Made by a program: the position numbers and the translations under genes
Shown: in pieces, positions 1 to 64,000 of the stretch
Position numbering within the stretch: position 1 is the first letter of the stretch
How the letters are laid out: the number at the start of each line of letters is the position of its first letter
The notes under the pieces: generated by a model
The model's database searches: none
The model's input: only the letters and a program-made list of their open reading frames with translations
Told to the model about the DNA's origin: nothing
Source: Aquisalinus luteolus
GTDB lineage: Bacteria > Pseudomonadota > Alphaproteobacteria > Caulobacterales > Parvularculaceae
DNA length: 64,000 bases
Direction of reading: 5' to 3'
Assembly (NCBI RefSeq): GCF_009712425.2
Contig: NZ_VCJR02000002.1
Coordinates: forward strand, 186,001 to 250,000

Positions 1-329
1 GCGCCTGTGTCGACCTCGCCAAGGACTGGCGCACAGACCGTTACCTGCGCAAACTCGAAGCGATGATCATCGTCGCGGATAAAGACACGACCTTAACCAT
101 AACCGGCATCGGGGACGTTCTGGAACCGGAACAAATTGACGGTGGCGGCGTCACCGCCATCGGGTCCGGCGGCAATTTCGCCTACTCGGCCGCACTGGCG
201 CTGTACAAGAACACCGATATGAGTGCGGAGCAGATCGTGCGCGAGGCCATGGCAATCGCCGCCAAGGTTTGCATCTACACAAATGACAGCCTCACGCTGG
301 AACAGATTCCCGCGAAGACCGGCGCGTGA
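1..329 (+). CDS. hslV: HslV protease subunit, C-terminal part (truncated by window edge)
   Basis: The reading frame is open from base 3 and encodes the C-terminal half of HslV, the threonine protease of the HslVU (ClpQY) complex in the cytoplasm. The visible residues include the family run [16 protein letters not shown], then the stretch [18 protein letters not shown] and the helix region [14 protein letters not shown]. The N-terminal catalytic Thr lies outside the window. The gene ends in TGA overlapping the GTG of the next gene, and hslU follows some 800 bases on, so the usual hslV-hslU pair is interrupted here by one methyltransferase-like gene. The family assignment is secure. Confidence 0.95.
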
Positions 330-1042
330 GCCGCCTCTTCGAAGAGCTCGACTACCAGCACACCCCGATCGGGATGATCGCCCTGCGGCGGCGGTTCTAT
401 CCGGCGCTCGACCGCGACATTTACGAAATCATCCTGCGCGACGAGCACCTGATGTCGGATGCCTTCACCGCGTCGGAGAGCGCTTTGGCGAGGCTGGGAC
501 TGGAAGCCTGCAAAGGCGACAAACTCGATGTGCTCGTCGGTGGGCTTGGGCTGGGCTATACCGCCAGCGCTGTGCTGGAAGACAGCCGCGTCGCGTCCCT
601 CACCATCTCTGAGTATCTGGCGCCAGTGATCGACTGGCATTGCCAAGGCCTTGTGCCGCTGGACCCACCGCTGGCTGGAGACGAGCGCGTGACCTTCGCC
701 GAGCAGGATTTCTTTGCCCGCGCCGCCAGCGAGGGCGGCTTCGATGACGCGCAACCCGGACGGCAGTTCGATGCGATTCTCGTCGATATCGACCATTCGC
801 CGGAGGCGCTGCTCAATGACGGCAACGCCGGGTTCTATACGCCCGATGGCTTGGCCGCCCTCGCCCGGCACCTTAAACCCGGCGGTGTTTTCGGGCTGTG
901 GTCTGACGACAGGCCGGATGAACGCTTCACTTCCAGGCTACAATCGGTCTTCGCTTCAGCCAGTGCCGAACCGGTCACCTTCCACAATCCGCTGCAGGAC
1001 AAGCCCTTCACCCAGACCGTCTATCTCGCCCGCAAGGCGTGA
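326..1042 (+). CDS. Spermidine-synthase-like / class I SAM-dependent methyltransferase
   Basis: The protein of 238 residues has a Rossmann-type motif [13 protein letters not shown] near residues 71-83, an acidic strand end (ISEY) after it and a DAILVDIDH strand near 150. This is the layout of spermidine-synthase-like aminopropyl/methyl transferases. The GTG start overlaps the hslV stop (GTGA), which indicates translational coupling. I cannot assign a substrate, and a true polyamine role is not proven because the usual catalytic Asp environment is not clear. It is more safely called a spermidine synthase-like SAM-fold protein. It sits between hslV and hslU. Confidence 0.7.
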
Positions 1043-1138
1043 TTTCTCCACACCTTCACACACTGTAACACCACGCATGTTGCGGTGCGCCGGGCCTCGG
1101 CCTAAGTACCGGTGACCAAAACAGTATCAGGACGCTTC

Positions 1139-2449
1139 ATGACCACCTTTTCGCCGCGCGAAATCGTTTCCGAACTCGACCGCTTCATCATCGGCCAGCA
1201 GAAGGCCAAGCGCGCCGTCGCCGTTGCCCTGCGCAATCGCTGGCGCCGCCGCCAGCTGGATGGCCTGCTGCGCGAGGAAGTGACGCCGAAAAACATCCTG
1301 ATGATCGGGCCGACCGGCGTCGGCAAGACCGAGATTTCCCGCCGCCTGGCCAAGCTGGCCGGTGCGCCCTTCCTGAAGGTCGAGGCGACGAAGTTCACTG
1401 AAGTTGGCTATGTCGGCCGCGATGTCGATTCCATCATCCGCGACCTGGTCGAGGTCGCCGTCGGCCTCGTGCGCGACAAGAAGCGCGACGAGGTCAAGGC
1501 CAAGGCCCATCAGATGGCCGAGGACCGCGTGCTGGAAGCTCTCGTCGGCGAAAACGCCAGCGAAGGCACGCGCCAGTCCTTCCGCAAGAAGCTGCGCGAG
1601 GGCGAGCTCGATGACCGCGAGATCGAGATCGCGCTGACCGATACCGGCCGTGGCGGCATGCCGACCATGGATATCCCGGGCATGCCGGGCGCCCAGATGG
1701 GCATGATCAACCTGTCTGACATGATGGGCAAGGCCTTCGGCGCACCGAAAAAAACCCGCCGCCTGAAGGTACAAGAAGCCTATGAGCCGCTGGTTGCCGA
1801 GGAATCCGACAAGCTGCTGGACGAGGAGAGCCTATCCGCCGAGGCTGTCGAACTGGTCGAGAATGACGGCATCGTCTTCCTCGACGAGATCGACAAGGTC
1901 ACCCGCTCCTCCGAAAAAGCTGGCGCAGATGTCTCCCGCGAAGGGGTGCAGCGCGATTTGCTGCCGCTGATCGAGGGCTCGACCGTCACCACCAAATACG
2001 GGCCGGTGAAGACCGACCACATCCTGTTCATCGCGTCCGGCGCGTTTCACATTGCCAAGCCGTCCGACCTCTTGCCGGAATTGCAGGGCCGCCTGCCGAT
2101 CCGGGTCGAGCTCGATGCCCTGACCAAGGAAGATTTCCGCCAGATCCTGACCGACACTGAAGCCAGCCTTATAAAGCAATATCAGGCACTTATGGCGACA
2201 GAGGGCCTGACGCTGGAATTCACCGAGGATGGCATAGACGCCCTCGCCGACAAGGCGGCGCTGGTCAATGCCAGCGTGGAAAATATCGGCGCGCGCCGGC
2301 TCGCCACCATCATGGAAAAGGTGCTGGAGGAGATTTCCTTTACCGCCACAGACCGCGGCGGCCAGAGCGTGACCATCGATGCAGCCTTCGTCGAGGACAA
2401 TCTCGGCGACCTCGCCGCCAATGCCGACCTGTCGAAATTCATCCTGTAA
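1139..2449 (+). CDS. hslU: HslU ATPase subunit of the HslVU protease
   Basis: This is the AAA+ unfoldase that feeds substrates to HslV. The Walker A motif GPTGVGKTE lies near residues 60-68, the Walker B FLDEIDK near 245, and the protein ends with the typical tail DLSKFIL that docks into HslV. The 436-residue length fits the family. I chose ATG 1139 ([10 protein letters not shown]) over an upstream GTG at 1112 because HslU proteins begin this way and an AGGA precedes it. The intervening I-domain (residues about 110-230) is present. About 96 bases without a recognised element separate it from the methyltransferase-like gene. Confidence 0.97.
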
Positions 2450-2561
2450 CCGGTAAAGCTCACCCCGGGCCTCAGGCGACATAGGCACCCCGGAGGCGTC
2501 GTGGGGGGTAGCGCAACGGTTAATAAATGGATAAAATCCCTTGGAAAGTGGGGATTTGCGC

Positions 2562-3938
2562 ATGGCTGACGGCAGCTCTATCAAGACTCAGTCGCTCGGA
2601 ACTGGCGGGTTTATTGCCTATCAGGATGAAGAGCATGGCCTCGGCTTCCAGATCGCATCGGAGCTGGCAAACGGCACACGCGGCGCTGGCGGACCGGCCG
2701 GCGACCATGGCAAGCAGTCGGCCTTTTCCTATCGCCTGACGAGCCCGCGCCGCACAACCGCAGACACGCTCGCCTCGCTCATCTCCAATGATGCCGAGCT
2801 GGCCGTCGTGCCGCTTCAGAACGACCGCGCCGGCTATGACAAGAAAACCCTCGCTACACTGATCGATTTCCAGGACTATGAAGTCGTGGCCGAGAAGTCT
2901 GCGAGCGACCAGTATGTTCTGGCCGTGCCGAGTGCCATGGTGGAGGAACAGGCAGAGAGCGCCTTCCCGTCTTCCTATCGCGCCGGGTCCGTTGGCACTC
3001 TCGCCAATGGCCGCGCAGCGCAGACCGCGATCCGCCGCCGCATCGGCACCATCTATGCCTCGCCTGACGCGCTCGACCGTTGCGGCGCCGCCGTTGACGG
3101 CTTCCGGGCACAGGGCATAGAGATCTCCCGCCTGCCGGAACATTCCAATCCGTACAGGGATGTTCTGAACGAGGCCTATTTGCTTCTGGATCCGGAGCGC
3201 ACCATCCAGACCAGCTTCTCAGAGGCCCATAACAGCCTGAAGCGCACCAGCGAGATCAAGGGCAAGAACTATGGCAAGCCGCTCGTTGGGGTGTTACTGC
3301 CGCTTGATGTCGTGCTGCTGGGCGACCGCAATTACCATGCTGACGCCAAGGATGCGACCCTCAGCGCCGACTATGTCGTCGTCGACCAGGGCCTTGTCGG
3401 CGGGCGCGGGATCGAAACACACTTCCTCGTCGTCAAGCGCAAGCAGCCAAAGACCGGCAAGCCGGGCAAAGGTGCCAAAGGGGAAAGCGCGGCAGACAAG
3501 ATCGCCGGTGATGGCGGTATCGTTGCAGGCCTGATGGCAAAGATCGGCTTCAACACCTCCCGTCATGTCCGTGTACTGCTGAAAGTCGACACGCGCGGAC
3601 AGGGTGTCGCCGATACGGCGGAACTGACGGACGTGATGAACCGCGGCGGATTGCGCCATACGCCGATCGTGCTGAACGACCGGCCGGACACCCTGCCGAC
3701 GGTGTTCGAGATCGCCGTTCATTCCGACGCCGACCGAAAGAATCTGCACAAGGTCCTGACAAAGGCGTCCAATGCGGACAAGGGCTGGCAGGCAAAAGTG
3801 CTTGGTTGCTACGCCTCGGACCGCGTCATGCCGGATGCGCCTGTTGCAGCAAAGACGATGCCTGCGGCGGTGTGGGTCTTCCTCGCTGGCGGGTTTGCCC
3901 TTGCGGGGGCGATTGCCACCTATATGCTGATGAGCTGA
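2562..3938 (+). CDS. Prephenate-dehydratase/ACT-like protein with C-terminal membrane anchor
   Basis: The order of motifs is that of bacterial PheA dehydratases. FIAYQDEEHG comes near the N-terminus, then TTADTLASLI and AELAVVPLQNDRAGY (compare ADYAVVPIENS.AG), then YASPDALDRC. A T-x-F element, ETHFLVV, places Thr286 where the catalytic TRF motif is expected. An ACT-like domain runs from about 335 and closes with KVLGCY at 412-417 (KVLGSYP in PheA). After it comes a single hydrophobic helix (about 434-458) at the extreme C-terminus, which is not seen in PheA. Spacers and several active-site positions differ, so enzymatic activity is uncertain. ATG 2562 follows GTGGGG; a TTG at 2541 is an alternative start. 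Confidence 0.55.
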   Translation: MADGSSIKTQSLGTGGFIAYQDEEHGLGFQIASELANGTRGAGGPAGDHGKQSAFSYRLTSPRRTTADTLASLISNDAELAVVPLQNDRAGYDKKTLATLIDFQDYEVVAEKSASDQYVLAVPSAMVEEQAESAFPSSYRAGSVGTLANGRAAQTAIRRRIGTIYASPDALDRCGAAVDGFRAQGIEISRLPEHSNPYRDVLNEAYLLLDPERTIQTSFSEAHNSLKRTSEIKGKNYGKPLVGVLLPLDVVLLGDRNYHADAKDATLSADYVVVDQGLVGGRGIETHFLVVKRKQPKTGKPGKGAKGESAADKIAGDGGIVAGLMAKIGFNTSRHVRVLLKVDTRGQGVADTAELTDVMNRGGLRHTPIVLNDRPDTLPTVFEIAVHSDADRKNLHKVLTKASNADKGWQAKVLGCYASDRVMPDAPVAAKTMPAAVWVFLAGGFALAGAIATYMLMS

Positions 3939-3949
3939 CCTGCAGGTCG

Positions 3950-4543
3950 TCAGCCCCGGCGCTGCTTTTTCAGGAAAACATAAAACGCGCCGGAGCCGCC
4001 ATGGCGCTGGTGCGACTGACTTATCGAGGCGATATGCTCCCTGAACGGACCATCGGCCCAGTCGAGGAAGCGACGCCGCAAAATGCCGCGCGAAACCTGA
4101 TAGCCCGGCATCGTATCCGCATCGGGCGCGCCCTTGCCGGTAATCACCAAGACCGTTGCATGACCGATGGCGCGGGCCTGTTGCAGGAAACGCGACAGCG
4201 CCACGAAAGCCTGTTCCTGGCTTAATCCGTGCAGGTCCAGTGTTGCATCGATGGGCCGCCGCCCGCGCGAGACGTGGCGTGTCTGGCGCGGATCGCCTGC
4301 CTCGTCCACGGGCTGCCTGACAGCCAGACGCTGTGTCTGCCCGGAAGGTTTGTTGGTGACGATACGGCGCTGGATGGTCGAGCGGGGGCTGGCATCTTTC
4401 TGGCTCGCGGTTTCTTTCACCACAGGCGCATCAGCCTGCTCGTCCACATCAGGCATGCGCACAGGCGGCATCGGGCGGACGGATGTCGTCAGCCGCTGCC
4501 ACAGCCTGCTCTCATCAGGCGTCAGCTTGCGCTTGCGTGCCAT
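3950..4543 (-). CDS. Smr-domain protein
   Basis: The C-terminal half carries an Smr (small MutS-related) domain. The LDLHGLSQEQA motif is near residues 102-112 and the VLVITGKG strand near 130, followed by the GGSGAFYVFLKK ending. Smr domains bind and often nick nucleic acids; the role here is unknown. The first 90 residues are basic, Pro/Gln-rich and probably disordered. The start overlaps the end of mltA by 29 bases, and mltA-smr is a common alphaproteobacterial pair downstream of the Tim44-like gene. Confidence 0.88.
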   Translation of the reverse strand: MARKRKLTPDESRLWQRLTTSVRPMPPVRMPDVDEQADAPVVKETASQKDASPRSTIQRRIVTNKPSGQTQRLAVRQPVDEAGDPRQTRHVSRGRRPIDATLDLHGLSQEQAFVALSRFLQQARAIGHATVLVITGKGAPDADTMPGYQVSRGILRRRFLDWADGPFREHIASISQSHQRHGGSGAFYVFLKKQRRG

Positions 4544-5837
4544 CCCCTTCCAGCCTTTCGATAATGCTCAAGGGCAACAGCGTATACATTCGGCCAGTCC
4601 GGCGCATCAACCCTGCCTGTCCACCCGCCTCGCTGCCGCTGCCGATGAAGACATCGCCGCGCACCGGCCCGCGGATCGCCCCGCCCGTATCCTGCGCGAT
4701 GAACAGGCGCTGCATCGGATAGGGATGGTTATCATCCGTATCGAGATCGACCCAGACCGGCGCACCGAGCGTATGATAACGCCGGTCCACCGCCAGCGAG
4801 CGCATCGCCGTCAGCTGGATGCCCTGCGCCCCGAAGGGGCCGAGCGCCGGGTCTTTCTCCTCCGTCACCAGACGGAAAAAGATGTAGGACTCATTGACTT
4901 CCCGCACCTGCGCCGCCGCCTCTGCCGGTGCCGATTCCAGCCATTCATAGATCGACTGCATGGAAACCTGTTCCAGCGTCATCGCGCCGATGCGAACCAG
5001 CTCCCGACCGATTGCGGTATACGGATGACCATTGGGCGCAGCATAGCCGACATGAACATCGCGCCCGTCGATGGACAGGCGACCGGAACCCTGAATCTGC
5101 AGGAACAACAGGTCGTTCGGGTTCATCCAGGCCAGCACTTCCGTCTGTGGCCTGTCGCGCATGATCTGGGCATGGGTGTCGTAGGGCACGAGCTGGCCGT
5201 TTTCCACGCGGCCCGCCAGGCGCGTGCCTGCCAGCTCTGATCGAAAGGTGCCGAGCTCTATCGTCACGAGATCGCTCGGGCGTGTCAGCACCGGCGCAGA
5301 GAATTCGTCCGTGCGCGTTGCCGATGCCGGATAGATCGGCTCGAAATAGCCGGTGAACAGGCCGTCCTGGGTCATCATCGGGGCGGTGTCGGCCTCGACG
5401 ACAGGCTGCGAAAATTGTACGGGGGCGAAATTTGCCTCGAAGAACGCCCGCGCCTCATCAAGCGTCACGTTACCGCTCTGGACCAGTGCCAGCGCGGCCT
5501 CGCATGGCCCCTGCCAGTCTGCGCTTGTGCCGCCAAAGCTGACCGGCTGGTCCTCTGCCAGATACTCGACCGGATTTGCCGCAGCCTCAGCCGGGCGCGC
5601 CTGCAGCGCTATGCAGGAGCGCAGGAAGGGTTCCAGCGCCTCGCGGTGATTGTCGACGGCCCAACCCGGAAGGGCATCAAAAGTGACGACCTCATAGCCG
5701 AGCGGCGGCAGCTCGACAGACCGCGTCACCGGCTCGTCTTCCTCACCCCCGAAGGGAAGCTTGATCAGCAAAAGGACGATAAAGGCGACGATGGCGAGCG
5801 CGGCGATCGCCTGCCATATGCGTGTCTGAAGATGCAT
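4515..5837 (-). CDS. mltA: Membrane-bound lytic murein transglycosylase A
   Basis: MltA cleaves peptidoglycan glycan strands to 1,6-anhydro products in the periplasm. The protein has an N-terminal membrane segment (about residues 8-27) without a lipobox, the MltA core (DGLFTGYFEP.YPAS), and the C-terminal 3D domain with FIAQDTGGAIRGPVRGDVF, including the catalytic Asp. Its 440 residues fit the alphaproteobacterial form. Smr follows with an overlap, and the Tim44-like gene lies just upstream on the same strand, so the three probably form one operon. Confidence 0.93.
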   Translation of the reverse strand: MHLQTRIWQAIAALAIVAFIVLLLIKLPFGGEEDEPVTRSVELPPLGYEVVTFDALPGWAVDNHREALEPFLRSCIALQARPAEAAANPVEYLAEDQPVSFGGTSADWQGPCEAALALVQSGNVTLDEARAFFEANFAPVQFSQPVVEADTAPMMTQDGLFTGYFEPIYPASATRTDEFSAPVLTRPSDLVTIELGTFRSELAGTRLAGRVENGQLVPYDTHAQIMRDRPQTEVLAWMNPNDLLFLQIQGSGRLSIDGRDVHVGYAAPNGHPYTAIGRELVRIGAMTLEQVSMQSIYEWLESAPAEAAAQVREVNESYIFFRLVTEEKDPALGPFGAQGIQLTAMRSLAVDRRYHTLGAPVWVDLDTDDNHPYPMQRLFIAQDTGGAIRGPVRGDVFIGSGSEAGGQAGLMRRTGRMYTLLPLSIIERLEGDGTQAQADA

Positions 5838-5915
5838 CCTGTTCCTCGTCCAGAAGGGTCCCGGATAGACTATGAGGCGTCAGTTGCCCCGGGCCCAGAA
5901 TCTCAAATGGTCGGC

Positions 5916-6557
5916 TCAGGATGCGTCCGGTGCGGAGCCGCCTGTTTCGACAAGTATCCAGTTCGGATCGCGGCTCTTTAACGGCCGGGCAAAGGTCCAC
6001 CTGTCGCGCACAAGGTCGATCCGGTTCGGGTCGCCCTCGATGATCTCGCCATTCTGGTCACGCAGGACACGCACCTGGTCGGAGCGGAAATCGACGGTGA
6101 TCCGCAACATGCCGTTCTCGACATTGTATCCGGCAAAACTCGCATTCTCGATGCCGACGAAATTCAGTTCGGATGTCTGGCCGGCATCGCGGCGCGATTT
6201 AACCGCCGCCTCGAAGGCACGATAGACACCCGGATCGAGATAGGGCTTGACCTCAGCCAGCCTGTCTCCGGCGAATGCCTCGACGATCATCTCATAGGCC
6301 GACTTTGCCCCGTACAGAAACTCACCGGCGCGGAAATCCGGCCAGGCATCGCGGATAGGCTCGGCCCAGCCAGGCTCGTTCTCCGTGCGGCTCACCGGCT
6401 CTTCCGGCATGGTAGCCTGCACATCCTCTGCCTGCTTGGCAAAGGGCGGCTCTTCCTGCTCGTCCGGCTCGTGTCCGCCACGGGTGCCGAGAACCGTATA
6501 GAGACGGTAACAGATGAAGCCCGCGAGGGCGGCGAAGATGATAGTCGTCAGGTCCAT
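5916..6557 (-). CDS. Tim44/TimA-domain membrane protein
   Basis: An N-terminal transmembrane helix (LTTIIFAALAGFICYRLYTVLG) is followed by an acidic linker and a Tim44-like domain. The domain carries the FLYGAKSAYEMIVEAFAGD helix and the RSDQVRVLRD / WTFARPLKSRDPNWILVETG ending typical of bacterial Tim44-domain proteins. These are relatives of the mitochondrial import-motor anchor; the bacterial role is not settled. I chose ATG 6557 because MDLTT is the usual start and AGAAAG precedes it. The gene is divergent from fxsA, which is the standard alphaproteobacterial arrangement. Confidence 0.9.
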   Translation of the reverse strand: MDLTTIIFAALAGFICYRLYTVLGTRGGHEPDEQEEPPFAKQAEDVQATMPEEPVSRTENEPGWAEPIRDAWPDFRAGEFLYGAKSAYEMIVEAFAGDRLAEVKPYLDPGVYRAFEAAVKSRRDAGQTSELNFVGIENASFAGYNVENGMLRITVDFRSDQVRVLRDQNGEIIEGDPNRIDLVRDRWTFARPLKSRDPNWILVETGGSAPDAS

Positions 6558-6724
6558 AATGCTTTCTGCGGTTATTGGGCGCGGCGAGGCAAGAGGTTTC
6601 AAATATGCCTCACAAACCTATATATGTCCCACAGGTAAAAACCTAGGGCACGCGGCGCAACCGCTTTTCGATATCGTGTCCGACAGCAACGCACGACATG
6701 CCTTGGAAGGACAGACCCAATACC

Positions 6725-7123
6725 ATGATCCTGTACCTCTTTCTCCTGTTGATCGCACTGCCCTTCATCGAGATCTACGTGCTGATCAAGGCGGGCACGG
6801 TTTTCGGCGCTGGCTGGGTGATCCTCGCGACCATCGCCACCGCCGTCATCGGCGGCGCCATCCTGCGCTGGCAGGGCCTGCAGGCACTGAACCGGCTGCG
6901 CAGCGACATGCAGAGCAAACAGGCACCGGTCGAGGCTGTCGTCGACGGCGTCTTCCTGCTGATCGCCGTTCCATTTCTCGTCACGCCGGGCTTTGTCACC
7001 GACGCCTTCGGTTTCCTGTTGCTGGTGCCGTTCGTACGCCACGCCATTGCCCGGGCCTTCCTGAATAAGATCAAGGGATCGATCGAGCGCGGCGAAACCC
7101 GCATCATGTTCCGCAAGTTCTAG
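6725..7123 (+). CDS. fxsA: FxsA family membrane protein
   Basis: This small protein of about 132 residues has an N-terminal hydrophobic segment (ILYLFLLLIALPFIEIYVLIKAG), a second at about 20-45 and another around 75-100. It carries the FxsA signature LPFIEIYVLIKAG and TPGFVTDAFGFLLLVPFVR. FxsA overproduction relieves phage T7 exclusion by F in E. coli; its normal role is unknown. ATG 6725 is preferred. A longer start at 6698 exists but does not match family N-termini. It is divergent from the Tim44-like gene. Confidence 0.9.
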   Translation: MILYLFLLLIALPFIEIYVLIKAGTVFGAGWVILATIATAVIGGAILRWQGLQALNRLRSDMQSKQAPVEAVVDGVFLLIAVPFLVTPGFVTDAFGFLLLVPFVRHAIARAFLNKIKGSIERGETRIMFRKF

Positions 7124-7234
7124 GTTCCGGATCCTGGGCCAGCCATAAAGCCCCTTGCGGGCCTTCCCTCCCCGCCATAAGGTTGCGAGCGATAACAAGA
7201 CAGGTCACCAAGACCGTTCCGGGAAGGAAATGAC

Positions 7235-9187
7235 ATGCTGAAATCAAGGTTTTTGGCCGGCGCATTCGGCGCGGCGTCCGTAACCGTTCCGGTTCTTTCC
7301 GCAGAGGCCGCGCCGCAGCTCGCGCAAGTCTTTACCGATCGCATGGTTATCCAGCGCGACAAGGCCGTACCCGTCTGGGGCATAGCTGAGCCGGGCGAAA
7401 GGCTTACCGTTTCCTTCAATGGCCGCACCTATCGCACCACCGCCGACCGCGATGGCCGCTGGCAGGTCAGCCTGCGCCCGACCGATGGCGGCGGGCCCTA
7501 CACCCTGTCCGTCAGCAATCGCGACGGGGCGGATATCAGCATCGATGACGTCATGGCTGGCGATGTCTTCCTGTGCTCCGGCCAGTCCAACATGGAATAT
7601 CCGGTCGAACGCGCCCTCAACCCTGATCGCATCCTGGGGCAGTCAGAAGACAGCACCCTGCGTCTGTTGAAAGTGCCCAAGGCCTCGACCCCTGCGCCGG
7701 TCTACACCTTTGGCAGCGAAACGTCGTGGCAAACGGCTGATGCGGGGTCGGTCGCCGGTTTTTCCGCCGTCTGCTATTTCTTCGCAAAGGATCTGCAGGC
7801 CGATGTCGATGTGCCCATCGGGCTGATCGATGCCTCCTGGGGCGGATCGCAGATCGAGGCGTGGATGAGTGCCGCAGCGCTGGCACAAACCGGTCTCGAC
7901 GATGACAAGCTCGACATGCTCGCCGCCTATGCCGAGGACCCCGTAGCGGGAGCGGCAAAATTCGGTGCTGTCTGGGAAGACTGGTGGGCGAGCGCCATGC
8001 CGTCCGACCCGGCTCCATGGGCCTACAAAGGGGCTGACTATGAGCGCTGGAAGCCGGTCCCGATCCCGCATACCAGCTGGACCGTGTGGGAGAACGAGAC
8101 GACCGGCAATCACAATGGTATCGTCTTTTACGCCACCACCGTTTCCCTGACCGCAGAAGAAGCGGCCGCCGCCAACGCGCTCTCACTCGCCCGGATTGAC
8201 GAAGTCGACGTCACCTGGATCAACGGGCAGTTCCTCAATTCCACCTTCGGGTGGGGCACGCCGCGAACCTATGACCTGCCGGACGGAATGCTGAAAGAAG
8301 GCGAGAATACCATCGTCGTCAGCGTCTATAGCGGATGGGACCAGGGCGGCATGACCGGCCCGACCGAGGATATTGCCCTCATGCTCGCCGGCGGGGACGC
8401 CATCCCGCTCGGCGACAGCTGGACCTATAATGTCATCCCGACATCTGTAGGCGCACCGCCGAGCCCGCCATGGACCTCCGTTACCGGCCTCACCGGCATG
8501 TATAATGCCATGATCGCGCCGCTCGGCGAGATGCCCCTGAAGGCGGCGCTGTGGTACCAGGGCGAGTCCGATGCTGGCCAGCCGCAAACCTATGATGACT
8601 ATCTGGCTGCCATGATCGAAGATTGGCGGGGCCGTTTCGGTAGCGAAATGCCGTTTGGCGTCGTGCAGCTTGCCAATTTTGGCACTCTAAGGTCCGGGCC
8701 GGTCGATTCTGGCTGGGCCGGACTACGGGAGGCCCAGCGCGCCGTTGCGGCTGCTGACCCGAGTACCGGCCTGATCGTCAGCGTCGATGCCGGCAATGCC
8801 CGCGATATCCACCCGGCGGACAAGCTTGTGCTCGGCCAGCGCGCGGCCCGGCTGATGCGCGACCTTGCCTATGGCCAGGATGTCGCCACGGGACCCATCG
8901 CCACGAGCGCGACTGCACGAGACGGGAAGATCATCGTCAGCTTCGACGAAGTGAACGGCGCGCTTTCCGTCATTGGCGGTACCAGCCCCAACGCCCTTGA
9001 ACTCTGCCCTGCCGATGAGCCGTGCCGTTATGTGACTGCATCGACCAATGGCAGTGACCTCGAAATCGATACCGATGTGATCGATGGCGAGGTCCGTTAC
9101 TGCTGGGCGGATGCACCGATCTGCACCCTTTACGATGATTTCGGCCTGCCGGCTGCGCCGTTCGGGCTGATGGTCCAGCGGGAATGA
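7235..9187 (+). CDS. Secreted sialate O-acetylesterase-like SGNH hydrolase
   Basis: The 650-residue protein has a signal peptide ending near SAEAAPQ. The block-I motif GDVFLCSGQSNM (about residues 109-120) contains the nucleophile Ser, and LWYQGESDA is the block-III equivalent. DIHPADK near the C-terminus supplies the Asp/His pair. These are the marks of the sialate O-acetylesterase family (DUF303), which deacetylates sugars in the periplasm or outside the cell. The middle region holds a beta-sandwich insert. GGAAGG precedes the ATG. It lies between fxsA and secB and probably represents a local insertion. Confidence 0.88.
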   Translation: MLKSRFLAGAFGAASVTVPVLSAEAAPQLAQVFTDRMVIQRDKAVPVWGIAEPGERLTVSFNGRTYRTTADRDGRWQVSLRPTDGGGPYTLSVSNRDGADISIDDVMAGDVFLCSGQSNMEYPVERALNPDRILGQSEDSTLRLLKVPKASTPAPVYTFGSETSWQTADAGSVAGFSAVCYFFAKDLQADVDVPIGLIDASWGGSQIEAWMSAAALAQTGLDDDKLDMLAAYAEDPVAGAAKFGAVWEDWWASAMPSDPAPWAYKGADYERWKPVPIPHTSWTVWENETTGNHNGIVFYATTVSLTAEEAAAANALSLARIDEVDVTWINGQFLNSTFGWGTPRTYDLPDGMLKEGENTIVVSVYSGWDQGGMTGPTEDIALMLAGGDAIPLGDSWTYNVIPTSVGAPPSPPWTSVTGLTGMYNAMIAPLGEMPLKAALWYQGESDAGQPQTYDDYLAAMIEDWRGRFGSEMPFGVVQLANFGTLRSGPVDSGWAGLREAQRAVAAADPSTGLIVSVDAGNARDIHPADKLVLGQRAARLMRDLAYGQDVATGPIATSATARDGKIIVSFDEVNGALSVIGGTSPNALELCPADEPCRYVTASTNGSDLEIDTDVIDGEVRYCWADAPICTLYDDFGLPAAPFGLMVQRE

Positions 9188-9287
9188 GACGCGGCTGACA
9201 CTCAATTCCCCCGCGCTTGCCGGATTCAGGCAGGCGTGGTAGCAGCCCATTCTTTCAGAATCAGAATTTCCCCATAAGGATCATATC

Positions 9288-9848
9288 ATGTCCGAAACGA
9301 ACAACATTGGCCTCGGTGATGGCCAGACTGGTGACCAGCCCAAAGGCGCCGTGATGCGCGTGGCAAGCCAGTACGTAAAAGACCTCTCCTTCGAGAACCC
9401 TAACGCCCCGATCTCCATGCAGCAGGCGCAGGAAAAGCCGGAAATCCAGCTGGAGGTAAATCTCGGTGCCCGCCCGATGGGCGACGACTTTCCCATGGGC
9501 AAGGACTTCTTTGAAGTCGAAATGTCGATCAGTGCCCGCGCCACCAACCGTGACACGAAAGACCTGCTCTATGTCGTAGAGACCAATTATGCAGGGCTGT
9601 TTCTGATCCAGAACGTTGCCGAACACCAGATGGGCGCTGCCCTTCTGGTAGAGGGTCCAAGACTTCTGTTCCCCTTTGCCCGCCAGGTAATCGCCGAAGC
9701 CGTGCGCGGAGGTGGCTTCACCCCGCTGATGCTGGAGCCGCTCGACTTTGCCGGCATGTATCGTGCCCAGCTGGAGCAACGCGCCTCGCAACTGAAGGCC
9801 GCGGGACAGAATTCGGACGGTAGCGAGCCACCGGCTGGCCAGGCCTAG
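9288..9848 (+). CDS. secB: Protein-export chaperone SecB
   Basis: SecB holds preproteins unfolded and passes them to SecA. The recognisable stretches are QYVKDLSFENPNAP (residues 29-42), the beta strands KPEIQLEVNL and FFEVEMSISA, the LLFPFARQVIAEAVRGGGFTPL element, and LEPLDFAGMY. The 186 residues exceed the E. coli form because of N- and C-terminal extensions, which are usual in alphaproteobacteria. It stands alone, converging with dnaQ on the other strand. Confidence 0.96.
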   Translation: MSETNNIGLGDGQTGDQPKGAVMRVASQYVKDLSFENPNAPISMQQAQEKPEIQLEVNLGARPMGDDFPMGKDFFEVEMSISARATNRDTKDLLYVVETNYAGLFLIQNVAEHQMGAALLVEGPRLLFPFARQVIAEAVRGGGFTPLMLEPLDFAGMYRAQLEQRASQLKAAGQNSDGSEPPAGQA

Positions 9849-9874
9849 TCTTCCCTGAAATCCGATCAGGCCAA

Positions 9875-10573
9875 TCAGCCCGCTTTGAGCAGTTTTGCCC
9901 AGAGCGGGCTTTCCATTTCTGCCACAAAAGCAGCGTGGGCCGCTTTTTCCTCTTCCGAGACGGAGAGGTTCAGGGGCGCCGGTCGCTGCAGCGCCTTGCC
10001 GCCGATCGAACCGTCATCCTCGCCGTCGCGCAGCGTGGCAAAATCGAGCCCTGCCTGCGCCCCGCCGGTCAGCTCGATATAGACCTCGGCCAGAAGCCTG
10101 GAGTCGAGCAGTGCCCCGTGGCCGTGCCGCTCGCGTTCTGTCGTGTCGATGCCAAAACGCGAACACAGCGCATCGAGCGAGGCCGGCGCCCCCGGAAACT
10201 TGCGCCGGGCCAGTTTCAGCGTGTCGATGACGCGATTGGCCAGTTCCGGCAGTCCGCACTTCTTCAACTCGAACTGGATGAAGCGCATGTCGAAATCGGC
10301 ATTGTGCGCGATCAGCTCCGCATCGGCGATGAATGCGCAAAATGCCTTGCCGACGCTGTCATGGGAAAAGAGCGGCTTGTCCTTCAGGAAGGACGCCGAC
10401 AGGCCATGCACGCGCTCGGCATCCGGCGGCATGTCGCGCTCCGGATTGATATAGACATGGAAGGAGTTGCCGGTGATCGCGCCGCGCACCAGTTCGATCG
10501 CACCGATCTCGACAACCCTGTGCTCTCCGGGATCGAAGCCCGTCGTTTCCGTATCGAAGATGATTTGCCGCAT
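9875..10573 (-). CDS. dnaQ: DNA polymerase III epsilon subunit (3'-5' exonuclease)
   Basis: DnaQ is the proofreading exonuclease of the replicase. The ExoI motif FDTETTGFDPGEHRVVEIGAIEL supplies Asp7 and Glu9. ExoII (AHNADFDMRFI) and the ExoIII region with HGALLDSRLLAEVY are both present. The C-terminal segment is short and polar, as expected for the alpha-subunit tether. It is last in the leftward maf-aroE/coaE-dnaQ run, which is a conserved alphaproteobacterial order beside the origin. Confidence 0.95.
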   Translation of the reverse strand: MRQIIFDTETTGFDPGEHRVVEIGAIELVRGAITGNSFHVYINPERDMPPDAERVHGLSASFLKDKPLFSHDSVGKAFCAFIADAELIAHNADFDMRFIQFELKKCGLPELANRVIDTLKLARRKFPGAPASLDALCSRFGIDTTERERHGHGALLDSRLLAEVYIELTGGAQAGLDFATLRDGEDDGSIGGKALQRPAPLNLSVSEEEKAAHAAFVAEMESPLWAKLLKAG

Positions 10574-10633
10574 GGCTGGATATCAGCACTGTTTGCCCGA
10601 GCCGACAAGGATTTCGGGAAGTTCCGCAGGCCC

Positions 10634-12076
10634 TCAGTAAGCGTACTTTTCCAGAATCTGGCGGTAAGCATCGCTCACCTCTGCCGCTGTTTCCTCCAGC
10701 GAGAGATCGGTCCGGATAACGTAGTCGGCGCGGGCGATCTTCTCGCCCTCCGGCATCTGGCGAGCGACGATGGATCTGTACTTTTCCTCTGTCATGCCCG
10801 GCCGCACCAGCACGCGCTTGCGGCGCACCTCCTCGTCGGCTGTGACGACGACCACCGCCTGGAACGGTTTCTCCAGATGTTTTTCGAACAGCAGCGGGAT
10901 ATCCATGACGCAGGATAAGGCCCCTGCCCGCTGCGCCTTGTCGAAAGACACCGCCCGGTCTGCCGCGACCAGCGGATGAACCACCGCCTCCAGCGCCGGG
11001 AAGTCGCCGGGGTTGGCCAGCAGGTGGGCTGACAGCTTTTCACGGGAGACGGCACCGGACTGGATAACGTCCGGGAACAGCTCTGCAACCGGCTCCACGG
11101 CCGCGCCACCCTCAGCATAAAGACGATGGACGGCATCATCGGCATCCCATGTGTGGGCACCAAGGCGCGCAAACATCGCCGCGACCGTCGACTTGCCCAT
11201 GCCGATAGAACCCGTGAGCGCTATCGCGACCGGCGGAATACGCCCGAGCAGCCTGTCTTCCAGATGCTCCATCAGATCCGGCGTTACCGCCGGCCGAATG
11301 CCGGTCCAGTGCTCGAACCCCGGAACTGCCTGATTTGCCAGCATGGCAAGGCCATTGAAGGTCTTCAGGCCCCGCGCCCTTGCCTGTGCGAGCAGCGGCG
11401 TCTCCAACGGCGTATAGATGATATCCGCTACGATCATGTGATCCGGTGCCGCCGACAGGTCGACCTCCAGTGGCGGCTGGCCATGCATACCGAGAGAGGT
11501 GGTATTCACGACAAGGTCGTATGCGGACAGGTTATCGGCAAATTTTGACCAGTCGACGATTTCTGACAGGCACTCAAAGCGGGACTTTAGCCCTTCCGCC
11601 TTCTGCCTCGTGCGATTGCTGATATCGATGTTCTCAAACCCGGCGCGGTGCAGCGCCATGAGTACGGCAGGTGCAGCGCCGCCCGCCCCAAGAACCAGAG
11701 CGCGGGACTTGCGCTCAGGCCTTACAGCCATGACCGAGGCGTAGAATCCCTCTTCGTCTGTATTATCCGCATGGACCTTGCCATCATAGAATACCAGCGT
11801 GTTGGCGACGCCCAGTGCCTTTGCCCTGTCGCTGACAGTGTCCGCCACCTTGAAGGCATTTTCCTTGTGCGGAATAGTCACGTTTATGCCGGTGAATTCC
11901 TCGGCTTTCAGGCGCTCGACAAGCTGGCGGAACTCTGCCTCGCCGCCCTCGCACGGCATATGTTCATACGAACCGGCAACACCGTGTTTCCTGCGCCACC
12001 AGGCATTGACGACAGGCGACAGCGAATGACCGACCGGCCATCCTGCAATCGCACCCCTGAATCGCGCCTGTGTCAT
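10634..12076 (-). CDS. aroE-coaE: Fused shikimate dehydrogenase - dephospho-CoA kinase
   Basis: One uninterrupted frame of 480 residues encodes two enzymes. Residues 1 to about 278 are AroE: SLSPVVN shikimate contact, NVTIPHK with catalytic Lys71, ADNTDEEGF with Asp107, NADP-loop GAGGAAPA, and FNGLAMLANQAV near the end. From about 283 the CoaE kinase begins directly with the P-loop GSIGMGKS (289-296), then HPLV, the DIPLLFE lid-side strand and a normal CoaE tail. No ATG, GTG or TTG occurs at the junction, so CoaE has no separate start. Elsewhere aroE and coaE are adjacent separate genes in this order. The ATG overlaps the maf TGA (TGATG). A TTG one codon upstream is less likely. Confidence 0.92.
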   Translation of the reverse strand: MTQARFRGAIAGWPVGHSLSPVVNAWWRRKHGVAGSYEHMPCEGGEAEFRQLVERLKAEEFTGINVTIPHKENAFKVADTVSDRAKALGVANTLVFYDGKVHADNTDEEGFYASVMAVRPERKSRALVLGAGGAAPAVLMALHRAGFENIDISNRTRQKAEGLKSRFECLSEIVDWSKFADNLSAYDLVVNTTSLGMHGQPPLEVDLSAAPDHMIVADIIYTPLETPLLAQARARGLKTFNGLAMLANQAVPGFEHWTGIRPAVTPDLMEHLEDRLLGRIPPVAIALTGSIGMGKSTVAAMFARLGAHTWDADDAVHRLYAEGGAAVEPVAELFPDVIQSGAVSREKLSAHLLANPGDFPALEAVVHPLVAADRAVSFDKAQRAGALSCVMDIPLLFEKHLEKPFQAVVVVTADEEVRRKRVLVRPGMTEEKYRSIVARQMPEGEKIARADYVIRTDLSLEETAAEVSDAYRQILEKYAY

Positions 12077-12672
12077 CAATACCCCAACTGTTTCTGTTCC
12101 CGCAGGAACGCCAGCAAGGGCAGCAAGGGCAAGCCCAGAATGGAGAAATAGTTGCCATGGACCTGGTGGAAAAGCCGGGCACCGACGCCTTCAAGCTGAT
12201 AGGCGCCGACGGAGGACAATATCCCCTCACCTGCTTCGGCCAGATATCGATCTATGGTTTCATCGCTCAGTGTACACATGGTCAATGTCGGATAGTCGAT
12301 CACCTGCCACATCACATCACTGCCCCTGGCGATGCAGGCGGCACTGTAGAGCGTATGCGTGCGACCGGAAAATTCCTTCAGCCGCACCCTCGCCTCGTCC
12401 ATGTCGACCGGCTTGTCATGGAGCTTGCCGTCGAGACCCAGAACCTGGTCGGCCCCGATTACGTAAGCGTCCTCATTCTGCTTGCTGACGGAGAGGGCCT
12501 TGGCTTCGGCAAGCCGCATGGCGATATCGCGCAGATCGTTGCCGGCGGCCCAGCACTTTTCCTTGATGCTTGCCTCATCGACATCGCTCGGCACGATCTC
12601 GAAAGGCACGCCCGCATTGCGCAGCATCTGCGCCCTGATCTGGCTGCCTGAGGCAAGAATGATCCTGCTCAT
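12076..12672 (-). CDS. maf: Maf-family nucleotide pyrophosphatase
   Basis: Maf proteins hydrolyse non-canonical or methylated nucleoside triphosphates. The ILASGSQIRAQML start corresponds to the SxxR substrate motif. VPSDVDEASIK follows, then YVIGADQVL with the catalytic Asp, and SSVGAYQLEG. The GADQVL form and the W/V context fit the YceF (m7GTP) branch better than the dTTP branch, but I would not insist on it. It is translationally coupled to aroE-coaE by a one-base overlap and lies 26 bases downstream of ppsR. Confidence 0.93.
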   Translation of the reverse strand: MSRIILASGSQIRAQMLRNAGVPFEIVPSDVDEASIKEKCWAAGNDLRDIAMRLAEAKALSVSKQNEDAYVIGADQVLGLDGKLHDKPVDMDEARVRLKEFSGRTHTLYSAACIARGSDVMWQVIDYPTLTMCTLSDETIDRYLAEAGEGILSSVGAYQLEGVGARLFHQVHGNYFSILGLPLLPLLAFLREQKQLGY

Positions 12673-12698
12673 GATTTCCGTCCCGACATCTCGTACTT

Positions 12699-13553
12699 TT
12701 ATTCGTGGCCGGCGCGCTTTGCCGACAGCTTGGAGATAATCTGCGCGGCAGTTTCTTCAACGGAACGCCGCGTCACATCGATCACCGGCCAGCCCTTGCG
12801 CAGGAACAATCTCTTTGCCTTGGTTACTTCCTGCCGCACGGCGGTGGCATCGGAATAGTCCATCGTCTGTTGCTGGTCGAGATTTTTCAGCCGGCTCTCG
12901 CGGATCTGCACCAGCCGGTCAGGGCTGGCGGTGAGGCCGATGACCAGTGGCTTTTTCAGGGTTTCCAGCTCCGGCGGGTGATCATTGGTCGGTACCAGCG
13001 GCACGTTTGCGGCCTTGAGCCCGCGATTGGCGAGATACATGCAGGTCGGCGTCTTCGATGTGCGGCTGACCCCGACAAGCACGACATCTGCGGATTCTAG
13101 GTCCCACAGCATCTGCCCGTCGTCATGGGCAAGGGTGTAGTCGAGCGCGGCGATCCGCTGGAAGTAGTTCTCGTCCAGCGTATGCTGCGCAGCGGTCTGC
13201 ATGGTCTGTTCGAGGCCGAGATAGCTGGCAAAGGCATTGAGCAGGGGGTTCAGCACCGGTATGGCCGGCAATTGCAGCTCGGCCGATTTCACTTCCAGGT
13301 GCCGGCGCAGGGCAGGGTCGGCAATCGTATACAGGATAATACCGGGCGAGCTTTCGATCCGCGCCAGCACTTCATTCATCTGCTTGCGTGTGCGCACCAG
13401 TGTCGAGACATGTTCAAGCGGGCTTGCGCCTTCAAACCGTGCGGCGGTCGCTTTCAGCATGGTACTCAAGGTCTCGCCGGTCGAATCCGACACCAGGTGG
13501 ACGTGAAAATATGTTTTTCCGGGCACTACCGGTTGCGCAGCTGCTTCTGCCAT
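12699..13553 (-). CDS. ppsR: Pyruvate, phosphate dikinase regulatory protein (kinase/pyrophosphorylase, DUF299)
   Basis: This bifunctional enzyme phosphorylates and dephosphorylates PEP synthase or PPDK. The signatures are HLVSDSTGET at residues 19-28 and the P-loop-like VGVSRTSKTP near 158, followed by LANRGLKAANVPLVP. The length of 284 fits. The gene is the homologue of the Rickettsia/Caulobacter gene that borders oriC on the side opposite hemE. It is the first gene of the leftward run and its promoter must lie inside the origin region. Confidence 0.92.
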   Translation of the reverse strand: MAEAAAQPVVPGKTYFHVHLVSDSTGETLSTMLKATAARFEGASPLEHVSTLVRTRKQMNEVLARIESSPGIILYTIADPALRRHLEVKSAELQLPAIPVLNPLLNAFASYLGLEQTMQTAAQHTLDENYFQRIAALDYTLAHDDGQMLWDLESADVVLVGVSRTSKTPTCMYLANRGLKAANVPLVPTNDHPPELETLKKPLVIGLTASPDRLVQIRESRLKNLDQQQTMDYSDATAVRQEVTKAKRLFLRKGWPVIDVTRRSVEETAAQIISKLSAKRAGHE

Positions 13554-13719
13554 GTGGATAAAACCTCTATCTCTCCCCGATACAAGTCATCGCACCATAC
13601 GCCCAAAGCGTTGTGCCCACAAAGGGAAGAATCATTCCCGGTTTTCCCCGGCGAAACTCTATCCCCAGCCATACCGGGAGAAAGTGATATAGCGCACGCT
13701 ATCCAGACATTACGCACAG

Positions 13720-13736
13720 GACCGGTAGTACCGGTC
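13720..13736. repeat. Perfect inverted repeat in the origin region
   Basis: GACCGGTA-G-TACCGGTC is an exact palindrome with 8-base arms around a single central base. Another TACCG follows at once (13738-13742). It could be a protein-binding site for an origin regulator or a ppsR promoter operator. No known regulator is recognised. Confidence 0.6.
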
Positions 13737-13763
13737 ATACCGTGAATGCTTAATGAAAGATGA

Positions 13764-13781
13764 ATATCCACATTATCCACG
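13764..13781 (+). promoter_or_regulatory. Two adjacent DnaA-box-like sequences
   Basis: ATATCCACA (13764-13772) and TTATCCACG (13773-13781) abut directly. Each differs by one base from the DnaA consensus TTATCCACA. Their back-to-back placement inside the ppsR-hemE gap supports DnaA loading here. Weaker inverted matches (TGTGGATTG, TGTGGTTGG) follow at 13806-13822. Confidence 0.65.
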
Positions 13782-13921
13782 CAGAGGGCTGTATTGTGCG
13801 GAATTTGTGGATTGTGGTTGGAATTGGGTGAGGGGACTGATATTCAACAAAGCCCACAGGCTTATGAGTCTGATTAGATATATCTCTGACGATCAGCTCC
13901 GTTAGGCTAGCGGCAAGTTCC

Positions 13922-13936
13922 TTAAGAAAGACTTAA
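13922..13936. promoter_or_regulatory. CtrA-type box TTAA-N7-TTAA at the hemE start
   Basis: TTAAGAAAGACTTAA matches the CtrA consensus TTAA-N7-TTAA exactly and ends four bases before the hemE GTG. A weaker match (TTAA-N7-TGAA) is at 13750-13764 next to the DnaA boxes. In Caulobacter, CtrA binds several such boxes in oriC, silencing replication and controlling the hemE-side promoter. The same logic is inferred here. Confidence 0.65.
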
Positions 13937-13940
13937 CACG

Positions 13941-14960
13941 GTGCGTGAGGCAAATTTCCTGAAGGCTCTTCGAGGCAAAGCGTGTCATCCGCACCCTGCG
14001 TGGTTCATGCGTCAGGCCGGTCGCTACCTTCCTGAATACAGAGCCGTGCGGGAGAAAGCTGGATCGTTTCTCGACCTGTGTTTCTCCTCCGAACTGGCAG
14101 CGGAAGTAACCCTGCAGCCGATCAGGCGGTACGATCTGGATGCAGCGATCCTCTTTGCCGACATCCTGTTGATGCCGATGGTGCTGGGCCAGGACCTGGC
14201 CTTTGAAAAGGGGGAGGGACCTAGGCTTTCCCCGGCGCTGGGTGACAGCACGTTCGATCCGGCAGCTGCAAGAAACATGGATATTGTTGCGCCGGTCTAT
14301 GAGACGGTGAAACGCGTTCGTTCGGAACTGGCTGAGGACAAGGCGCTGATCGGTTTTGCCGGGGCACCATGGACGGTCGCCACCTACATGATCGCCGGCC
14401 GCGGCGTGAAGGATACCGCTGCCCTGCGCCGCTTTGCCTATGAGCAGCCGGAACGCTTTGCCGCGCTGATCGCGGCTCTTGAAGACGTCACGATCGATTA
14501 TCTGTGCGGACAGGTGGAGGCGGGGGCCGACGCCTTGCAGCTGTTCGAAAGCTGGGCCAGCGGCCTGCCGGCTGATTTCGTCCGGCAATGGTGTCTGGCC
14601 CCGGCTGCCAGGATCGCGTCAGCCGTCAAGAAACGCCATCCGGAAGTGCCAGTGATCGCGTTCCCTAAGGGGGCAGGGAGCCTTTACCTGGACTTCGCGA
14701 AAGAGCCTGTTTTTGACGGCCTCAGCCTCGGCACGGAAGTCGATCCGCACTGGGCGAAGGAGAATCTTTCGGCCAAGACCCTTCAGGGCGGTCTCGATCC
14801 ACTGCTCGTTGCTGCTGGCGGTGAGGAAATGCGCTCTGCGGCAAGACGCCTGAAAGACACGTTTGCCGGCACGCCCTATATCTTCAATCTCGGCCATGGC
14901 TTCGTACCGGATACGCCCCCGGAGAATGTTGCCGAGCTGGTATCGATCATACGAGAATAA
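13941..14960 (+). CDS. hemE: Uroporphyrinogen decarboxylase
   Basis: HemE converts uroporphyrinogen III to coproporphyrinogen III in heme synthesis. The N-terminal signature PAWFMRQAGRYLPEYR is at about residues 19-34, followed by AAILFADIL with the catalytic Asp, and IGFAGAPWTVATYM. The 339-residue length fits. The GTG start is chosen because it puts the signature at the usual distance. It lies directly beside the CtrA box, which leaves little room for a strong ribosome-binding site. hemJ follows 29 bases downstream. Confidence 0.96.
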   Translation: MREANFLKALRGKACHPHPAWFMRQAGRYLPEYRAVREKAGSFLDLCFSSELAAEVTLQPIRRYDLDAAILFADILLMPMVLGQDLAFEKGEGPRLSPALGDSTFDPAAARNMDIVAPVYETVKRVRSELAEDKALIGFAGAPWTVATYMIAGRGVKDTAALRRFAYEQPERFAALIAALEDVTIDYLCGQVEAGADALQLFESWASGLPADFVRQWCLAPAARIASAVKKRHPEVPVIAFPKGAGSLYLDFAKEPVFDGLSLGTEVDPHWAKENLSAKTLQGGLDPLLVAAGGEEMRSAARRLKDTFAGTPYIFNLGHGFVPDTPPENVAELVSIIRE

Positions 14961-14989
14961 AAACCGGCATTGTTCCGGAGGGGAAACAA

Positions 14990-15433
14990 ATGGACTTCCT
15001 GCTGCCATTCTATAACTGGATCAAGGTCCTGCACCTTCTCTCCGTAATCGCGTGGATGGCGGCGATGATGTATCTGCCGCGGCTGTTCATCTATCACCAC
15101 CAGTCCGAAAAGGGTGGCGAGGCGGAGACACTGTTCATCCAGATGGAGCGGCGCCTGCTGAAAGGCATCATGACGCCAGCGATGATCGCGACCTGGGTCT
15201 TTGGCCTGCTGCTGATCGGGGCCATGCCTGCCTATGGCGGCGAGCCCTGGTTCATCATCAAGTTCCTGTTCGTCATCGCCATGTCGGGCGTGCATGGCTT
15301 TTATTCGGCGAGCTTCAGGAAGTTTTCCGTCGGCGAGCGCCCGAGGACAGAGAAATTCTGGCGGATCATCAACGAGGTGCCGTTTGTATTCCTCATTATC
15401 ATCGTCATCATGGTTCTCGTGAAACCGTTCTGA
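14990..15433 (+). CDS. hemJ: Protoporphyrinogen IX oxidase HemJ
   Basis: This integral membrane protein of 147 residues has four predicted helices and the family start WIKVLHLLSVIAWMAAMMYLP, with its conserved His near residue 14. The segment RRLLKGIMTPAMIATWVFG follows, and the protein ends at a KPF tail. HemJ oxidises protoporphyrinogen IX with heme and electrons passed to the respiratory chain. The gene lies between hemE and rho, as in many alphaproteobacteria, and GGAGGGG precedes it. Confidence 0.92.
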   Translation: MDFLLPFYNWIKVLHLLSVIAWMAAMMYLPRLFIYHHQSEKGGEAETLFIQMERRLLKGIMTPAMIATWVFGLLLIGAMPAYGGEPWFIIKFLFVIAMSGVHGFYSASFRKFSVGERPRTEKFWRIINEVPFVFLIIIVIMVLVKPF

Positions 15434-15455
15434 TCCTGGTTGACTCCAAACATGA

Positions 15456-15484
15456 TTGACGGGCCGGGATAGCGTTTGCTATCC
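15456..15484 (+). promoter_or_regulatory. Candidate rho promoter
   Basis: TTGACG (15456-15461) and CTATCC (15479-15484) are separated by 17 bases in the 153-base gap between hemJ and rho. This resembles the housekeeping promoter form of alphaproteobacteria. The resulting leader would be about 95 bases long, in line with rho autoregulation, but no attenuator is obvious. Confidence 0.4.
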
Positions 15485-15586
15485 TGTGGTTTCAGCGTCC
15501 TGCTGACTTATTGCGTTTCCCGCCATTACTGGTCCCACCTTGCGTCACGCAACGCCCCACATCTTCACCACAGGTCTATCTCCATC

Positions 15587-16858
15587 ATGATGCCCGAAAA
15601 GATCACGCTTGATGAACTCAAAGCGAAATCGCCAACCGATCTCCTGACATTTGCCGACTCCGTAGGTGTCGAAAACGCCTCTGCCCTGCGCAAGCAGGAA
15701 CTGCTCTTCGTGACGCTGAAAGAGCTCGCCGATCATGATGTCGAGATTGAGGGCGGCGGCGTCCTGGAAGTGCTGCCGGACGGCTTTGGCTTCCTGCGCT
15801 CGCCGGATGCCAATTATCTCGCGGGCCCGGACGATATTTATGTCTCGCCATCGCAGATCCGCAAATTCGCGCTGAAAACCGGCGACACGGTCATCGGCGA
15901 AATTCGCTCCCCGAAAGATGGCGAGCGTTACTTCGCGTTGACCAAGGTCTCGACCCTCAATTTCGAGGAACCCGAGAAAGCCCGTCACAAAGTCCACTTC
16001 GATAACCTGACGCCGCTCTATCCCGATGAGCGCCTGCGCATGGAAGTCGAAAAGAAGGAGGGCAAGGATCTTTCTTCCCGCGTCATCGATATCGTGTCGC
16101 CGCTTGGCAAAGGTCAGCGCGCCCTGATCGTTGCCCCGCCGCGGACGGGTAAAACGGTTCTGTTGCAGAACATCGCCCACTCGATCACGACCAACCATCC
16201 GGAATGCTATCTGATCGTCCTGCTGATCGACGAGCGCCCGGAAGAGGTCACCGACATGCAGCGTTCGGTCAATGGCGAAGTTGTTTCCTCGACGTTCGAC
16301 GAGCCGGCAGCCCGCCATGTTGCCGTGTCTGAAATGGTTATCGAGAAAGCCAAGCGCCTGGTCGAACATGGCCGGGACGTCGTCATCCTGCTTGATTCCA
16401 TCACCCGCCTTGGCCGCGCCTATAACACGGTCGTGCCAAGCTCCGGCAAGGTGCTGACCGGTGGCGTCGATGCCAACGCCCTGCAACGACCGAAGCGTTT
16501 CTTCGGTGCTGCGCGGAACATCGAAGAGGGCGGTTCGCTGACCATCATCGCCACGGCGCTGATCGACACCGGCTCGAAAATGGACGAGGTCGTCTTCGAG
16601 GAATTCAAGGGTACAGGCAACTCCGAGATCGTGCTCGACCGCAAGGTCGCCGACAAGCGCACCTTCCCGGCGATCGATATCGGCAAGTCCGGTACGCGCA
16701 AGGAAGACCTGCTCATGTCGAAATCCGAGCTGCAGAAAGTCTTCGTCCTGCGCCGTATCCTGTCACCGATGGGTGTTACGGACTCGATCGAGTTCCTGCT
16801 CGACAAGCTGCGCCAGACCAAGACCAATGGCGACTTCTTCGACTCGATGAATACTTAG
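15587..16858 (+). CDS. rho: Transcription termination factor Rho
   Basis: The RNA-dependent hexameric ATPase starts with the Rho-N helices ([19 protein letters not shown]). It has the cold-shock RNA-binding fold ([15 protein letters not shown]), a Walker A motif APPRTGKT at about 183-190, Walker [17 protein letters not shown], and the R-loop region [21 protein letters not shown] start at ATG 15587 (ATGATG); a TTG far upstream at 15476 adds an atypical tail and is rejected. About 423 residues is normal for the class. A strong intrinsic terminator follows. Confidence 0.97.
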
Positions 16859-16865
16859 GCGAATA

Positions 16866-17801
16866 CTATTCAACTTCAGTAACACCACAGGCCGGGCTGG
16901 CAGTTTTCAGCCCGGCTTTTTTCATGGCCTCATAGGCGATGACAGGTGCGTCGGTCGCGATCAGGTCGACGCCATCGCGGGCAAGATCGGCATAATAATC
17001 AAAGGCCCCGGAAGCGGCGAGGCGATTGTCGATGGAGTCACGCCCGCCAAGCGTGCCGAAGATCACTTCGACATCGGCGGCATTCAGCTCGTCAAAGACC
17101 GGTCGGCTCGGGGCGGTATTACCGGTCCAGCCGAGCAGGCGATCCGCCGGAACATCGATCAGGTCCAGATCACCCTGATCGTCCAGCGTAGCTGAGATCA
17201 TGGCTTCGGGGTGCAGGCGGTGAAGTTTCTCCGCTTGTCCGTTGGTATAGGCGATATAGATGATGCGGTCGGTCGCTCCGGCCTGCCTTACCTCAGCAAC
17301 GAGATCTTCGTAATCCACGGCGCGCTTGATATCGAGTTCGAGGATCGTCTTGCCGTCTGCCCACGCCAGCGCATCTGTCAGGGCAGGGGGTGAGTCATAC
17401 AGGGTACCGTCCGGTCCCTCGACATTCTGTGTACTGATATAATTCCAGTTGCGGTCTGTGACTGTGCCGGTCCCGGTCGTCGTGCGGTCCAGGGTGTCGT
17501 CATGCATCAGGAAGAGAACCCCATCGGCGGAGACGTTCACATCCACTTCCATCAGCGCCGGGACTTCGGCCAATACCTGGCTCATGCCCGCGATAGAATT
17601 TTCGACCAGGCCGCCGCGATGGGCCGCGACAAGCGTAACCCCTTCATCCTCGAGACAATCAAAAAAGCCGTTCAGGTCACCGTTTGGAACAATGGTGCTG
17701 CCCGAGAAGACGGTATCGAGTGAACTTTCCGTCTCGGCACAGCCAACAACCAGAAGGGCTGTAGCTATTATTGCTGCTGTATCGTTTTTGAGAAAAAACA
17801 A
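16866..17801 (-). CDS. Glycerophosphodiester phosphodiesterase lipoprotein
   Basis: GDPD enzymes hydrolyse glycerophosphodiesters to glycerol-3-phosphate and an alcohol. The catalytic block AAHRGGLVENS is at about residues 59-69, followed by MEVDVNVSADGVLFLMHDDTLDRTT with the metal-binding Glu/Asp and second His. The N-terminus reads ATALLVVGCAE, a lipobox with Cys21, so the enzyme is probably lipid-anchored and periplasm-facing. The 3' end is shared with the rho terminator. The 311 residues fit the family. Confidence 0.88.
   Translation of the reverse strand: MFFLKNDTAAIIATALLVVGCAETESSLDTVFSGSTIVPNGDLNGFFDCLEDEGVTLVAAHRGGLVENSIAGMSQVLAEVPALMEVDVNVSADGVLFLMHDDTLDRTTTGTGTVTDRNWNYISTQNVEGPDGTLYDSPPALTDALAWADGKTILELDIKRAVDYEDLVAEVRQAGATDRIIYIAYTNGQAEKLHRLHPEAMISATLDDQGDLDLIDVPADRLLGWTGNTAPSRPVFDELNAADVEVIFGTLGGRDSIDNRLAASGAFDYYADLARDGVDLIATDAPVIAYEAMKKAGLKTASPACGVTEVE
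16891..16922 (+). terminator. Intrinsic terminator after rho, embedded in the convergent gene
   Basis: GCCGGGCTG (16891-16899) pairs with CAGCCCGGC (16908-16916) across an 8-base loop and is followed by six T. It lies 32 bases after the rho stop but inside the 3' end of the lipoprotein gene on the other strand. The same bases therefore code for that protein's last residues. Confidence 0.85.
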
Positions 17802-17912
17802 TCTATATCTCCGCTATCGAGTCTGCCTTTGCAGATTTATACGGATTGATTGTGACAGTCACCTGAACTCGTGCCATATCGTGTGCCTTGGAGCATGGAA
17901 GGAGAATGCCTG

Positions 17913-18167
17913 ATGAAATTCACCGTCAATGTCGAATGCACCCCGGTCGAGGCACGCCAGTTCATGGGGCTGCCGGATGTGACCAGCATCAACGAGATGT
18001 TCATGAACAGCCTCGAAGAGAAGACCAAGGAAAATATCGATAATATCACCGACCCGCAGAAATATTTTGAAAACATGATGACCATGGGCGGCAAGAATTT
18101 CGAGACCATGCAGGCGATGTTCGCGGCCATGATGTCGGGCGGTACTTCCGGAAAGAATGACAAGTAA
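17913..18167 (+). CDS. DUF6489-like small protein
   Basis: The protein of 84 residues begins MKFTVNVECTPVEARQFMGLPDV and has a Met-rich C-terminal helical part ending GGTSGKNDK. The CTPEEAR.F.GLPDV pattern is typical of the small alphaproteobacterial DUF6489 family, whose function is unknown. AAGGAG precedes ATG 17913, which decides the start over 17871. It overlaps mnmE by 11 bases and is therefore co-transcribed with it. Confidence 0.7.
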   Translation: MKFTVNVECTPVEARQFMGLPDVTSINEMFMNSLEEKTKENIDNITDPQKYFENMMTMGGKNFETMQAMFAAMMSGGTSGKNDK

Positions 18168-19494
18168 TACTGATACGATATTCGCGTTGTCCTCAGGCGC
18201 CGGTCGTGCCGGCGTCGCTGTGTTTCGCCTGTCGGGTTCCCGTGCGATAGTGATCGCCGAGACCTTGGCCGGGAAGGCCATACCGACACGCCAGGTGGTC
18301 TTTGCGAAATTGCGCGATCCGGATGACCGGCGAGAAATCGATTCCGGCCTCGTCTTCACTTTCGAAGGTCCGGCGAGTTTTTCCGGCGAGGACATGGCAG
18401 AGCTTCAGGTTCATGGCTCTCTCGCTGTCATCGATGACCTGTCCGATGTGCTTATCGCTCAGGGTGCGAGACCCGCGGAGCCCGGCGAATTCACGCGGCG
18501 TGCCTTTTCCAATGGCAAGCTGGATCTGGCCCAGGCAGAGGCGCTGGCAGACCTTATCGATGCCGAAACGATACAGCAGAAGCAACAGGCTTTGGGCCAG
18601 CTGGGTGGCAGGCTTTCGGGTCTTGCAGAGCAGTGGCGCGCGCAGCTTCTGGCGGCTTTGGCGCCTCTGGAAGCGGCTATCGACTTCCCCGATGAGGAAG
18701 ATATTCCCGAACAGATCGAGGCAAGATCGGCGCCCGTCATCGCCGCGCTGATCGAAACGCTGGAGGTGTTCGCGAGGGGTGCAGAACAGGGGCGTCGTTT
18801 GCGCCACGGTGTCAGCATCGTTCTCCTCGGTCCGCCCAACGCTGGAAAGTCATCCCTGCTGAACTGGCTTGCGGGATCTGAAGCAGCCATCGTTTCAGAT
18901 ACGCCGGGTACGACCCGCGACCTGATCGAGGTGCGGCTTGACCTCGGCGGCGTACCGGTCAGCCTGGTTGATACGGCCGGTCTGCGCGAACTGACTGACG
19001 ACGAAATTGAGCAGGAGGGCATGCGCCGCGCTCGTGACCGTGCTGCAACGGCTGATTTGCGGGTAGGGCTGTTCGATGGCCGTGATGGTGATGGTTCGGC
19101 CATGCTCTCTGATACGATCGGGTCCGATGATTTCCTGGTCGCGAACAAGGCCGACCTGTTCGACAGTCTACCGAAAATCGGTGAGCAGCAAATGTTCTCC
19201 ATTTCGTTGAAAACCGGCGCGGGAACTGACCTTCTTCTTGAAGCGTTGACCCGCCGCGTCCGTGAGTTGACCGGTCAGGCAGATGAGCCTCGGCTGACGC
19301 GTCTACGGCACGTCCATGCCGTCAATGGCGCTATTGACGCCTTGTCCCGCGCCGTCACTCAAACAGGAGAAATGCCGGAGCTGGCGGCTGAAGACGTGCG
19401 CATGGCTATACGTCAGCTCGACCAGATCACCGGCCGCATCGATGTCGAGGAAGTTCTCGGTGAAATCTTCTCGTCATTCTGTATCGGCAAATAG
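18157..19494 (+). CDS. mnmE: tRNA U34 modification GTPase MnmE
   Basis: MnmE with MnmG installs (carboxymethyl)aminomethyl groups on wobble U34. The N-terminal folate-binding domain includes FTRRAFSNGKLDLAQAEAL. The G1 motif GPPNAGKS is at 225-232, DTPGTTRD covers G2/G3, and NKAD is G4. The C-terminal FCIGK carries the family's conserved Cys. The 445-residue length fits. The start ATG lies inside the end of the DUF6489 gene. mnmG follows after a parS site. Confidence 0.96.
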   Translation: MTSNTDTIFALSSGAGRAGVAVFRLSGSRAIVIAETLAGKAIPTRQVVFAKLRDPDDRREIDSGLVFTFEGPASFSGEDMAELQVHGSLAVIDDLSDVLIAQGARPAEPGEFTRRAFSNGKLDLAQAEALADLIDAETIQQKQQALGQLGGRLSGLAEQWRAQLLAALAPLEAAIDFPDEEDIPEQIEARSAPVIAALIETLEVFARGAEQGRRLRHGVSIVLLGPPNAGKSSLLNWLAGSEAAIVSDTPGTTRDLIEVRLDLGGVPVSLVDTAGLRELTDDEIEQEGMRRARDRAATADLRVGLFDGRDGDGSAMLSDTIGSDDFLVANKADLFDSLPKIGEQQMFSISLKTGAGTDLLLEALTRRVRELTGQADEPRLTRLRHVHAVNGAIDALSRAVTQTGEMPELAAEDVRMAIRQLDQITGRIDVEEVLGEIFSSFCIGK

Positions 19495-19495
19495 G

Positions 19496-19511
19496 TGTTT
19501 CACGTGAAACA
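19496..19511. promoter_or_regulatory. parS: parS centromere site 1
   Basis: TGTTTCACGTGAAACA is a perfect 16-base palindrome and the canonical ParB-binding parS sequence. It starts just after the mnmE stop, in the short mnmE-mnmG gap, about 2.6 kb from parA and 5.6 kb from the candidate oriC. Confidence 0.95.
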
Positions 19512-19579
19512 CCAGCAGTAACCTGCGCATTAACAAAAATTCCCTCGCAATAGGGGCGCTTTTTGACTATGTGAGCGCC

Positions 19580-21460
19580 ATGAATTCCAACAGCGCTACA
19601 TATCAAGTGATCGTCATCGGCGGAGGCCATGCCGGCTGCGAAGCCGCCGCTGGCGCTGCGCGTACCGGCGCACGCACGCTGCTGGCGACGCACAAGCTGG
19701 AGACGATTGGCGAGATGTCCTGCAATCCGGCAATTGGCGGGTTGGGGAAGGGGCATTTGGTTCGAGAGATCGATGCCTTGGACGGTCTTATGGGTCGCGT
19801 CATCGACCAGTCCGGCATCCAGTTCCGAATGCTGAACCGCTCCAAAGGGCCTGCCGTTCGTGGCCCACGCGCCCAAGCTGACCGCGCGCTCTACAAGAAG
19901 CACATGCAGTCCGAGCTGCAGGCAATCGACAATCTCGATATCCTCGCCGCAGAAGTCGAAGACCTGATCGTCGAAGGCGGTAAGATCGCCGGTATCCTGA
20001 CAGCCGATGGCCAGAAAATCGGTGCCGATGCCGTGGTGCTGACCACCGGGACCTTCCTCAAGGGCATGATCCATATCGGCGAAAAGCGCATCCCGGCTGG
20101 ACGCGTGGATGAAAAGCCTGCCATAGGTCTCTCGGACCGGCTCTATTCACTCGGACTGAAAATGGGGCGCCTGAAAACCGGTACGCCGGCGCGCCTTGAT
20201 GGACGTACTATTGACTGGGGCAGGCTGGAAATGCAGCCGGCTGACGAGACGCCGGTGCCGTTTTCCTTTATGAATAAGGAAATCACCGTGCGGCAGATCG
20301 AGTGCGGCATTACCTATACGACGGCCGAGACCCACAAGATCATCCAGGACAATATCGGCAAGTCCGCCGTCTATGGCGGCGCTATCTCCGGTCGCGGCCC
20401 GCGCTATTGCCCGTCTATCGAGGACAAGGTCGTGCGCTTTGCCGAAAAAGGGCAGCACCAGATATTCCTTGAGCCTGAAGGGCTGGACAGCCATTGGGTA
20501 TATCCCAACGGTATTTCCACTTCGCTGCCGGAAGATGTACAGGATCAGTTCCTGCGCACGATATCTGGGCTGGAAAACGTCACGGTTATTCGCTTCGGCT
20601 ACGCCATCGAGTACGATTACGTCGATCCCCGTGAGCTCGATGCGGCGCTGCAGGTCAAGGCAATGCCGGGACTGTACCTCGCCGGGCAGATCAATGGCAC
20701 TACGGGTTACGAAGAAGCCGGCGCCCAGGGCCTTATGGCCGGGATCAATGCTGCGCGACAGGCAAATGGCCAAGATCCGTTCATTCTTGATCGGTCACAG
20801 GCCTATGTCGGTGTTCTGGTCGATGATCTGATCACTCGTGGTGTGACCGAGCCCTATCGCATGTTTACGTCCAGGGCAGAGTATCGCCTGACCTTAAGGG
20901 CTGACAACGCTGATGAGCGGCTGACGCCTCTGGGAATGGAGATCGGCTGCATCGGTGCGGAACGTGCAGAAATGTTCCACGTGAAACAGCGGGGTCTGAC
21001 AAAGCTGAGGGACTGGGCGGGTAACACACAGCTCAGCCCGCATGAGGCGCAGAAACACGGGATCAAGGTCAACCAGGACGGGCGCAAGCGCACCGTGCTG
21101 GAGTATATGACCTATCCGCATGTCACGCTGGACCAACTTAAAATTGTCTGGCCGGAAATGGCTGACTTTGATCCTGTCCTGCTGGAGCATCTTCAGACCG
21201 ATGCCCTCTACGCCAATTATCTCGACCGACAGCAGGCCGATATTGCCGCCTTCCGCAAGGACGAGAACCGCGCCATTCCGTGCGAGCTTGATTACGCGCT
21301 TATCCCAGGCCTGTCGAACGAGGTCCGCAACAAGCTGACTGAAGCGAGGCCAGGAACTATCGGGCAAGCGAGCCGGATTGAAGGGGTAACGCCTGCCTCA
21401 ATCGCACTGCTTTTGGCCTGGCTGCAGAAATCCCAGAAGACTGCCGTTGCGAATGGCTGA
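19580..21460 (+). CDS. mnmG: tRNA U34 modification FAD enzyme MnmG (GidA)
   Basis: The FAD-binding GxGxxG motif [11 protein letters not shown] is near the N-terminus, with [23 protein letters not shown] and [13 protein letters not shown] after it. [13 protein letters not shown] and [19 protein letters not shown] are also diagnostic. It forms the MnmEG complex. ATG 19580 is preferred over GTG 19571, three codons upstream. The codons for the FHVKQ segment contain a near-perfect parS site. About 626 residues is normal, and the stop overlaps the rsmG start. Confidence 0.97.
20973..20988. promoter_or_regulatory. parS: parS-like site 2 inside mnmG
   Basis: TGTTCCACGTGAAACA differs from the canonical parS by one base (C for T at position 5). 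It is inside the coding sequence for the MnmG residues MFHVKQ. Single-mismatch parS variants of this form bind ParB in other bacteria. Confidence 0.8.
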
Positions 21461-22091
21461 GACCCCGACCTCACTCGATGAATTCGTAGCCGCTTTCCCT
21501 GTTTCACGTGAAACACAGGACCGAATCGCCGCGTTTGACGCACTTTTTCTGGAGTGGACAGCGCGCCTGAACCTCGTCGCTAAATCCTCCATCCAGGATC
21601 GTTGGACCCGGCATTACCTGGATTCCTCGCAATTGCTGCCGCTTCTGCCGAAAGAGGCAAAGCGGATTGTCGATCTCGGCTCCGGGGGCGGTTTTCCGGC
21701 GCTTTTCCTGGCGTTGATCGATGATGACCCGAAACGGCATTATTTCCTCGTCGAGAGTATTGCCAAGAAATGTGCCTTCCTGCGGGAGGTGGCGATCAGG
21801 CTCGAACTTTCCAATGTCACCATCGTTAATGACCGTATCGAGAACCGGCCAGACCTGCGCCCGGCGGATGTGGTGACGGCGCGGGCGCTGGCGGATCTGT
21901 CGAAACTCCTCGCCTATACACTGCCAATATCCTCGGTGCGGACAATGTGCATATTTATGAAGGGTGAAAAGGCGCAAGAGGAATTGACCGCGGCTTCGCG
22001 CCAATGGACAATGGACGTTACCCATCACCCCAGCCGCACTCATGAGGCGGCAACCATTCTGGAAATCAGGAACTTTGCCCGTGCCCGATAG
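21453..22091 (+). CDS. rsmG: 16S rRNA m7G527 methyltransferase RsmG (GidB)
   Basis: The SAM-binding motif [16 protein letters not shown] lies at about residues 66-81. WNLVAK-like LNLVAKSS and RHYLDS upstream of it are typical of RsmG, as is [16 protein letters not shown] 21453 overlaps the mnmG stop; a TTG at 21447 is rejected. A perfect parS palindrome is written into the codons for PVSRETQ. The parA start overlaps its end. Confidence 0.95.
21500..21515. promoter_or_regulatory. parS: parS centromere site 3 inside rsmG
   Basis: TGTTTCACGTGAAACA is a perfect parS palindrome in the 5' part of rsmG, 566 bases upstream of the parA start. With sites 1 and 2 it forms a cluster spread over about 2 kb. 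Confidence 0.95.
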
Positions 22092-22899
22092 CGCCAGCCC
22101 TCTCACATCCCGTCGCGACAAGCCGAGAATTCTCGCCGTTGCAAACCAGAAGGGTGGCGTCGGCAAGACAACGACGGCGATCAATCTCGGTACGGCTCTT
22201 GCCGCTGTCGGGGAGAGGGTGCTGATCATCGATCTTGACCCGCAAGGCAATGCCTCGACGGGCCTGGGACTAGGCAGGGCCGAGCGCAAGGTTACGACGT
22301 ATGACGTATTGCTGGACGGTGCGTCGCTTGAATCGGCCGAATGCGTCACCGCCGTGCCGCGGTTGTCTATCGCACCGGCGGGTCAGGACCTGGCGGGTGC
22401 GGAGATCGAGCTGATCGAGGTCGAAAACCGGCACTACTGTCTCGACAAGGCGATCAAGGACTTCGCGAAGGCCCGGCCGGACATCACCTATATCATGATC
22501 GACTGCCCGCCATCGCTGAGCCTGCTCACCATCAACGCAATGGCAGCGGCGGATGCGGTGGTCATACCGCTGCAATGCGAGTTCTTCGCGCTGGAAGGCT
22601 TGAGCCAGATTCTGCGTACGATCGACAAGGTCAAGCAGCGCATCAATACGCGTCTCGAGCTTCAGGGAATCATTCTCACCATGTATGACGGGCGGAACAA
22701 CCTGTCGCAGCAGGTGGAGGCAGATGTGCGCGAACATATGGGTGACAAGGTATACCGCACGGCCATACCGCGGAATGTGCGCATCTCGGAGGCGCCATCC
22801 CATGGCAAGCCCGCGCTGCTATACGACCTGAAGTGCGCAGGCAGCCAGGCCTATATCAAGCTGGCGAGTGAAGTTATCCAGCGCGAACGCGCTGCATGA
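22081..22899 (+). CDS. parA: Chromosome partitioning ATPase ParA
   Basis: The deviant Walker A motif KGGVGKTT is at residues 24-31, and LIIDLDPQGNASTGLG supplies the A' Asp. IDCPPSL.LLTINA is the Walker B part. GTG 22081 is chosen because AGGA lies nine bases before it and the N-terminus then matches Caulobacter-type ParA; ATG 22042 is an alternative. The start overlaps the rsmG end. ParA moves ParB-parS complexes towards the cell pole. Confidence 0.96.
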   Translation: MPDSASPLTSRRDKPRILAVANQKGGVGKTTTAINLGTALAAVGERVLIIDLDPQGNASTGLGLGRAERKVTTYDVLLDGASLESAECVTAVPRLSIAPAGQDLAGAEIELIEVENRHYCLDKAIKDFAKARPDITYIMIDCPPSLSLLTINAMAAADAVVIPLQCEFFALEGLSQILRTIDKVKQRINTRLELQGIILTMYDGRNNLSQQVEADVREHMGDKVYRTAIPRNVRISEAPSHGKPALLYDLKCAGSQAYIKLASEVIQRERAA

Positions 22900-22930
22900 A
22901 CGATTGCCCGATCAAGTGACGGAGACAAGA

Positions 22931-23821
22931 ATGGCAAAAAAAGGTCTCGGCCGCGGGCTGGGCATGTTGCTCGGCGAAGACGATGACGTTGATGAGGCGA
23001 TTGCGAAATCCGCCGCCGACATCGCCAAATTACCGATCGAATTCATCATTCCGGATCCAGAACAGCCCCGGAAGCACTTCGCCGATGACGCCATCGCGGA
23101 ACTGGCGTCATCGATCCGTACGAAAGGGCTTTTGCAGCCAATTCTCGTCCGGCCACGCGGCAACAAAGGCGATGAATATCTCATAGTGGCTGGCGAGCGC
23201 CGCTGGCGTGCTGCCCAGAAAGCGCAGCTTCATGAGGTGCCGGTCATCATCCGCGAGCTCGATGACGAGCAGGCGGCGGAAATTGCCCTTATCGAAAACG
23301 TCCAGCGGGTCGATCTCAACCCGATGGAGGAGGCGGAGGCCTATCAGCGCCTCGCTGAGAAGCATGAGCGCGGCCAGGCAGAGATCGCCGAAGCCGTCGG
23401 CAAGAGCCGCAGCCATATCGCGAACATGATGCGCCTGACCGGCCTGCCGAAAAAGGTCAAGGCGCAGGTGCGCGAAGGTCATCTCTCCATGGGTCATGCC
23501 CGGGCGATCCTGTCGGCTGAATATCCTGAGCAAATCGCGAGCCTGGTGCTGGAGCGCGGCCTGTCCGTGCGCCAGACCGAGGCGCTGGTGCGCGAGGCGC
23601 GGGACGGCGAAACAAAGACGGCAGAGAAGAAACCGAAGGCGAGCTCACCGGCAGAGAAAAATGCCGACACAAGGGCGCTGGAACGGGATATCGCCGAGGC
23701 GCTGGGCATGGAGGTTTCCATTGACCATCGCGGTAAAAAAGGCGGTACACTGAGTATTGCCTATGGTAATCTCGACCAGCTCGACGAGATCTGCCGTCGT
23801 CTCATGGAATTACCGAAGTAG
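22931..23821 (+). CDS. parB: Chromosome partitioning protein ParB
   Basis: The N-terminal ParA-contact segment KKGLGRGLGMLLGE is followed by the CTP-binding arginine motif GERRWRAA at residues 88-95. ENVQRVDLNPMEEAEAYQRL and the helix-turn-helix VGKSRSHIANMMRL come next, and a C-terminal dimer domain ends LPK. ATG 22931 has GGAGACAAG upstream. It binds the three parS sites described here and converges with holA. Confidence 0.97.
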   Translation: MAKKGLGRGLGMLLGEDDDVDEAIAKSAADIAKLPIEFIIPDPEQPRKHFADDAIAELASSIRTKGLLQPILVRPRGNKGDEYLIVAGERRWRAAQKAQLHEVPVIIRELDDEQAAEIALIENVQRVDLNPMEEAEAYQRLAEKHERGQAEIAEAVGKSRSHIANMMRLTGLPKKVKAQVREGHLSMGHARAILSAEYPEQIASLVLERGLSVRQTEALVREARDGETKTAEKKPKASSPAEKNADTRALERDIAEALGMEVSIDHRGKKGGTLSIAYGNLDQLDEICRRLMELPK

Positions 23822-23840
23822 GGAAGTACCGAAACTGAAA

Positions 23841-24908
23841 TCAGGCCCGGCTGGCCAGTGCCGACAGGCGCAGCGCCGTGCGCTCGATGATTTCCTGCAC
23901 CGGTGCGCCGGTGGTCTTGGCATCATGTTCCGCCTGCAGAAGGTTGGACAGGGCGCCTTCCAGCCGGGGCAGCGGCCATTTTTTCAGCTGTGCCTGAAAC
24001 GACCGCTCCTCATTGAAAAAGACCGGGGGCTTCAGTTTCTTCATCGCGGCGGAAGCCGGCTCGCCGCCTGCGATCATCGACTGCGCGGCATAAAGCCTTG
24101 AGAAGTGTCGTTGCAGGAAAATAAGCGTCGTCATTGCATTGGTGCCGGCCTCGTCGGCGCGGTGCAACGCGGCCGACAGGTCGGCAAGACGGCCCTGGGC
24201 AACGATCCCGGCAATGTCCGCCGCCATGTCCTGTGTAAAATCGGCGAGGCATTCGGCGACATCTTCGGGCGTAATCTGATAGGAAGCTTCATCCGGTCCG
24301 CGAAGGGATTTCGGGCCGGCATAGAGGATCAGCTTTTCCATCTCGGCCCGGCTGATGCCACGATCGGTGCCGAGAGTCGAGGTCAGCATCATCAGGGCGT
24401 CATCGGTGATGAGCAGGTCTTCCTCTTTCAGCATCTGCTCGATCATGCTTTTGAGGTCGAGGTCTGAATCCTCGTAACAGGCAATGGCCGCAACGTGTTT
24501 CGACTTTTCGAACAGCTTGCGCAGCGGCGCGGTCTTTTTCAGCGCGCCCGCCTCGATAATCGTCAGCGCGTTGGGGTTGAGCGACCCATTGTCGAGAGCC
24601 GTCACCAGCAGCTTGCCCGCATTGTCGACCGGCCCGCCCGACCCGCGCACGCGAACCACGCGCTCGCCACCCATGAAGGAGAGGGCGGCAGCCTCATCTA
24701 CCAGTCGGCCCGGCTCTTCCTTCAGGTCACCGTCTGAAAGCTCGATGAAGTTGAACGGGTCCTTCAGGTCACTGACGACCTGGAGGGCAAGAATATCCGA
24801 CCGCTCACGCACCGAACCCGCGTCGTTGCCGTAAATCAGCACGGCCTTGAAAGTGTCGTTGCGCTTTTTCAGCAGCGCATCGACATCGCGGGGTTTGATG
24901 GCGGTCAT
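23841..24908 (-). CDS. holA: DNA polymerase III delta subunit
   Basis: HolA is the clamp-loader wrench. The features are the N-terminal LIYGNDAGSVRERSD segment, FNFIELSDGDLKEEP, LSFMGGERVVRVR, and the C-terminal helical collar with LQRHFSRLYAAQ and LKPPVFFNEERSFQAQL. The 355 residues fit. It is the last gene of the leftward leuS-lptE-holA operon, a standard alphaproteobacterial order. Confidence 0.92.
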   Translation of the reverse strand: MTAIKPRDVDALLKKRNDTFKAVLIYGNDAGSVRERSDILALQVVSDLKDPFNFIELSDGDLKEEPGRLVDEAAALSFMGGERVVRVRGSGGPVDNAGKLLVTALDNGSLNPNALTIIEAGALKKTAPLRKLFEKSKHVAAIACYEDSDLDLKSMIEQMLKEEDLLITDDALMMLTSTLGTDRGISRAEMEKLILYAGPKSLRGPDEASYQITPEDVAECLADFTQDMAADIAGIVAQGRLADLSAALHRADEAGTNAMTTLIFLQRHFSRLYAAQSMIAGGEPASAAMKKLKPPVFFNEERSFQAQLKKWPLPRLEGALSNLLQAEHDAKTTGAPVQEIIERTALRLSALASRA

Positions 24909-24917
24909 TCTTCCGTA

Positions 24918-25430
24918 TCAGTTGGCGTTCTTGAAGTGGAGAACCAGGTCCATTTCGATATCATCGGCCAGCATCTGCGAGGCGACGCGAATTGCTTCTT
25001 CCCGGGCGACCAGCGTTGCATATTGCGACGGCACCGCACCATAGCTGGTGATCGCGACGGTGTTGTCATCAATAACGACTTTGCCATCGAGGTCGCGCAA
25101 AACATAATCGGCGCGAAGGCGGATCGTATACTGAACCGTGTTGGCCTGACGGGTGATAGCCTCGGACAGAGTTTTTTCATCGAGTACGATATCCAGCGCA
25201 TAGCTCGACGCGGCCCCGGTCTGGAACCGGCGCTGCAGTTCGGACTGCAACAGGTAACCGGCGTCCGTCTGGCTTTCGATCCGGGTGATGTCGATGCCGG
25301 AGAGCGAGGCCTGAAGCCCGGCACCGCGCTCGGCATATAGCGGGGAGAAACCGCACGCTGCTGTCATCGCGCTCAGTGCCAGCGCCGCAGATATCTTCAG
25401 CACGGATTTCATGGAAACGACTTTCGGCAT
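24918..25430 (-). CDS. lptE: LPS-assembly lipoprotein LptE
   Basis: LptE plugs the LptD barrel that inserts lipopolysaccharide in the outer membrane. A signal peptide ends in a lipobox, SAMTAACGFSPLYA, and the CGFSPLY motif is the LptE hallmark. The rest is a small alpha/beta fold. ATG 25430 has GGGGAAGA upstream. A GTG at 25445 that overlaps the leuS stop and an ATG at 25412 are alternative starts. It lies between leuS and holA. Confidence 0.9.
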   Translation of the reverse strand: MPKVVSMKSVLKISAALALSAMTAACGFSPLYAERGAGLQASLSGIDITRIESQTDAGYLLQSELQRRFQTGAASSYALDIVLDEKTLSEAITRQANTVQYTIRLRADYVLRDLDGKVVIDDNTVAITSYGAVPSQYATLVAREEAIRVASQMLADDIEMDLVLHFKNAN

Positions 25431-25441
25431 GGCTCTTCCCC

Positions 25442-28030
25442 TCACGGTTTGACCACAATATTAATGATCCGGCCCGGAACCACAATCAACTTAACGATCT
25501 GCATACCATCGAGATGGCGCTGGACAGCTTCATCCTCGATCGCCAGCTTCTCGACCGCTTCCTTGTCGGCATCGGCGGGCACGGTGATCTCTGTCCGGCG
25601 CTTGCCATTGACCTGAACCGGCATCGTAATCGTTTCGGAAACGAGAAGGGCCTTTTCGGCCTTGGGCCATGGGGCGTCGCAGGCGAGGCCTTCGCCACCC
25701 AGATGAGCCCAGCATTCCTCCGCCAGGTGCGGGATAAACGGTGCGATCAGGCGGGTCAGGGCCGACAGGCCTTCTGAAACGGCAGCCTCAGACGCATTCG
25801 GTGCCGCCTTTTTCAGGCCATTGATGAACTCGTAAAGCCGGGCAATCGCCTTGTTGAAGCGGAAATGCTCGATGTCATCCGTCACCCCGTCGACCGTTAC
25901 GTGGGTCAGGCGGCGCAGCTCCGGGTCGGTGCCGGCTGGAATGTCTGCGCCCGCGCGGTTGAATATGCCGGCATTGGGCTCGCACAGATCCCAGATGCGA
26001 TTGATCAGCCTCCACGCGCCCTCGACCCCTGCTTCGGACCATTCGACATCGCGCTCGGGTGGCGAGTCCGACAGCATGAACCAGCGGGCGGCATCGGCAC
26101 CGTAAGTCTCTGCAATCTCCTCGGGCGAGACGACGTTCTTTTTGGACTTCGACATCTTTTCGATCGAACCGACAATTACCTCTTCGCCGGTCTCGATGCT
26201 GATGACCTTGCCGTCTTTCTTTTCGACCTGCTCGGGGAACAGCCAGCGGTCCTTCAGCTTCTTGGTCTCGTCGGCGTCGAGATAGGTCTCGTGTACGACC
26301 ATGCCTTGGGTAAACAGGTTCTCGAACGGCTCGGCGACGTTTACGTGGCCGCACTCCATCATGTTGCGGGTGTAATAGCGTGCATAGAGAAGGTGCAGAA
26401 TCGCATGCTCGATGCCGCCGATATACTGGTCGACCGGCAGCCAGTAATTGGCTTCTTCCGGGTCGGTCGGGGCGTCCGGTGTCGGTGCCGCAAAGCGGGC
26501 GAAATACCAGGATGAGTCGACGAAGGTGTCGAACGTGTCCGTCTCACGCCGGGCATCGGCGCCGCACTCAGGGCAGGTCGTGTTGACGAAAACCGGGTTG
26601 CGATCCAGCGGATTTCCGGGCTTGGAGAAGTCAGCCTCGTCCGGCAACTTGACCGGCAGATCCTGTTCCGGTACCGGAACGACCCCACATTTTTCGCAGT
26701 GTATGACCGGGATCGGGCAACCCCAATAGCGCTGGCGGGAAATGCCCCAGTCGCGCAGGCGGTAATTGGTCGTGCCCTGACCGTCGCCCATCTCTTCTAT
26801 CTTCGCGATGGCCTTCGGCAGCGCCTCGTCGACCGGCAGCCCGTTCAGGAAGCCTGAATTGAAGATCGTGCCCGGCCCGACATAGGCCTCGTCTGTCACA
26901 TCGAAACTCGCCGGGTCTGCATCCGGCGGGCAGACGACCGGGATGACGTCCAGATCGTATTTGCGGGCAAAGTCGAGGTCGCGCTGGTCGTGCGCCGGGC
27001 AGGCGAAGATCGCGCCGGTGCCGTACTGCATCAGGATGAAGTTGGCGACATAGACGGGCAGGGTCTTGCCCTCGACAAACGGGTGTTTCACCGTCATGGC
27101 CAAGCGGTAGCCGCGTTTATCGGCCTTTTCGATGGCCTCTTCGGACGTACCGGCCGCCTGGCATTCATTGATGAAGGCCTGAAGCTTCGGATCATCCTTG
27201 GCGAATTCGGCCGCCAGCGGATGGTCTGGCGAGACGCCAACGAAACTCGCCCCGAAAAGCGTATCCGGCCTTGTCGTATAGATCTCGATCGCTTCGAAGC
27301 CCCTCGGCGCGCCAGCGTCTGCGTGGAAGCGCATTTTCAGGCCCTTCGACTTGCCGATCCAGTTCTTCTGCATCGTCTTGACATTGTCAGGCCAGCCGGC
27401 GAGGCGACCGTCTTCCAAGGCGGCCAACAAATCGTCGGCGCGATCGGTGATGCGGAAAAACCATTGCGACAGGCGGCGGCGCTCGACCGGCGCGCCTGAG
27501 CGCCAGCCCTTGCCGTCGATCACCTGTTCGTTGGCGAGCACCGTCTGGTCGACCGGGTCCCAGTTGACCATGCTTTCCTTGCGCTCGATGAAGCCCTTCT
27601 TCCAGAACTCAAGGAACATGCGTTGTTCGTGGACGTAATATTCCGGATCGCAGGTTGCGAATTCCCGGCTCCAGTCGATGGCGAGGCCCATCTGCTTGAG
27701 CTGCTCGCGCATGATTTCGATATTGCCATAGGTCCAGTCGCGCGGATGGCCGCCGGACTGCATCGCCGCGTTCTCCGCCGGCATGCCGAACGCATCCCAG
27801 CCCATCGGGTGCAATACGTTAAAGCCTTGCGCCTTCTTGTAGCGGGCGATGACGTCGCCCATGGCGTAATTGCGCACATGGCCGATATGGATACGTCCAG
27901 ACGGGTAGGGGAACATTTCGAGGACGAAATATTTCGGCTTGTCACCGCTGGCGACCGCCTTGAAGCTGTCTGCCTCGTCCCAAGCCTTGCGCCATCTGGG
28001 TTCTGTCTCTTTCGGGTTGTACCGGGCCAT
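25442..28030 (-). CDS. leuS: Leucyl-tRNA synthetase
   Basis: This class Ia synthetase of 862 residues has the HIGH-type motif [12 protein letters not shown] and the editing domain with [19 protein letters not shown]. Next come the catalytic-site run [16 protein letters not shown] and the KMSKSKKN loop. The C-terminal domain ends NIVVKP. It is followed by lptE with almost no gap and preceded by a terminator belonging to the DUF3576 gene. Confidence 0.98.
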
Positions 28031-28070
28031 CTTGAATCACGTTCCTGCTGGATATCACGCCTAGACATAC

Positions 28071-28100
28071 AAAAAACGCCTGCTTTGAACAGGCGTTTTC
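28071..28100 (-). terminator. Intrinsic terminator after the DUF3576 gene
   Basis: AAAACGCCTG (28073-28082) and CAGGCGTTTT (28090-28099) form a 10-base stem with a 7-base loop. On the minus strand the stem is followed by a T-rich run. It lies between the DUF3576 stop and the leuS start, so leuS should have its own promoter in the about 40 remaining bases or depend on read-through. Confidence 0.75.
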
Positions 28101-28129
28101 TATTCCGCAGAGCAGATCGTTGGAAATAT

Positions 28130-28582
28130 TTAGCTGATCGAGTTTAGTCGCAGCTGACGCGCACGGGTCAGGATCGCGTTTTCGATCTCGCGGGCGGTCG
28201 CCGGGTTAACCGGGGTGTCGACCCAGCCCGATTGCGTCAGATTCTGCTTGAACACCGAAACACGCAGCGCATCGGCGCGCAGGGAGGTGTCGAGAATGTA
28301 GACGTTCGCCTTCAGGCGCTCGTTCTGTGCCGGGGCATACCAGTCGGTGATGATCAGGCCGCCAATAGGGTCAGCCGTGAAAATCGGCATGAAATCCAGC
28401 GTCTCGAGCGAAGCTGCCCAGAGATACTTGTTCACGCCCGTAGCCGCTGAGCCCTTGCCGCTGATGGAGATCGGCGAATTGCGGTCGTCGGTGCTGTTAC
28501 CATTGCTGGCGCAGGCCGCCAAGATGGCAGCGCTGAAGGCAATGCCAAGAATCTTGGCGATACGGATCGTTTCAGGCTTCAT
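28130..28582 (-). CDS. DUF3576 lipoprotein
   Basis: The protein of 150 residues has a lipobox (AAILAACAS) and the family core GVNKYLWAASLETLDFMP, DPIGGLIITDWYAP, NERLKANVYILD and ADALRVSVFKQ. DUF3576 proteins are small envelope lipoproteins next to leuS in many alphaproteobacteria; the function is unknown. Here it is separated from leuS by a terminator. Confidence 0.85.
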   Translation of the reverse strand: MKPETIRIAKILGIAFSAAILAACASNGNSTDDRNSPISISGKGSAATGVNKYLWAASLETLDFMPIFTADPIGGLIITDWYAPAQNERLKANVYILDTSLRADALRVSVFKQNLTQSGWVDTPVNPATAREIENAILTRARQLRLNSIS

Positions 28583-28795
28583 TCTGCCCAGTCTCCCTTC
28601 GGGAATCCCTTGTAATTAACCAGTCGTGGCTTTCCTATCACAGACAGAAAATACATCAAATAGTTCTGGTGTAATTATGTTGACCATAAGGCCATCACGC
28701 CCTTTATAGGATATATTCTGATAGGCGCTACCAAAAACACCGTTACAAGCTAACATAACTGAAATTGTTGCGGAATTTTAAGTGGCGCCAAGTGT

Positions 28796-28810
28796 TTAAA
28801 GTTAGATTAA
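28796..28810. promoter_or_regulatory. CtrA-type box TTAA-N7-TTAA upstream of the porin
   Basis: TTAAAGTTAGATTAA fits the CtrA consensus exactly and lies 43 bases before the porin ATG, in a 271-base AT-rich gap. A single TTAA half-site lies a little upstream at 28778-28781. This suggests cell-cycle control of the porin. Confidence 0.6.
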
Positions 28811-28853
28811 TGCGGTTAGCACCGCTTTAGGGGAACGGGTCCAGGATTACGGC

Positions 28854-30086
28854 ATGACGGGGATCAATCGACATATGAGCAAATGGCTTGCCGGGGGCGT
28901 ATCCGCCGCCGCGCTCGGCATTTGCGTATTTGTCGCGCCTGCGGCCGCCCAGGACAGCGAGATCGACCTTTCCGGCGACATCACCAACGTTACCGGCGTT
29001 GTCGATGGCGAGCTGAAATCCGACACCAATGCCCGCGTCCGCCTCAACGCCTCCCGCCTGCTCGACAACGGTCTTGAGATCGGCGGCGAGCTTGAAGCGC
29101 GCCTCGATGGCGAGATCCCGCGGCAATACTGGGCCGGGGGCCGCTATTCCAGCCTGACCGCCGGCGGCCCGCGCGGCGTCGCCCCCCTGTCGGGCGATGC
29201 GTGGCTGCAAGGCGCCAGCGTCTACGCCCGCGGCGGTATGGGCACTGTGTCTGTCGGACGTGACAATGGCATCGCCAGCCAGCTGGCCGTTACCTCGCCG
29301 ACGATCTTTTCCGCCATCGGCGTGAATGACTGGAAGACAGACCTGACCGGCATGAACGACGTGCACACGGTCAATGATTTCTCCGGCTATGCCACGAAGA
29401 TGACCTATATGCCGCCCGCCAATTTCCTTGGCGGCGTCCTCGGCGGGCTGCAACTTGGCGTTTCCTATACGCCGCGCATGGTCGACTGCAAAGATGATCT
29501 GTGTGCGCCCTATAATGGCTATTCACCGCTGATCGACCCGGAAACGCGCCTCGGGGCGAATTCCTCGTGGAAAGACGTTATGGAAACCGCCGTCTATTAC
29601 GAGCGCGCAGTAGGCGACAAGCGTGACCTGCGCGTCGGTGTCGGTGCGTCCTACGTCCAGGCGCAGGAAGATGTCGACAACACGCTGAGCAGCGAGTTCG
29701 ACGATTACGAAGCCTATTCGCTGGGCGTCAATCTCGGCTATCGCGGCTTCACGCTGGGTGGTTCGGTCAAGAACACCAACGCCGCCTTCAAGCAGGAAGA
29801 TGAAGACGGCTATCTCGCTTTCGATGCGGGCCTGACCTATGAGACCGGCCCATGGGGCTTCATGGTCGGCTACGGCGCATCGGACGCAGAGCGCGATGCG
29901 GCCAGCCCGATTTCCCCGGCCTTCTACCGCCAGACCCAGTCGGCGCAGGCTGGTGTGTCCTACGTCTTCGACCAGGGCGTGACGCTAGGCGCTGCCGCGC
30001 AATTCGTTGAATCCGACAAGCCGGCTCAGCTGGGTGGCGAGGAAAACGCCGCCGCCGTCGTCTTCGAGAGCGGTTTCAAGTTCTAG
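28854..30086 (+). CDS. Outer-membrane porin
   Basis: A signal peptide ends at APAAAQ. The mature part shows alternating hydrophobic/polar strands such as LRVGVGASYVQAQ, YSLGVNLGYRGFTLGG and WGFMVGYGASDAE, and the protein ends in Phe (ESGFKF), the outer-membrane insertion signal. Acidic and Gly-rich loops and a Cys pair (VDCKDDLCAP) are present. It fits the general bacterial porin (porin_4) superfamily with about 16 strands. AGGA precedes ATG 28854. A terminator follows in the overlapping convergent gene. Confidence 0.85.
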   Translation: MTGINRHMSKWLAGGVSAAALGICVFVAPAAAQDSEIDLSGDITNVTGVVDGELKSDTNARVRLNASRLLDNGLEIGGELEARLDGEIPRQYWAGGRYSSLTAGGPRGVAPLSGDAWLQGASVYARGGMGTVSVGRDNGIASQLAVTSPTIFSAIGVNDWKTDLTGMNDVHTVNDFSGYATKMTYMPPANFLGGVLGGLQLGVSYTPRMVDCKDDLCAPYNGYSPLIDPETRLGANSSWKDVMETAVYYERAVGDKRDLRVGVGASYVQAQEDVDNTLSSEFDDYEAYSLGVNLGYRGFTLGGSVKNTNAAFKQEDEDGYLAFDAGLTYETGPWGFMVGYGASDAERDAASPISPAFYRQTQSAQAGVSYVFDQGVTLGAAAQFVESDKPAQLGGEENAAAVVFESGFKF

Positions 30087-30711
30087 TCCTGGACAATCCG
30101 TCAATTGCTCCGAACCCGGCGAATATGCCGGGTTTTATTTTGCCTGCCGTTTGTGGATTGATGCCGCCAAGCGCCAGACATGGTAGTTCCGCCTGTGCTG
30201 CGAGCGCGTGGGCGCGCAGGGGACCGAGGGGCCGGGCACCCCTGTGGCTTGACGTGGCGAAGACCGGAGACACGAACGCACAGTCCGCCGCATTTGTAGC
30301 GGCGTTGGCCAGGGATGGCCAGTCGTGGCATGACGTGGAAATGATCCAGTGCGGATGCACTTTCTTCAGTCCACGGATTGTTTTGGCCTGCCATTGAGGC
30401 ACATGCATGCCATCCGCGCGCAGGCGCAGGGCAAGGGCAGGGTCGCCGGCGACAAGAAGTACCACTCCTTTCATGCGACATGAGCGGGCAAGCTTCCGCC
30501 CCGGCGCTTCACGGTCAGGTGCGCCATAATGCCTGAAAATCACGGCGAGGCGGATGCCGGGCAGTCGCGGCAGGGCCTCGAGGATGCTTGCCGGATCGCC
30601 CGCCCTCTCATCGGTAAAGAGGGCCATGTCGAAAGGCGCGCCCCCGGCCCCATGCCTTGACGATGGCGCCGCGCCCGCCCTAAGCCTTGTGGCATGCCGC
30701 GCCATGATCAT
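30076..30711 (-). CDS. Thiamine-phosphate synthase-like (ThiE/TenI family) protein
   Basis: A TIM-barrel protein of about 212 residues. It has the ADGMHVPQ strand (DGVHLGQ in ThiE), WIISTSCHDWPSLANA, DCAFVSPVFATSSHRG and the phosphate-binding LALGGINPQTAGK. The VHLGQxD motif is degraded, which points to a TenI-like or diverged relative and not the main ThiE. The start is ATG 30711 (or 30705), divergent from the YggS-like gene with 33 bases between. The frame continues further upstream, but that part is antisense to the neighbour. It overlaps the porin end by 11 bases. Confidence 0.75.
   Translation of the reverse strand: MIMARHATRLRAGAAPSSRHGAGGAPFDMALFTDERAGDPASILEALPRLPGIRLAVIFRHYGAPDREAPGRKLARSCRMKGVVLLVAGDPALALRLRADGMHVPQWQAKTIRGLKKVHPHWIISTSCHDWPSLANAATNAADCAFVSPVFATSSHRGARPLGPLRAHALAAQAELPCLALGGINPQTAGKIKPGIFAGFGAIDGLSRTRT
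30113..30142 (+). terminator. Intrinsic terminator after the porin
   Basis: AACCCGGC (30113-30120) and GCCGGGTT (30127-30134) form an 8-base stem with a 6-base loop and are followed by a T-rich tail. It lies within the 3' coding part of the opposite-strand ThiE-like gene. Confidence 0.8.
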
Positions 30712-30744
30712 GGCCTTGCTGTTTATATTGCCGATGTGACCCAT

Positions 30745-31446
30745 ATGGACGTTATGCCTGAAAACGATCTGACCGCCAAAGATGTTGTCGAGAACCTGGC
30801 CGAGGTGCGCGAGCGCATCGGCAAGGCGGCGAAGGAGGCGGACCGCAAACCGCGCGATGTCACGCTGACGGCGGTGACCAAGAAATTCTCCATGGAACAC
30901 ATCAAGCCGGTCATCGCAGCGGGACACCGCACCTTCGGCGAGAATCGGGTGCAGGAGGCGCAAGGCAAATGGCCCGCCATGAAGGAAGCCTGGCCAGATA
31001 TGGAACTGCGCCTGATCGGCCCCTTACAGACCAACAAGGCTGATGACGCGGTCGCCCTTTTCGATGTGATCGAAACGCTGGACCGGGAAAAGCTTGCGCG
31101 GGCGCTGGCAAAGTCCATGGACAAGCTCGATCGTCGCCCCGACGTGCTGGTGCAGGTCAATACCGGCGAAGAAGACCAGAAGGCAGGCATCGCCCCGCGC
31201 GACGCGCTCGCCTTTATCGATGACTGCCAGAGGGAGTATCAGCTGCCCGTGCGCGGCGTCATGTGCATCCCGCCGGTCGATGAGTATCCGGCACCGCATT
31301 TTGCCCTGCTGGCGAAGATCGCCGCCGATGCGGGCCTGACGGTCGTCAGCATGGGGATGAGCGGTGACTACGAGATGGCGGTCAATCTCGGTGCGACCCA
31401 TGTGCGCGTCGGTTCCGGCATATTCGGTGACCGCCCGAAGGGTTAG
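30745..31446 (+). CDS. YggS-like pyridoxal-phosphate homeostasis protein
   Basis: A PLPBP-family barrel protein. The PLP-lysine motif LTAVTKKFSMEHIKP is followed by TFGENRVQEAQGKW, LRLIGPLQTNKADDAV and the phosphate-binding end LSMGMSGDYEMAV...THVRVGSGIFG (MGMSGDY is diagnostic). It binds PLP and buffers vitamin B6. ATG 30745 is chosen; 30754 is possible. It is divergent from the ThiE-like gene, and both concern B-vitamin cofactors. Confidence 0.92.
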   Translation: MDVMPENDLTAKDVVENLAEVRERIGKAAKEADRKPRDVTLTAVTKKFSMEHIKPVIAAGHRTFGENRVQEAQGKWPAMKEAWPDMELRLIGPLQTNKADDAVALFDVIETLDREKLARALAKSMDKLDRRPDVLVQVNTGEEDQKAGIAPRDALAFIDDCQREYQLPVRGVMCIPPVDEYPAPHFALLAKIAADAGLTVVSMGMSGDYEMAVNLGATHVRVGSGIFGDRPKG

Positions 31447-31449
31447 TGT

Positions 31450-32289
31450 CTAGTCCGGCACCGTCGCGATGAACTGGTTCATCGCAGCACGGATCATCGG
31501 GAAGCTCTGGCAGGCCGAATGGATTGTGCCGATCTCGACATTGTGCGGCTTGTAATAGGACCAGTGAACGGGCCGGCCCGGCTTGGGGCCGCAATTGCTG
31601 CCGTTCAGGATCGCGGAGTTCACCTCGACAAGCTGGTCATTGTAATGACGTTTTCCTGTGCCGGTTTCCTCATAGCTGATCCCGATCATGGTATAGTTGT
31701 GCCGGTTTGAGATATCGGTCGGGTTATTGTTCAGCATGGCGAGGTCATGGCTCGATTGCCACATCGACATGGCACCGAGATTGTATGGATACCATGTGAT
31801 CCAGGCCGCGGTGCCGAGGTTCGGCGTGCAATATGTCATCAGCGACGACGGCTTGATGAAACCGTTGGCAACCAGCTGGCGGCAGACGAGCCCACCCATG
31901 CTGTAGCCGAACATGTGGACATTGTGCAGCGGTATGCCGAGCGCCGTCATGTTCTGTTGCACGAAGGACGCAGCGGTCACGAATGACACATTGGTCGGGT
32001 ACATGTTGTTATAGATCAGATAGCCGCGCGGCTCGTAGTAATGGCGCATCTCCTCCATGAACGGGTAAAGCGCCGTGCGCGGATCGGAGGAGGGGATGGG
32101 ATAGAAAGGGTCGAACCCGTGCATCAGCATGATCACGCCCTTGACTGACTTTGCAGACATTTCGTCTGGCGCCCTGCGCGCCTCATACTGGTCGTCGGCC
32201 AGCATGTCGCCAAGCGGAAAGGAAGGGGCAACAGGCTCAGCGGTGCTAACCGCCGGCATTTTCTCAGGGGCTGGGGATTCCTCGCTCAT
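31450..32289 (-). CDS. Alpha/beta hydrolase (lipase-like)
   Basis: GVIMLMHGFDPFYP holds the oxyanion-hole HG motif and HMFGYSMGGLVCRQL the nucleophile elbow G-x-S-x-G. Asp/His candidates occur in the C-terminal half (HNVEIGTIHSA). There is no signal peptide; the first 40 residues are Pro/Glu-rich and probably flexible. AGGAGAG precedes ATG 32289. The substrate is unknown. Confidence 0.75.
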   Translation of the reverse strand: MSEESPAPEKMPAVSTAEPVAPSFPLGDMLADDQYEARRAPDEMSAKSVKGVIMLMHGFDPFYPIPSSDPRTALYPFMEEMRHYYEPRGYLIYNNMYPTNVSFVTAASFVQQNMTALGIPLHNVHMFGYSMGGLVCRQLVANGFIKPSSLMTYCTPNLGTAAWITWYPYNLGAMSMWQSSHDLAMLNNNPTDISNRHNYTMIGISYEETGTGKRHYNDQLVEVNSAILNGSNCGPKPGRPVHWSYYKPHNVEIGTIHSACQSFPMIRAAMNQFIATVPD

Positions 32290-32392
32290 GACTCTCTCCT
32301 GTGTCATTCAGGGGGTGATCATTGCGCCGGAAACCGGTTTTCGCCTATCCCCCGAACCGGGGAAGGCAAAAGTGCGCCACGGTTAATACCGA

Positions 32393-32911
32393 TCAATCGG
32401 CATACAGCGTATGCATTTCACTACCTGTCCCGCACTGCTTCAGGATCGCCAGCATGTCATCCATGCTCACGGCGATACAGCCCTCAGTAGGGGAATAATC
32501 TTCCCTGGCCAGATGAAAGAAAATCGCGCTGCCATCCCCGGCGCGGGGCTTGTCGTAATTCCAGCCGAGCACGACGCAGATGTCATAGGCATGATCGTCG
32601 CGCCACATCCTCTCGTGAGAGCCACCAAAGGGCAGATGCACAAGGCGGTTATAGGCGGGGGAGGCCGGGTCGTCGCACCAGCCCATGTTCGGCAGCAGCG
32701 GAACGGTCGTCAGGCGCGTTTGCGGCCGGTCGACATGGTCAGGTCGGAAATAGACCTGCAGCAATGGCATGGTCGCCAGCGGCGTGCCGCCATCGCCTTC
32801 ACTCTTGCGCCGGACGATACCGGCAGGACCGAGGGCGCAGTCGAAATGCCTGTCGCGCACGGAAATCACCCCCCGCGGCTCACTTTTTCTGGCTGTAACC
32901 TTCAACTGCAT
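32393..32911 (-). CDS. YkuD-type L,D-transpeptidase-like protein
   Basis: The region FFHLAREDYSPTEGCIAVSMDDM carries the L,D-transpeptidase pattern H-x(n)-S-x-GC with its catalytic Cys, and VHLPFGGSHERMW resembles the substrate-side strands. There is no signal peptide on the chosen start (ATG 32911, AAGG upstream), which is common in the short YkuD branch related to YafK/ErfK-like proteins. It may act on peptidoglycan or on another amide. It is divergent from the response regulator. Confidence 0.75.
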   Translation of the reverse strand: MQLKVTARKSEPRGVISVRDRHFDCALGPAGIVRRKSEGDGGTPLATMPLLQVYFRPDHVDRPQTRLTTVPLLPNMGWCDDPASPAYNRLVHLPFGGSHERMWRDDHAYDICVVLGWNYDKPRAGDGSAIFFHLAREDYSPTEGCIAVSMDDMLAILKQCGTGSEMHTLYAD

Positions 32912-33026
32912 GTGATCGCCTTTGGCAAAGTCTGGGGCACAAGCCGGTTTTCTCCTACGCAACACGCAGTATAGTGCGCGTAGCTCTTGGGGCGTTCATT
33001 GCGCCTGTCAGCAGTATGGAGGACTT

Positions 33027-33722
33027 ATGGCGCGGGCGAAACGTATTCTTCTGGTCGATGACGACGATCTTTTGCGCGAAACGCTTCTGGACCAGTTTGA
33101 CGTTCATGACGAATTCAAGGTCGATGTCGCCGAGAACGCCGCCGCCGCGATCGACAAGGTCAAGCAGGAAGCGCATATCGATATCGTGCTGCTGGATGTC
33201 GGCCTGCCCGACATGGACGGTCGCGACGCGTGCCGGGTGATGCGAAAGAACGGGTTCAAGTCGCCGATCATCATGCTGACCGGCGCGGATTCGGAGGCCG
33301 ACACCATTCTGGGTCTCGATGCCGGGGCGAATGACTATGTCACCAAGCCGTTCAAGTTCTCCGTCCTGCTTGCCCGCCTGCGCGCCCATTTGCGCAGCCA
33401 TGAGCAAAGCGAGGATGCGGTGTTCAAGGTTGGGCCATACGAGTTCAAGCCGGCGGTAAAAATGCTGGTGACGGAGAATGACCGCAAGATCAAGCTGACC
33501 GAGAAGGAAACCTCGATCCTGAAATATCTCTACCGTTCCGGTGGCCAGCCGGTCAGCCGGGAGAAGCTGCTGGACGAGGTCTGGGGTTACAATTCGGGCG
33601 TCACGACCCACACGCTGGAGACCCACATTTATCGCCTGCGCCAGAAGATCGAACCGGATACGTCGCAGGCTTCGCTGCTGTTGACCGAGGCGGGCGGATA
33701 TCGCCTGGCGCTGGACCGCTGA
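33027..33722 (+). CDS. OmpR-family response regulator (CenR-like)
   Basis: The receiver domain has ILLVDDDDLLRE, the phosphoacceptor region VLLDVGLPDMDG, and the switch Thr and Lys in MLTGAD and VTKPFKF. The winged-helix DNA-binding domain includes LTEKETSILKYLYRSGGQPVS and THTLETHIYRLRQKI. The linker RSHEQSEDAVFKVGPYEFKP resembles CenR, an essential envelope regulator in Caulobacter; I hold that name as likely but unproven. No partner kinase is adjacent. GGAGG precedes ATG 33027. It is followed two bases later by the ArsC-like gene. Confidence 0.85.
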   Translation: MARAKRILLVDDDDLLRETLLDQFDVHDEFKVDVAENAAAAIDKVKQEAHIDIVLLDVGLPDMDGRDACRVMRKNGFKSPIIMLTGADSEADTILGLDAGANDYVTKPFKFSVLLARLRAHLRSHEQSEDAVFKVGPYEFKPAVKMLVTENDRKIKLTEKETSILKYLYRSGGQPVSREKLLDEVWGYNSGVTTHTLETHIYRLRQKIEPDTSQASLLLTEAGGYRLALDR

Positions 33723-33724
33723 TC

Positions 33725-34066
33725 ATGGCGATCGAGCTCTGGCACAATCCGCGTTGCTCCAAATCGCGTCAGGCACTCTCGCTGTTGCAGGAAGCAGGTG
33801 CAGAGGTGAAGGTGGTTGAATATCTGAAGACCCCGCCGACCCAGAAACGCCTTAAGGAAGTCATCGCCATGCTGGGTGTCGAGCCGCGTGCAGTGATGCG
33901 CGTGAATGAAAAGCGCTATCGCGAGCTGGAGCTGGACGAGGTTTCAAGTCCGGCCCTGATCAAGGCGATGGCGGAGAACCCGATCCTGATCGAGCGTCCT
34001 GTCGCAATCAAGTGCAGTAAGGCTGTGATCGGTCGCCCGCCGGAAGATGTGGAAAGCCTTCTTTGA
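33725..34066 (+). CDS. ArsC-family (glutaredoxin-dependent arsenate reductase-like) protein
   Basis: A 113-residue thioredoxin-fold protein. It has WHNPRCSKSRQAL with the catalytic Cys and Arg, EYLKTPPT, and RPVAIKCSKAVIGRPPE near the end, where the arsenate-binding arginines are expected. It matches the YfgD/ArsC branch. No ars genes are near, so a role in arsenic resistance is not implied. It is directly downstream of the response regulator (2-base gap). Confidence 0.85.
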   Translation: MAIELWHNPRCSKSRQALSLLQEAGAEVKVVEYLKTPPTQKRLKEVIAMLGVEPRAVMRVNEKRYRELELDEVSSPALIKAMAENPILIERPVAIKCSKAVIGRPPEDVESLL

Positions 34067-34208
34067 TATTATCAGTAGCCGTACAGTTCTTAAGCTACCT
34101 TAACCACACTCCTTTATAACTTGTTGTAACTGTCCTGATACACGGATGATTGTCCGTGTTAGGGGGGAGTCCTGACGTTGGGCATTTGTTCAATTCGGGA
34201 GAATTACC

Positions 34209-34766
34209 ATGAGTATTATTGGCGCCCTCTTTGGCGGGTATTCGTACAAACCTGCCCAACCACCACAACCGCAGCAACCTGTTTCCGAAACCGCGCCTGC
34301 GGATGGAGCATCCAACGGATCGACATCAGGATCCTCCACCGGCTCCAGCGCCGCGCAGCCGCCAACCGGCCAGAACAACGATACAGCTTCGCAAGGCGAT
34401 CAGGGTGCGCACGGTTCTTCCAATGCTAGCGTGACGCCAACCCCACAGGGTGAGAAAACCTCGGCACAAAACCCTGCCAAGGCCGCGGGTTCGAACAGGG
34501 GCAAGGTAACGCAGGACACGGCCCCACCGGATGCGCCTCAAAGCCCTCCCGTCGGATCGGAATTCGGAACGCTCGTCGTTTCAGCATCCCTGTCAGGAAG
34601 CAACAGCTTCAATATTGCCACTCTTTTCGAGCCACTGGCCCTGGAAATTTCCGACGAGGAAAAAACGAAGAATATCCTCGATATCCTTCATCGTCTCGAG
34701 GGTGATGATCGACAGGCTGCAGAAGAGATGTCTGACAAGATCAGCAAGCTGAAGAAGAGTGCCTAA
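34209..34766 (+). CDS. Hypothetical low-complexity protein with acidic C-terminal domain
   Basis: I do not recognise this protein. Residues 1-11 (MSIIGALFGGY) are hydrophobic. Residues 12-110 are a low-complexity Pro/Gln/Ser/Thr/Asn linker. The last 70 residues look folded, with a beta segment (FGTLVVSASLSGS) and a helical tail ISDEEKTKNILDILHRLEGDDRQ ending in a Lys-rich helix. There is no cleavable signal peptide. CGGGAGAA precedes the ATG. The gap before it contains TTAA half-sites and a small hairpin (34140-34159). Confidence 0.6.
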   Translation: MSIIGALFGGYSYKPAQPPQPQQPVSETAPADGASNGSTSGSSTGSSAAQPPTGQNNDTASQGDQGAHGSSNASVTPTPQGEKTSAQNPAKAAGSNRGKVTQDTAPPDAPQSPPVGSEFGTLVVSASLSGSNSFNIATLFEPLALEISDEEKTKNILDILHRLEGDDRQAAEEMSDKISKLKKSA

Positions 34767-34792
34767 CCGATAAAGATCAGGACGTGCCCCGG

Positions 34793-35074
34793 TCAGCCAT
34801 GATGCTTGTCATCATCTTTGGCTCGCTCTTCTTCGCGCTCGATTTCCTCTTCCAGTTCGTGACGGCGTTCCTCGTCATAGCGCTCGGGCTCTTCATACAT
34901 TTCCCGTGTCGCTTCCTCGGAAAGTCTTTCGGAGCGGCGTGACCGCAATGTGTAATGGGTCGCGCCCCAGATCAGCGCGATCAGCAGGATGACGATACCG
35001 ATGCCATAGGGTATTTCCGCCGCCATGGCAGTAATCTCGCCAGCCTCGATCGTTGGGGTGGTGAATGCGGTCAT
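34793..35074 (-). CDS. Small single-pass membrane protein with charged tail
   Basis: The 93-residue protein has one helix (IPYGIGIVILLIALIWGATHY) and then a highly charged Glu/Arg coiled-coil-like tail (EEATREMYEEPERYDEERR) ending DDDKHHG. No family is recognised. GGAGG precedes ATG 35074, supporting translation. Confidence 0.65.
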   Translation of the reverse strand: MTAFTTPTIEAGEITAMAAEIPYGIGIVILLIALIWGATHYTLRSRRSERLSEEATREMYEEPERYDEERRHELEEEIEREEERAKDDDKHHG

Positions 35075-35144
35075 GGTCGCACCTCCGTAAGATTGCTTAT
35101 CTGGCAAATGAGCAGGGGAGGTGGATGGTTCCGATAATCAGGGA

Positions 35145-35348
35145 TCAGTCGTCGAGGCGTCGCGCCTCGGCTTCCAGCATGATCGGCATGCCGTCGCGGA
35201 TCGGATAAGCGAGCTTTGCCTTGTCGCTGATCAGCTCAGCCGCATTCCGGTCATAGCGCAGTGGGCCGCGGCTGACCGGACAGACGAGAATTTCCAGCAG
35301 TTTCGGATCGACGCTGTTGTCTGGTGCTGTGTGGTCGCTCATCGGCAT
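35145..35348 (-). CDS. Trm112 family protein
   Basis: The sequence [18 protein letters not shown], then [13 protein letters not shown] is diagnostic of the Trm112/YcaR small zinc-ribbon-like family that activates methyltransferases. Only one of the usual Cys positions is visible, as in many bacterial members. It is the last gene of the conserved cnoX-LON-Trm112 group. Confidence 0.88.
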
Positions 35349-35368
35349 GACCTCTCTGTCGCTCGCTT

Positions 35369-36052
35369 TTACTGCAGCCGGGTCGGCTTGTCCTCGATGT
35401 CTGCCATGTCCGCGCTGCCTTCGGCAAGGGCCATTTCCATCAGGGTGATCAGCGTCCCGGTCCGTGCCTCACAAGTCGCAGCTTCAAGAATTGCCTGCTT
35501 TTCGTCCGGTGAAAACGGGCAGGACATGGCCACGGAATTGACGATGGTCTGCGACGGTGCGCCCTGAATGGACTCCCAGTCGGCCTTCATGCTGGCCTCG
35601 CTCAGGTATTTCTGCAGCACATCCAGCAGCTTCTCTCGCACTTCGGGCGGTTCTTCCTCGTCATGGGAATAGGGATCATCCGGAAAGCCGGTCCAGTCGA
35701 CCTCCATCACGCGATAGGCGGTGCCCTCCATGATTTCCTCGCGGCAGACGAAACGGGAAACACCGGACAGGGTAATGAGATAGCGCCCGTCATCGGTCTC
35801 CATGAAAGAGGTGATACGCCCGGCGCAGCCAACGCGGTAAAGATCCTGTTGCAGGCCATCGTCGGATTTAGGCCGGACCATGCCGATCAGCCGCTCGGCA
35901 CCAAGCGCGAAATCCGTCATGGCGAGATAGCGCGGCTCGAAAATATTCAGGGGTAGCTTGCCGCCTGGCAGCAGCAGGGCGTTGCGCAACGGGAAAACGG
36001 GCAGTCGCTCAGGCAGGATAAGGTCCTCTGCCTGATGCGGATTTTTACTCAT
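35369..36052 (-). CDS. LON peptidase substrate-binding domain protein
   Basis: A stand-alone Lon N-terminal domain of 227 residues: [29 protein letters not shown] at the start, IGMVRP, and [16 protein letters not shown]. It lacks the AAA and protease domains of Lon. The function is unsettled, possibly substrate or peptide binding. It lies between cnoX and the Trm112 gene, 49 and 20 bases away. Confidence 0.9.
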
Positions 36053-36101
36053 GACTAAAGTCTCCTGATGGCCCCGTCATCGAAGGGGCCAATAGCCGTT
36101 A

Positions 36102-37067
36102 TCAGGAAAATAGGATCGAGGAGAGCTTCCGGCGAATCTTGAGTGTGACTGGATTTGTCGCACCCAGTGCGTCGAAGATGGTTATCAGCTTCTTGCGGGC
36201 TGCATCCTCGTTCCAGTCGCGTTCCCTGGCGATGATACCAAGCAGCGTGTCGCCTGCTTCTTCCATCTGGCCAGCGCCGATCTGGGCAACGGCATAATCA
36301 TATTGTGCCTGCAGGTCGTCCGGATCGGCCTCGGCCCTGGATTGGGCCTCGGCGAGGTCTGCGCCATCGCCCGCTGACAGGTCGAGCGCTGCTTTTGCAC
36401 TGGCAACGGCCTGTTCCCCGGCATGGGCGGCTGGCACCTGGTCGAGGATCTGGCGGGCCTGATCGAGATTGCCGGATGCCATGTAGCAGCGGGCAAGACC
36501 AGCAAGCGCGCGGGAGCGAAGCTTGTCGTCCTCTTCCAGCATCTCGGCGACGCCACCATAGAGCTGGGCTGCCGTGTTCAGGTCGCCATCGTTGAAGGAC
36601 TGGTCGGCGACTGTCAGTGCCTCTTCCGGGTCCGGGCCATCGGTGGGAGCGCCGCCAAGGCCCATCTGCTCGCCCATCTGAATGGCGCGCTGCAGGAAGG
36701 AACTGATCTCGCTTTCCGGGATTGCACCGGCGAAACCATCGACAGGGCGTCCGCCGACAAAAGCCATGACGGTTGGCACCGACTGGATGCGCAGCTGCTG
36801 GGCGAGCATCTGGTTCTGGTCGATATCGACTTTCACCATTTTCACCTTGCCGTTCAGCGCGGTGACAGCCTTTTCCAGCATCGGGCCCAGCGTCTTGCAC
36901 GGGCCGCACCATGGTGCCCAGAAATCGACGATGACCGGAACCTCCTGCGAGGCCTTCATCACATCGTCGGCGAAACTTTCGATGGTGGCGTCCTTGATAA
37001 GGTCGGCCTGGCCGGTGGTGGGGGTGTCGGCGGGGGCGCCATTACCGGCGCCGATGATATCGGTCAT
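36102..37067 (-). CDS. cnoX: Chaperedoxin CnoX/YbbN (thioredoxin domain plus TPR)
   Basis: The thioredoxin domain includes VPVIVDFWAPWCGPCKTLGP with the WCGPC site. IQSVPTVMAF carries the cis-Pro. The C-terminal part is TPR-like helices (NDGDLNTAAQLYGGVAEML, SRALAGLARCYMASGNLDQAR). CnoX protects substrates from oxidative aggregation and hands them to GroEL. AAGGAGAA precedes ATG 37067, and this rejects a much longer upstream start. Confidence 0.92.
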   Translation of the reverse strand: MTDIIGAGNGAPADTPTTGQADLIKDATIESFADDVMKASQEVPVIVDFWAPWCGPCKTLGPMLEKAVTALNGKVKMVKVDIDQNQMLAQQLRIQSVPTVMAFVGGRPVDGFAGAIPESEISSFLQRAIQMGEQMGLGGAPTDGPDPEEALTVADQSFNDGDLNTAAQLYGGVAEMLEEDDKLRSRALAGLARCYMASGNLDQARQILDQVPAAHAGEQAVASAKAALDLSAGDGADLAEAQSRAEADPDDLQAQYDYAVAQIGAGQMEEAGDTLLGIIARERDWNEDAARKKLITIFDALGATNPVTLKIRRKLSSILFS

Positions 37068-37134
37068 GTCACTATTCTCCTTGCCGCCTACATGGCGCTG
37101 TGACGGTGGTAAAGCAAGGCCATCAGCCGGGCTA

Positions 37135-37656
37135 TTAGCCCAGTGTATTTTCAAGCGGTTTTTCCAGCGGCAGTGTTTCCACCTCATGCCCGCAATCGGT
37201 GATGAACCGCAAAAGCCCCTCGGGCGAGACCGCCGTAGAGGCATTGTTCTCCAGAGGATGAAACCAGACCGGATTGAAGATCATCATTTCCTGCCCGAGA
37301 ATGACCTTCGATACCCGTTGTTCGCGGTCATTGATCAGCGCAAATGGCGTGACAGAGCCGGGGGTCACGCCCAGCACCTCCTCCATCAGCTCCGGCCTGC
37401 AAAAGGAAAGCCGCCCCTGCGCGCCGATGACCGGGCCCAGCGCCTTCAGGTCGATCTTCGTCTCGCCGAGGGCCACGATCAGGAAAATGGTGCCCTTCTT
37501 GTCCTTGACGAACAGGTTCTTGGAATGCCCGCCGGCAAGGTCGCGCTTGAGGTGCTCACCCTCATCCACGGTGAAGATCGGCGCATGATCGACAGTCCGG
37601 TGATCGATGCCCAGCGCATCGAGGCGAGCGAACAGGTCATCGCGGGTTGCGGGCAT
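37135..37656 (-). CDS. Prolyl-tRNA deacylase, ProXp-ala/YbaK family
   Basis: [58 protein letters not shown] and [13 protein letters not shown]-like text mark a stand-alone editing domain that hydrolyses Ala-tRNA(Pro). The catalytic Lys is in HSKNLF. ATG 37656 is chosen because it matches the family. It is divergent from the tRNA-Gly gene 132 bases away. Confidence 0.9.
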
Positions 37657-37788
37657 GGCAATGGTTTCCCTTCTGTCTGCCGCCCTCCATAACCGGGATA
37701 GCGAAAATTTCAAACCTGCCGAATTTTCCTCTTGCAACAGCGCTTCTCTTGCGCTTTAAAGCGGGCTCGCCGATCAACCCGGCAGTGA

Positions 37789-37863
37789 GCGGGCGTAGCT
37801 CAGGGGTAGAGCATAACCTTGCCAAGGTTAGGGTCGTGCGTTCGAATCGCATCGCCCGCTCCA
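37789..37863 (+). tRNA. tRNA-Gly (GCC)
   Basis: The acceptor arms GCGGGCG and CGCCCGC pair fully. The D arm GCTC...GAGC and the anticodon stem TAACC/GGTTA flank the loop TTGCCAA (anticodon GCC), and the T arm GTGCG-TTCGAAT-CGCAT is regular. The discriminator is T and the CCA end is encoded (37861-37863). There is no intron. Confidence 0.98.
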
Positions 37864-37977
37864 TTTTCTTCTTACTTCACAAACGTGTCAGACCTGCCCC
37901 CGGTACCCCCGGGCGCTGAACTATTCGGCGCTGCTGCTGTCTTGCTTCATGAACAGTTATTCATGAGAGGAAGACCC

Positions 37978-39348
37978 ATGCGCGCCATCCTGCTTTCCAC
38001 CACTGCCCTCCTGCTGGTTGCCTGCGGCAATGATGCCGACAGTAATACAGCGGACACCGATGATGACATGAGCGTTGCCGTCGAGGACGGCACGACGGAT
38101 TCCACCGATACGGACGATATGGCTGGCGACCCTGTCACCGCGACCGACATGGTCGCAACGGGGTCGGAAAATGATGCCGCTGACACAAACGGCATGAGAG
38201 CGAGCATGGATGGCGAGCCTGTCCCACAGGGCGAGCCGAACACGCCGAGCCAGACGCCTGCCTTCCCGGGCCAGACGCGCGCACCGCAGTCGGAGTCCGG
38301 AGTAACGTTGCAGGCGGAGGAAATCGCCGGTTTCGATACGCCATGGGCCATGGCCTTGCTGCCCGGTGGCGGTTACCTGGTGACGGAGCGCGGCGGCGAC
38401 CTTTACATGGTCAGTGCCGGCGGCGAGAAATCAGAGCCGATCACTGGCGTGCCGGAGGTCGACAATCGCGATCAGGGCGGGCTTCTGGATATTGCGATCA
38501 GTCCGGACTTTTCTTCCGACCGCATGGTCTATTTCGCTTTCTCCGAGCCGCGCGGCAATAATGAGAACGGTACATCGCTGGCCCGCGCTACGCTGTCTGA
38601 GGACATGACTGCGCTTGAGGGTGTCGAGGTGATCTTCCAGCAGATGCCAGCCTGGGAATCGACCAAGCATTATGGCAACAATATCGAGTTTGACGGTGAG
38701 GGCCACATCTACCTGACCCTTGGCGAGCGCTCCCTGCCTGAACCGCGCCAGCTGGCACAGGACCTGAATGCCCATCTGGGCAAGGTCGTCCGCCTCGACA
38801 TGGATGGCACGGCTGCCGAGGGTAATCCGTTTGTCGGCCAGGCAGAGACCCTTCCCGAGATCTGGTCCTATGGCCACCGCAACATGCAGGGTGCGGACAT
38901 TCACCCGGAGACGGGCCGGCTGTGGACAATCGAGCACGGCCCTGCCGGCGGTGACGAGATCAACATTCCTTCCGCCGGTACCAATTACGGCTGGCCGGTA
39001 ATCACCTACGGTGAAGACTATGACGGCACGCCTATCGGTGATGGCATGACCGAGCAGGAAGACATGGCCCAGCCCATGTATTACTGGGACCCGGTAATCG
39101 CACCAGGTGACATGGTCTTCTATGAGGGCGAAATGTTTGCCGACTGGCAGGGTGACCTGCTGATTGCATCCCTGAAGCCCGGTGCCATTGTGCGGCTGGA
39201 GCTTGATGGCGATCGTGTCGTCGGTGAGGAGAGGCTGCTGACGGACCTTGGCCGTATCCGCGACATCGATGTCGATGAGGACGGCTCCATCCTGATACTG
39301 ACGGACGAGAGCAATGGCGGGCTTTATCGCGTAACGCCGCAACAATAG
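37978..39348 (+). CDS. PQQ-dependent aldose sugar dehydrogenase-like lipoprotein
   Basis: A signal peptide with lipobox TALLLVACGN is followed by a long acidic Asp/Thr-rich spacer (about residues 22-100). A six-bladed propeller follows, with FDTPWAMALLPGGGYLVTERGG, DNRDQGGLLDIAISPDF, WSYGHRNMQGADIHP and EHGPAGGDEINIPSAGTNYGWP. These motifs hold the PQQ/Ca sites of soluble aldose dehydrogenases (YliI/Asd type). GAGGAAG precedes ATG 37978. A lipid-anchored periplasmic sugar oxidase is inferred. Confidence 0.9.
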   Translation: MRAILLSTTALLLVACGNDADSNTADTDDDMSVAVEDGTTDSTDTDDMAGDPVTATDMVATGSENDAADTNGMRASMDGEPVPQGEPNTPSQTPAFPGQTRAPQSESGVTLQAEEIAGFDTPWAMALLPGGGYLVTERGGDLYMVSAGGEKSEPITGVPEVDNRDQGGLLDIAISPDFSSDRMVYFAFSEPRGNNENGTSLARATLSEDMTALEGVEVIFQQMPAWESTKHYGNNIEFDGEGHIYLTLGERSLPEPRQLAQDLNAHLGKVVRLDMDGTAAEGNPFVGQAETLPEIWSYGHRNMQGADIHPETGRLWTIEHGPAGGDEINIPSAGTNYGWPVITYGEDYDGTPIGDGMTEQEDMAQPMYYWDPVIAPGDMVFYEGEMFADWQGDLLIASLKPGAIVRLELDGDRVVGEERLLTDLGRIRDIDVDEDGSILILTDESNGGLYRVTPQQ

Positions 39349-39371
39349 GTAACGGCACCTACTGGAACCGG

Positions 39372-39401
39372 CTCGCAGGCAGAGGTGTTTCTGCCTGCGA
39401 G
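39372..39401 (+). promoter_or_regulatory. Perfect 11-bp hairpin just before the ATP-grasp ribosome-binding site
   Basis: CTCGCAGGCAG (39372-39382) pairs exactly with CTGCCTGCGAG (39391-39401) across an 8-base loop. The right arm ends on the first base of the GAGGTG ribosome-binding sequence of the next gene. No T-run follows, so a simple terminator is unlikely. It may control translation of, or protect, the downstream mRNA. Confidence 0.6.
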
Positions 39402-39412
39402 AGGTGAAAATC

Positions 39413-40738
39413 ATGTCCAAGGAAAAGCAACCGCCCATCGGGCGCGTCATAATCCCCTATGGCCGCTCGTTAATGTCGCTCGTCGCCGCCCATTCGCTTG
39501 CGCGCCGCAATGTCGAGGTAATTGGCTGCGACGATGTCGATTTCACGGTCCTGTCTTTCTCCCGCTATACATCCCACAATTTCGTCCATGCGAACCATGA
39601 CGAGGAGCCGGAGAAGTTTCTCGACGACATGGAAAAATACATCCGCAAGTACAAGCCTGAGGATGATCGCCCCTATATCCTCATGCCGATGTTCCGGGAA
39701 ACGGTGCTGCTGGCAGAGAACAAGGATCGGTTTGAAGGCCTGATCGATGTTGCCGCGCCTGACGGCTCTTCCATATCGAAAGTCAGTCCCAAGCATGTGC
39801 TGGTCGACACGGCCCGGGAGGCGGGTGCCGCCATTCCCGAAACCCGACAGCCAAAGGATCTCGATGATTTCGCGAGCATGCTCGATGACATCCCCTTGCC
39901 TGCCGTGATCAAGCCGGTCGATGGCGTCGGTGGGCGTGGCATCAGCTTCTGCAAGACGAAGGAGGAGCTGGACAAGGGCTATCGCAAGCTTGCCGAGAAG
40001 GAAAGGATCATGCCGCTGATCCAGGAAGCGGTGGACGGCAGCGATTACTGCATGACCGGCTTGTTCCAGGATGGCGAACTGCAGGCACATATGGCGTATA
40101 CGAACCTTCAGACCTTCCCGAAGGACTCTGGTGCCGGCGTCATGCGCGAAACGGTCGAGGACGACCTTTTCGCCGAAGAAGTCAAAAAGCTGATGAAGCC
40201 GACCGGGTGGACAGGTGTTGCCGAGATCGATTTCCGCTGGACCGGCAAAAAGGAAGACAAACCGAAACTGATCGAGGTCAATCCGCGGTTTTGGGCCGGG
40301 CTGTTCCAGTCAGTCGATTCCGGCATAGACTATCCGTGGCTGCTCTATCAGATGACGGCCACAGGCAAGGTGCCAGAACATGAAGAGGCCGAGATCGGGC
40401 ACAAGACCCGCGTCCCCGCCTTTTGGGCCGCAGAAGCCTTCATCGAGGCCTTCGACGAAGAAAAGGATTTCAGCCGTGTCTCCGCCGCATGGCGCAAGGT
40501 CAAGTCGACCTTCTCCGACCATCAGTACAAGGACACAGTCAAGTATCTGGGGGCGCTGTTCTCCGAAGTGACCAATCTCGACGATGCCGCTTTTGTCCTC
40601 AAGGATCGTTTTCATTCTGCTCATGAAGCTGAAAGCGAGCTGCGGCTGAAGAAGGACCCGATGACGTCACTCGGTGTGTTTTATGTCGTCGGATCGCTCA
40701 TCCGTCACGGCAAGCTGCCGCCGGAAATCAAGGGTTGA
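39413..40738 (+). CDS. ATP-grasp ligase of unknown substrate
   Basis: The N-terminal part (GRVIIPYGRSLMSLVAAHSLARR) forms a pre-grasp Rossmann-like fold. The ATP-grasp core is visible as LPAVIKPVDGVGGRGISFCKT (glycine-rich loop), EAVDGSDYCMTGLF, and GVAEIDFRW...LIEVNPRFWAGLF with the metal-binding Glu and Asn. This is typical of the CarB/biotin-carboxylase-like carboxylate-amine ligases. The substrate is unknown. It heads a three-gene set with a class I glutamine amidotransferase (3-base gap) and a nitroreductase. Confidence 0.85.
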   Translation: MSKEKQPPIGRVIIPYGRSLMSLVAAHSLARRNVEVIGCDDVDFTVLSFSRYTSHNFVHANHDEEPEKFLDDMEKYIRKYKPEDDRPYILMPMFRETVLLAENKDRFEGLIDVAAPDGSSISKVSPKHVLVDTAREAGAAIPETRQPKDLDDFASMLDDIPLPAVIKPVDGVGGRGISFCKTKEELDKGYRKLAEKERIMPLIQEAVDGSDYCMTGLFQDGELQAHMAYTNLQTFPKDSGAGVMRETVEDDLFAEEVKKLMKPTGWTGVAEIDFRWTGKKEDKPKLIEVNPRFWAGLFQSVDSGIDYPWLLYQMTATGKVPEHEEAEIGHKTRVPAFWAAEAFIEAFDEEKDFSRVSAAWRKVKSTFSDHQYKDTVKYLGALFSEVTNLDDAAFVLKDRFHSAHEAESELRLKKDPMTSLGVFYVVGSLIRHGKLPPEIKG

Positions 40739-40741
40739 TCG

Positions 40742-41440
40742 ATGGGCCGTCCGTGCATTGGCATAACCAAGCCTGAAAAGGACGACAACGCCGAGTATCA
40801 GGCGATCCGACTTGCGGTAACGCTGGCGGGGGGTGAGGCAGTGAAGATGAGTGCCGGCATGCGCTGGCGCGAGACACCGCTGGATGGTCTCATCGTCGGC
40901 GGTGGCAGTGATATCTTTCCCGAAATCTATGATGCAGAGGCCATCGAGAACGCGACCTACGACCATGGCCGCGACGAGATGGAAATGTACTGGGCCCGGC
41001 GGGCGCGGGAAAAGAACGTGCCGGTTCTCGGCATCTGCCGGGGCGCACAGCTTTTGAACGTCGCCCATGGCGGCAGCCTGCATCACGATCTGGCCGGTAC
41101 ATACGAGAACGCGATCTATCCGACCGGCTTCTGGTCCCATGCCTTCTTTCGCAAGAAGATCAATGTGGAGGAGGGTTCCCTGCTCGCGGATATTCTCGGT
41201 ACACGGCATACACAGGTCAATTCCCTCCACCGCAAGGCGATAGACAGGGTGGGTGACGGCCTGCGCGTCACGGCGCGGGAGGAGAACGGCATCGTACAGG
41301 CTATCGAGGACCCGTCGCGGCGCTTCTATCTCGGTGTTCAGTTCCACCCGGAATTTCTCATATACCGATCGCGCTTCATGAACCTGTTCCGCCGACTGGT
41401 AGAGGCTGCACGAACGGACAAGTCTGCAGAGCAGAATTGA
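40742..41440 (+). CDS. Class I glutamine amidotransferase-like (peptidase C26) protein
   Basis: The triad is visible: the nucleophile Cys in LGICRGAQLLNV, and the His-x-Glu in GVQFHPEFL. The form GICRG..L.NV...G...HDL is that of gamma-glutamyl-GABA hydrolase (PuuD-like, peptidase C26) enzymes, not of synthase-linked GATases. It is tightly coupled to the ATP-grasp gene, so it may cleave or supply an amide for the ligase product. Confidence 0.87.
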   Translation: MGRPCIGITKPEKDDNAEYQAIRLAVTLAGGEAVKMSAGMRWRETPLDGLIVGGGSDIFPEIYDAEAIENATYDHGRDEMEMYWARRAREKNVPVLGICRGAQLLNVAHGGSLHHDLAGTYENAIYPTGFWSHAFFRKKINVEEGSLLADILGTRHTQVNSLHRKAIDRVGDGLRVTAREENGIVQAIEDPSRRFYLGVQFHPEFLIYRSRFMNLFRRLVEAARTDKSAEQN

Positions 41441-41489
41441 CAGACCTGCCTTGATCGCCTTCCCTTCGTCAAGGAGAAAGGACAGGGCG

Positions 41490-42176
41490 ATGAGCAAACA
41501 AGAAATCTCGGTTAGCGACGCCGTCATGGAGCGCCGCTCTATAAGGGCCTATACGGATCAACCAGTACCGAGGGCGGTAATCGAGGAAATCCTGTCCCTC
41601 GCCGCCCGTGCCCCTTCCGGCGGCAATCTCCAGCCATGGAACGTCCATGTCGTGACGGGCGAGGCGCTGGACAGGCTGAAGGCACACATGAAGGAAGCCA
41701 TCGCCGCCAGCCCGACGGGTGAGGGGACGGACTTCGATATCTATCCGAAGAACCTGCCCGAGCCATGGCGTTCTCGCCGCCACAAGGTCGGTGAGGACCT
41801 TTATGCCCTGCTCGGTATAGAGCGCGACAACAGGCTGGGGCGGATGCTGCAATTCTCCCGCAACTACGAGTTCTTTGGCGCGCCCGTCGGCCTGTTCTTT
41901 TCCATCGACCGCCAGATGGGCCTGCCGCAATGGGCGCATCTGGGCATGTTCATGCAGACCATCGCGCTTCTGGCGGTTGAGCGCGGCCTGTCGACCTGCA
42001 TGCAGGAGGCCTGGGCCGCGTTCCCGAAGACGGTCAGTGCCTTCCTTGGGCTGCCCGATGATCGCCGCCTCTATTGCGGTATGGCGCTTGGGTTTGCCGA
42101 TCCTGACGCCCCGGCAAATTCCCTGCGCACGGAGCGCGCCGCGCTTGAAGACTTTGCAGTCTTCCTTGATCACTGA
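41490..42176 (+). CDS. Nitroreductase-family flavoprotein
   Basis: MERRSIRAYTDQPVP is the FMN-binding start, AARAPSGGNLQPW the conserved loop, and GLPDDRRLYCGMALGFAD the second FMN contact. The 228 residues form the usual homodimeric NAD(P)H:nitro/quinone oxidoreductase fold. The real substrate is unknown. A GGACAGGG stretch precedes ATG 41490. It may share the transcript of the two upstream genes. Confidence 0.9.
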   Translation: MSKQEISVSDAVMERRSIRAYTDQPVPRAVIEEILSLAARAPSGGNLQPWNVHVVTGEALDRLKAHMKEAIAASPTGEGTDFDIYPKNLPEPWRSRRHKVGEDLYALLGIERDNRLGRMLQFSRNYEFFGAPVGLFFSIDRQMGLPQWAHLGMFMQTIALLAVERGLSTCMQEAWAAFPKTVSAFLGLPDDRRLYCGMALGFADPDAPANSLRTERAALEDFAVFLDH

Positions 42177-42288
42177 GACGGAAAGCACCTTTCCAGAGGC
42201 CAAAAAAGTGCCCTCTCAGGGGCAAACCCCTCTTGCTGCACCGCAACAGTGACGGCATAAGGGACAAAAATACCAAGGATAGAGAGTC

Positions 42289-42825
42289 ATGGACCTGAGT
42301 AAAATTCCCGCCGGCAAGAATCCGCCGGAAGACATCAATGTCGTCATCGAAGTGCCGCTGGGCGGCGAGCCGATCAAATACGAGATCGACAAGGCTTCCG
42401 GCGCGATGTTCGTCGACCGCTATCTTTACACCTCCATGCGCTATCCCTGCAACTACGGCTTCGTGCCGCACACGCTGTCCGATGATGGCGACGCCGTCGA
42501 TGTCATGGTGCTGGGCCAGCGTCCGCTCGTGCCGGGTGCTGTCGTCCGCGCCCGCCCGATCGGCGTCCTTATCATGGAAGACGAAGCTGGCCAGGACGAG
42601 AAGATCCTTGCTGCGCCGCATCACAAGCTGACGCGCTACTACGACAACATCAATACCTATGAAGATGTCCAGTCGATCCTGCTCGAGCGTATCCAGCACT
42701 TCTTCGAGCACTACAAGGACCTCGAGACCGATAAATGGGTCAAGGTGAAGGAGTGGCGCTCCCGCGAGGAAGCCATGCGCCTGATCGAGGAAGGCGTGCA
42801 GAACGAGCTCCGCAACAAGGGCTGA
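42289..42825 (+). CDS. ppa: Soluble inorganic pyrophosphatase
   Basis: The family I active-site pattern DGDAVDVMVL (Mg-binding Asp residues) is present. IKYEIDKASGAMFVDRYLYTSMRYPCNYGFVPHTL and KYYDN-like RYYDNINTYED are also typical. The 178 residues fit. It lies 156 bases ahead of the membrane pyrophosphatase gene, a notable pairing. Confidence 0.97.
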   Translation: MDLSKIPAGKNPPEDINVVIEVPLGGEPIKYEIDKASGAMFVDRYLYTSMRYPCNYGFVPHTLSDDGDAVDVMVLGQRPLVPGAVVRARPIGVLIMEDEAGQDEKILAAPHHKLTRYYDNINTYEDVQSILLERIQHFFEHYKDLETDKWVKVKEWRSREEAMRLIEEGVQNELRNKG

Positions 42826-42981
42826 CGCATCATCCCTTGTGTCGGTCAGTTGGTTAACTGATTGAGCCTCCTTCAATATTCGTTTGATTTTGGCCCCGGC
42901 CTTTGTCACTCTCCCCTGTTAAAGAGCCGCTAAAGGCTCTCTAACAAATAGCTGGCTTGTGAAAAGCTGGGGAGGATCATT

Positions 42982-45114
42982 ATGTCGCTAGAATTGTGGC
43001 TCGTCATTTTTGCCGGGCTTGTCGCCGTCCTGTACGGCCTGTTTACCGCAAGGGGGCTGATGTCTGCCTCCGCCGGGACCGACAAGATGCAGGAGATTGC
43101 ATCTGCGATCCAGGAAGGCGCCCAGGCCTATCTGAACAAGCAGTACACAACGATTGCCATAGTTGGCGCTGCTGTTACCGTTCTTCTTCTCTTGCTGTTC
43201 AGTTTCGACCCGGTCCCTGCGATCGGGTTTATTATTGGTGCCGTCCTTTCGGGCGCTGCCGGTTATGTCGGTATGCTGATTTCCGTGCGCGCGAACGTGC
43301 GCACGACGCAGGCCGCCAGCGAAAGCCTGGGCAAGGGCCTGAACATCGCGTTCAAGGCCGGTGCCGTCACCGGTATGCTGGTTGCCGGTCTCGCCCTGCT
43401 CGGCATTGCCGGGTATTACGCCGTGCTGACCGGCGGGTTCGGCCTTGAGGCCGAAGGGCGCCGCGTCATCAACGGCCTCGTTGCCCTGTCGCTCGGCGCG
43501 TCGCTGATCTCCGTCTTTGCCCGTCTCGGCGGCGGCATCTTTACCAAGGGTGCGGATGTCGGCGGCGACCTCGTCGGGAAGGTCGAGGCCGGTATCCCGG
43601 AAGACGACCCCCGCAACGCGGCGACCATCGCAGACAATGTCGGCGACAATGTCGGCGACTGCGCCGGCATGGCGGCCGACCTGTTCGAGACCTATGTGGT
43701 CACCGTCGCGGCGACCATGGTGCTCGGCTCGATCATCTTCGCCTCCGACATTGCGGGCATCTTCATGCTCTATCCGATGGCCATCGGCGGGGTGTGCATC
43801 ATCACCTCGATCATCGGCACCTATGCGGTCCGCCTCTCCAAGGGCTCGACCAATATCATGGGCGCGCTCTACAAGGGCCTGATCGCCACCGGCGTCCTGT
43901 CGGTGATCGGCCTTGCGCTCGTCACCGCGTGGATCACCGGGTTCGGCCAGGAATATATCGTCGGCGAGCGGTCCTTTACCGGCTGGTCGCTGTTCTTCTG
44001 CGGCGTGACCGGCCTGATCATCACCGGGCTGATCGTCGTCATCACCGAATATTACACCGGCACGGGCTACCGTCCGGTCAAGTCGGTGGCGAAGTCATCC
44101 GAGAGCGGTCACGGCACCAACGTCATCCAGGGTCTCGCTGTCTCAATGGAGGCAACGGCGGCTCCGGCGCTGGTGATCGTTATCGGCATCATCGTGACCT
44201 TCAACCTGGCGGGCCTCTATGGCATCGCCACGGCGGTCACGACCATGCTGGCGCTAGCCGGGATGATCGTCGCCCTCGACGCCTTCGGTCCTGTCACCGA
44301 TAATGCCGGCGGCATTGCAGAGATGGCCGATCTCGACCCGGAAGTGCGCAACACGACCGACGCGCTCGACGCAGTCGGCAACACCACGAAAGCAGTGACC
44401 AAGGGCTATGCCATCGGGTCCGCCGGTCTCGGGGCGCTTGTCCTGTTCGCAGCCTATACGGAGGATCTCAGGCACTTCATCAGTGAGCCGGAGACCTATC
44501 CGTTCTTCGCCAACATCGCCTTCGATTTCTCGCTGTCCAATCCGTATGTGGTGGTCGGCCTGTTTATCGGTGGGCTGTTGCCCTATCTGTTCGGCTCGAT
44601 GGCTATGATGGCCGTTGGCCGCGCTGCCGGGGCTGTGGTCGAGGAGGTGCGCCGCCAGTTCCGTGAAAAGCCGGGCATCATGACCTTCGAGGAAAAGCCC
44701 GACTATGCCCGCGCGGTTGAGATGCTGACCGGTGCAGCGATCAAGGAGATGGTGATCCCGTCGCTCCTGCCGATCCTGTCGCCGATCGTGCTCTATATCG
44801 TTGTCGGCATCGTCGCCGGGCCGTCCCAGGCCCTGTCGGCTGTCGGCGCGATGCTGATGGGCGTCATCATCACCGGCCTCTTCGTGGCGCTTTCCATGAC
44901 CGCTGGTGGCGGTGCGTGGGACAACGCCAAGAAATATATCGAGGACGGCAACCATGGCGGCAAGGGCTCCGAAGCCCACAAGGCTGCCGTCACCGGCGAC
45001 ACGGTCGGCGATCCGTACAAGGATACGGCTGGCCCGGCGGTCAACCCGATGATCAAGATCACCAACATCATCGCGCTGTTGCTGCTTGCCTTCCTCGCCG
45101 GTCTCGGCGGCTAG
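42982..45114 (+). CDS. hppA: Proton-translocating membrane pyrophosphatase, K+-independent type
   Basis: The 710-residue protein has about 16 membrane segments and the catalytic block [21 protein letters not shown], followed by [19 protein letters not shown]. In [20 protein letters not shown], Lys470 and Thr473 occupy the positions that decide potassium dependence (Ala in K+-dependent enzymes). Lys marks the K+-independent H+-pumping class, as in Rhodospirillum. It couples PPi hydrolysis to proton export into the periplasm. A strong terminator follows. Confidence 0.96.
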
Positions 45115-45171
45115 TCAGGCTGATAGCGGAAAGCGAGGCTATCTTTTCCGCTCAATTTAGGGTTACCTTTG

Positions 45172-45200
45172 AAGGGCAGGCTTAAAGGCCTGCCCTTTTC
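45172..45200 (+). terminator. Intrinsic terminator after hppA
   Basis: AAGGGCAGGC (45172-45181) and GCCTGCCCTT (45188-45197) form a 10-base stem with a 6-base loop that runs into TTTTC. It isolates hppA from the TM2 genes. Confidence 0.85.
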
Positions 45201-45221
45201 AGTACGGGCGAGGGGTTTGCC

Positions 45222-45578
45222 ATGAATTTCGACGATTACTACAGGGAATATTTTTCCCTCCGCGACGGCATGACGGATGAGGGCAAGGTCCATTTCGATG
45301 CCCGTTATAGCGCCGATATCCGTGTGCCGATGCATATGTTTGTCTTCAGCATCTGGCTCGGTTGGCTGGGCGTGGACCGGTTTCTTCTCGGCCATTGGGG
45401 TCGCGGTCTTGGAAAGCTTTTCACCTTCGGCGGGCTGATGATCTGGGCGATCATCGACTGGTTCCTGATTGGCGGGGATACACGCAAGCGCAATATGCAG
45501 ATGGCGCGGAATATTGTCACTGACATGCGGGCGCTGGAAACGCCCGAACAACTGGACGGAGGTCAGGGCGATGAATGA
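45222..45578 (+). CDS. TM2-domain protein 1
   Basis: The region IWLGWLGVDRFLLGHWGRGLGKLFTFGGLMIWAIIDWFLIGG is the TM2 domain with its central DRF motif and two helices. The N-terminal part (SLRDGMTDEGKVHFDARY) is soluble and conserved with the next gene. Function unknown. Its stop overlaps the start of the second copy. Confidence 0.88.
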   Translation: MNFDDYYREYFSLRDGMTDEGKVHFDARYSADIRVPMHMFVFSIWLGWLGVDRFLLGHWGRGLGKLFTFGGLMIWAIIDWFLIGGDTRKRNMQMARNIVTDMRALETPEQLDGGQGDE

Positions 45579-45948
45579 GCGCGGCTTCTGGCAATTCCTC
45601 AATAATCTGCGCGATGGCATGTCTGATGCCGAACAGCAGACATTCGATACGCGGTTTCTCGCGGTCCGTAAGACGCCGCTTATCCTGTATGGCTTCAGCT
45701 ACTTCCTTGGCTGGCTGGGTGTTGACCGGTTTGTCCTCGGGCATTGGGGCCTCGGTCTCGGCAAACTGATCGTCGGCGGTATCATTCCGATGTATGGGTC
45801 GTTCATGGTCGAAATGTCTGGCGATCCTGCGTGGGATGCGCTCAGCATCGGTCAGATCTGGATGATCGTGGACTATTTCCTGATCGGCGGGGCAACGCGT
45901 CGATGGAATCGGAACAAGGCATTGGAAATCTCCGGCCAAAACGCCTAG
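45571..45948 (+). CDS. TM2-domain protein 2 (tandem paralogue)
   Basis: It repeats the plan of the preceding gene: NLRDGMSDAEQQTFDTRFLAVRK, then YFLGWLGVDRFVLGHWGLGLGKL and IWMIVDYFLIGG. It has an extra segment (MYGSFMVEMSGDPAWDALS) inserted between the two helices. The start ATG 45571 overlaps the previous TGA and GGAGG lies upstream. The two genes arose by duplication. Confidence 0.86.
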   Translation: MNERGFWQFLNNLRDGMSDAEQQTFDTRFLAVRKTPLILYGFSYFLGWLGVDRFVLGHWGLGLGKLIVGGIIPMYGSFMVEMSGDPAWDALSIGQIWMIVDYFLIGGATRRWNRNKALEISGQNA

Positions 45949-45978
45949 GTCTCGTCTGAAGTAAATTCGGACACGCAA

Positions 45979-46689
45979 ATGACACCCTCCCGGTTCAAGG
46001 CCATCATCTTCGATTGTGACGGCGTGCTGGTCGATTCCGAGATTGTCGGGCTCGACGATGTCGTCGACTATCTGGCGGGCCATGGCTTCGAATGGGATGC
46101 GAAGCACCTCATCTCGACTTTCACCGGCATGCGCGACGACGTTTTCTCCGCCGCCCTGCGCAGTGAGTATGAGCGTATCCTCGGCCGCCCCGCGAGCGAT
46201 GCGGAGGCAGAGGCCTTGTTCGAGGGACTGGTCGAAAAGCGCCGGGCCAAGCGCGACACGCTGCAGGCCGTGCCGGGTGCCGAGAAATCGGTCATGGCGG
46301 TCAAGGCGCTCACCGGCATCCGCACCGCCGTGGCGTCTTCCTCGCGCATGGTCTATCTCGACCGCAAGCTGAAGCATTGCGGGCTGTGGGACTATTTCGC
46401 ACCGGACGTCTACTCCGCCGAAGCCGTCGCCCATGGCAAGCCGGCGCCCGACATCTTTCTGTACACGGCAGAGCGCATCGGAATCGACCCTGCCGACTGC
46501 CTGGTTATCGAGGATGCCCATCACGGCGTTGCCGCGGCAAAGGCGGCGGGCATGGCGGTCTGGGGCTTTACCGGCGGTGGCCACTGCTTCGAGGGCCATG
46601 GCGAGCGCCTCGCCGAGGCGGGTGCCGCCCGTATCGTCGAGCACCATGACGTGCTTGCGGAGATGATGGGCGATCTCTCGCACAGCTGA
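45979..46689 (+). CDS. HAD-superfamily phosphatase (beta-PGM/GPH-like)
   Basis: Motif I is IIFDCDGVLVDSE with the nucleophile and acid Asp, motif II is TAVASSS, and motif III is HGKPAPDIFL with VIEDAHHGVAAAKAAGM as motif IV. The helical cap lies at residues 20-90. It belongs to the phosphoglucomutase/glycolate-phosphatase-like group; the substrate is unknown. Confidence 0.9.
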   Translation: MTPSRFKAIIFDCDGVLVDSEIVGLDDVVDYLAGHGFEWDAKHLISTFTGMRDDVFSAALRSEYERILGRPASDAEAEALFEGLVEKRRAKRDTLQAVPGAEKSVMAVKALTGIRTAVASSSRMVYLDRKLKHCGLWDYFAPDVYSAEAVAHGKPAPDIFLYTAERIGIDPADCLVIEDAHHGVAAAKAAGMAVWGFTGGGHCFEGHGERLAEAGAARIVEHHDVLAEMMGDLSHS

Positions 46690-46743
46690 TCTGTTGACGC
46701 TAGAGAAGTTGACGGCGCCCGCATCTGCCGCCACTGTCGCGCC

Positions 46744-47790
46744 ATGCTGTTTACATCCGATAACTGGGCCGGGGTTCACCCGGCAATCATGCAGGCGATA
46801 ACCGAGGCCAATGACGGCTCAGTGCCCGCCTATGGCAACGACGCGCTGTCCAAACGCGTGACCGCGAAGTTCGAGGAGATCTTCGAACACGAATGCCATG
46901 TCTTCTTCGCCTCGACCGGCGGTGCTGCCAACGGGCTCGCCCTGTCGCAGCTGGTCCCGCCCTATGGCGGTACGTTCTGCCACGAGGTCTCGCATGTGCA
47001 GATGGACGAGTGTGGCACGCCGGAATTCTACTCCGGCGGCGCCAAGCTGCTGACCCTGCCGGGCAAGGATGCCAAGCTGACGGCAGCTGCGGTGGAGGAG
47101 GGGATGCGCTTCTACACCCCGCCTATGACCCACCATGTCATCCCCAAGGCCGTTTCACTGACGCAGGTGACCGAGGCTGGCACTGCCTATACGCCGGACG
47201 AGGTCGGGGCGATCGGCGCGGTGGCAAGGCGTCATAACCTGAAAGTCCATATGGACGGCGCTCGCTTCTCCAACGCCATCGCGACCCTCGGATGCGCCCC
47301 CGCCGATGTGACCTGGCGGGCCGGTGTCGATGTGTTGTGCTTCGGCGCGACCAAGAACGGGGCGTTGTGTGCCGAGGCGGTGGTGTTCTTCGACAAGGCG
47401 CATACAGAAGAATTTGCCTGGCGGCACAAGCGGGCCGGTCATGTCTGGTCCAAGGCCCGGTTCATGGCCGCCCAGTGGAAGGCGTTCCTCAGCAATGATC
47501 TCTGGCTCGACCTTGCCGGCAATGCCAATGCCATGGCCAACCGGCTGGGCGAGAAGCTCGGTGCCATGCCCGGCTTCACCATCGCGCACCCGGTGCAGGC
47601 GAATGAAGTCTTCCTTACCTTCCCCGACGGCGTGGCGCAGAAACTGCTGGATCAGGGCGCACAATTCTATGACTGGGTCTATCCGGGTGATACCTGGAAC
47701 GGAAAGCTGAAACGTCTTGTCACGAACTATCGCACGACCGAACAGGAGGTGGACAGGTTTATCGATCTGGCCGCCGAATGCACGGGCTGA
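46744..47790 (+). CDS. ltaE: Low-specificity L-threonine aldolase
   Basis: This PLP enzyme splits L-threonine to glycine and acetaldehyde. SDNWAGVHPAIMQA, YGNDALSKRV, STGGAANGLALSQL and VHMDGARFSNA with the cofactor Asp are family marks. The PLP-lysine motif is CFGATKNGAL. The 348 residues fit. No strong ribosome-binding site precedes the ATG. The sulfotransferase-like gene follows 10 bases later. Confidence 0.93.
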   Translation: MLFTSDNWAGVHPAIMQAITEANDGSVPAYGNDALSKRVTAKFEEIFEHECHVFFASTGGAANGLALSQLVPPYGGTFCHEVSHVQMDECGTPEFYSGGAKLLTLPGKDAKLTAAAVEEGMRFYTPPMTHHVIPKAVSLTQVTEAGTAYTPDEVGAIGAVARRHNLKVHMDGARFSNAIATLGCAPADVTWRAGVDVLCFGATKNGALCAEAVVFFDKAHTEEFAWRHKRAGHVWSKARFMAAQWKAFLSNDLWLDLAGNANAMANRLGEKLGAMPGFTIAHPVQANEVFLTFPDGVAQKLLDQGAQFYDWVYPGDTWNGKLKRLVTNYRTTEQEVDRFIDLAAECTG

Positions 47791-47800
47791 CCGGCACGCG

Positions 47801-48862
47801 ATGAAGACGCTTTACCTTCATGCCGGTTTCAGCAAGACCGGCTCCAGCTCGCTGCAGCTGTTCCTGCGCGAGAACGCGGCACGCCTGTCGCATGAGGGTA
47901 TCATCTATCCCGAACCGCCGCGTCTTGCCGACCGCCTGATCGACAACCCGGCCGGCAACGGGGTTTTCCTTCGCGCCTTCCTGGAAAATCCGGCTGACAA
48001 GGCCGGGCGTGCTGCCGTGAAGGGGCATCTTACCCGTCTCGCAAAGGGGCCTCATGACCGGATCATCCTGTCCAATGAAAGCCTGCACCAGATGAGCGAG
48101 GATGGTTTTCGCGCCCTGAAGGCGGTGCTGCAGGACCTGTCCCTGAAGCCCGTATTCGTGATCGTCGCACGTGATGTGATCGAGCATAGCTTGTCGGCCT
48201 ATCGCCAGCGTGTCGGTCATGAAGGGCTGGCGCTGGGTATAGAGGACTATCTCATGCGTGCCCGTCCGCGAACCGGCACGACACTGGACATGCTGGCCGG
48301 GGTTTTCGGGCCAGAGGCCCTGCGCGTAATCCCTTACCAGAAGGACCCTGCGGCCAATATCATCAGTACACTGGCCGCAATGGATACAAGAAACGAAGTG
48401 GCTGCGATCGATATCCCAGTGGTCAACACAGGTCTTGACGCTCTAGGTACTGAGGTCATGCGCCACCTCAATACTATGGGAACAAGTCCTGGTGTCTGCC
48501 GTGCCATTGCGGGCGCGCTTTCAGGGGGCGTGGCGTCACCGCCTGTCGAGGGCGCGCCGGTAAAACTGGCACTCTCCGACGAAGCGCTGGACTGGTATCG
48601 CGAGCAGGCACGCCGCATCAATGCCCATCTGGATGGCCCGCCACTTGCCGAACCGGATCGTGAAGTCAGCATACAAACCGTACTTCTCTCCGCTGGTGAA
48701 CAGAAGCTGGCGCAAGCCCTTTTGCAGATTGCAGAGCAAGCAGAGGATCTGCGGCAGAATTCCAGCATAGTCAGGCTGGCCCGCCTTGTCCGGCGCCAGC
48801 GCAGGTCGATGGCCGGTGTTCGTGCCTTCCTCGCGTCATTGACCGGCGCCGGTAAGGGCTGA
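47801..48862 (+). CDS. Sulfotransferase-like protein
   Basis: The N-terminus LYLHAGFSKTGSSSLQLFL matches the PAPS-binding 5'-phosphosulfate loop (HxGxxKTGSxSLQ) of bacterial sulfotransferase-like proteins. FVIVARDVIEHSLSAY is the 3'-phosphate-binding strand (R-x7-S). The C-terminal third is helical and may be a coiled coil. The acceptor is unknown. Confidence 0.78.
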   Translation: MKTLYLHAGFSKTGSSSLQLFLRENAARLSHEGIIYPEPPRLADRLIDNPAGNGVFLRAFLENPADKAGRAAVKGHLTRLAKGPHDRIILSNESLHQMSEDGFRALKAVLQDLSLKPVFVIVARDVIEHSLSAYRQRVGHEGLALGIEDYLMRARPRTGTTLDMLAGVFGPEALRVIPYQKDPAANIISTLAAMDTRNEVAAIDIPVVNTGLDALGTEVMRHLNTMGTSPGVCRAIAGALSGGVASPPVEGAPVKLALSDEALDWYREQARRINAHLDGPPLAEPDREVSIQTVLLSAGEQKLAQALLQIAEQAEDLRQNSSIVRLARLVRRQRRSMAGVRAFLASLTGAGKG

Positions 48863-48996
48863 CTACACATTGCCCTATAACCTGGCAGTGCGCATAACCC
48901 CGATGACAACCTGTACGAGCTTTAACATTCCTTCCCTTGTGAAGGGCATTGCTCGCTACTATATCTTTCGTATTAGAGGGTTCAGGAGAGGTTTCC

Positions 48997-49527
48997 ATGA
49001 AAAGCAGTCTTTCAATCTGTGTCGTCGCGCTGGTTGCAGCAGCGGGCTTCACCATGCCTGCCCAGGCCCAGTCAAGCGGCTGGCAGGAGTATGATTTTTC
49101 CATCAGCGCAGACGGGGCGTGGCTGGATTCGGACGATCCAGATGGAAAGTATGCCGTCAACGGTGTTTATGCCGCCGCGGCGGAGGGCGGTAGCGCCATG
49201 TTCTATTGTGTCGACGAGGAGCTGGCGGTGTTCGTTTCCACCGAGCCCTTCGATTTCGTCAACGACATGCGCCAGTCCAACCGCAAGGTGACAATCACGG
49301 TGCGCCTGTCGGCGGATGAGGAAGAGGTCAACCGCAGCGACTGGCGCTATTTCCCGTCGGTCAAGCTGGCCCAGCCCGCCAAGTATACAACGATCGCAAA
49401 GCTGTATAATGCCGTCGTGAAGCAGGAGGCCATGTCGATGTCCTCCAGCCGGTTCAGTGATGTGAGCATAACGCTGCCCCCTGTTGATTCGACGTTTGCT
49501 GCCTTCAGCCGCGATTGCGGGATGTAA
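48997..49527 (+). CDS. Secreted protein of unknown function
   Basis: A signal peptide ends at MPAQAQ. The mature part of about 150 residues has two Cys, one in MFYCVDEEL and one three residues from the end (SRDCGM), which probably form a disulfide. The ending STFAAFSRDCGM resembles the endings of the three secreted proteins at 55764-57628. No named family is recognised. The start ATG 48997 is preceded by AGGAGAGG. Confidence 0.65.
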   Translation: MKSSLSICVVALVAAAGFTMPAQAQSSGWQEYDFSISADGAWLDSDDPDGKYAVNGVYAAAAEGGSAMFYCVDEELAVFVSTEPFDFVNDMRQSNRKVTITVRLSADEEEVNRSDWRYFPSVKLAQPAKYTTIAKLYNAVVKQEAMSMSSSRFSDVSITLPPVDSTFAAFSRDCGM

Positions 49528-49620
49528 AGGTCTCGCGGTGCCTCTCCCTCACCTGTACAGGGGAGAGACGCCGCCGCCGTTCAGCGCCATGATCCTTCCT
49601 TCGAGAAGGAGTTATCAATC

Positions 49621-50229
49621 ATGCGTCTTGTTCCATCCCTTATCCTGCCCGTTGTCATGCTTGCTGCCTGCAGCAGTGAAGAAAACGCCGCCGCCGCCGC
49701 CAGCTATGATTGCGGTGCCCTGCAGCCCTTGTTCGAAAGCCGCACCGATGCGGTACCTTTCGAAGCTGTGCGAACGGGAAACCTCATGCTCGGTGATACA
49801 AAGCTCGACGATCAGTATACCACCGACGTCAGGGTGCAGGATAATCGTTGTACAGCGTCAGTGATGAAGGGTTTCTTCGGCGCGGACGCAAATATCTATA
49901 TCGTGAATTGCGTGGCCTTCCAGGCGGGCAGTCTCGATAACGAGGCCAATGAGGCAAAGGCGCGGGAGATCTTCAACGAGGTCGAGGCGATGGTTTCCAG
50001 TTGTCTGGGGTCAGAACTTGTCGCTGAAACAGTCGAAGAAAGTGCGGATTTCGATATTTACAGGAAGACCACATGGGATCTGGAAAACCCGCCAGAGCTT
50101 GAAACCGGGTCGTTCCGTGTCGACCCTGTCTATCTGGAAATGTCCTATTCACCGTTCATGCGTGGCCGCGGCGGCCCGTCCGGCTGGCTCGTGGAACTGC
50201 AATTGCAGGAGCAGCGCGAGGGCGAATAA
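49621..50229 (+). CDS. Hypothetical lipoprotein
   Basis: The N-terminus LPVVMLAACSS is a lipobox. The mature part of about 185 residues is acidic and contains Cys at YDCGALQPL, DNRCTASV, VNCVAFQ and SSCLGSE, so two disulfides are possible. No family is recognised. AAGGAG precedes the ATG. It is convergent with the HDAC-family gene with 6 bases between. Confidence 0.65.
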   Translation: MRLVPSLILPVVMLAACSSEENAAAAASYDCGALQPLFESRTDAVPFEAVRTGNLMLGDTKLDDQYTTDVRVQDNRCTASVMKGFFGADANIYIVNCVAFQAGSLDNEANEAKAREIFNEVEAMVSSCLGSELVAETVEESADFDIYRKTTWDLENPPELETGSFRVDPVYLEMSYSPFMRGRGGPSGWLVELQLQEQREGE

Positions 50230-50235
50230 CCCTGC

Positions 50236-51141
50236 CTAATATCCGTAGACGGCCTTTGCCACCGCGTAAGTATTGGCATAGGCCGTGACAGTGGGATCGA
50301 TGGGGTTGGCGTATCCACCGCCAATCCCCATCGAGCAGGGAATGCCCCGCTGGCGGCAGCCCTCCAGCACCAACCGGTCGCGCTCCATTAGCCCGTCATA
50401 GCTCAAATCCATCCGCCCGAGCCGGTCATGGACCAGCGGATCGACACCGGCCTGATAGAGCACGAGATCCGGCGCGAAGTTCCAGACCTGAGGCAGCATT
50501 TCCGCGACACGGGTCAGATAGGCGTCGTCGCCGGGATTGTCCTCAAACGGAATGTCGAGCGTCGCCGGTACCTTGCGGAAGGGAAAGTTTTTCGCGCCAT
50601 AGGCATCGAGGATGAAGATGCGGGCATCCCCGCCCAATATCGCCGCATTGCCGTCGCCCTGGTGCACATCGAGATCGATGATGGCGATGCGGTCGACCCA
50701 GCCCTCCGCCAGTGCCTTTTTCGCCACTACCGCAAAGTCGTTATAGATGCAGAAGCCAGCCCCGAAGCCTGCATGGGCGTGGTGGGTGCCACCGGCGAGC
50801 TGGCCGGACAGGCCGACCCGCAGGGCCGTTCGTGCGGCCTCTATCGCGCCGCCAACCGTGCGCCGCCCGCGCCGGGGGATCTGCTCCGACCACGGAAAGC
50901 CGATGCGGCGCATGACCTTCGGGTCGATAGAGCCATCGGAGAGGGCGCTGACATACTCCCTGTCATGGGCGAGCAATATATCCGCTTCCTCCGCCTCCGG
51001 GGACAGGTGCAGCTGGTCCTCATCGACCAGCCCGCGGGCCAGCAGTTCGCGCCGCAGCAGCTCGTATTTATGCCCCGGGAAACGGTGCTTCTCCGGGAGG
51101 GGAATATTGAAGTCGGCGGAGTAATAGAAGTGCGGGCGCAT
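50236..51141 (-). CDS. Histone-deacetylase-family amidohydrolase
   Basis: The zinc-site sequence is intact: the His pair in GGTHHAHAGFGAGFCIYND, IIDLDVHQGDGNA with Asp/His ligands, and YQAGVDPLVHDRLG with the last Asp. IGGGYAN follows. It matches the bacterial class IV-like branch, which deacetylates acetyl-polyamines or acyl-lysines. The substrate is not known. 301 residues. Confidence 0.92.
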   Translation of the reverse strand: MRPHFYYSADFNIPLPEKHRFPGHKYELLRRELLARGLVDEDQLHLSPEAEEADILLAHDREYVSALSDGSIDPKVMRRIGFPWSEQIPRRGRRTVGGAIEAARTALRVGLSGQLAGGTHHAHAGFGAGFCIYNDFAVVAKKALAEGWVDRIAIIDLDVHQGDGNAAILGGDARIFILDAYGAKNFPFRKVPATLDIPFEDNPGDDAYLTRVAEMLPQVWNFAPDLVLYQAGVDPLVHDRLGRMDLSYDGLMERDRLVLEGCRQRGIPCSMGIGGGYANPIDPTVTAYANTYAVAKAVYGY

Positions 51142-51183
51142 GAGGGCAGAGATAGCCGGGCTGGCTCTGCCGTCAAGCGCTCC

Positions 51184-51996
51184 CTATTCCTCCTGCAACA
51201 CCAGCAATTCGATATTGCGGTATTCGACCGGGTGGCTTTCCGACTGGATCGCGAAATGGCCACGGGTCAGCGCGCGGCTGTCGGCCCAGGGGTGGGCCTC
51301 GTCTAGCTGCGCGTCGGAGTATTCGAATACCATTTCGCCATTCGTGTAATGACGATAAGTCTGGATGCCGTCCTCATTGGGCGGGGTCACCTCCAGCTCG
51401 AAGGTCACCCATTCGCCCGCCGGCGGGGCGGGGTATTCCGACAGGGTGCAGTGCTCCTCCGGCCGGTCACCCTTGACGAGGGCGCTGGTGCCGGGGGTGC
51501 AAAGATTGCCTGTGGTCGGGGCGTGGGCGCCCTCGCCCAGGAACTGCGCTTCCAGCGAGATGGGGAAGTCCTGATCCTCGGGGATCGTTTCCGGCGGCTG
51601 GGTGTGGAACAGGACACCGGCGTTAAGGCGGCCCCAGTCCGGCCCGCCGGGCATCTGCTCACCGACGAAGCGGTAATCCATGCGCAGGCGATAGGCCGTG
51701 TACGGTGTGTCGTAATAGAGATGGCCGAAACGGCCGCCGAAATCCTCGCCATACTGGTCATAGGAGACGACGATCTTGCCATCCTCGACGCGCCAGGTGT
51801 TGCCGAAATTCTCCCCCAGCGGATGATAGCGGATCATCGGCGTCCAGCCGTCGAGGGTTTGACCGTCGAAGAGGGAGACCCAGCCTTCTTCTGCTTCCAT
51901 CAGGGCAGGGGCGGTGGTGTCTTCCGTCATGTCGGGGGCGGTATCGGCGCAGGCGGGCAGGGCGAGCGCGATCAGCGCGGGGGTGAATTTCAGCAT
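51184..51996 (-). CDS. DUF1080 (3-keto-disaccharide hydrolase-like) lipoprotein
   Basis: A lipobox (IALALPACAD) precedes an acidic spacer and the DUF1080 domain: WVSLFDGQTLDGWTPM, WRVEDGKIVV and AGVLFHTQPP. The domain is a concanavalin-like beta sandwich found in secreted glycan-acting enzymes, recently described as 3-keto-glycoside hydrolases or lyases. The substrate is not known here. The 270 residues fit. Confidence 0.85.
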   Translation of the reverse strand: MLKFTPALIALALPACADTAPDMTEDTTAPALMEAEEGWVSLFDGQTLDGWTPMIRYHPLGENFGNTWRVEDGKIVVSYDQYGEDFGGRFGHLYYDTPYTAYRLRMDYRFVGEQMPGGPDWGRLNAGVLFHTQPPETIPEDQDFPISLEAQFLGEGAHAPTTGNLCTPGTSALVKGDRPEEHCTLSEYPAPPAGEWVTFELEVTPPNEDGIQTYRHYTNGEMVFEYSDAQLDEAHPWADSRALTRGHFAIQSESHPVEYRNIELLVLQEE

Positions 51997-52057
51997 GGTT
52001 GTCCCTCTCGTTGTTTTGCGGGGACGCTAGCATGGGTGGCCGGGAAAGGGGAGGGGC

Positions 52058-52285
52058 TTAGGAGGCGGACGGGATGCCGCCGCTTGCCTCCGCACGGAGG
52101 GCTGCTGCGGCGCGATCTTCCTCCCTCGCCTTGGCGAGGCGGTCGAGACGGCGCTTCAGTTCTTTGCGCATGGCCTCGACCTCCTCGGGGGTGTAGGTCT
52201 CCGGCTGAGGCTTGGCAGCTTCCTTGGCGCGTCGCTGTTTCGGGGTGAGGTTGTGGCGGCGGGACTTGGTGCGCTTTCTGGTCAT
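52058..52285 (-). CDS. Small basic coiled-coil-like hypothetical protein
   Basis: The 75-residue product begins MTRKRTKSRRHNLTPKQRRAK and continues as an Arg/Lys/Glu-rich helix. The ATG is preceded by GGAGCAATC. It could be a small nucleic-acid-binding protein. No family is recognised, and a translated status is likely but unproven. Confidence 0.5.
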   Translation of the reverse strand: MTRKRTKSRRHNLTPKQRRAKEAAKPQPETYTPEEVEAMRKELKRRLDRLAKAREEDRAAAALRAEASGGIPSAS

Positions 52286-52841
52286 TGATTGCTCCGTATG
52301 CGGGGTGTTTCACCGGTGCCGATCTGTCAAGGGCGGCTTCGCCGCCGCGAAGCGGTTTCACCCTTGACTGATCGTCACCGGCAAAACAATGGCTTCGGTT
52401 GACAAATTACCTGCGCCAATATCGCCGTCACTCGGCGCGCGCGGCGTTGGGTGGTTATCCGCCTTCGCTAAAGCTCCGGCGCGACAAGGAAGGGGGCCCG
52501 TGGGGACACTGCGGCATCCTTCATAATTCTAAAGTGTGGACGCCTCGCGCCCCCACGGCGGTGATCTGGTGCCGGGCTGATACGCGGCTCTCCGGTCTGC
52601 CCTGCCAGGGGACAGAACACCGCTCCGATGATCGACATGAGGCTCGCATGCACCCTCCTTCGCCAAGGCTGCGGAGGGCAAGCCCTCCCGGCCTGTAACG
52701 AACGTCACCGGAAACCTGATGCGCCGGTCCGCCTGTCGGTTCAGGCTCGCCGGCACCTCCGCCCCGGTCCGCACCGGCGCTTGGCGAGGGTTATAGGCGC
52801 GGTGGAGGTGGCGGGGATAAGATTTGGGTTGGGAAAGAGGG
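52286..52841. other. Gene-poor repeat-rich gap (no gene seen)
   Basis: I see no convincing gene in these 556 bases. Several GC-rich inverted fragments occur, for example the pair of segments around 52317-52355 (AAGGGCGG.../...CACCCTTGAC) and a CCTTCGCCAAGG palindrome near 52667. The stretch looks like decayed repeat or mobile debris ahead of the repeat-flanked nuclease genes. Confidence 0.5.
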
Positions 52842-52979
52842 CCCTCACCCAAAATTTGCTGTGCAAATTTTGACCTCTCCCAGAGGGAGAGGGTGGGCAT
52901 CGCGCGATGGGAGCGGCTTGGCCTCCACCTCTCCCTTGGGAGAGGTCGGAAAATGCGTTAGCATTTTACGGGTGAGGGG
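52842..52979. repeat. Inverted pair of two-hairpin repeats (REP/BIME-like), unit A
   Basis: Two copies of one unit face each other. The right copy (52928-52979) has hairpin 1 (CCTCTCCC/GGGAGAGG, 52928-52945), a GGT step, hairpin 2 (AAAATGC/GCATTTT, 52950-52967) and a G-rich tail GGGTGAGGGG. The left copy (52842-52896) is its mirror, with hairpin 2 at 52851-52871 and hairpin 1 at 52874-52892. The right copy ends on the base before the first DUF559 ATG. Confidence 0.8.
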
Positions 52980-53339
52980 ATGATGGATCAGAACATCGAC
53001 AGAGCGCGGGAATTGCGGCGCAACCAGACTGAGGCCGAGCGGCGTGTCTGGAATGCCCTGCGTAATCGCCAGATCGACGGCCACAAGTTCCGGCGGCAGC
53101 ATGCCATCGGGCCATATATCGTCGATTTCGTTTGCCTAGACCGGAAACTGATCATCGAACTCGATGGCGGTCAGCATGGTGAGCCGCAAGCGCGGGCCTA
53201 TGATGCGCGGCGTACGGAATTTCTGGAACAGGAAGGCTTCGACGTGATCCGGTTCTGGAATATCGATGTGTTCGAGACTCTGGATGGCGTGCTGGAGCGG
53301 ATTGCCGAGGCGCTACGTGTGCCGCCGCATGGGGATTAG
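52980..53339 (+). CDS. DUF559 (VSR-like) endonuclease-domain protein, copy 1
   Basis: The 119-residue protein shows the DUF559 core: AERRVWNALRNRQIDGHKFRRQHAIGPYIVDFVCL, LIIELDGGQHGE and VIRFWNIDVFETLDGVLERI. The D...ELDGGQH pattern is the PD-(D/E)xK-like nuclease site of the Vsr mismatch-endonuclease fold. ATGATG follows directly on the G-rich tail of repeat unit A, and the TAG abuts repeat unit B. No methylase partner is nearby. Its 3' half matches copy 2 almost exactly. Confidence 0.85.
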   Translation: MMDQNIDRARELRRNQTEAERRVWNALRNRQIDGHKFRRQHAIGPYIVDFVCLDRKLIIELDGGQHGEPQARAYDARRTEFLEQEGFDVIRFWNIDVFETLDGVLERIAEALRVPPHGD

Positions 53340-53480
53340 CCCCCATCGCCCTCTACGAGGGCACTTCCCCCGCAGGCGGGGGAAGAATTGCATCGCACGA
53401 TGCTTCGGGTTTTACTGAAGCCAGAGAGTGGCTTTCCTCCCCCGTTTACGGGGGAGGTGGCCCGAAGGGCCGGAGGGGGC
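53340..53480. repeat. Inverted pair of two-hairpin repeats, unit B
   Basis: The left copy (53340-53385) reads outward from the stop codon of nuclease 1. Its hairpin 2 is GCCCTC/GAGGGC (53348-53362) and its hairpin 1 CTTCCCCCGC/GCGGGGGAAG (53364-53385). The right copy (53436-53480) has hairpin 1 CCTCCCCCGT/ACGGGGGAGG (53436-53457), hairpin 2 GGCCC/GGGCC (53459-53471) and a G-rich tail. Nuclease 2 starts one base later. A 50-base spacer with a small palindrome (53390-53403) separates them. Confidence 0.85.
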
Positions 53481-53481
53481 A

Positions 53482-53838
53482 ATGCGTAAGGTCAATCCAC
53501 GGGCGAAGGAGCTGCGCCAGCAGATGCCGGAGGCGGAGCGGCTGTTATGGACGCATATTCGCCGCAGGCAACTGGACGGCCACAAATTCCGGCGGCAGCA
53601 TGCCATCGGTCCTTATATCGTCGATTTCATCTGCCTAGACCGCAAACTGGTCATCGAACTCGATGGCGGCCAGCATGGCGAGGCAGACGCGCGGGCCTAT
53701 GATGCGCGGCGTACGGAATTTCTGGAACAGGAAGGCTTCGACGTGATCCGGTTCTGGAATATCGATGTGTTCGAGACTCTGGATGGCGTGCTAGAGCGGA
53801 TCGCCGAGGCGCTGCGCGTCCCGCCGCATGGGGATTAG
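53482..53838 (+). CDS. DUF559 (VSR-like) endonuclease-domain protein, copy 2
   Basis: The protein of 118 residues starts MRKVNPRAKELRQQM and has the same nuclease core as copy 1 (LVIELDGGQHGE). From about codon 32 to the stop the two copies are nearly identical in DNA, whereas the first 30 codons differ clearly. This suggests a duplication followed by local conversion, or recombination through the repeats. ATG 53482 comes straight after repeat unit B. A longer ATG at 53428 would translate the repeat itself and is rejected. Confidence 0.85.
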   Translation: MRKVNPRAKELRQQMPEAERLLWTHIRRRQLDGHKFRRQHAIGPYIVDFICLDRKLVIELDGGQHGEADARAYDARRTEFLEQEGFDVIRFWNIDVFETLDGVLERIAEALRVPPHGD

Positions 53839-53979
53839 CCCCCATCGCCCTCTTCGAGGGCACTTCCCCCGCAGGCGGGGGAAGAATTGCATCGCACGAT
53901 GCTGCGGGTTTTGCTGAAGCTAGAGTGTAGGTTTCCTCCCCCGTTTACGGGGGAGGTGGCCCGAAGGGCCGGAGGGGGC
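53839..53979. repeat. Inverted pair of two-hairpin repeats, unit C
   Basis: This copy of unit B lies exactly 499 bases downstream, with hairpins at 53863-53884 and 53935-53956 and the same G-rich tail. Its left end touches the stop codon of nuclease 2. Its right end touches the stop codon of the AT-rich gene on the other strand. Confidence 0.85.
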
Positions 53980-54449
53980 TATTCGATGTCTTTGCTATGT
54001 TCAGTGAAAACTTTTTCAGCATACCCTTCAGGTAACCTAGACTTGCCCCTGTATCCAAAAGCAGACCATCCTAATGCGTCCCTTCGCATTTCTAATATAA
54101 TATCATTATGCGCACGAGCTAGCTCTTTGAATTTTGAATCTAATGGATCAGAATCCATAGATAAAACTTTCTGAGCTTCCAGAAAGAGATCCATATATCT
54201 GTTTACGGCTAGATGAACATTAGGCTCACCATAAAATCTCAAGAGGGTATGGGCGTCTATATACTCTTTAGATAGCGGTAAGTCGTCTCCGTATGCATCA
54301 TTGGGAGTTGGGCAGATTATCAGGAAGCTTTCATATATTCTTCGTTTTTCGCCCAAGACCAGCTCTGACTGATTGAAAACGCGCCCCATCAAAAAGCCGA
54401 TTGAGCCAATTACAACGCTACCAAGGAATATGAGGAAGCTCGTGAACAT
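53979..54449 (-). CDS. AT-rich orphan membrane-anchored protein
   Basis: The 156-residue protein has one N-terminal helix (FLIFLGSVVIGSIGFLMGRVF) and a cytoplasmic part, probably all-helical. I recognise no family. The base composition is clearly richer in A/T than any neighbour, with many ATA, AGA and TTT codons. Its stop codon abuts repeat unit C. Horizontal acquisition is the simplest explanation. Confidence 0.6.
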   Translation of the reverse strand: MFTSFLIFLGSVVIGSIGFLMGRVFNQSELVLGEKRRIYESFLIICPTPNDAYGDDLPLSKEYIDAHTLLRFYGEPNVHLAVNRYMDLFLEAQKVLSMDSDPLDSKFKELARAHNDIILEMRRDALGWSAFGYRGKSRLPEGYAEKVFTEHSKDIE

Positions 54450-54473
54450 AAGGTTTATGTCTAACGGTTGCGC

Positions 54474-55691
54474 CTACCCGCCCCGTTTACCCAGCAGTTT
54501 CAACCTCAGGGCATTCAGCCTGATGAACCCTGCCGCGTCTTTCTGGTCGTAGGCGCCGGCGTCTTCCTCGAAGGTGACGTGGGCTTCAGAGTACAGACTT
54601 TTCAGGGATGAGCGGCCGATGACATTCGCCGAGCCCTTGTAGAGCTGGATGGTGACGCTGCCCTCGACATGGGTCTGGCTGGCGTCGATCGCGGCCTGGA
54701 GCATGTCGCGCTCGGGCGAGAACCAGAAGCCGTTATAGATCAGCTCTGCATATTTCGGCATCAGCTCGTCTTTCAGGTGTGCCGCGCCGCGGTCGAGCGT
54801 GATCTGCTCGATGCCGCGATGGGCGGCCAGCAGGATGGTGCCGCCCGGCGTCTCGTAAATGCCGCGCGACTTCATGCCGACGAAGCGGTTCTCGACGAGG
54901 TCCAGGCGCCCGACGCCATGCTTTCGTCCGTACTCGTTCAGTGCCGTGAGAAGCGTGGCGGGGCTCATCTCCTCGCCATTGATGGAGACGGGGTCACCCG
55001 CTTTGAAGCCGATCTCGATCACTTCCGGCGTGTCTGGCGCATCGACCGGGTCGACCGTGCGGGAATAGACATAGTCTGGCGCGGGCTCTGCCGGGTCTTC
55101 CAGCACCTTGCCCTCCGACGAGGTGTGCAACAGGTTCGCGTCGACGGAGAACGGGCTCTCGCCGCGTTTGTCTTTCGGCACCGGCACCTGGTGGGCCTCG
55201 GCATATTCGATCAGCTTGGTGCGGCTCGTCAGGTCCCATTCGCGCCACGGGGCGATGACCTTGATGTCCGGGTTGAGGGCATAGGCGGCGAGCTCGAAGC
55301 GGACCTGGTCATTGCCCTTGCCGGTCGCGCCATGGGCGATGGCATCGGCGCCGGTCTCGGCCGCGATCTCGACAAGGCGCTTGGAGATGAGCGGGCGCGC
55401 GATGGAGGTGCCGAGCAGGTACAACCCTTCGTACACGGCATTGGCGCGGAACATCGGGAAGACGAAATCGCGCACGAATTCCTCGCGCAGGTCCTCGATA
55501 TAGATATCCTTGATGCCGAGCATCTCGGCTTTCTTGCGCGCCGGTTCCAGCTCCTCGCCCTGGCCGAGATCGGCGGTGAAGGTGACGACCTCGCACTCAT
55601 ATTCCGCCTGCAGCCATTTCAGGATGACGGAGGTGTCGAGCCCGCCGGAATAGGCGAGGACGACCTTGTTGATATTGGCGCGTTTGGGCAT
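54474..55691 (-). CDS. argG: Argininosuccinate synthase
   Basis: ArgG joins citrulline and aspartate using ATP. The start [20 protein letters not shown] contains the PP-loop SGGLDTS, and [33 protein letters not shown] is diagnostic. GAAGGAGAT precedes ATG 55691. The 405 residues fit. It follows the AT-rich gene with a 24-base gap but differs from it completely in base use. Confidence 0.97.
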
Positions 55692-55763
55692 CTTTTTATC
55701 TCCTTCGAAGTCGCGCGCCGTTATAGAGACTTTGCGCGGCTTTGCGAGGGGAAATTGAGGGGC

Positions 55764-56414
55764 TTACTCGACAGGGCAGCCGCGATCGCGCCAGTCGAGG
55801 AGTTGGAGGCTGGCAGGAAAGCCGCGTGCGAGCACGTCAGGTGCAACGGTGATGCGCACGAAGGGCTCGGCGGCATCTGCTTTTGTGAAGTCGAAGCGGA
55901 TGTCCTGCCAGCCGGTTTCGGCGGCTGTGCGAAGCAAAGCTGTCTCGTCCTGATCGGTGGCGTATTTCACGATGATCCATTTGACACCGTTATGTTCTAT
56001 ACCGAGATCCAGTATCATTACTGCCGATATGAAGAGGGCGTGGCCGCCCTGGCTGGCAGTTAGCAAAACGTCCTCCCAGAAATACTCGTTCGGGCGTGTC
56101 CTGTCTGGAAGGTTCACATAGCCGGGCTGGACAGAGATGCTGGCCTCACCACCCTCTGCGACAAGCTGGATGCGGAATTGGCCCTCAACTGGCCAGTCGT
56201 CGCTGATCTGCACATCCATTTCGCCTTGGGAGAGAGTCAGAAAGACGGCATTCTCGGTGATATCGACATCCCAGCCGGGGATCGGTGAGAGTCTCTCGTT
56301 GCAGAGAGCCACTTGGCGGTCTTTGGGTGACGGCTCACCAGTGTCGTACTGCATGATGACAGACTGCGCTGTAATCAGGGTGGCTATCGCCAAGAGAAGC
56401 GAGGTCACGTGCAT
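55764..56414 (-). CDS. Secreted protein with terminal cysteines, member 1
   Basis: A signal peptide (VTSLLLAIATLITAQS) precedes a mature region with Cys near its start (QVALCNERL) and Cys four residues from the end (DRGCPVE). Beta-rich strands lie between. Together with the next two genes it forms a tandem of proteins of one layout; no named family is known to me. ATG 56414 is chosen, 4 bases after the upstream stop. Confidence 0.65.
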   Translation of the reverse strand: MHVTSLLLAIATLITAQSVIMQYDTGEPSPKDRQVALCNERLSPIPGWDVDITENAVFLTLSQGEMDVQISDDWPVEGQFRIQLVAEGGEASISVQPGYVNLPDRTRPNEYFWEDVLLTASQGGHALFISAVMILDLGIEHNGVKWIIVKYATDQDETALLRTAAETGWQDIRFDFTKADAAEPFVRITVAPDVLARGFPASLQLLDWRDRGCPVE

Positions 56415-56418
56415 TGCG

Positions 56419-57003
56419 CTATTCGGGAATACACGCGAACTCGCCGGTGTGGGCGGCCCAGGCGGCGAAGCCGTCGGCCAGCGTCGTGGCGGCGATCTCG
56501 ATGCGCAACAGGGCGCCCTTGCCGTCCGGGCGCAGGAAGTCGGCATAGAAGCGGCTGTCGGGTGCCTCGAGCGCGGCCATCTCGGCGGCGGTCTTCAGGC
56601 GGCCGAACTCCGACGGCTCGGTTGCATAGGTGCCCCATTCTGTGGCGGACATCCGGAACAGTTCGTCTTCGGCGTGGAAGACAGCGACGGGCACAGATTG
56701 CCAGGCCGAGGGCGGGCTTTCCTCCCCCGCCGGGTTGGTGATGGCGCCGGTGTCAATCTCGAACAGCGGCTCGGTGACACTGCCATAAATGGCGAGGCGC
56801 CAGTCGCCGATGGCGGTGATGCCCTCCACCGTCGTGATGGTGAAGGCGGCGTCGGTCGAGATGACTTCGACACCGCCGGTGAAGACTTCCGCCGTCCAGC
56901 CGCTGTCGATGGTGATGTCGGTACGGCAGGGGTCGGCGGTCTGTGCGTAGGCGGGGATCGTCAGGGTAAGGGTGGCGAGGAGAGAGAGAAGGGTACGGGT
57001 CAT
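56419..57003 (-). CDS. Secreted protein with terminal cysteines, member 2
   Basis: The signal peptide ends at PAYAQ, with the first Cys in ADPCRTDI and the last in FACIPE, four residues from the end. The Trp-rich centre (WRLAIYG, WQSVPVAV, WGTYATEP) and the end FAAWAAHTGEFACIPE parallel its neighbours. ATG 57003 is chosen over a much longer upstream start. Confidence 0.65.
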   Translation of the reverse strand: MTRTLLSLLATLTLTIPAYAQTADPCRTDITIDSGWTAEVFTGGVEVISTDAAFTITTVEGITAIGDWRLAIYGSVTEPLFEIDTGAITNPAGEESPPSAWQSVPVAVFHAEDELFRMSATEWGTYATEPSEFGRLKTAAEMAALEAPDSRFYADFLRPDGKGALLRIEIAATTLADGFAAWAAHTGEFACIPE

Positions 57004-57052
57004 CAGGTGTCCGGTTATCTTGACGGTGTCAGGTGGCTTGGGCTTCAGGCGG

Positions 57053-57628
57053 TCAGATGCGGCAGCCGGCGCTGCGCAATTCGTTGGTGGTCTTGTCCCA
57101 CTCTTCCATGCCGGCGCCGAGCAGGAAAGCCTTGATCGAGCCGCGCACGATCTCTTCGCCCCGGTAATAGAGGGAGAGGTCGACGCCACGCTGGGGGTCG
57201 CGGGAATAGCGGTTGACGTCGATCAGGTGGATGCTGCCCTCGTCGACCGCATACCAGGGCCGGGGCGGGCCGGGGATGAAGACTTCGTTTCCGGCGACGG
57301 TGATGACGAGGTCGATCTCGCCCCACTCGCCGATCATCGGGATGCCGTTATAGAGAACATCCGGCGGGGCGATGCGCACCTCGCGCCGCCCGCCCTCGCT
57401 GACAAGGGTCACCTCGAACTCGCCGGTGGTGTCGTAATTCTCGCCCGTGGCGATGACGTTGAAGCCGGGCTGGTCTTCGGCGGTGAGGGTCAGGCGACCG
57501 CCCCGCGCCTCGATCTGCCAGTCATAGGCGCCCTGGGCGTAGACGGTGCAGGGGTCATAGACGCTGGTGCCCTGCAGCGCGAAGGCGAGAGAGCCGGAAA
57601 CGATCATGGTTGCAATCGGGTCAGTCAT
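57053..57628 (-). CDS. Secreted protein with terminal cysteines, member 3
   Basis: The N-terminal segment MIVSGSLAFALQG is a likely signal sequence, with the first Cys in VYDPCTVYA and the last three from the end in SAGCRI. Between them are beta strands with WQIEARGGRLTLTAED, and FLLGAGMEEWDKT near the end. It is the first gene of the leftward trio. Confidence 0.65.
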   Translation of the reverse strand: MTDPIATMIVSGSLAFALQGTSVYDPCTVYAQGAYDWQIEARGGRLTLTAEDQPGFNVIATGENYDTTGEFEVTLVSEGGRREVRIAPPDVLYNGIPMIGEWGEIDLVITVAGNEVFIPGPPRPWYAVDEGSIHLIDVNRYSRDPQRGVDLSLYYRGEEIVRGSIKAFLLGAGMEEWDKTTNELRSAGCRI

Positions 57629-57811
57629 CCTAACGTCTCCCCGTTAACCCTTTACATGTTAACCATTTTTCGGATTTGAGCCAGCCCTTCCGCGTGGACG
57701 GGAGCGGCTTTTTATGTTAGGAAAATATTAACGATTTATCAGGGTTTCGTTAACCTTTTCTGTGATTGCCGCAATATCGGCAAGTACTGGATCGAAAAGC
57801 GCAAGGACAGT
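57629..57811. promoter_or_regulatory. Divergent promoter region with TTAAC half-sites, between secreted trio and alkB1
   Basis: The gap contains TTAACCAT at 57659-57666, a motif that CtrA also uses. More TTAAC words are at 57644, 57729 and 57751. None forms the perfect TTAA-N7-TTAA arrangement seen at hemE and the porin. It probably holds the promoters of both directions. Confidence 0.4.
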
Positions 57812-59086
57812 ATGGCTGAAGATCGCGTTATATCGAGTGATAACGAACGCGTCGGTGCGGATGAAACCTCACACGGCAAAAGCACTACCGTGCGCCATGA
57901 CAAGTACCGCTACTGGTGGCTGATGGGCTACTGGCCGCTGGTAGTCGTCGCGGTCACGCTGTGGGCCTACTTTGCCAGTGGCGGTAATGCGCTGACGGCG
58001 CTGATCCCGATTACTTTCCTGTTCGTCGGTACGCCGCTGATCGATATGATCATCGGCGAGGACAACGACAATGTCGCCGACGATATCGCCGACGCGCTGG
58101 AGAATGACCCGTGGTATCGCTGGATCATCTACGCGATGATCCCGCAGCACTACTTCACTTTCATCGCCACGATCTGGCTGGTGGCTACTCAAAGCATGCC
58201 GCTCTGGGCCGATATCGGGCTGATCGCCGGGGTCGCGACGATCAACGGGTTTGCCATCATTCTCGGCCATGAGCTGGGCCACAAGCCGAAGGATACGCTG
58301 GACTGGACGATGGCGAAGATCTCCGTCGGCGCTAACGGGTATGGCCATTTCTATATCGAGCATAATCGCGGCCACCATGTGAAAGTGTCGACGCCGGAGG
58401 ATTGCTCCTCGGCCAGGATGGGTGAGAGCATTTTCGAGTTCGCGCTTCGGGACATACCGGGCGCGCTGATCGGCGGTGTGACCAAGGAAGCCGAACGGCT
58501 GAAGCGTCAAGGCCATGGCTTCTGGACCTGGCGGAATGATATCCTGCAGAGCTGGTCGATCTCAGTCGCGGTGGCCGTCGCGCTGGTGGTATGGCTCGGC
58601 TGGGCGGTGATCCCGTTCATCGCGCTGCACCACCTGATCTCGTGGTATGGCCTGACCCAGTCGAATTATGTCGCCCATTACGGGCTGCTTCGGGGCAAGC
58701 GGGCGAACGGCAAGTATGAGCCGTGCCAGCCGCGTCATTCGTGGAACGCCAACCACATTTTCTCGAATTTGATGCTGATCGACCTGCAACGCCATTCGGA
58801 CCACCACGCCAACCCGATGCGGTCCTACCCGGCGCTGCGAAATTTTGACGACATACCGCGCCTGCCCTGGGGCTATCTTGGCGCGATGGCGATCGCCAAC
58901 ATTCCGCCGCTGTGGTTCCACATCATGAACCCGAAGGTCGCTGAGTGGGCCGATGGCGATGTGACCAAGGCGAACCTGCAGCCGCGCAAGCGAGATCACC
59001 TGATCGCGAAATATGGCAGCAAGGGCGGCGATTCGGGTGCGCCTGAAGGTGACAATGCCAAGCCGGTTCTCGGCCCGGCGGAGTAG
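57812..59086 (+). CDS. alkB: Alkane 1-monooxygenase AlkB, copy 1
   Basis: A non-heme di-iron membrane enzyme of 424 residues with about six helices. The His boxes are HELGHK, EHNRGHHVKVSTPED and LQRHSDHHANP. The fourth box reads NYVAHYGL (285-292), with Ala288 where nearly all AlkB have Glu (NYxEHYGL). Hydroxylation of alkanes at the terminal carbon is the family reaction. No rubredoxin gene lies in the window. The altered residue makes full activity uncertain. Confidence 0.9.
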   Translation: MAEDRVISSDNERVGADETSHGKSTTVRHDKYRYWWLMGYWPLVVVAVTLWAYFASGGNALTALIPITFLFVGTPLIDMIIGEDNDNVADDIADALENDPWYRWIIYAMIPQHYFTFIATIWLVATQSMPLWADIGLIAGVATINGFAIILGHELGHKPKDTLDWTMAKISVGANGYGHFYIEHNRGHHVKVSTPEDCSSARMGESIFEFALRDIPGALIGGVTKEAERLKRQGHGFWTWRNDILQSWSISVAVAVALVVWLGWAVIPFIALHHLISWYGLTQSNYVAHYGLLRGKRANGKYEPCQPRHSWNANHIFSNLMLIDLQRHSDHHANPMRSYPALRNFDDIPRLPWGYLGAMAIANIPPLWFHIMNPKVAEWADGDVTKANLQPRKRDHLIAKYGSKGGDSGAPEGDNAKPVLGPAE

Positions 59087-59177
59087 GCCGCCAGCCATTC
59101 AAAATGTTTCCAATGCGAAATGGCCCAGTAAGCGCAGGGTCTTTGTGCACTCTGGCGCAACTGCTCCTGCGTACCGA

Positions 59178-59216
59178 TTGACAGATCGATATATGGATCA
59201 TATACGGTTCATATAT
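59178..59216 (+). promoter_or_regulatory. Promoter with overlapping operator-like repeats (ParD-like/map)
   Basis: TTGACA (59178-59183) and TATACG (59201-59206) are 17 bases apart, a strong promoter. An inverted repeat TATATG-GAT-CATATA (59190-59204) covers the spacer and the -10, and another CATATA follows at 59210-59215. Such a layout is typical of sites for a ribbon-helix-helix protein repressing its own promoter. Confidence 0.6.
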
Positions 59217-59235
59217 TAAATGTCAGGAGGGGCCG

Positions 59236-59445
59236 ATGGGCATCGTGAAGATCGACGACAATCTGCATGAAGAAGTGCGCCGGGCAAGCACGGTGATGTG
59301 CCGGTCGATCAACGCGCAGACGGAATTCTGGATCAAGATCGGCATGCTGGCCGAGGCGAACCCGACCCTGTCCTTCAACGACATCATCAAGATCCAGCTG
59401 GAAGCGGCGGATATCAGCGCCGCCAGCCAGACGGAAGCGGCCTGA
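59236..59445 (+). CDS. ParD-like antitoxin-family protein
   Basis: The 69-residue protein begins MGIVKIDDNLHEEVRRAST and has the SINAQTEFWIKIGMLAEANPTLSFNDI run of the ParD-like family (ribbon-helix-helix DNA binding). A GGAGG precedes the ATG. The gene is separated from map by one base, so the two are co-translated. In place of a toxin the partner is a methionine aminopeptidase. Confidence 0.8.
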   Translation: MGIVKIDDNLHEEVRRASTVMCRSINAQTEFWIKIGMLAEANPTLSFNDIIKIQLEAADISAASQTEAA

Positions 59446-59446
59446 C

Positions 59447-60220
59447 GTGGTGAAGACACCGGAGGAGATCGCGCTGATGCGCATCTCGGGCAAGCTGCTG
59501 GCATCCGTGTTCGAGATGCTGGACGGGGTCAGCCTCGCCGGAATGTCGACCATGCAGGTCAACGACCTGGTCGAGCGGTTCATCACTGACGACCTCGCCG
59601 CGCGCCCGGCGAGCAAGGGGCAGTATGGCTTCAAATATGTGCTCAACTGCTCGATCAACGAGGTCGTCTGCCACGGCGTGCCGGATGCGGGGCGGATCAT
59701 CAGCGAGCGCGACATCATCAATCTCGACATCACGCTGGAAAAGAACGGTTATATCGCCGATTCCAGCAAAACTTACGTGGTTGGCGAGGCGAGCGCAGCA
59801 GCCAAGCGGCTGGTGCGCATCGCGCAGGGCGCGATGTGGCAAGGCATCCGCCAGGTGCGCCCCGGCGCGCGGCTCGGCGATGTCGGTCACGCCATCGCCC
59901 GCCATGCACGGCGCAATGGCTGTTCGGTGGTGCGGGAATATTGCGGTCATGGCATCGGGCAGAAAATGCACGAGCCGCCCAACGTGCTGAATTATGGCAA
60001 GGCCGGCACCGGTCTGATGCTGAAGGAAGGCATGGTCTTTACCATCGAGCCGATGGTGAATGAGGGCAGCCGCAAGGTCGTGACCGAGGCCGATGGCTGG
60101 ACTGTGGTAACCCTCGACGGGAAGCTGTCGGCGCAATTCGAGCATACGGTCGCCGTCACTGCGACGGGCGTCGAGGTGCTGACACTACGCAGCGAAGAAG
60201 CGGGTATGATGACCGTTTGA
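59447..60220 (+). CDS. map: Type I methionine aminopeptidase (ParD-like-associated)
   Basis: The metal ligands are conserved: Asp in NLDITLEKNGYIADSSKTY (two), His in CGHGIGQKMHEPPNV, Glu in FTIEPMVN and Glu in QFEHTVAV. The substrate His is in NEVVCHGVPD. The 257 residues fit MetAP type I. GTG 59447 is the start. The window does not show whether another map gene exists. Association with a ParD-like gene is known for a subset of MetAPs and is of unclear meaning. Confidence 0.93.
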   Translation: MVKTPEEIALMRISGKLLASVFEMLDGVSLAGMSTMQVNDLVERFITDDLAARPASKGQYGFKYVLNCSINEVVCHGVPDAGRIISERDIINLDITLEKNGYIADSSKTYVVGEASAAAKRLVRIAQGAMWQGIRQVRPGARLGDVGHAIARHARRNGCSVVREYCGHGIGQKMHEPPNVLNYGKAGTGLMLKEGMVFTIEPMVNEGSRKVVTEADGWTVVTLDGKLSAQFEHTVAVTATGVEVLTLRSEEAGMMTV

Positions 60221-60325
60221 CGTCTGGCGCACTGAGCAGGATGCTTTCTCAAGCCCCTGACCTGTGGCAAAATCTTCCCATGAACCGGCTTGAGACCGGG
60301 GCCGGAAAATGGGGAGGATATTCAC

Positions 60326-61492
60326 ATGACCACTTTCACCGGCACGACGGATGCGGGCGAGACCGTTGCCTATCGCGATGGCAAGCGCTGGCTGTGGCTG
60401 TGGATGAAGATCCTGTTCCTGATCCCGTTCTTCGCGGGGCTTTTGTATCTCGCGACCGGCAATGCGCTGGCGACGCTGATCCCGTTCCTCTGGGTGTTCG
60501 GCGCGGTGCCGCTGATCGACCGGATCATGGGCGAGGACGAACACAACCCGCCGGAAGAAGTGGTGCCGGCAATGAGCGCCGACCGCTTCTACATGTGGGT
60601 GCCGATTGCCGCGATCCCGCTGCACTACCTCCTGTTCATCGGCGCGGCATGGCTGGTGGCGACGCAGCCGCTGCCATGGTGGTCGGTGCTGGCGATCGTG
60701 CTCGGTATCGGCACGATGAGCGGAAATGCGATCACCATCGGGCACGAGCTGGGCCACAAGCAGGAGCGGTTCTATCGGACCATGGCGAAACTTTCGCTAG
60801 GGGTCGTCGGCTATGGCCATTTCTGCATCGAACATAATCGCGGCCACCATGTGAAGGTGGCAACGCCGGAGGACTGCTCCTCCGCGCGGATGGGCGAGAC
60901 GGTGTTCGCTTTTGCCCTCAGGGATATCCCCGGTGCGCTCAAAGGCGCCATCGCACATGAGTCGTTACGGCTGCGTAACAGGGGCAAGACGTTCTGGCAC
61001 TGGGAAAACGAGATTTTACAGAGCTGGGCGATTACGGCTGTTGTCGCGCTGCTGCTCGTCGCGTGGCTGGGCGTAGGCATCCTGCCGTTCATCATCGCCC
61101 ACCATCTCATTGCCTGGTACGGGCTGACGCAAGTCAATTACATCGAGCATTATGGCCTGTTGCGGAAGAAGCTGCCCAATGGCCGGTACGAGCCCTGCCA
61201 GCCGCACCATTCCTGGAACACCAATCACATCTTCTCCAACCTGATGCAGATCCACTTGCAACGGCATTCGGACCACCACGCCAATCCGCAACGGCCTTAT
61301 CAGGCGCTGCGCAATTTCGAGAAACTGCCGCGCCTGCCGTCCGGCTATCCGGGCTGTCTCGGCCTTGCCAACATTCCGCCGCTGTGGTTCCGGGTAATGG
61401 ACCCCCGCGTCATGGCTTGGGCGGGTGGCGACCTTGACAATGTCAACATGGACCCGTCAGCCGAGGACCGGCTACGGGCAAAATGGGGCTAG
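60326..61492 (+). CDS. alkB: Alkane 1-monooxygenase AlkB, copy 2
   Basis: It carries HELGHK, EHNRGHHVKVATPED, LQRHSDHHANP and an intact NYIEHYGL box (Glu274). It is about 388 residues with no fused rubredoxin. GGGAGGA precedes ATG 60326. It lies 1.2 kb after copy 1, separated by the ParD-like/map pair. The two copies share long identical stretches around the His boxes, indicating a duplication. Confidence 0.94.
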   Translation: MTTFTGTTDAGETVAYRDGKRWLWLWMKILFLIPFFAGLLYLATGNALATLIPFLWVFGAVPLIDRIMGEDEHNPPEEVVPAMSADRFYMWVPIAAIPLHYLLFIGAAWLVATQPLPWWSVLAIVLGIGTMSGNAITIGHELGHKQERFYRTMAKLSLGVVGYGHFCIEHNRGHHVKVATPEDCSSARMGETVFAFALRDIPGALKGAIAHESLRLRNRGKTFWHWENEILQSWAITAVVALLLVAWLGVGILPFIIAHHLIAWYGLTQVNYIEHYGLLRKKLPNGRYEPCQPHHSWNTNHIFSNLMQIHLQRHSDHHANPQRPYQALRNFEKLPRLPSGYPGCLGLANIPPLWFRVMDPRVMAWAGGDLDNVNMDPSAEDRLRAKWG

Positions 61493-61514
61493 GCTGAAGG
61501 GAGGGAAGCGAGGC

Positions 61515-62567
61515 TTACTTTTCGCCGCCAGCTTCCGGTTCAGCCATGGGCGGCAGGTCGATGGTGAAGACCGTGCCGTTCATCGGGCGGGTGATCGTCA
61601 TCTCTGCATTGATGCCGCTGACCAGCGATTTGACGATCTTGGCGCCCATGGAGCCTGAGTCCGGCCAGTCTGAATCCTTTGGCAGGCCAACACCGTCATC
61701 GGAAATCTGCAGGCGCAGCGCCCCGGAGGACAGCTTGCTGAGGCGCACTTCGACGATGCCCTGGTTCTTGCCCTTGAAGGCGTGCTGATAGCAATTTGTC
61801 AGAATCTCCGAGGCGACCAGGCCGACGCGGCCGGCCATGTCGATACGAACCCGCACCGGCTCGATATCCATGTTCAGCTGGATTTCGTGCCGAGCCTCGA
61901 GATAGGAAATGGCGGTCGCGATACGCGAGAGATAGGCGCCAAGCATGATGTACTCGCTCGCCGGTTCGGCGGCCGTGTCGTCATGCATTTCCGAATAGAG
62001 GATCTGCAGCGCCTCGACCCGGCGGGACAGGGCCTTGTAGTCGTCGCCCGCGGTGCGGCCGGTGCCGGCCTGCATGCGGATCATGGAGACGATCATCTGC
62101 AGGTGGTTTTTCACCCGGTGCTGGATTTCGCGCAGCTGCTGGTCGACGCCCTGGCCCTCGGGGGCGGGTTCCTCGACAAGCACTTTCTGGACACCGAGAA
62201 AACATATGACCTTGTCGTTCTCGTCACGTACGGGCTCCAGGTGGAGATTATTCCAGAAAGGCTCGCCATCGGCGCGGTAGTTCAGCAGGTTAACAGTGAT
62301 CGGCTCTTCCTTCTCGATCGCCTCGCGCATCTTCTTCACCGTCGCCTTGCTGGTGTCCTTGCCCTGCAGGAAGCGGCAATTGCGACCGATGACGGCGCTG
62401 GCGTTATAGCCGGTCACCCGTTCGAAGGCGCGGTTGACGTAAACGATCGGATTGTCTTCCAGCGCCGGGTTGGTGACGACCAGCGCAAAGGGGTGGAAGT
62501 CTGTAATCAGGCCCTTGAGGCGCGATTGCTCCACGGCAGACATGATATTCGGATCGGCTTCGTTCAC
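61515..62567 (-). CDS. LOV-domain blue-light sensor histidine kinase (HisKA_2 type)
   Basis: The LOV domain holds GRNCRFLQG with photoactive Cys64, and NLLNYRADGEPFWNNLHLEPV. The kinase domain starts LREIQHRVKNHLQMIV with phospho-acceptor His150, a HisKA_2/HWE relative, then EILTNCYQHAF (N box) and DDGVGLP. Blue light is expected to drive Cys-flavin bonding and alter autophosphorylation. No cognate regulator is adjacent. GTG 62567 is the start because AGGGAA precedes it. Confidence 0.92.
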   Translation of the reverse strand: MNEADPNIMSAVEQSRLKGLITDFHPFALVVTNPALEDNPIVYVNRAFERVTGYNASAVIGRNCRFLQGKDTSKATVKKMREAIEKEEPITVNLLNYRADGEPFWNNLHLEPVRDENDKVICFLGVQKVLVEEPAPEGQGVDQQLREIQHRVKNHLQMIVSMIRMQAGTGRTAGDDYKALSRRVEALQILYSEMHDDTAAEPASEYIMLGAYLSRIATAISYLEARHEIQLNMDIEPVRVRIDMAGRVGLVASEILTNCYQHAFKGKNQGIVEVRLSKLSSGALRLQISDDGVGLPKDSDWPDSGSMGAKIVKSLVSGINAEMTITRPMNGTVFTIDLPPMAEPEAGGEK

Positions 62568-62792
62568 GGCGGTTCTGTTCCCTGTAGAGTTGTCGTCGTC
62601 AGTAATTATAGGAAGTCGATTTCAAATTGCCCAGTTTTTGTGATGGTGTCTTTGATCCCGGTTAAACGGGGGCGCTGGCGAGCATGCCCCACACAATGGC
62701 GGGATTTTGGCATTGGCTGGCCAATTTGCTGACCTACGCCAGCTTTATTCCGGGAATTATCCGGATAACGGATAATTCGCAAGATTATTTAT

Positions 62793-63680
62793 CTAGAGGG
62801 AATGAACGTCGATCATGCTTGCCTCAAGCAGGGCCTTTGCCATGCGATTGGCTGGTGTTGCGATCCCATGCTTCTCGCCGAGGCGGACAATGACGCCATT
62901 TCGGGCCTGAACCTCCATCGGGCGGCCGGCAAGCCGGTCCGCATGGATAGAATTGACACCTTCGCGGTCGCCGGTCGCGTAGTGATAGACGACATCGTCG
63001 GCAATCGTGTCTGGCAGGACAGCGCCCTCGGCCCGGCCTACAGCGGCGCATTCCTCGACAATCTGCCGCATCAGCCCTGCCACCGGGGCAAAGCGGGCAA
63101 TGCCCGAAGGCTGCAGGGTGATGGCGTTGACCGCTCCGGCGCTGTTGATGCACAGCTTGGCCCAGGCCTTCGAGGCGAAATCATCAGTCGTGGTAACGGC
63201 TATGGGCGTGTGGGCGAAAAGGGCCGCGAAGGCCGAGCCGTCGGGTCCGTCAGGGACGATGACGGTGCCTGCGCGCCGTTGCAGCACCCTGCCTGGGGCG
63301 GTCCGCTCTGCCGGTATATCGACGATGCAGGGCGTGATGCGGGCAGGGTCGAAGAAGGGCCGGAAATTCTCCACCTGCTCGATCCCGTTCTGCAGTACGG
63401 CAAGGCGGGTGGTCTCGCCGGTCAGGGCCGGCAGCCATTTGGCGGCGTTGGCGGAATCATACGTCTTGGCCGCAGACAGGACCCAGTCGACGGGGCGGGC
63501 GTCATCGGGGCTGGTGTGGACAGTGGGTGCGGCGGTTATCTTGTCCCCGTCAAGTTCAATCGCAAGTCCATCGGGCAGGGGCGACCGGGTGCAGACATAG
63601 ATTTCATAGTCCGTGTCCTGCCCAAGCCAGGCCGCGACGGTGCCACCGATAGCTCCCGGGCCAATGATTGCGATTTTCAC
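62793..63680 (-). CDS. panE: 2-dehydropantoate 2-reductase
   Basis: This NADPH-dependent ketopantoate reductase functions in coenzyme A synthesis. The Rossmann motif IAIIGPGAIGGTVAAWLG starts two codons after GTG 63680. WAKLCINSAGAVNAIT carries the catalytic Lys and Asn. GGAGAGACAA precedes the GTG. The 295 residues fit. A longer start would run into rlmN and is rejected. Confidence 0.88.
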   Translation of the reverse strand: MKIAIIGPGAIGGTVAAWLGQDTDYEIYVCTRSPLPDGLAIELDGDKITAAPTVHTSPDDARPVDWVLSAAKTYDSANAAKWLPALTGETTRLAVLQNGIEQVENFRPFFDPARITPCIVDIPAERTAPGRVLQRRAGTVIVPDGPDGSAFAALFAHTPIAVTTTDDFASKAWAKLCINSAGAVNAITLQPSGIARFAPVAGLMRQIVEECAAVGRAEGAVLPDTIADDVVYHYATGDREGVNSIHADRLAGRPMEVQARNGVIVRLGEKHGIATPANRMAKALLEASMIDVHSL

Positions 63681-63709
63681 TTGTCTCTCCCTCCAGTGCT
63701 GGCGGCGGA

Positions 63710-64000
63710 CTATTCCACGTCTGCTGCGGTGGCCGGGTCGGACAGGCCGTCGCCATAGAGGCGGGCGCGGCGGGCTTCTGACGCGCGTTGCTTGACGCTG
63801 TCGGTCTTCAGCTGGCCGCAGGCGGCACCGATGTCGCGCCCGCGCGGTGTGCGGATGGGCGAGGCATAGCCGGCGCGGTTGACGATATCTGCGAAGGCCT
63901 CGATCCGGGTCCAGTCGGCGCATTCATAGGCGGCGCCCTCCCACGGGTTGAACGGGATCAGGTTGATTTTGGCCGGAATGCCCTTGAGCAGGCGGACAAG
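63710..64000 (-). CDS. rlmN: 23S rRNA/tRNA adenine C2-methyltransferase RlmN, C-terminal part
   Basis: The minus-strand frame is open to the window edge and reads [47 protein letters not shown]. This is the end of the radical-SAM enzyme RlmN, and the Cys in AACGQL is the one that is methylated during catalysis. The CxxxCxxC cluster lies outside the window. Confidence 0.92.

Follow-up and report, generated by a model that had tools for sequence, protein, structure and literature searches.

Inverted two-hairpin repeats around DUF559 nuclease genes in Aquisalinus luteolus: a candidate RAYT/REP-like mobile unit

REP-associated transposases (RAYTs) act on REP palindromes and, to our knowledge, are the sole dedicated enzyme known for some REP-like palindromes. 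A stretch of 64,000 nucleotides from Aquisalinus luteolus, here termed the window, raises the question of whether a nuclease of another kind might stand in a similar relation to its repeats. Two small nuclease genes of the DUF559 family are found there between inverted palindromic sequences, and a first-pass annotation of the DNA had proposed that a Vsr-like nuclease may spread or maintain the repeat in the way that a RAYT does.

The module extends over positions 52842-53980, where three inverted two-hairpin pairs alternate with the two genes and at most one base is left over at a junction (Table 1). Pair A ends at 52979 and abuts the ATG of gene 1 at 52980; pair B ends at 53481 and abuts that of gene 2 at 53482. 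Downstream, the gene 1 stop at 53339 is followed by the start of pair B at 53340/53341, and the gene 2 stop at 53838 by that of pair C at 53839/53840. These coordinates agree with the first-pass annotation, which had described right copies of units A and B ending 0-1 bases before a start codon, left copies of units B and C beginning 0-1 bases past a stop codon, and a module of the order pair, gene, pair, gene, pair; both encoded proteins belong to PF04480.

Table 1. Features of the repeat and nuclease module (positions in the window)
Feature	Position	Strand	Basis or remark
Inverted pair A, a two-hairpin unit in two copies separated by a spacer	52842-52979		Folding, repeat comparison, Rfam match
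Pair A, left arm	about 52841-52895	minus	
Pair A, right arm	about 52925-52979	plus	
DUF559 nuclease gene 1	52980-53339	plus	Pfam profile; N-terminal 31 residues fit type-A lineage
Inverted pair B (type B repeat)	53340-53481		Folding, hairpin pattern; arms about 53340-53387 and 53434-53481
DUF559 nuclease gene 2	53482-53838	plus	Pfam profile; N-terminal 31 residues fit type-B lineage best (narrowly)
Inverted pair C, 95% copy of pair B	53839-53980		Sequence comparison
Tandem duplication, 3' part of gene and start of pair	53076-53874	plus	53076-53375 again at 53575-53874, 94%

In single-strand folding, pairs A, B and C each surpassed 200 of 200 shuffled sequences (z -10.5, -5.2 and -4.4), and a B-type hairpin pattern with up to three mismatches is found four times in the window against 0.11 expected. 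Types A and B differ in sequence and display a common plan, which consists of a C-rich tail, hairpin 1, hairpin 2, a spacer and the mirror image. The C-rich tails are outermost in the window pairs, and the layout is pair-gene-pair, whereas the simplest cassettes have one unit per side with the hairpins outermost. The tandem duplication has a spacing of 499 and an identity of 94%, and includes the last 264 bp of the gene; beyond its N-terminal 31 residues, gene 1 is nearly identical to gene 2. Pairs B and C, which both lie in this duplication, have an identity of about 95%, so the window contains two repeat types and not three. The earlier view that the three units share a layout and differ in sequence thus holds for the layout and for A versus B; a separate third type is ruled out, since C is a copy of B. 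A further long palindromic sequence (TTTCACCGGTG...CACCGG...AAAACA ends) is present left of the module at 52300-52400, and similar sequence adjoins several solo B pairs (L005, L006, L007 and L009).

Both window proteins match the DUF559 profile, PF04480, well above its cut-off (E 6e-41 and 8.8e-41; 139.2 and 138.6 bits versus 20.6), and a relative of solved structure is 3hrl (E 1.4e-33). An AlphaFold model of the nuclease (pLDDT 87) was compared with known structures by Foldseek. 3hrl ranked first, followed by the homing endonuclease I-Bth0305I (E 2.3e-4, TM 0.65 by query length), the closest structure outside DUF559, and by Vsr (1vsr, E 4.3e-3). The modelled protein displays the catalytic fold of I-Bth0305I, an EDxHD enzyme, and the predicted fold resembles the Vsr/homing-type EDxHD branch of the PD-(D/E)XK superfamily. 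Residues R12, E19, W23, Q39, D48, E59, D61, G62, Q64, H65, R77 and R90 are invariant among 44 aligned proteins. PADLOC and NCBIfam returned just weak or below-cut-off matches (DpdF, E 6e-7; ProA, E 1.3e-5; PRK09767, 112 and 104 bits versus 218). The EDxHD fold is related to that of Vsr, and YcjD is presumably a DUF559 protein. EDxHD enzymes are reported to constitute a homing family (PMC3943268) and YcjD-like proteins are tied to Vsr by profile (PMC1189080).

Three sets of DUF559 genes were compared with control genes, which were called by a crude longest-ORF finder. The family set consists of all 70 matches from 62 genomes (40 with a match), and its controls are 334 ORFs taken from family genomes, in twenty stretches of 20 kb at round coordinates chosen blind. 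In the phylum, 98 of 249 genomes have a match; the 69 places examined are the best of 29 genomes and 40 hand-picked among the matches listed, so weak matches are under-represented. The named-genome set comprises the best 80 of 564 relatives, from several phyla, and its controls are 104 ORFs located in these loci at a distance of more than 900 bp. Hairpins with a perfect stem of at least 8 and a loop of 3-8 were counted if at most 250 nt from the domain, and inverted flank similarity denotes a score of 34 or more between the two flanks.

The association of hairpins with DUF559 genes is general and is found in many kinds of bacteria. Hairpins on both sides are present at 43/70 family places (controls 1/334), 37/69 places of the phylum sample (5/284) and 51/80 named-genome places, the best 80 of 564 (5/104). 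On at least one side the corresponding figures are 63/70, 65/69 and, again for the best 80 of 564, 73/80, versus 55/334, 61/284 and 34/104. The two flanks also resemble each other in inverted orientation in 39/70, 43/69 and 57/80 cases (the last among the best 80 of 564) against 0/334, 1/284 and 3/104, an arrangement of inverted repeats at both ends as in terminal-inverted-repeat transposons. Two outcomes would have spoken against the proposal, DUF559 genes of relatives lacking the repeats and repeats equally frequent at random genes, and neither occurred. Repeats at other DUF559 lineages have different sequences, and five divergent members (L096-L100, at most 72 bits) display no hairpin within 200 nt.

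Two observations concern the surroundings of these genes. The upstream neighbour is co-directional with DUF559 in 148/189 cases versus 342/596 control genes, as called by the crude gene finder. In several DUF559 proteins (L035, L042, L180, L212 and others) the downstream repeat encodes the stop codon or the last residues, and C-termini such as ...LPPP and ...TPTPLPEGEG are formed by the repeat.

By comparison of sequences, repeat type tracks the nuclease lineage and not the host. Four types found in family flanks (A, A2, B and II) were defined by regular expressions written after the flanks had been viewed, and 54 of the 67 genes in the nuclease tree were typed; three of the 70 genes were too short and were left out. 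The repeat type changes five times on this tree, versus 25-36 times in 200 shuffles and 22-34 times when shuffled within genus. Ten genomes, including that of Aquisalinus luteolus, hold DUF559 genes with different repeat types. Upstream and downstream types are the same in 36 of the 38 genes typed on both sides, and window gene 1 (A/B) is one of the exceptions.

The agreement is closest for the N-terminal 31 residues, whose tree requires three changes, the minimum, versus seven for the tree of the other 81 columns. Upstream labels alone give three changes on the N-terminal and five on the C-terminal tree; downstream labels alone give five and seven. As the N-terminal codons adjoin the upstream repeat and the fit to downstream labels is weaker, closeness in the DNA may explain part of the N-terminal agreement. 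In the window, the N-terminal type of each gene is that of its upstream pair: gene 1 scores 54.3 for type A versus 25.3 for type B, and gene 2 narrowly favors type B (49.7 versus 45.5 for type A). The C-terminal parts of the two genes are alike. A simple account of this history would be that an A-type and a B-type cassette recombined.

The repeats are also found away from the nuclease genes. The 3.68 Mb genome (nine contigs) has two DUF559 matches, both in the window module. Seven places match type B well (E 3e-10 or better), two in the module and one comprising just half a pair; six match type A (E 1e-12 or better), one in the module. This leaves ten solo places in the genome. A scan with the hairpin pattern located one additional B-type hairpin, on contig 5. 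Solo copies of both types are thus present away from DUF559, a point that the first-pass annotation had proposed to check. The number of type A and type B hairpins per genome has a median of 11 in the 40 family genomes with DUF559 and 0.5 in the 22 without (p 2e-5), and of 13 versus 0 in the 43 genomes of at least 90% completeness (p 6e-5); these counts include hairpins at DUF559 genes, and the genomes are non-independent. A reversed control pattern matched in no family genome scanned. There are exceptions in both directions: some DUF559-free genomes carry many hairpins (35 B hairpins in G034, 10 in G030), and some genomes with DUF559 have none of these types (G027, G040, G057, G001 and G003).

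Type A has a counterpart in Rfam. Both arms of pair A match RF01762, whalefall-1, from end to end, with scores (28.7 and 27.6 bits) that do not reach the gathering score of 37. All five solo A places in the genome match as well, three of them above the gathering score (44.8, 42.3 and 39.3) and two below. Among the 24 A/A2-typed loci, 20 were searched; each of the 20 gave a match with an E value no higher than 0.1, and one of these exceeded the gathering score. No match to RF01762 was found at the four B places compared, and no match to any Rfam family in 60 kb of family control sequence (three of the twenty stretches). Twenty named loci gave no RF01762 match at the gathering level, so RF01762 is the signature of a subset.

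Several loci bear on movement. At 5 of the 70 family places (L046, L079, L082, L088 and L095) a truncated copy of a neighbouring gene is found beside the cassette. In L082, L088 and L095 it is a truncated ruvB start to the left, and L088 has two such scars. L046, at astB in genome G035, displays two scars with a common end base, one before a GIY-YIG gene and one before DUF559, and at L079 a stretch of 39 nt repeats the junction of the neighbouring genes. The copies are unequal, from 39 nt to more than 100 nt, and some include the repeat; they do not constitute target-site duplications of fixed length. A scan of the 69 phylum places gave no clear target copies, only five alignments, all of repeats.

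Two genomes each hold a pair of copies. In G233, two copies of 585-588 bp (L159 and L181; 86% identity, inverted ends of more than 100 bp) lie 5.7 kb apart on one contig, and their similarity extends about 20 nt past the left hairpin and a few nt past the right one. Two copies in G012 (91%, 535 bp) cease to be alike close to the right hairpin and about 49 nt beyond the left. Neither pair of copies has an exact short target duplication. A genome of the same genus, G010, has a type-A module at a site where Aquisalinus luteolus has none; in the latter, the corresponding position is occupied by further ORFs and by a solo B pair instead of being cleanly empty. The window locus has no empty counterpart in the four relatives with argG, where the surroundings of that gene differ. 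Matches to gene 2 are present in 45/72,556 plasmid and 3/50,697 phage records, and one such phage protein is annotated as a homing endonuclease. Overall, gene and repeats very probably travel jointly.

In many family genomes, ORFs of unrelated kinds are likewise inserted in the ruvA-ruvB gap (among L122-L151, e.g. L131, L136, L137 and L146). A putative DUF559 remnant at the ruvB site of G045 (L133) was set aside, as the match is weak (12/17 residues, E 0.004) and L134 gives E 0.005 from repeat-encoded residues.

The reading that we favour, and consider reasonably probable as a whole, is that of a mobile unit resembling RAYT/REP and operated by a Vsr/homing-type nuclease, with the window module as a tandem of two such cassettes. 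Each cassette would consist of a single small nuclease gene bounded by inverted two-hairpin repeats, with which it would be inherited and moved, and the solo pairs elsewhere in the genome would be non-autonomous relatives, as REPs and REPINs are to RAYTs. The nuclease would read the hairpin unit of its own lineage, probably via its N-terminal segment, and might nick or cut that unit or the adjoining target. Repair synthesis or strand transfer could then copy the hairpin-ended cassette, or a gene-less pair, into an intergenic gap, at times duplicating the 5' end of a neighbouring gene. That the nuclease itself drives the spread appears fairly likely, and the first-pass proposal that it may do so is supported.

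An alternative that we consider unlikely, though with some claim to attention, is that gene and repeats travel together while the nuclease has no part in the spread of the repeats. The repeats would then be convenient ends or recombination tracts, and the enzyme would serve otherwise, for example in very-short-patch repair connected with cytosine methylation, the role put forward for VsrA of Caulobacter. That protein is said to contain DUF559 and is reported to be linked to the methyltransferase ScmA (PMC12907096). The predicted Vsr-like fold is in keeping with this alternative, and so is the agreement between nuclease lineage and repeat, since joint inheritance suffices to produce it. On the other hand, both types occur as solo pairs in this genome and hairpins are more numerous in genomes with DUF559, which suggests that the repeats multiply with help, and the nearest structure outside DUF559 is a homing endonuclease.

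It is improbable that the nuclease gene inserts into pre-existing REP-like repeats. Some insertion sequences are described as targeting REPs (PMC1525189), and solo pairs that could serve as landing pads are present in this genome. However, among the 30 ruvA-ruvB junctions read (from 56 RuvB matches), five have a DUF559 cassette, two have such hairpins alone and 23 have neither, so that the repeats there seem to arrive with the gene; on these junction data the idea was dropped. The tracking of nuclease lineage by repeat type inside one genome also argues against it. Equally improbable is a role of the repeats as terminator and ribosome-binding site, kept for gene expression. G-rich tails do stand directly before both window start codons, but a G-rich stretch 4-16 nt upstream is found in just 11/65 family genes, on which count a general ribosome-binding role was discarded, and the same pairs occur without a gene. 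Least probable of all, and mostly refuted for this genome, is that a RAYT (Y1 transposase) moves the repeats with DUF559 as a passenger: the layout is that of RAYT/REP units (PMC2817692), but the genome, with an assembly estimated to be 100% complete, has no match to the HuH tyrosine transposase profile PF01797, Y1_Tnp is found in 0/6 genomes of the genus and 12/62 of the family (10 over the cut-off), and in place of a conserved GTAG/GTGG foot there is no GTAG or CTAC in pair A, one CTAC in B and one GTAG in the variable spacer of C.

Standalone GIY-YIG genes may offer a parallel. In 30 family genomes, the best GIY-YIG places, standalone or other (L326-L355; 30 of more than 150 matches listed), have hairpins on at least one side in 22/30 cases, on both sides in 9/30 and inverted flank similarity in 11/30, figures that exceed the family controls (55/334, 1/334 and 0/334). 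On a first look, the pattern is similar to that of DUF559 but weaker and involves other palindromes, for example ATTCCCGC...GCGGGAAT. At the astB site of L046 (G035), a GIY-YIG gene with its own palindromes is located left of DUF559.

Tentatively, and with more doubt than confidence, one may think of a broad, unnamed class of minimal mobile elements. Each would carry one small nuclease gene (DUF559 or, separately, standalone GIY-YIG) with hairpin-forming inverted ends, which the nuclease of the respective lineage would recognise via its N-terminal segment. Such elements would home to gaps where conserved genes begin, spreading gene-less pairs in trans, and several orphan palindromic repeats, together with at least one catalogued noncoding RNA (whalefall-1), would be the DNA ends of nuclease cassettes. 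REP-like palindromes are common in bacteria; if the favoured reading is true, a second, unrelated enzyme has reached the same partnership with them. Orphan repeats would gain a candidate enzyme, a function would be found for DUF559 proteins whose present annotation is unknown or repair enzyme, and the Rfam family whalefall-1 would gain a new meaning.

The limited literature that was searched contains no paper tying DUF559 to such repeats and none joining Vsr with 'repetitive extragenic palindromic'. Among known systems, the closest in layout are the RAYT/REP units or REPtrons, in which one nuclease gene stands between two inverted copies of a palindromic repeat, further copies being found solo and paired, and in which nuclease and repeat lineages agree (PMC2817692). 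The RAYT analogy of the first-pass annotation is apt in these two respects, and the inverted flanks described here are likewise found solo. The enzyme differs: REPtrons encode a HuH protein (Y1_Tnp), whereas DUF559 has a putative Vsr/EDxHD-like fold. DUF559 units also lack a conserved GTAG, have two hairpins per unit and are sometimes accompanied by target-gene copies. The DUF559 module is not a member of the RAYT family.

With the EDxHD homing endonucleases such as I-Bth0305I, the module appears to share the catalytic fold, as modelled, and DUF559 cassettes are often located at the starts of conserved genes. They differ in lacking an intron or intein, a further DNA-binding domain within their 118 amino acids and a known target, and in having inverted hairpin ends. 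Vsr and Caulobacter VsrA display a similar predicted fold, but no methyltransferase gene was seen in the ORFs beside the window genes, and palindromes are unmentioned in the main text of the VsrA paper (PMC12907096). Finally, whalefall-1 is listed as a noncoding RNA found solely in a whale-fall metagenome (PMC2864571). It resembles unit A and its solo copies over its whole length; what is catalogued there as a noncoding RNA is found here as inverted DNA pairs tied to a nuclease.
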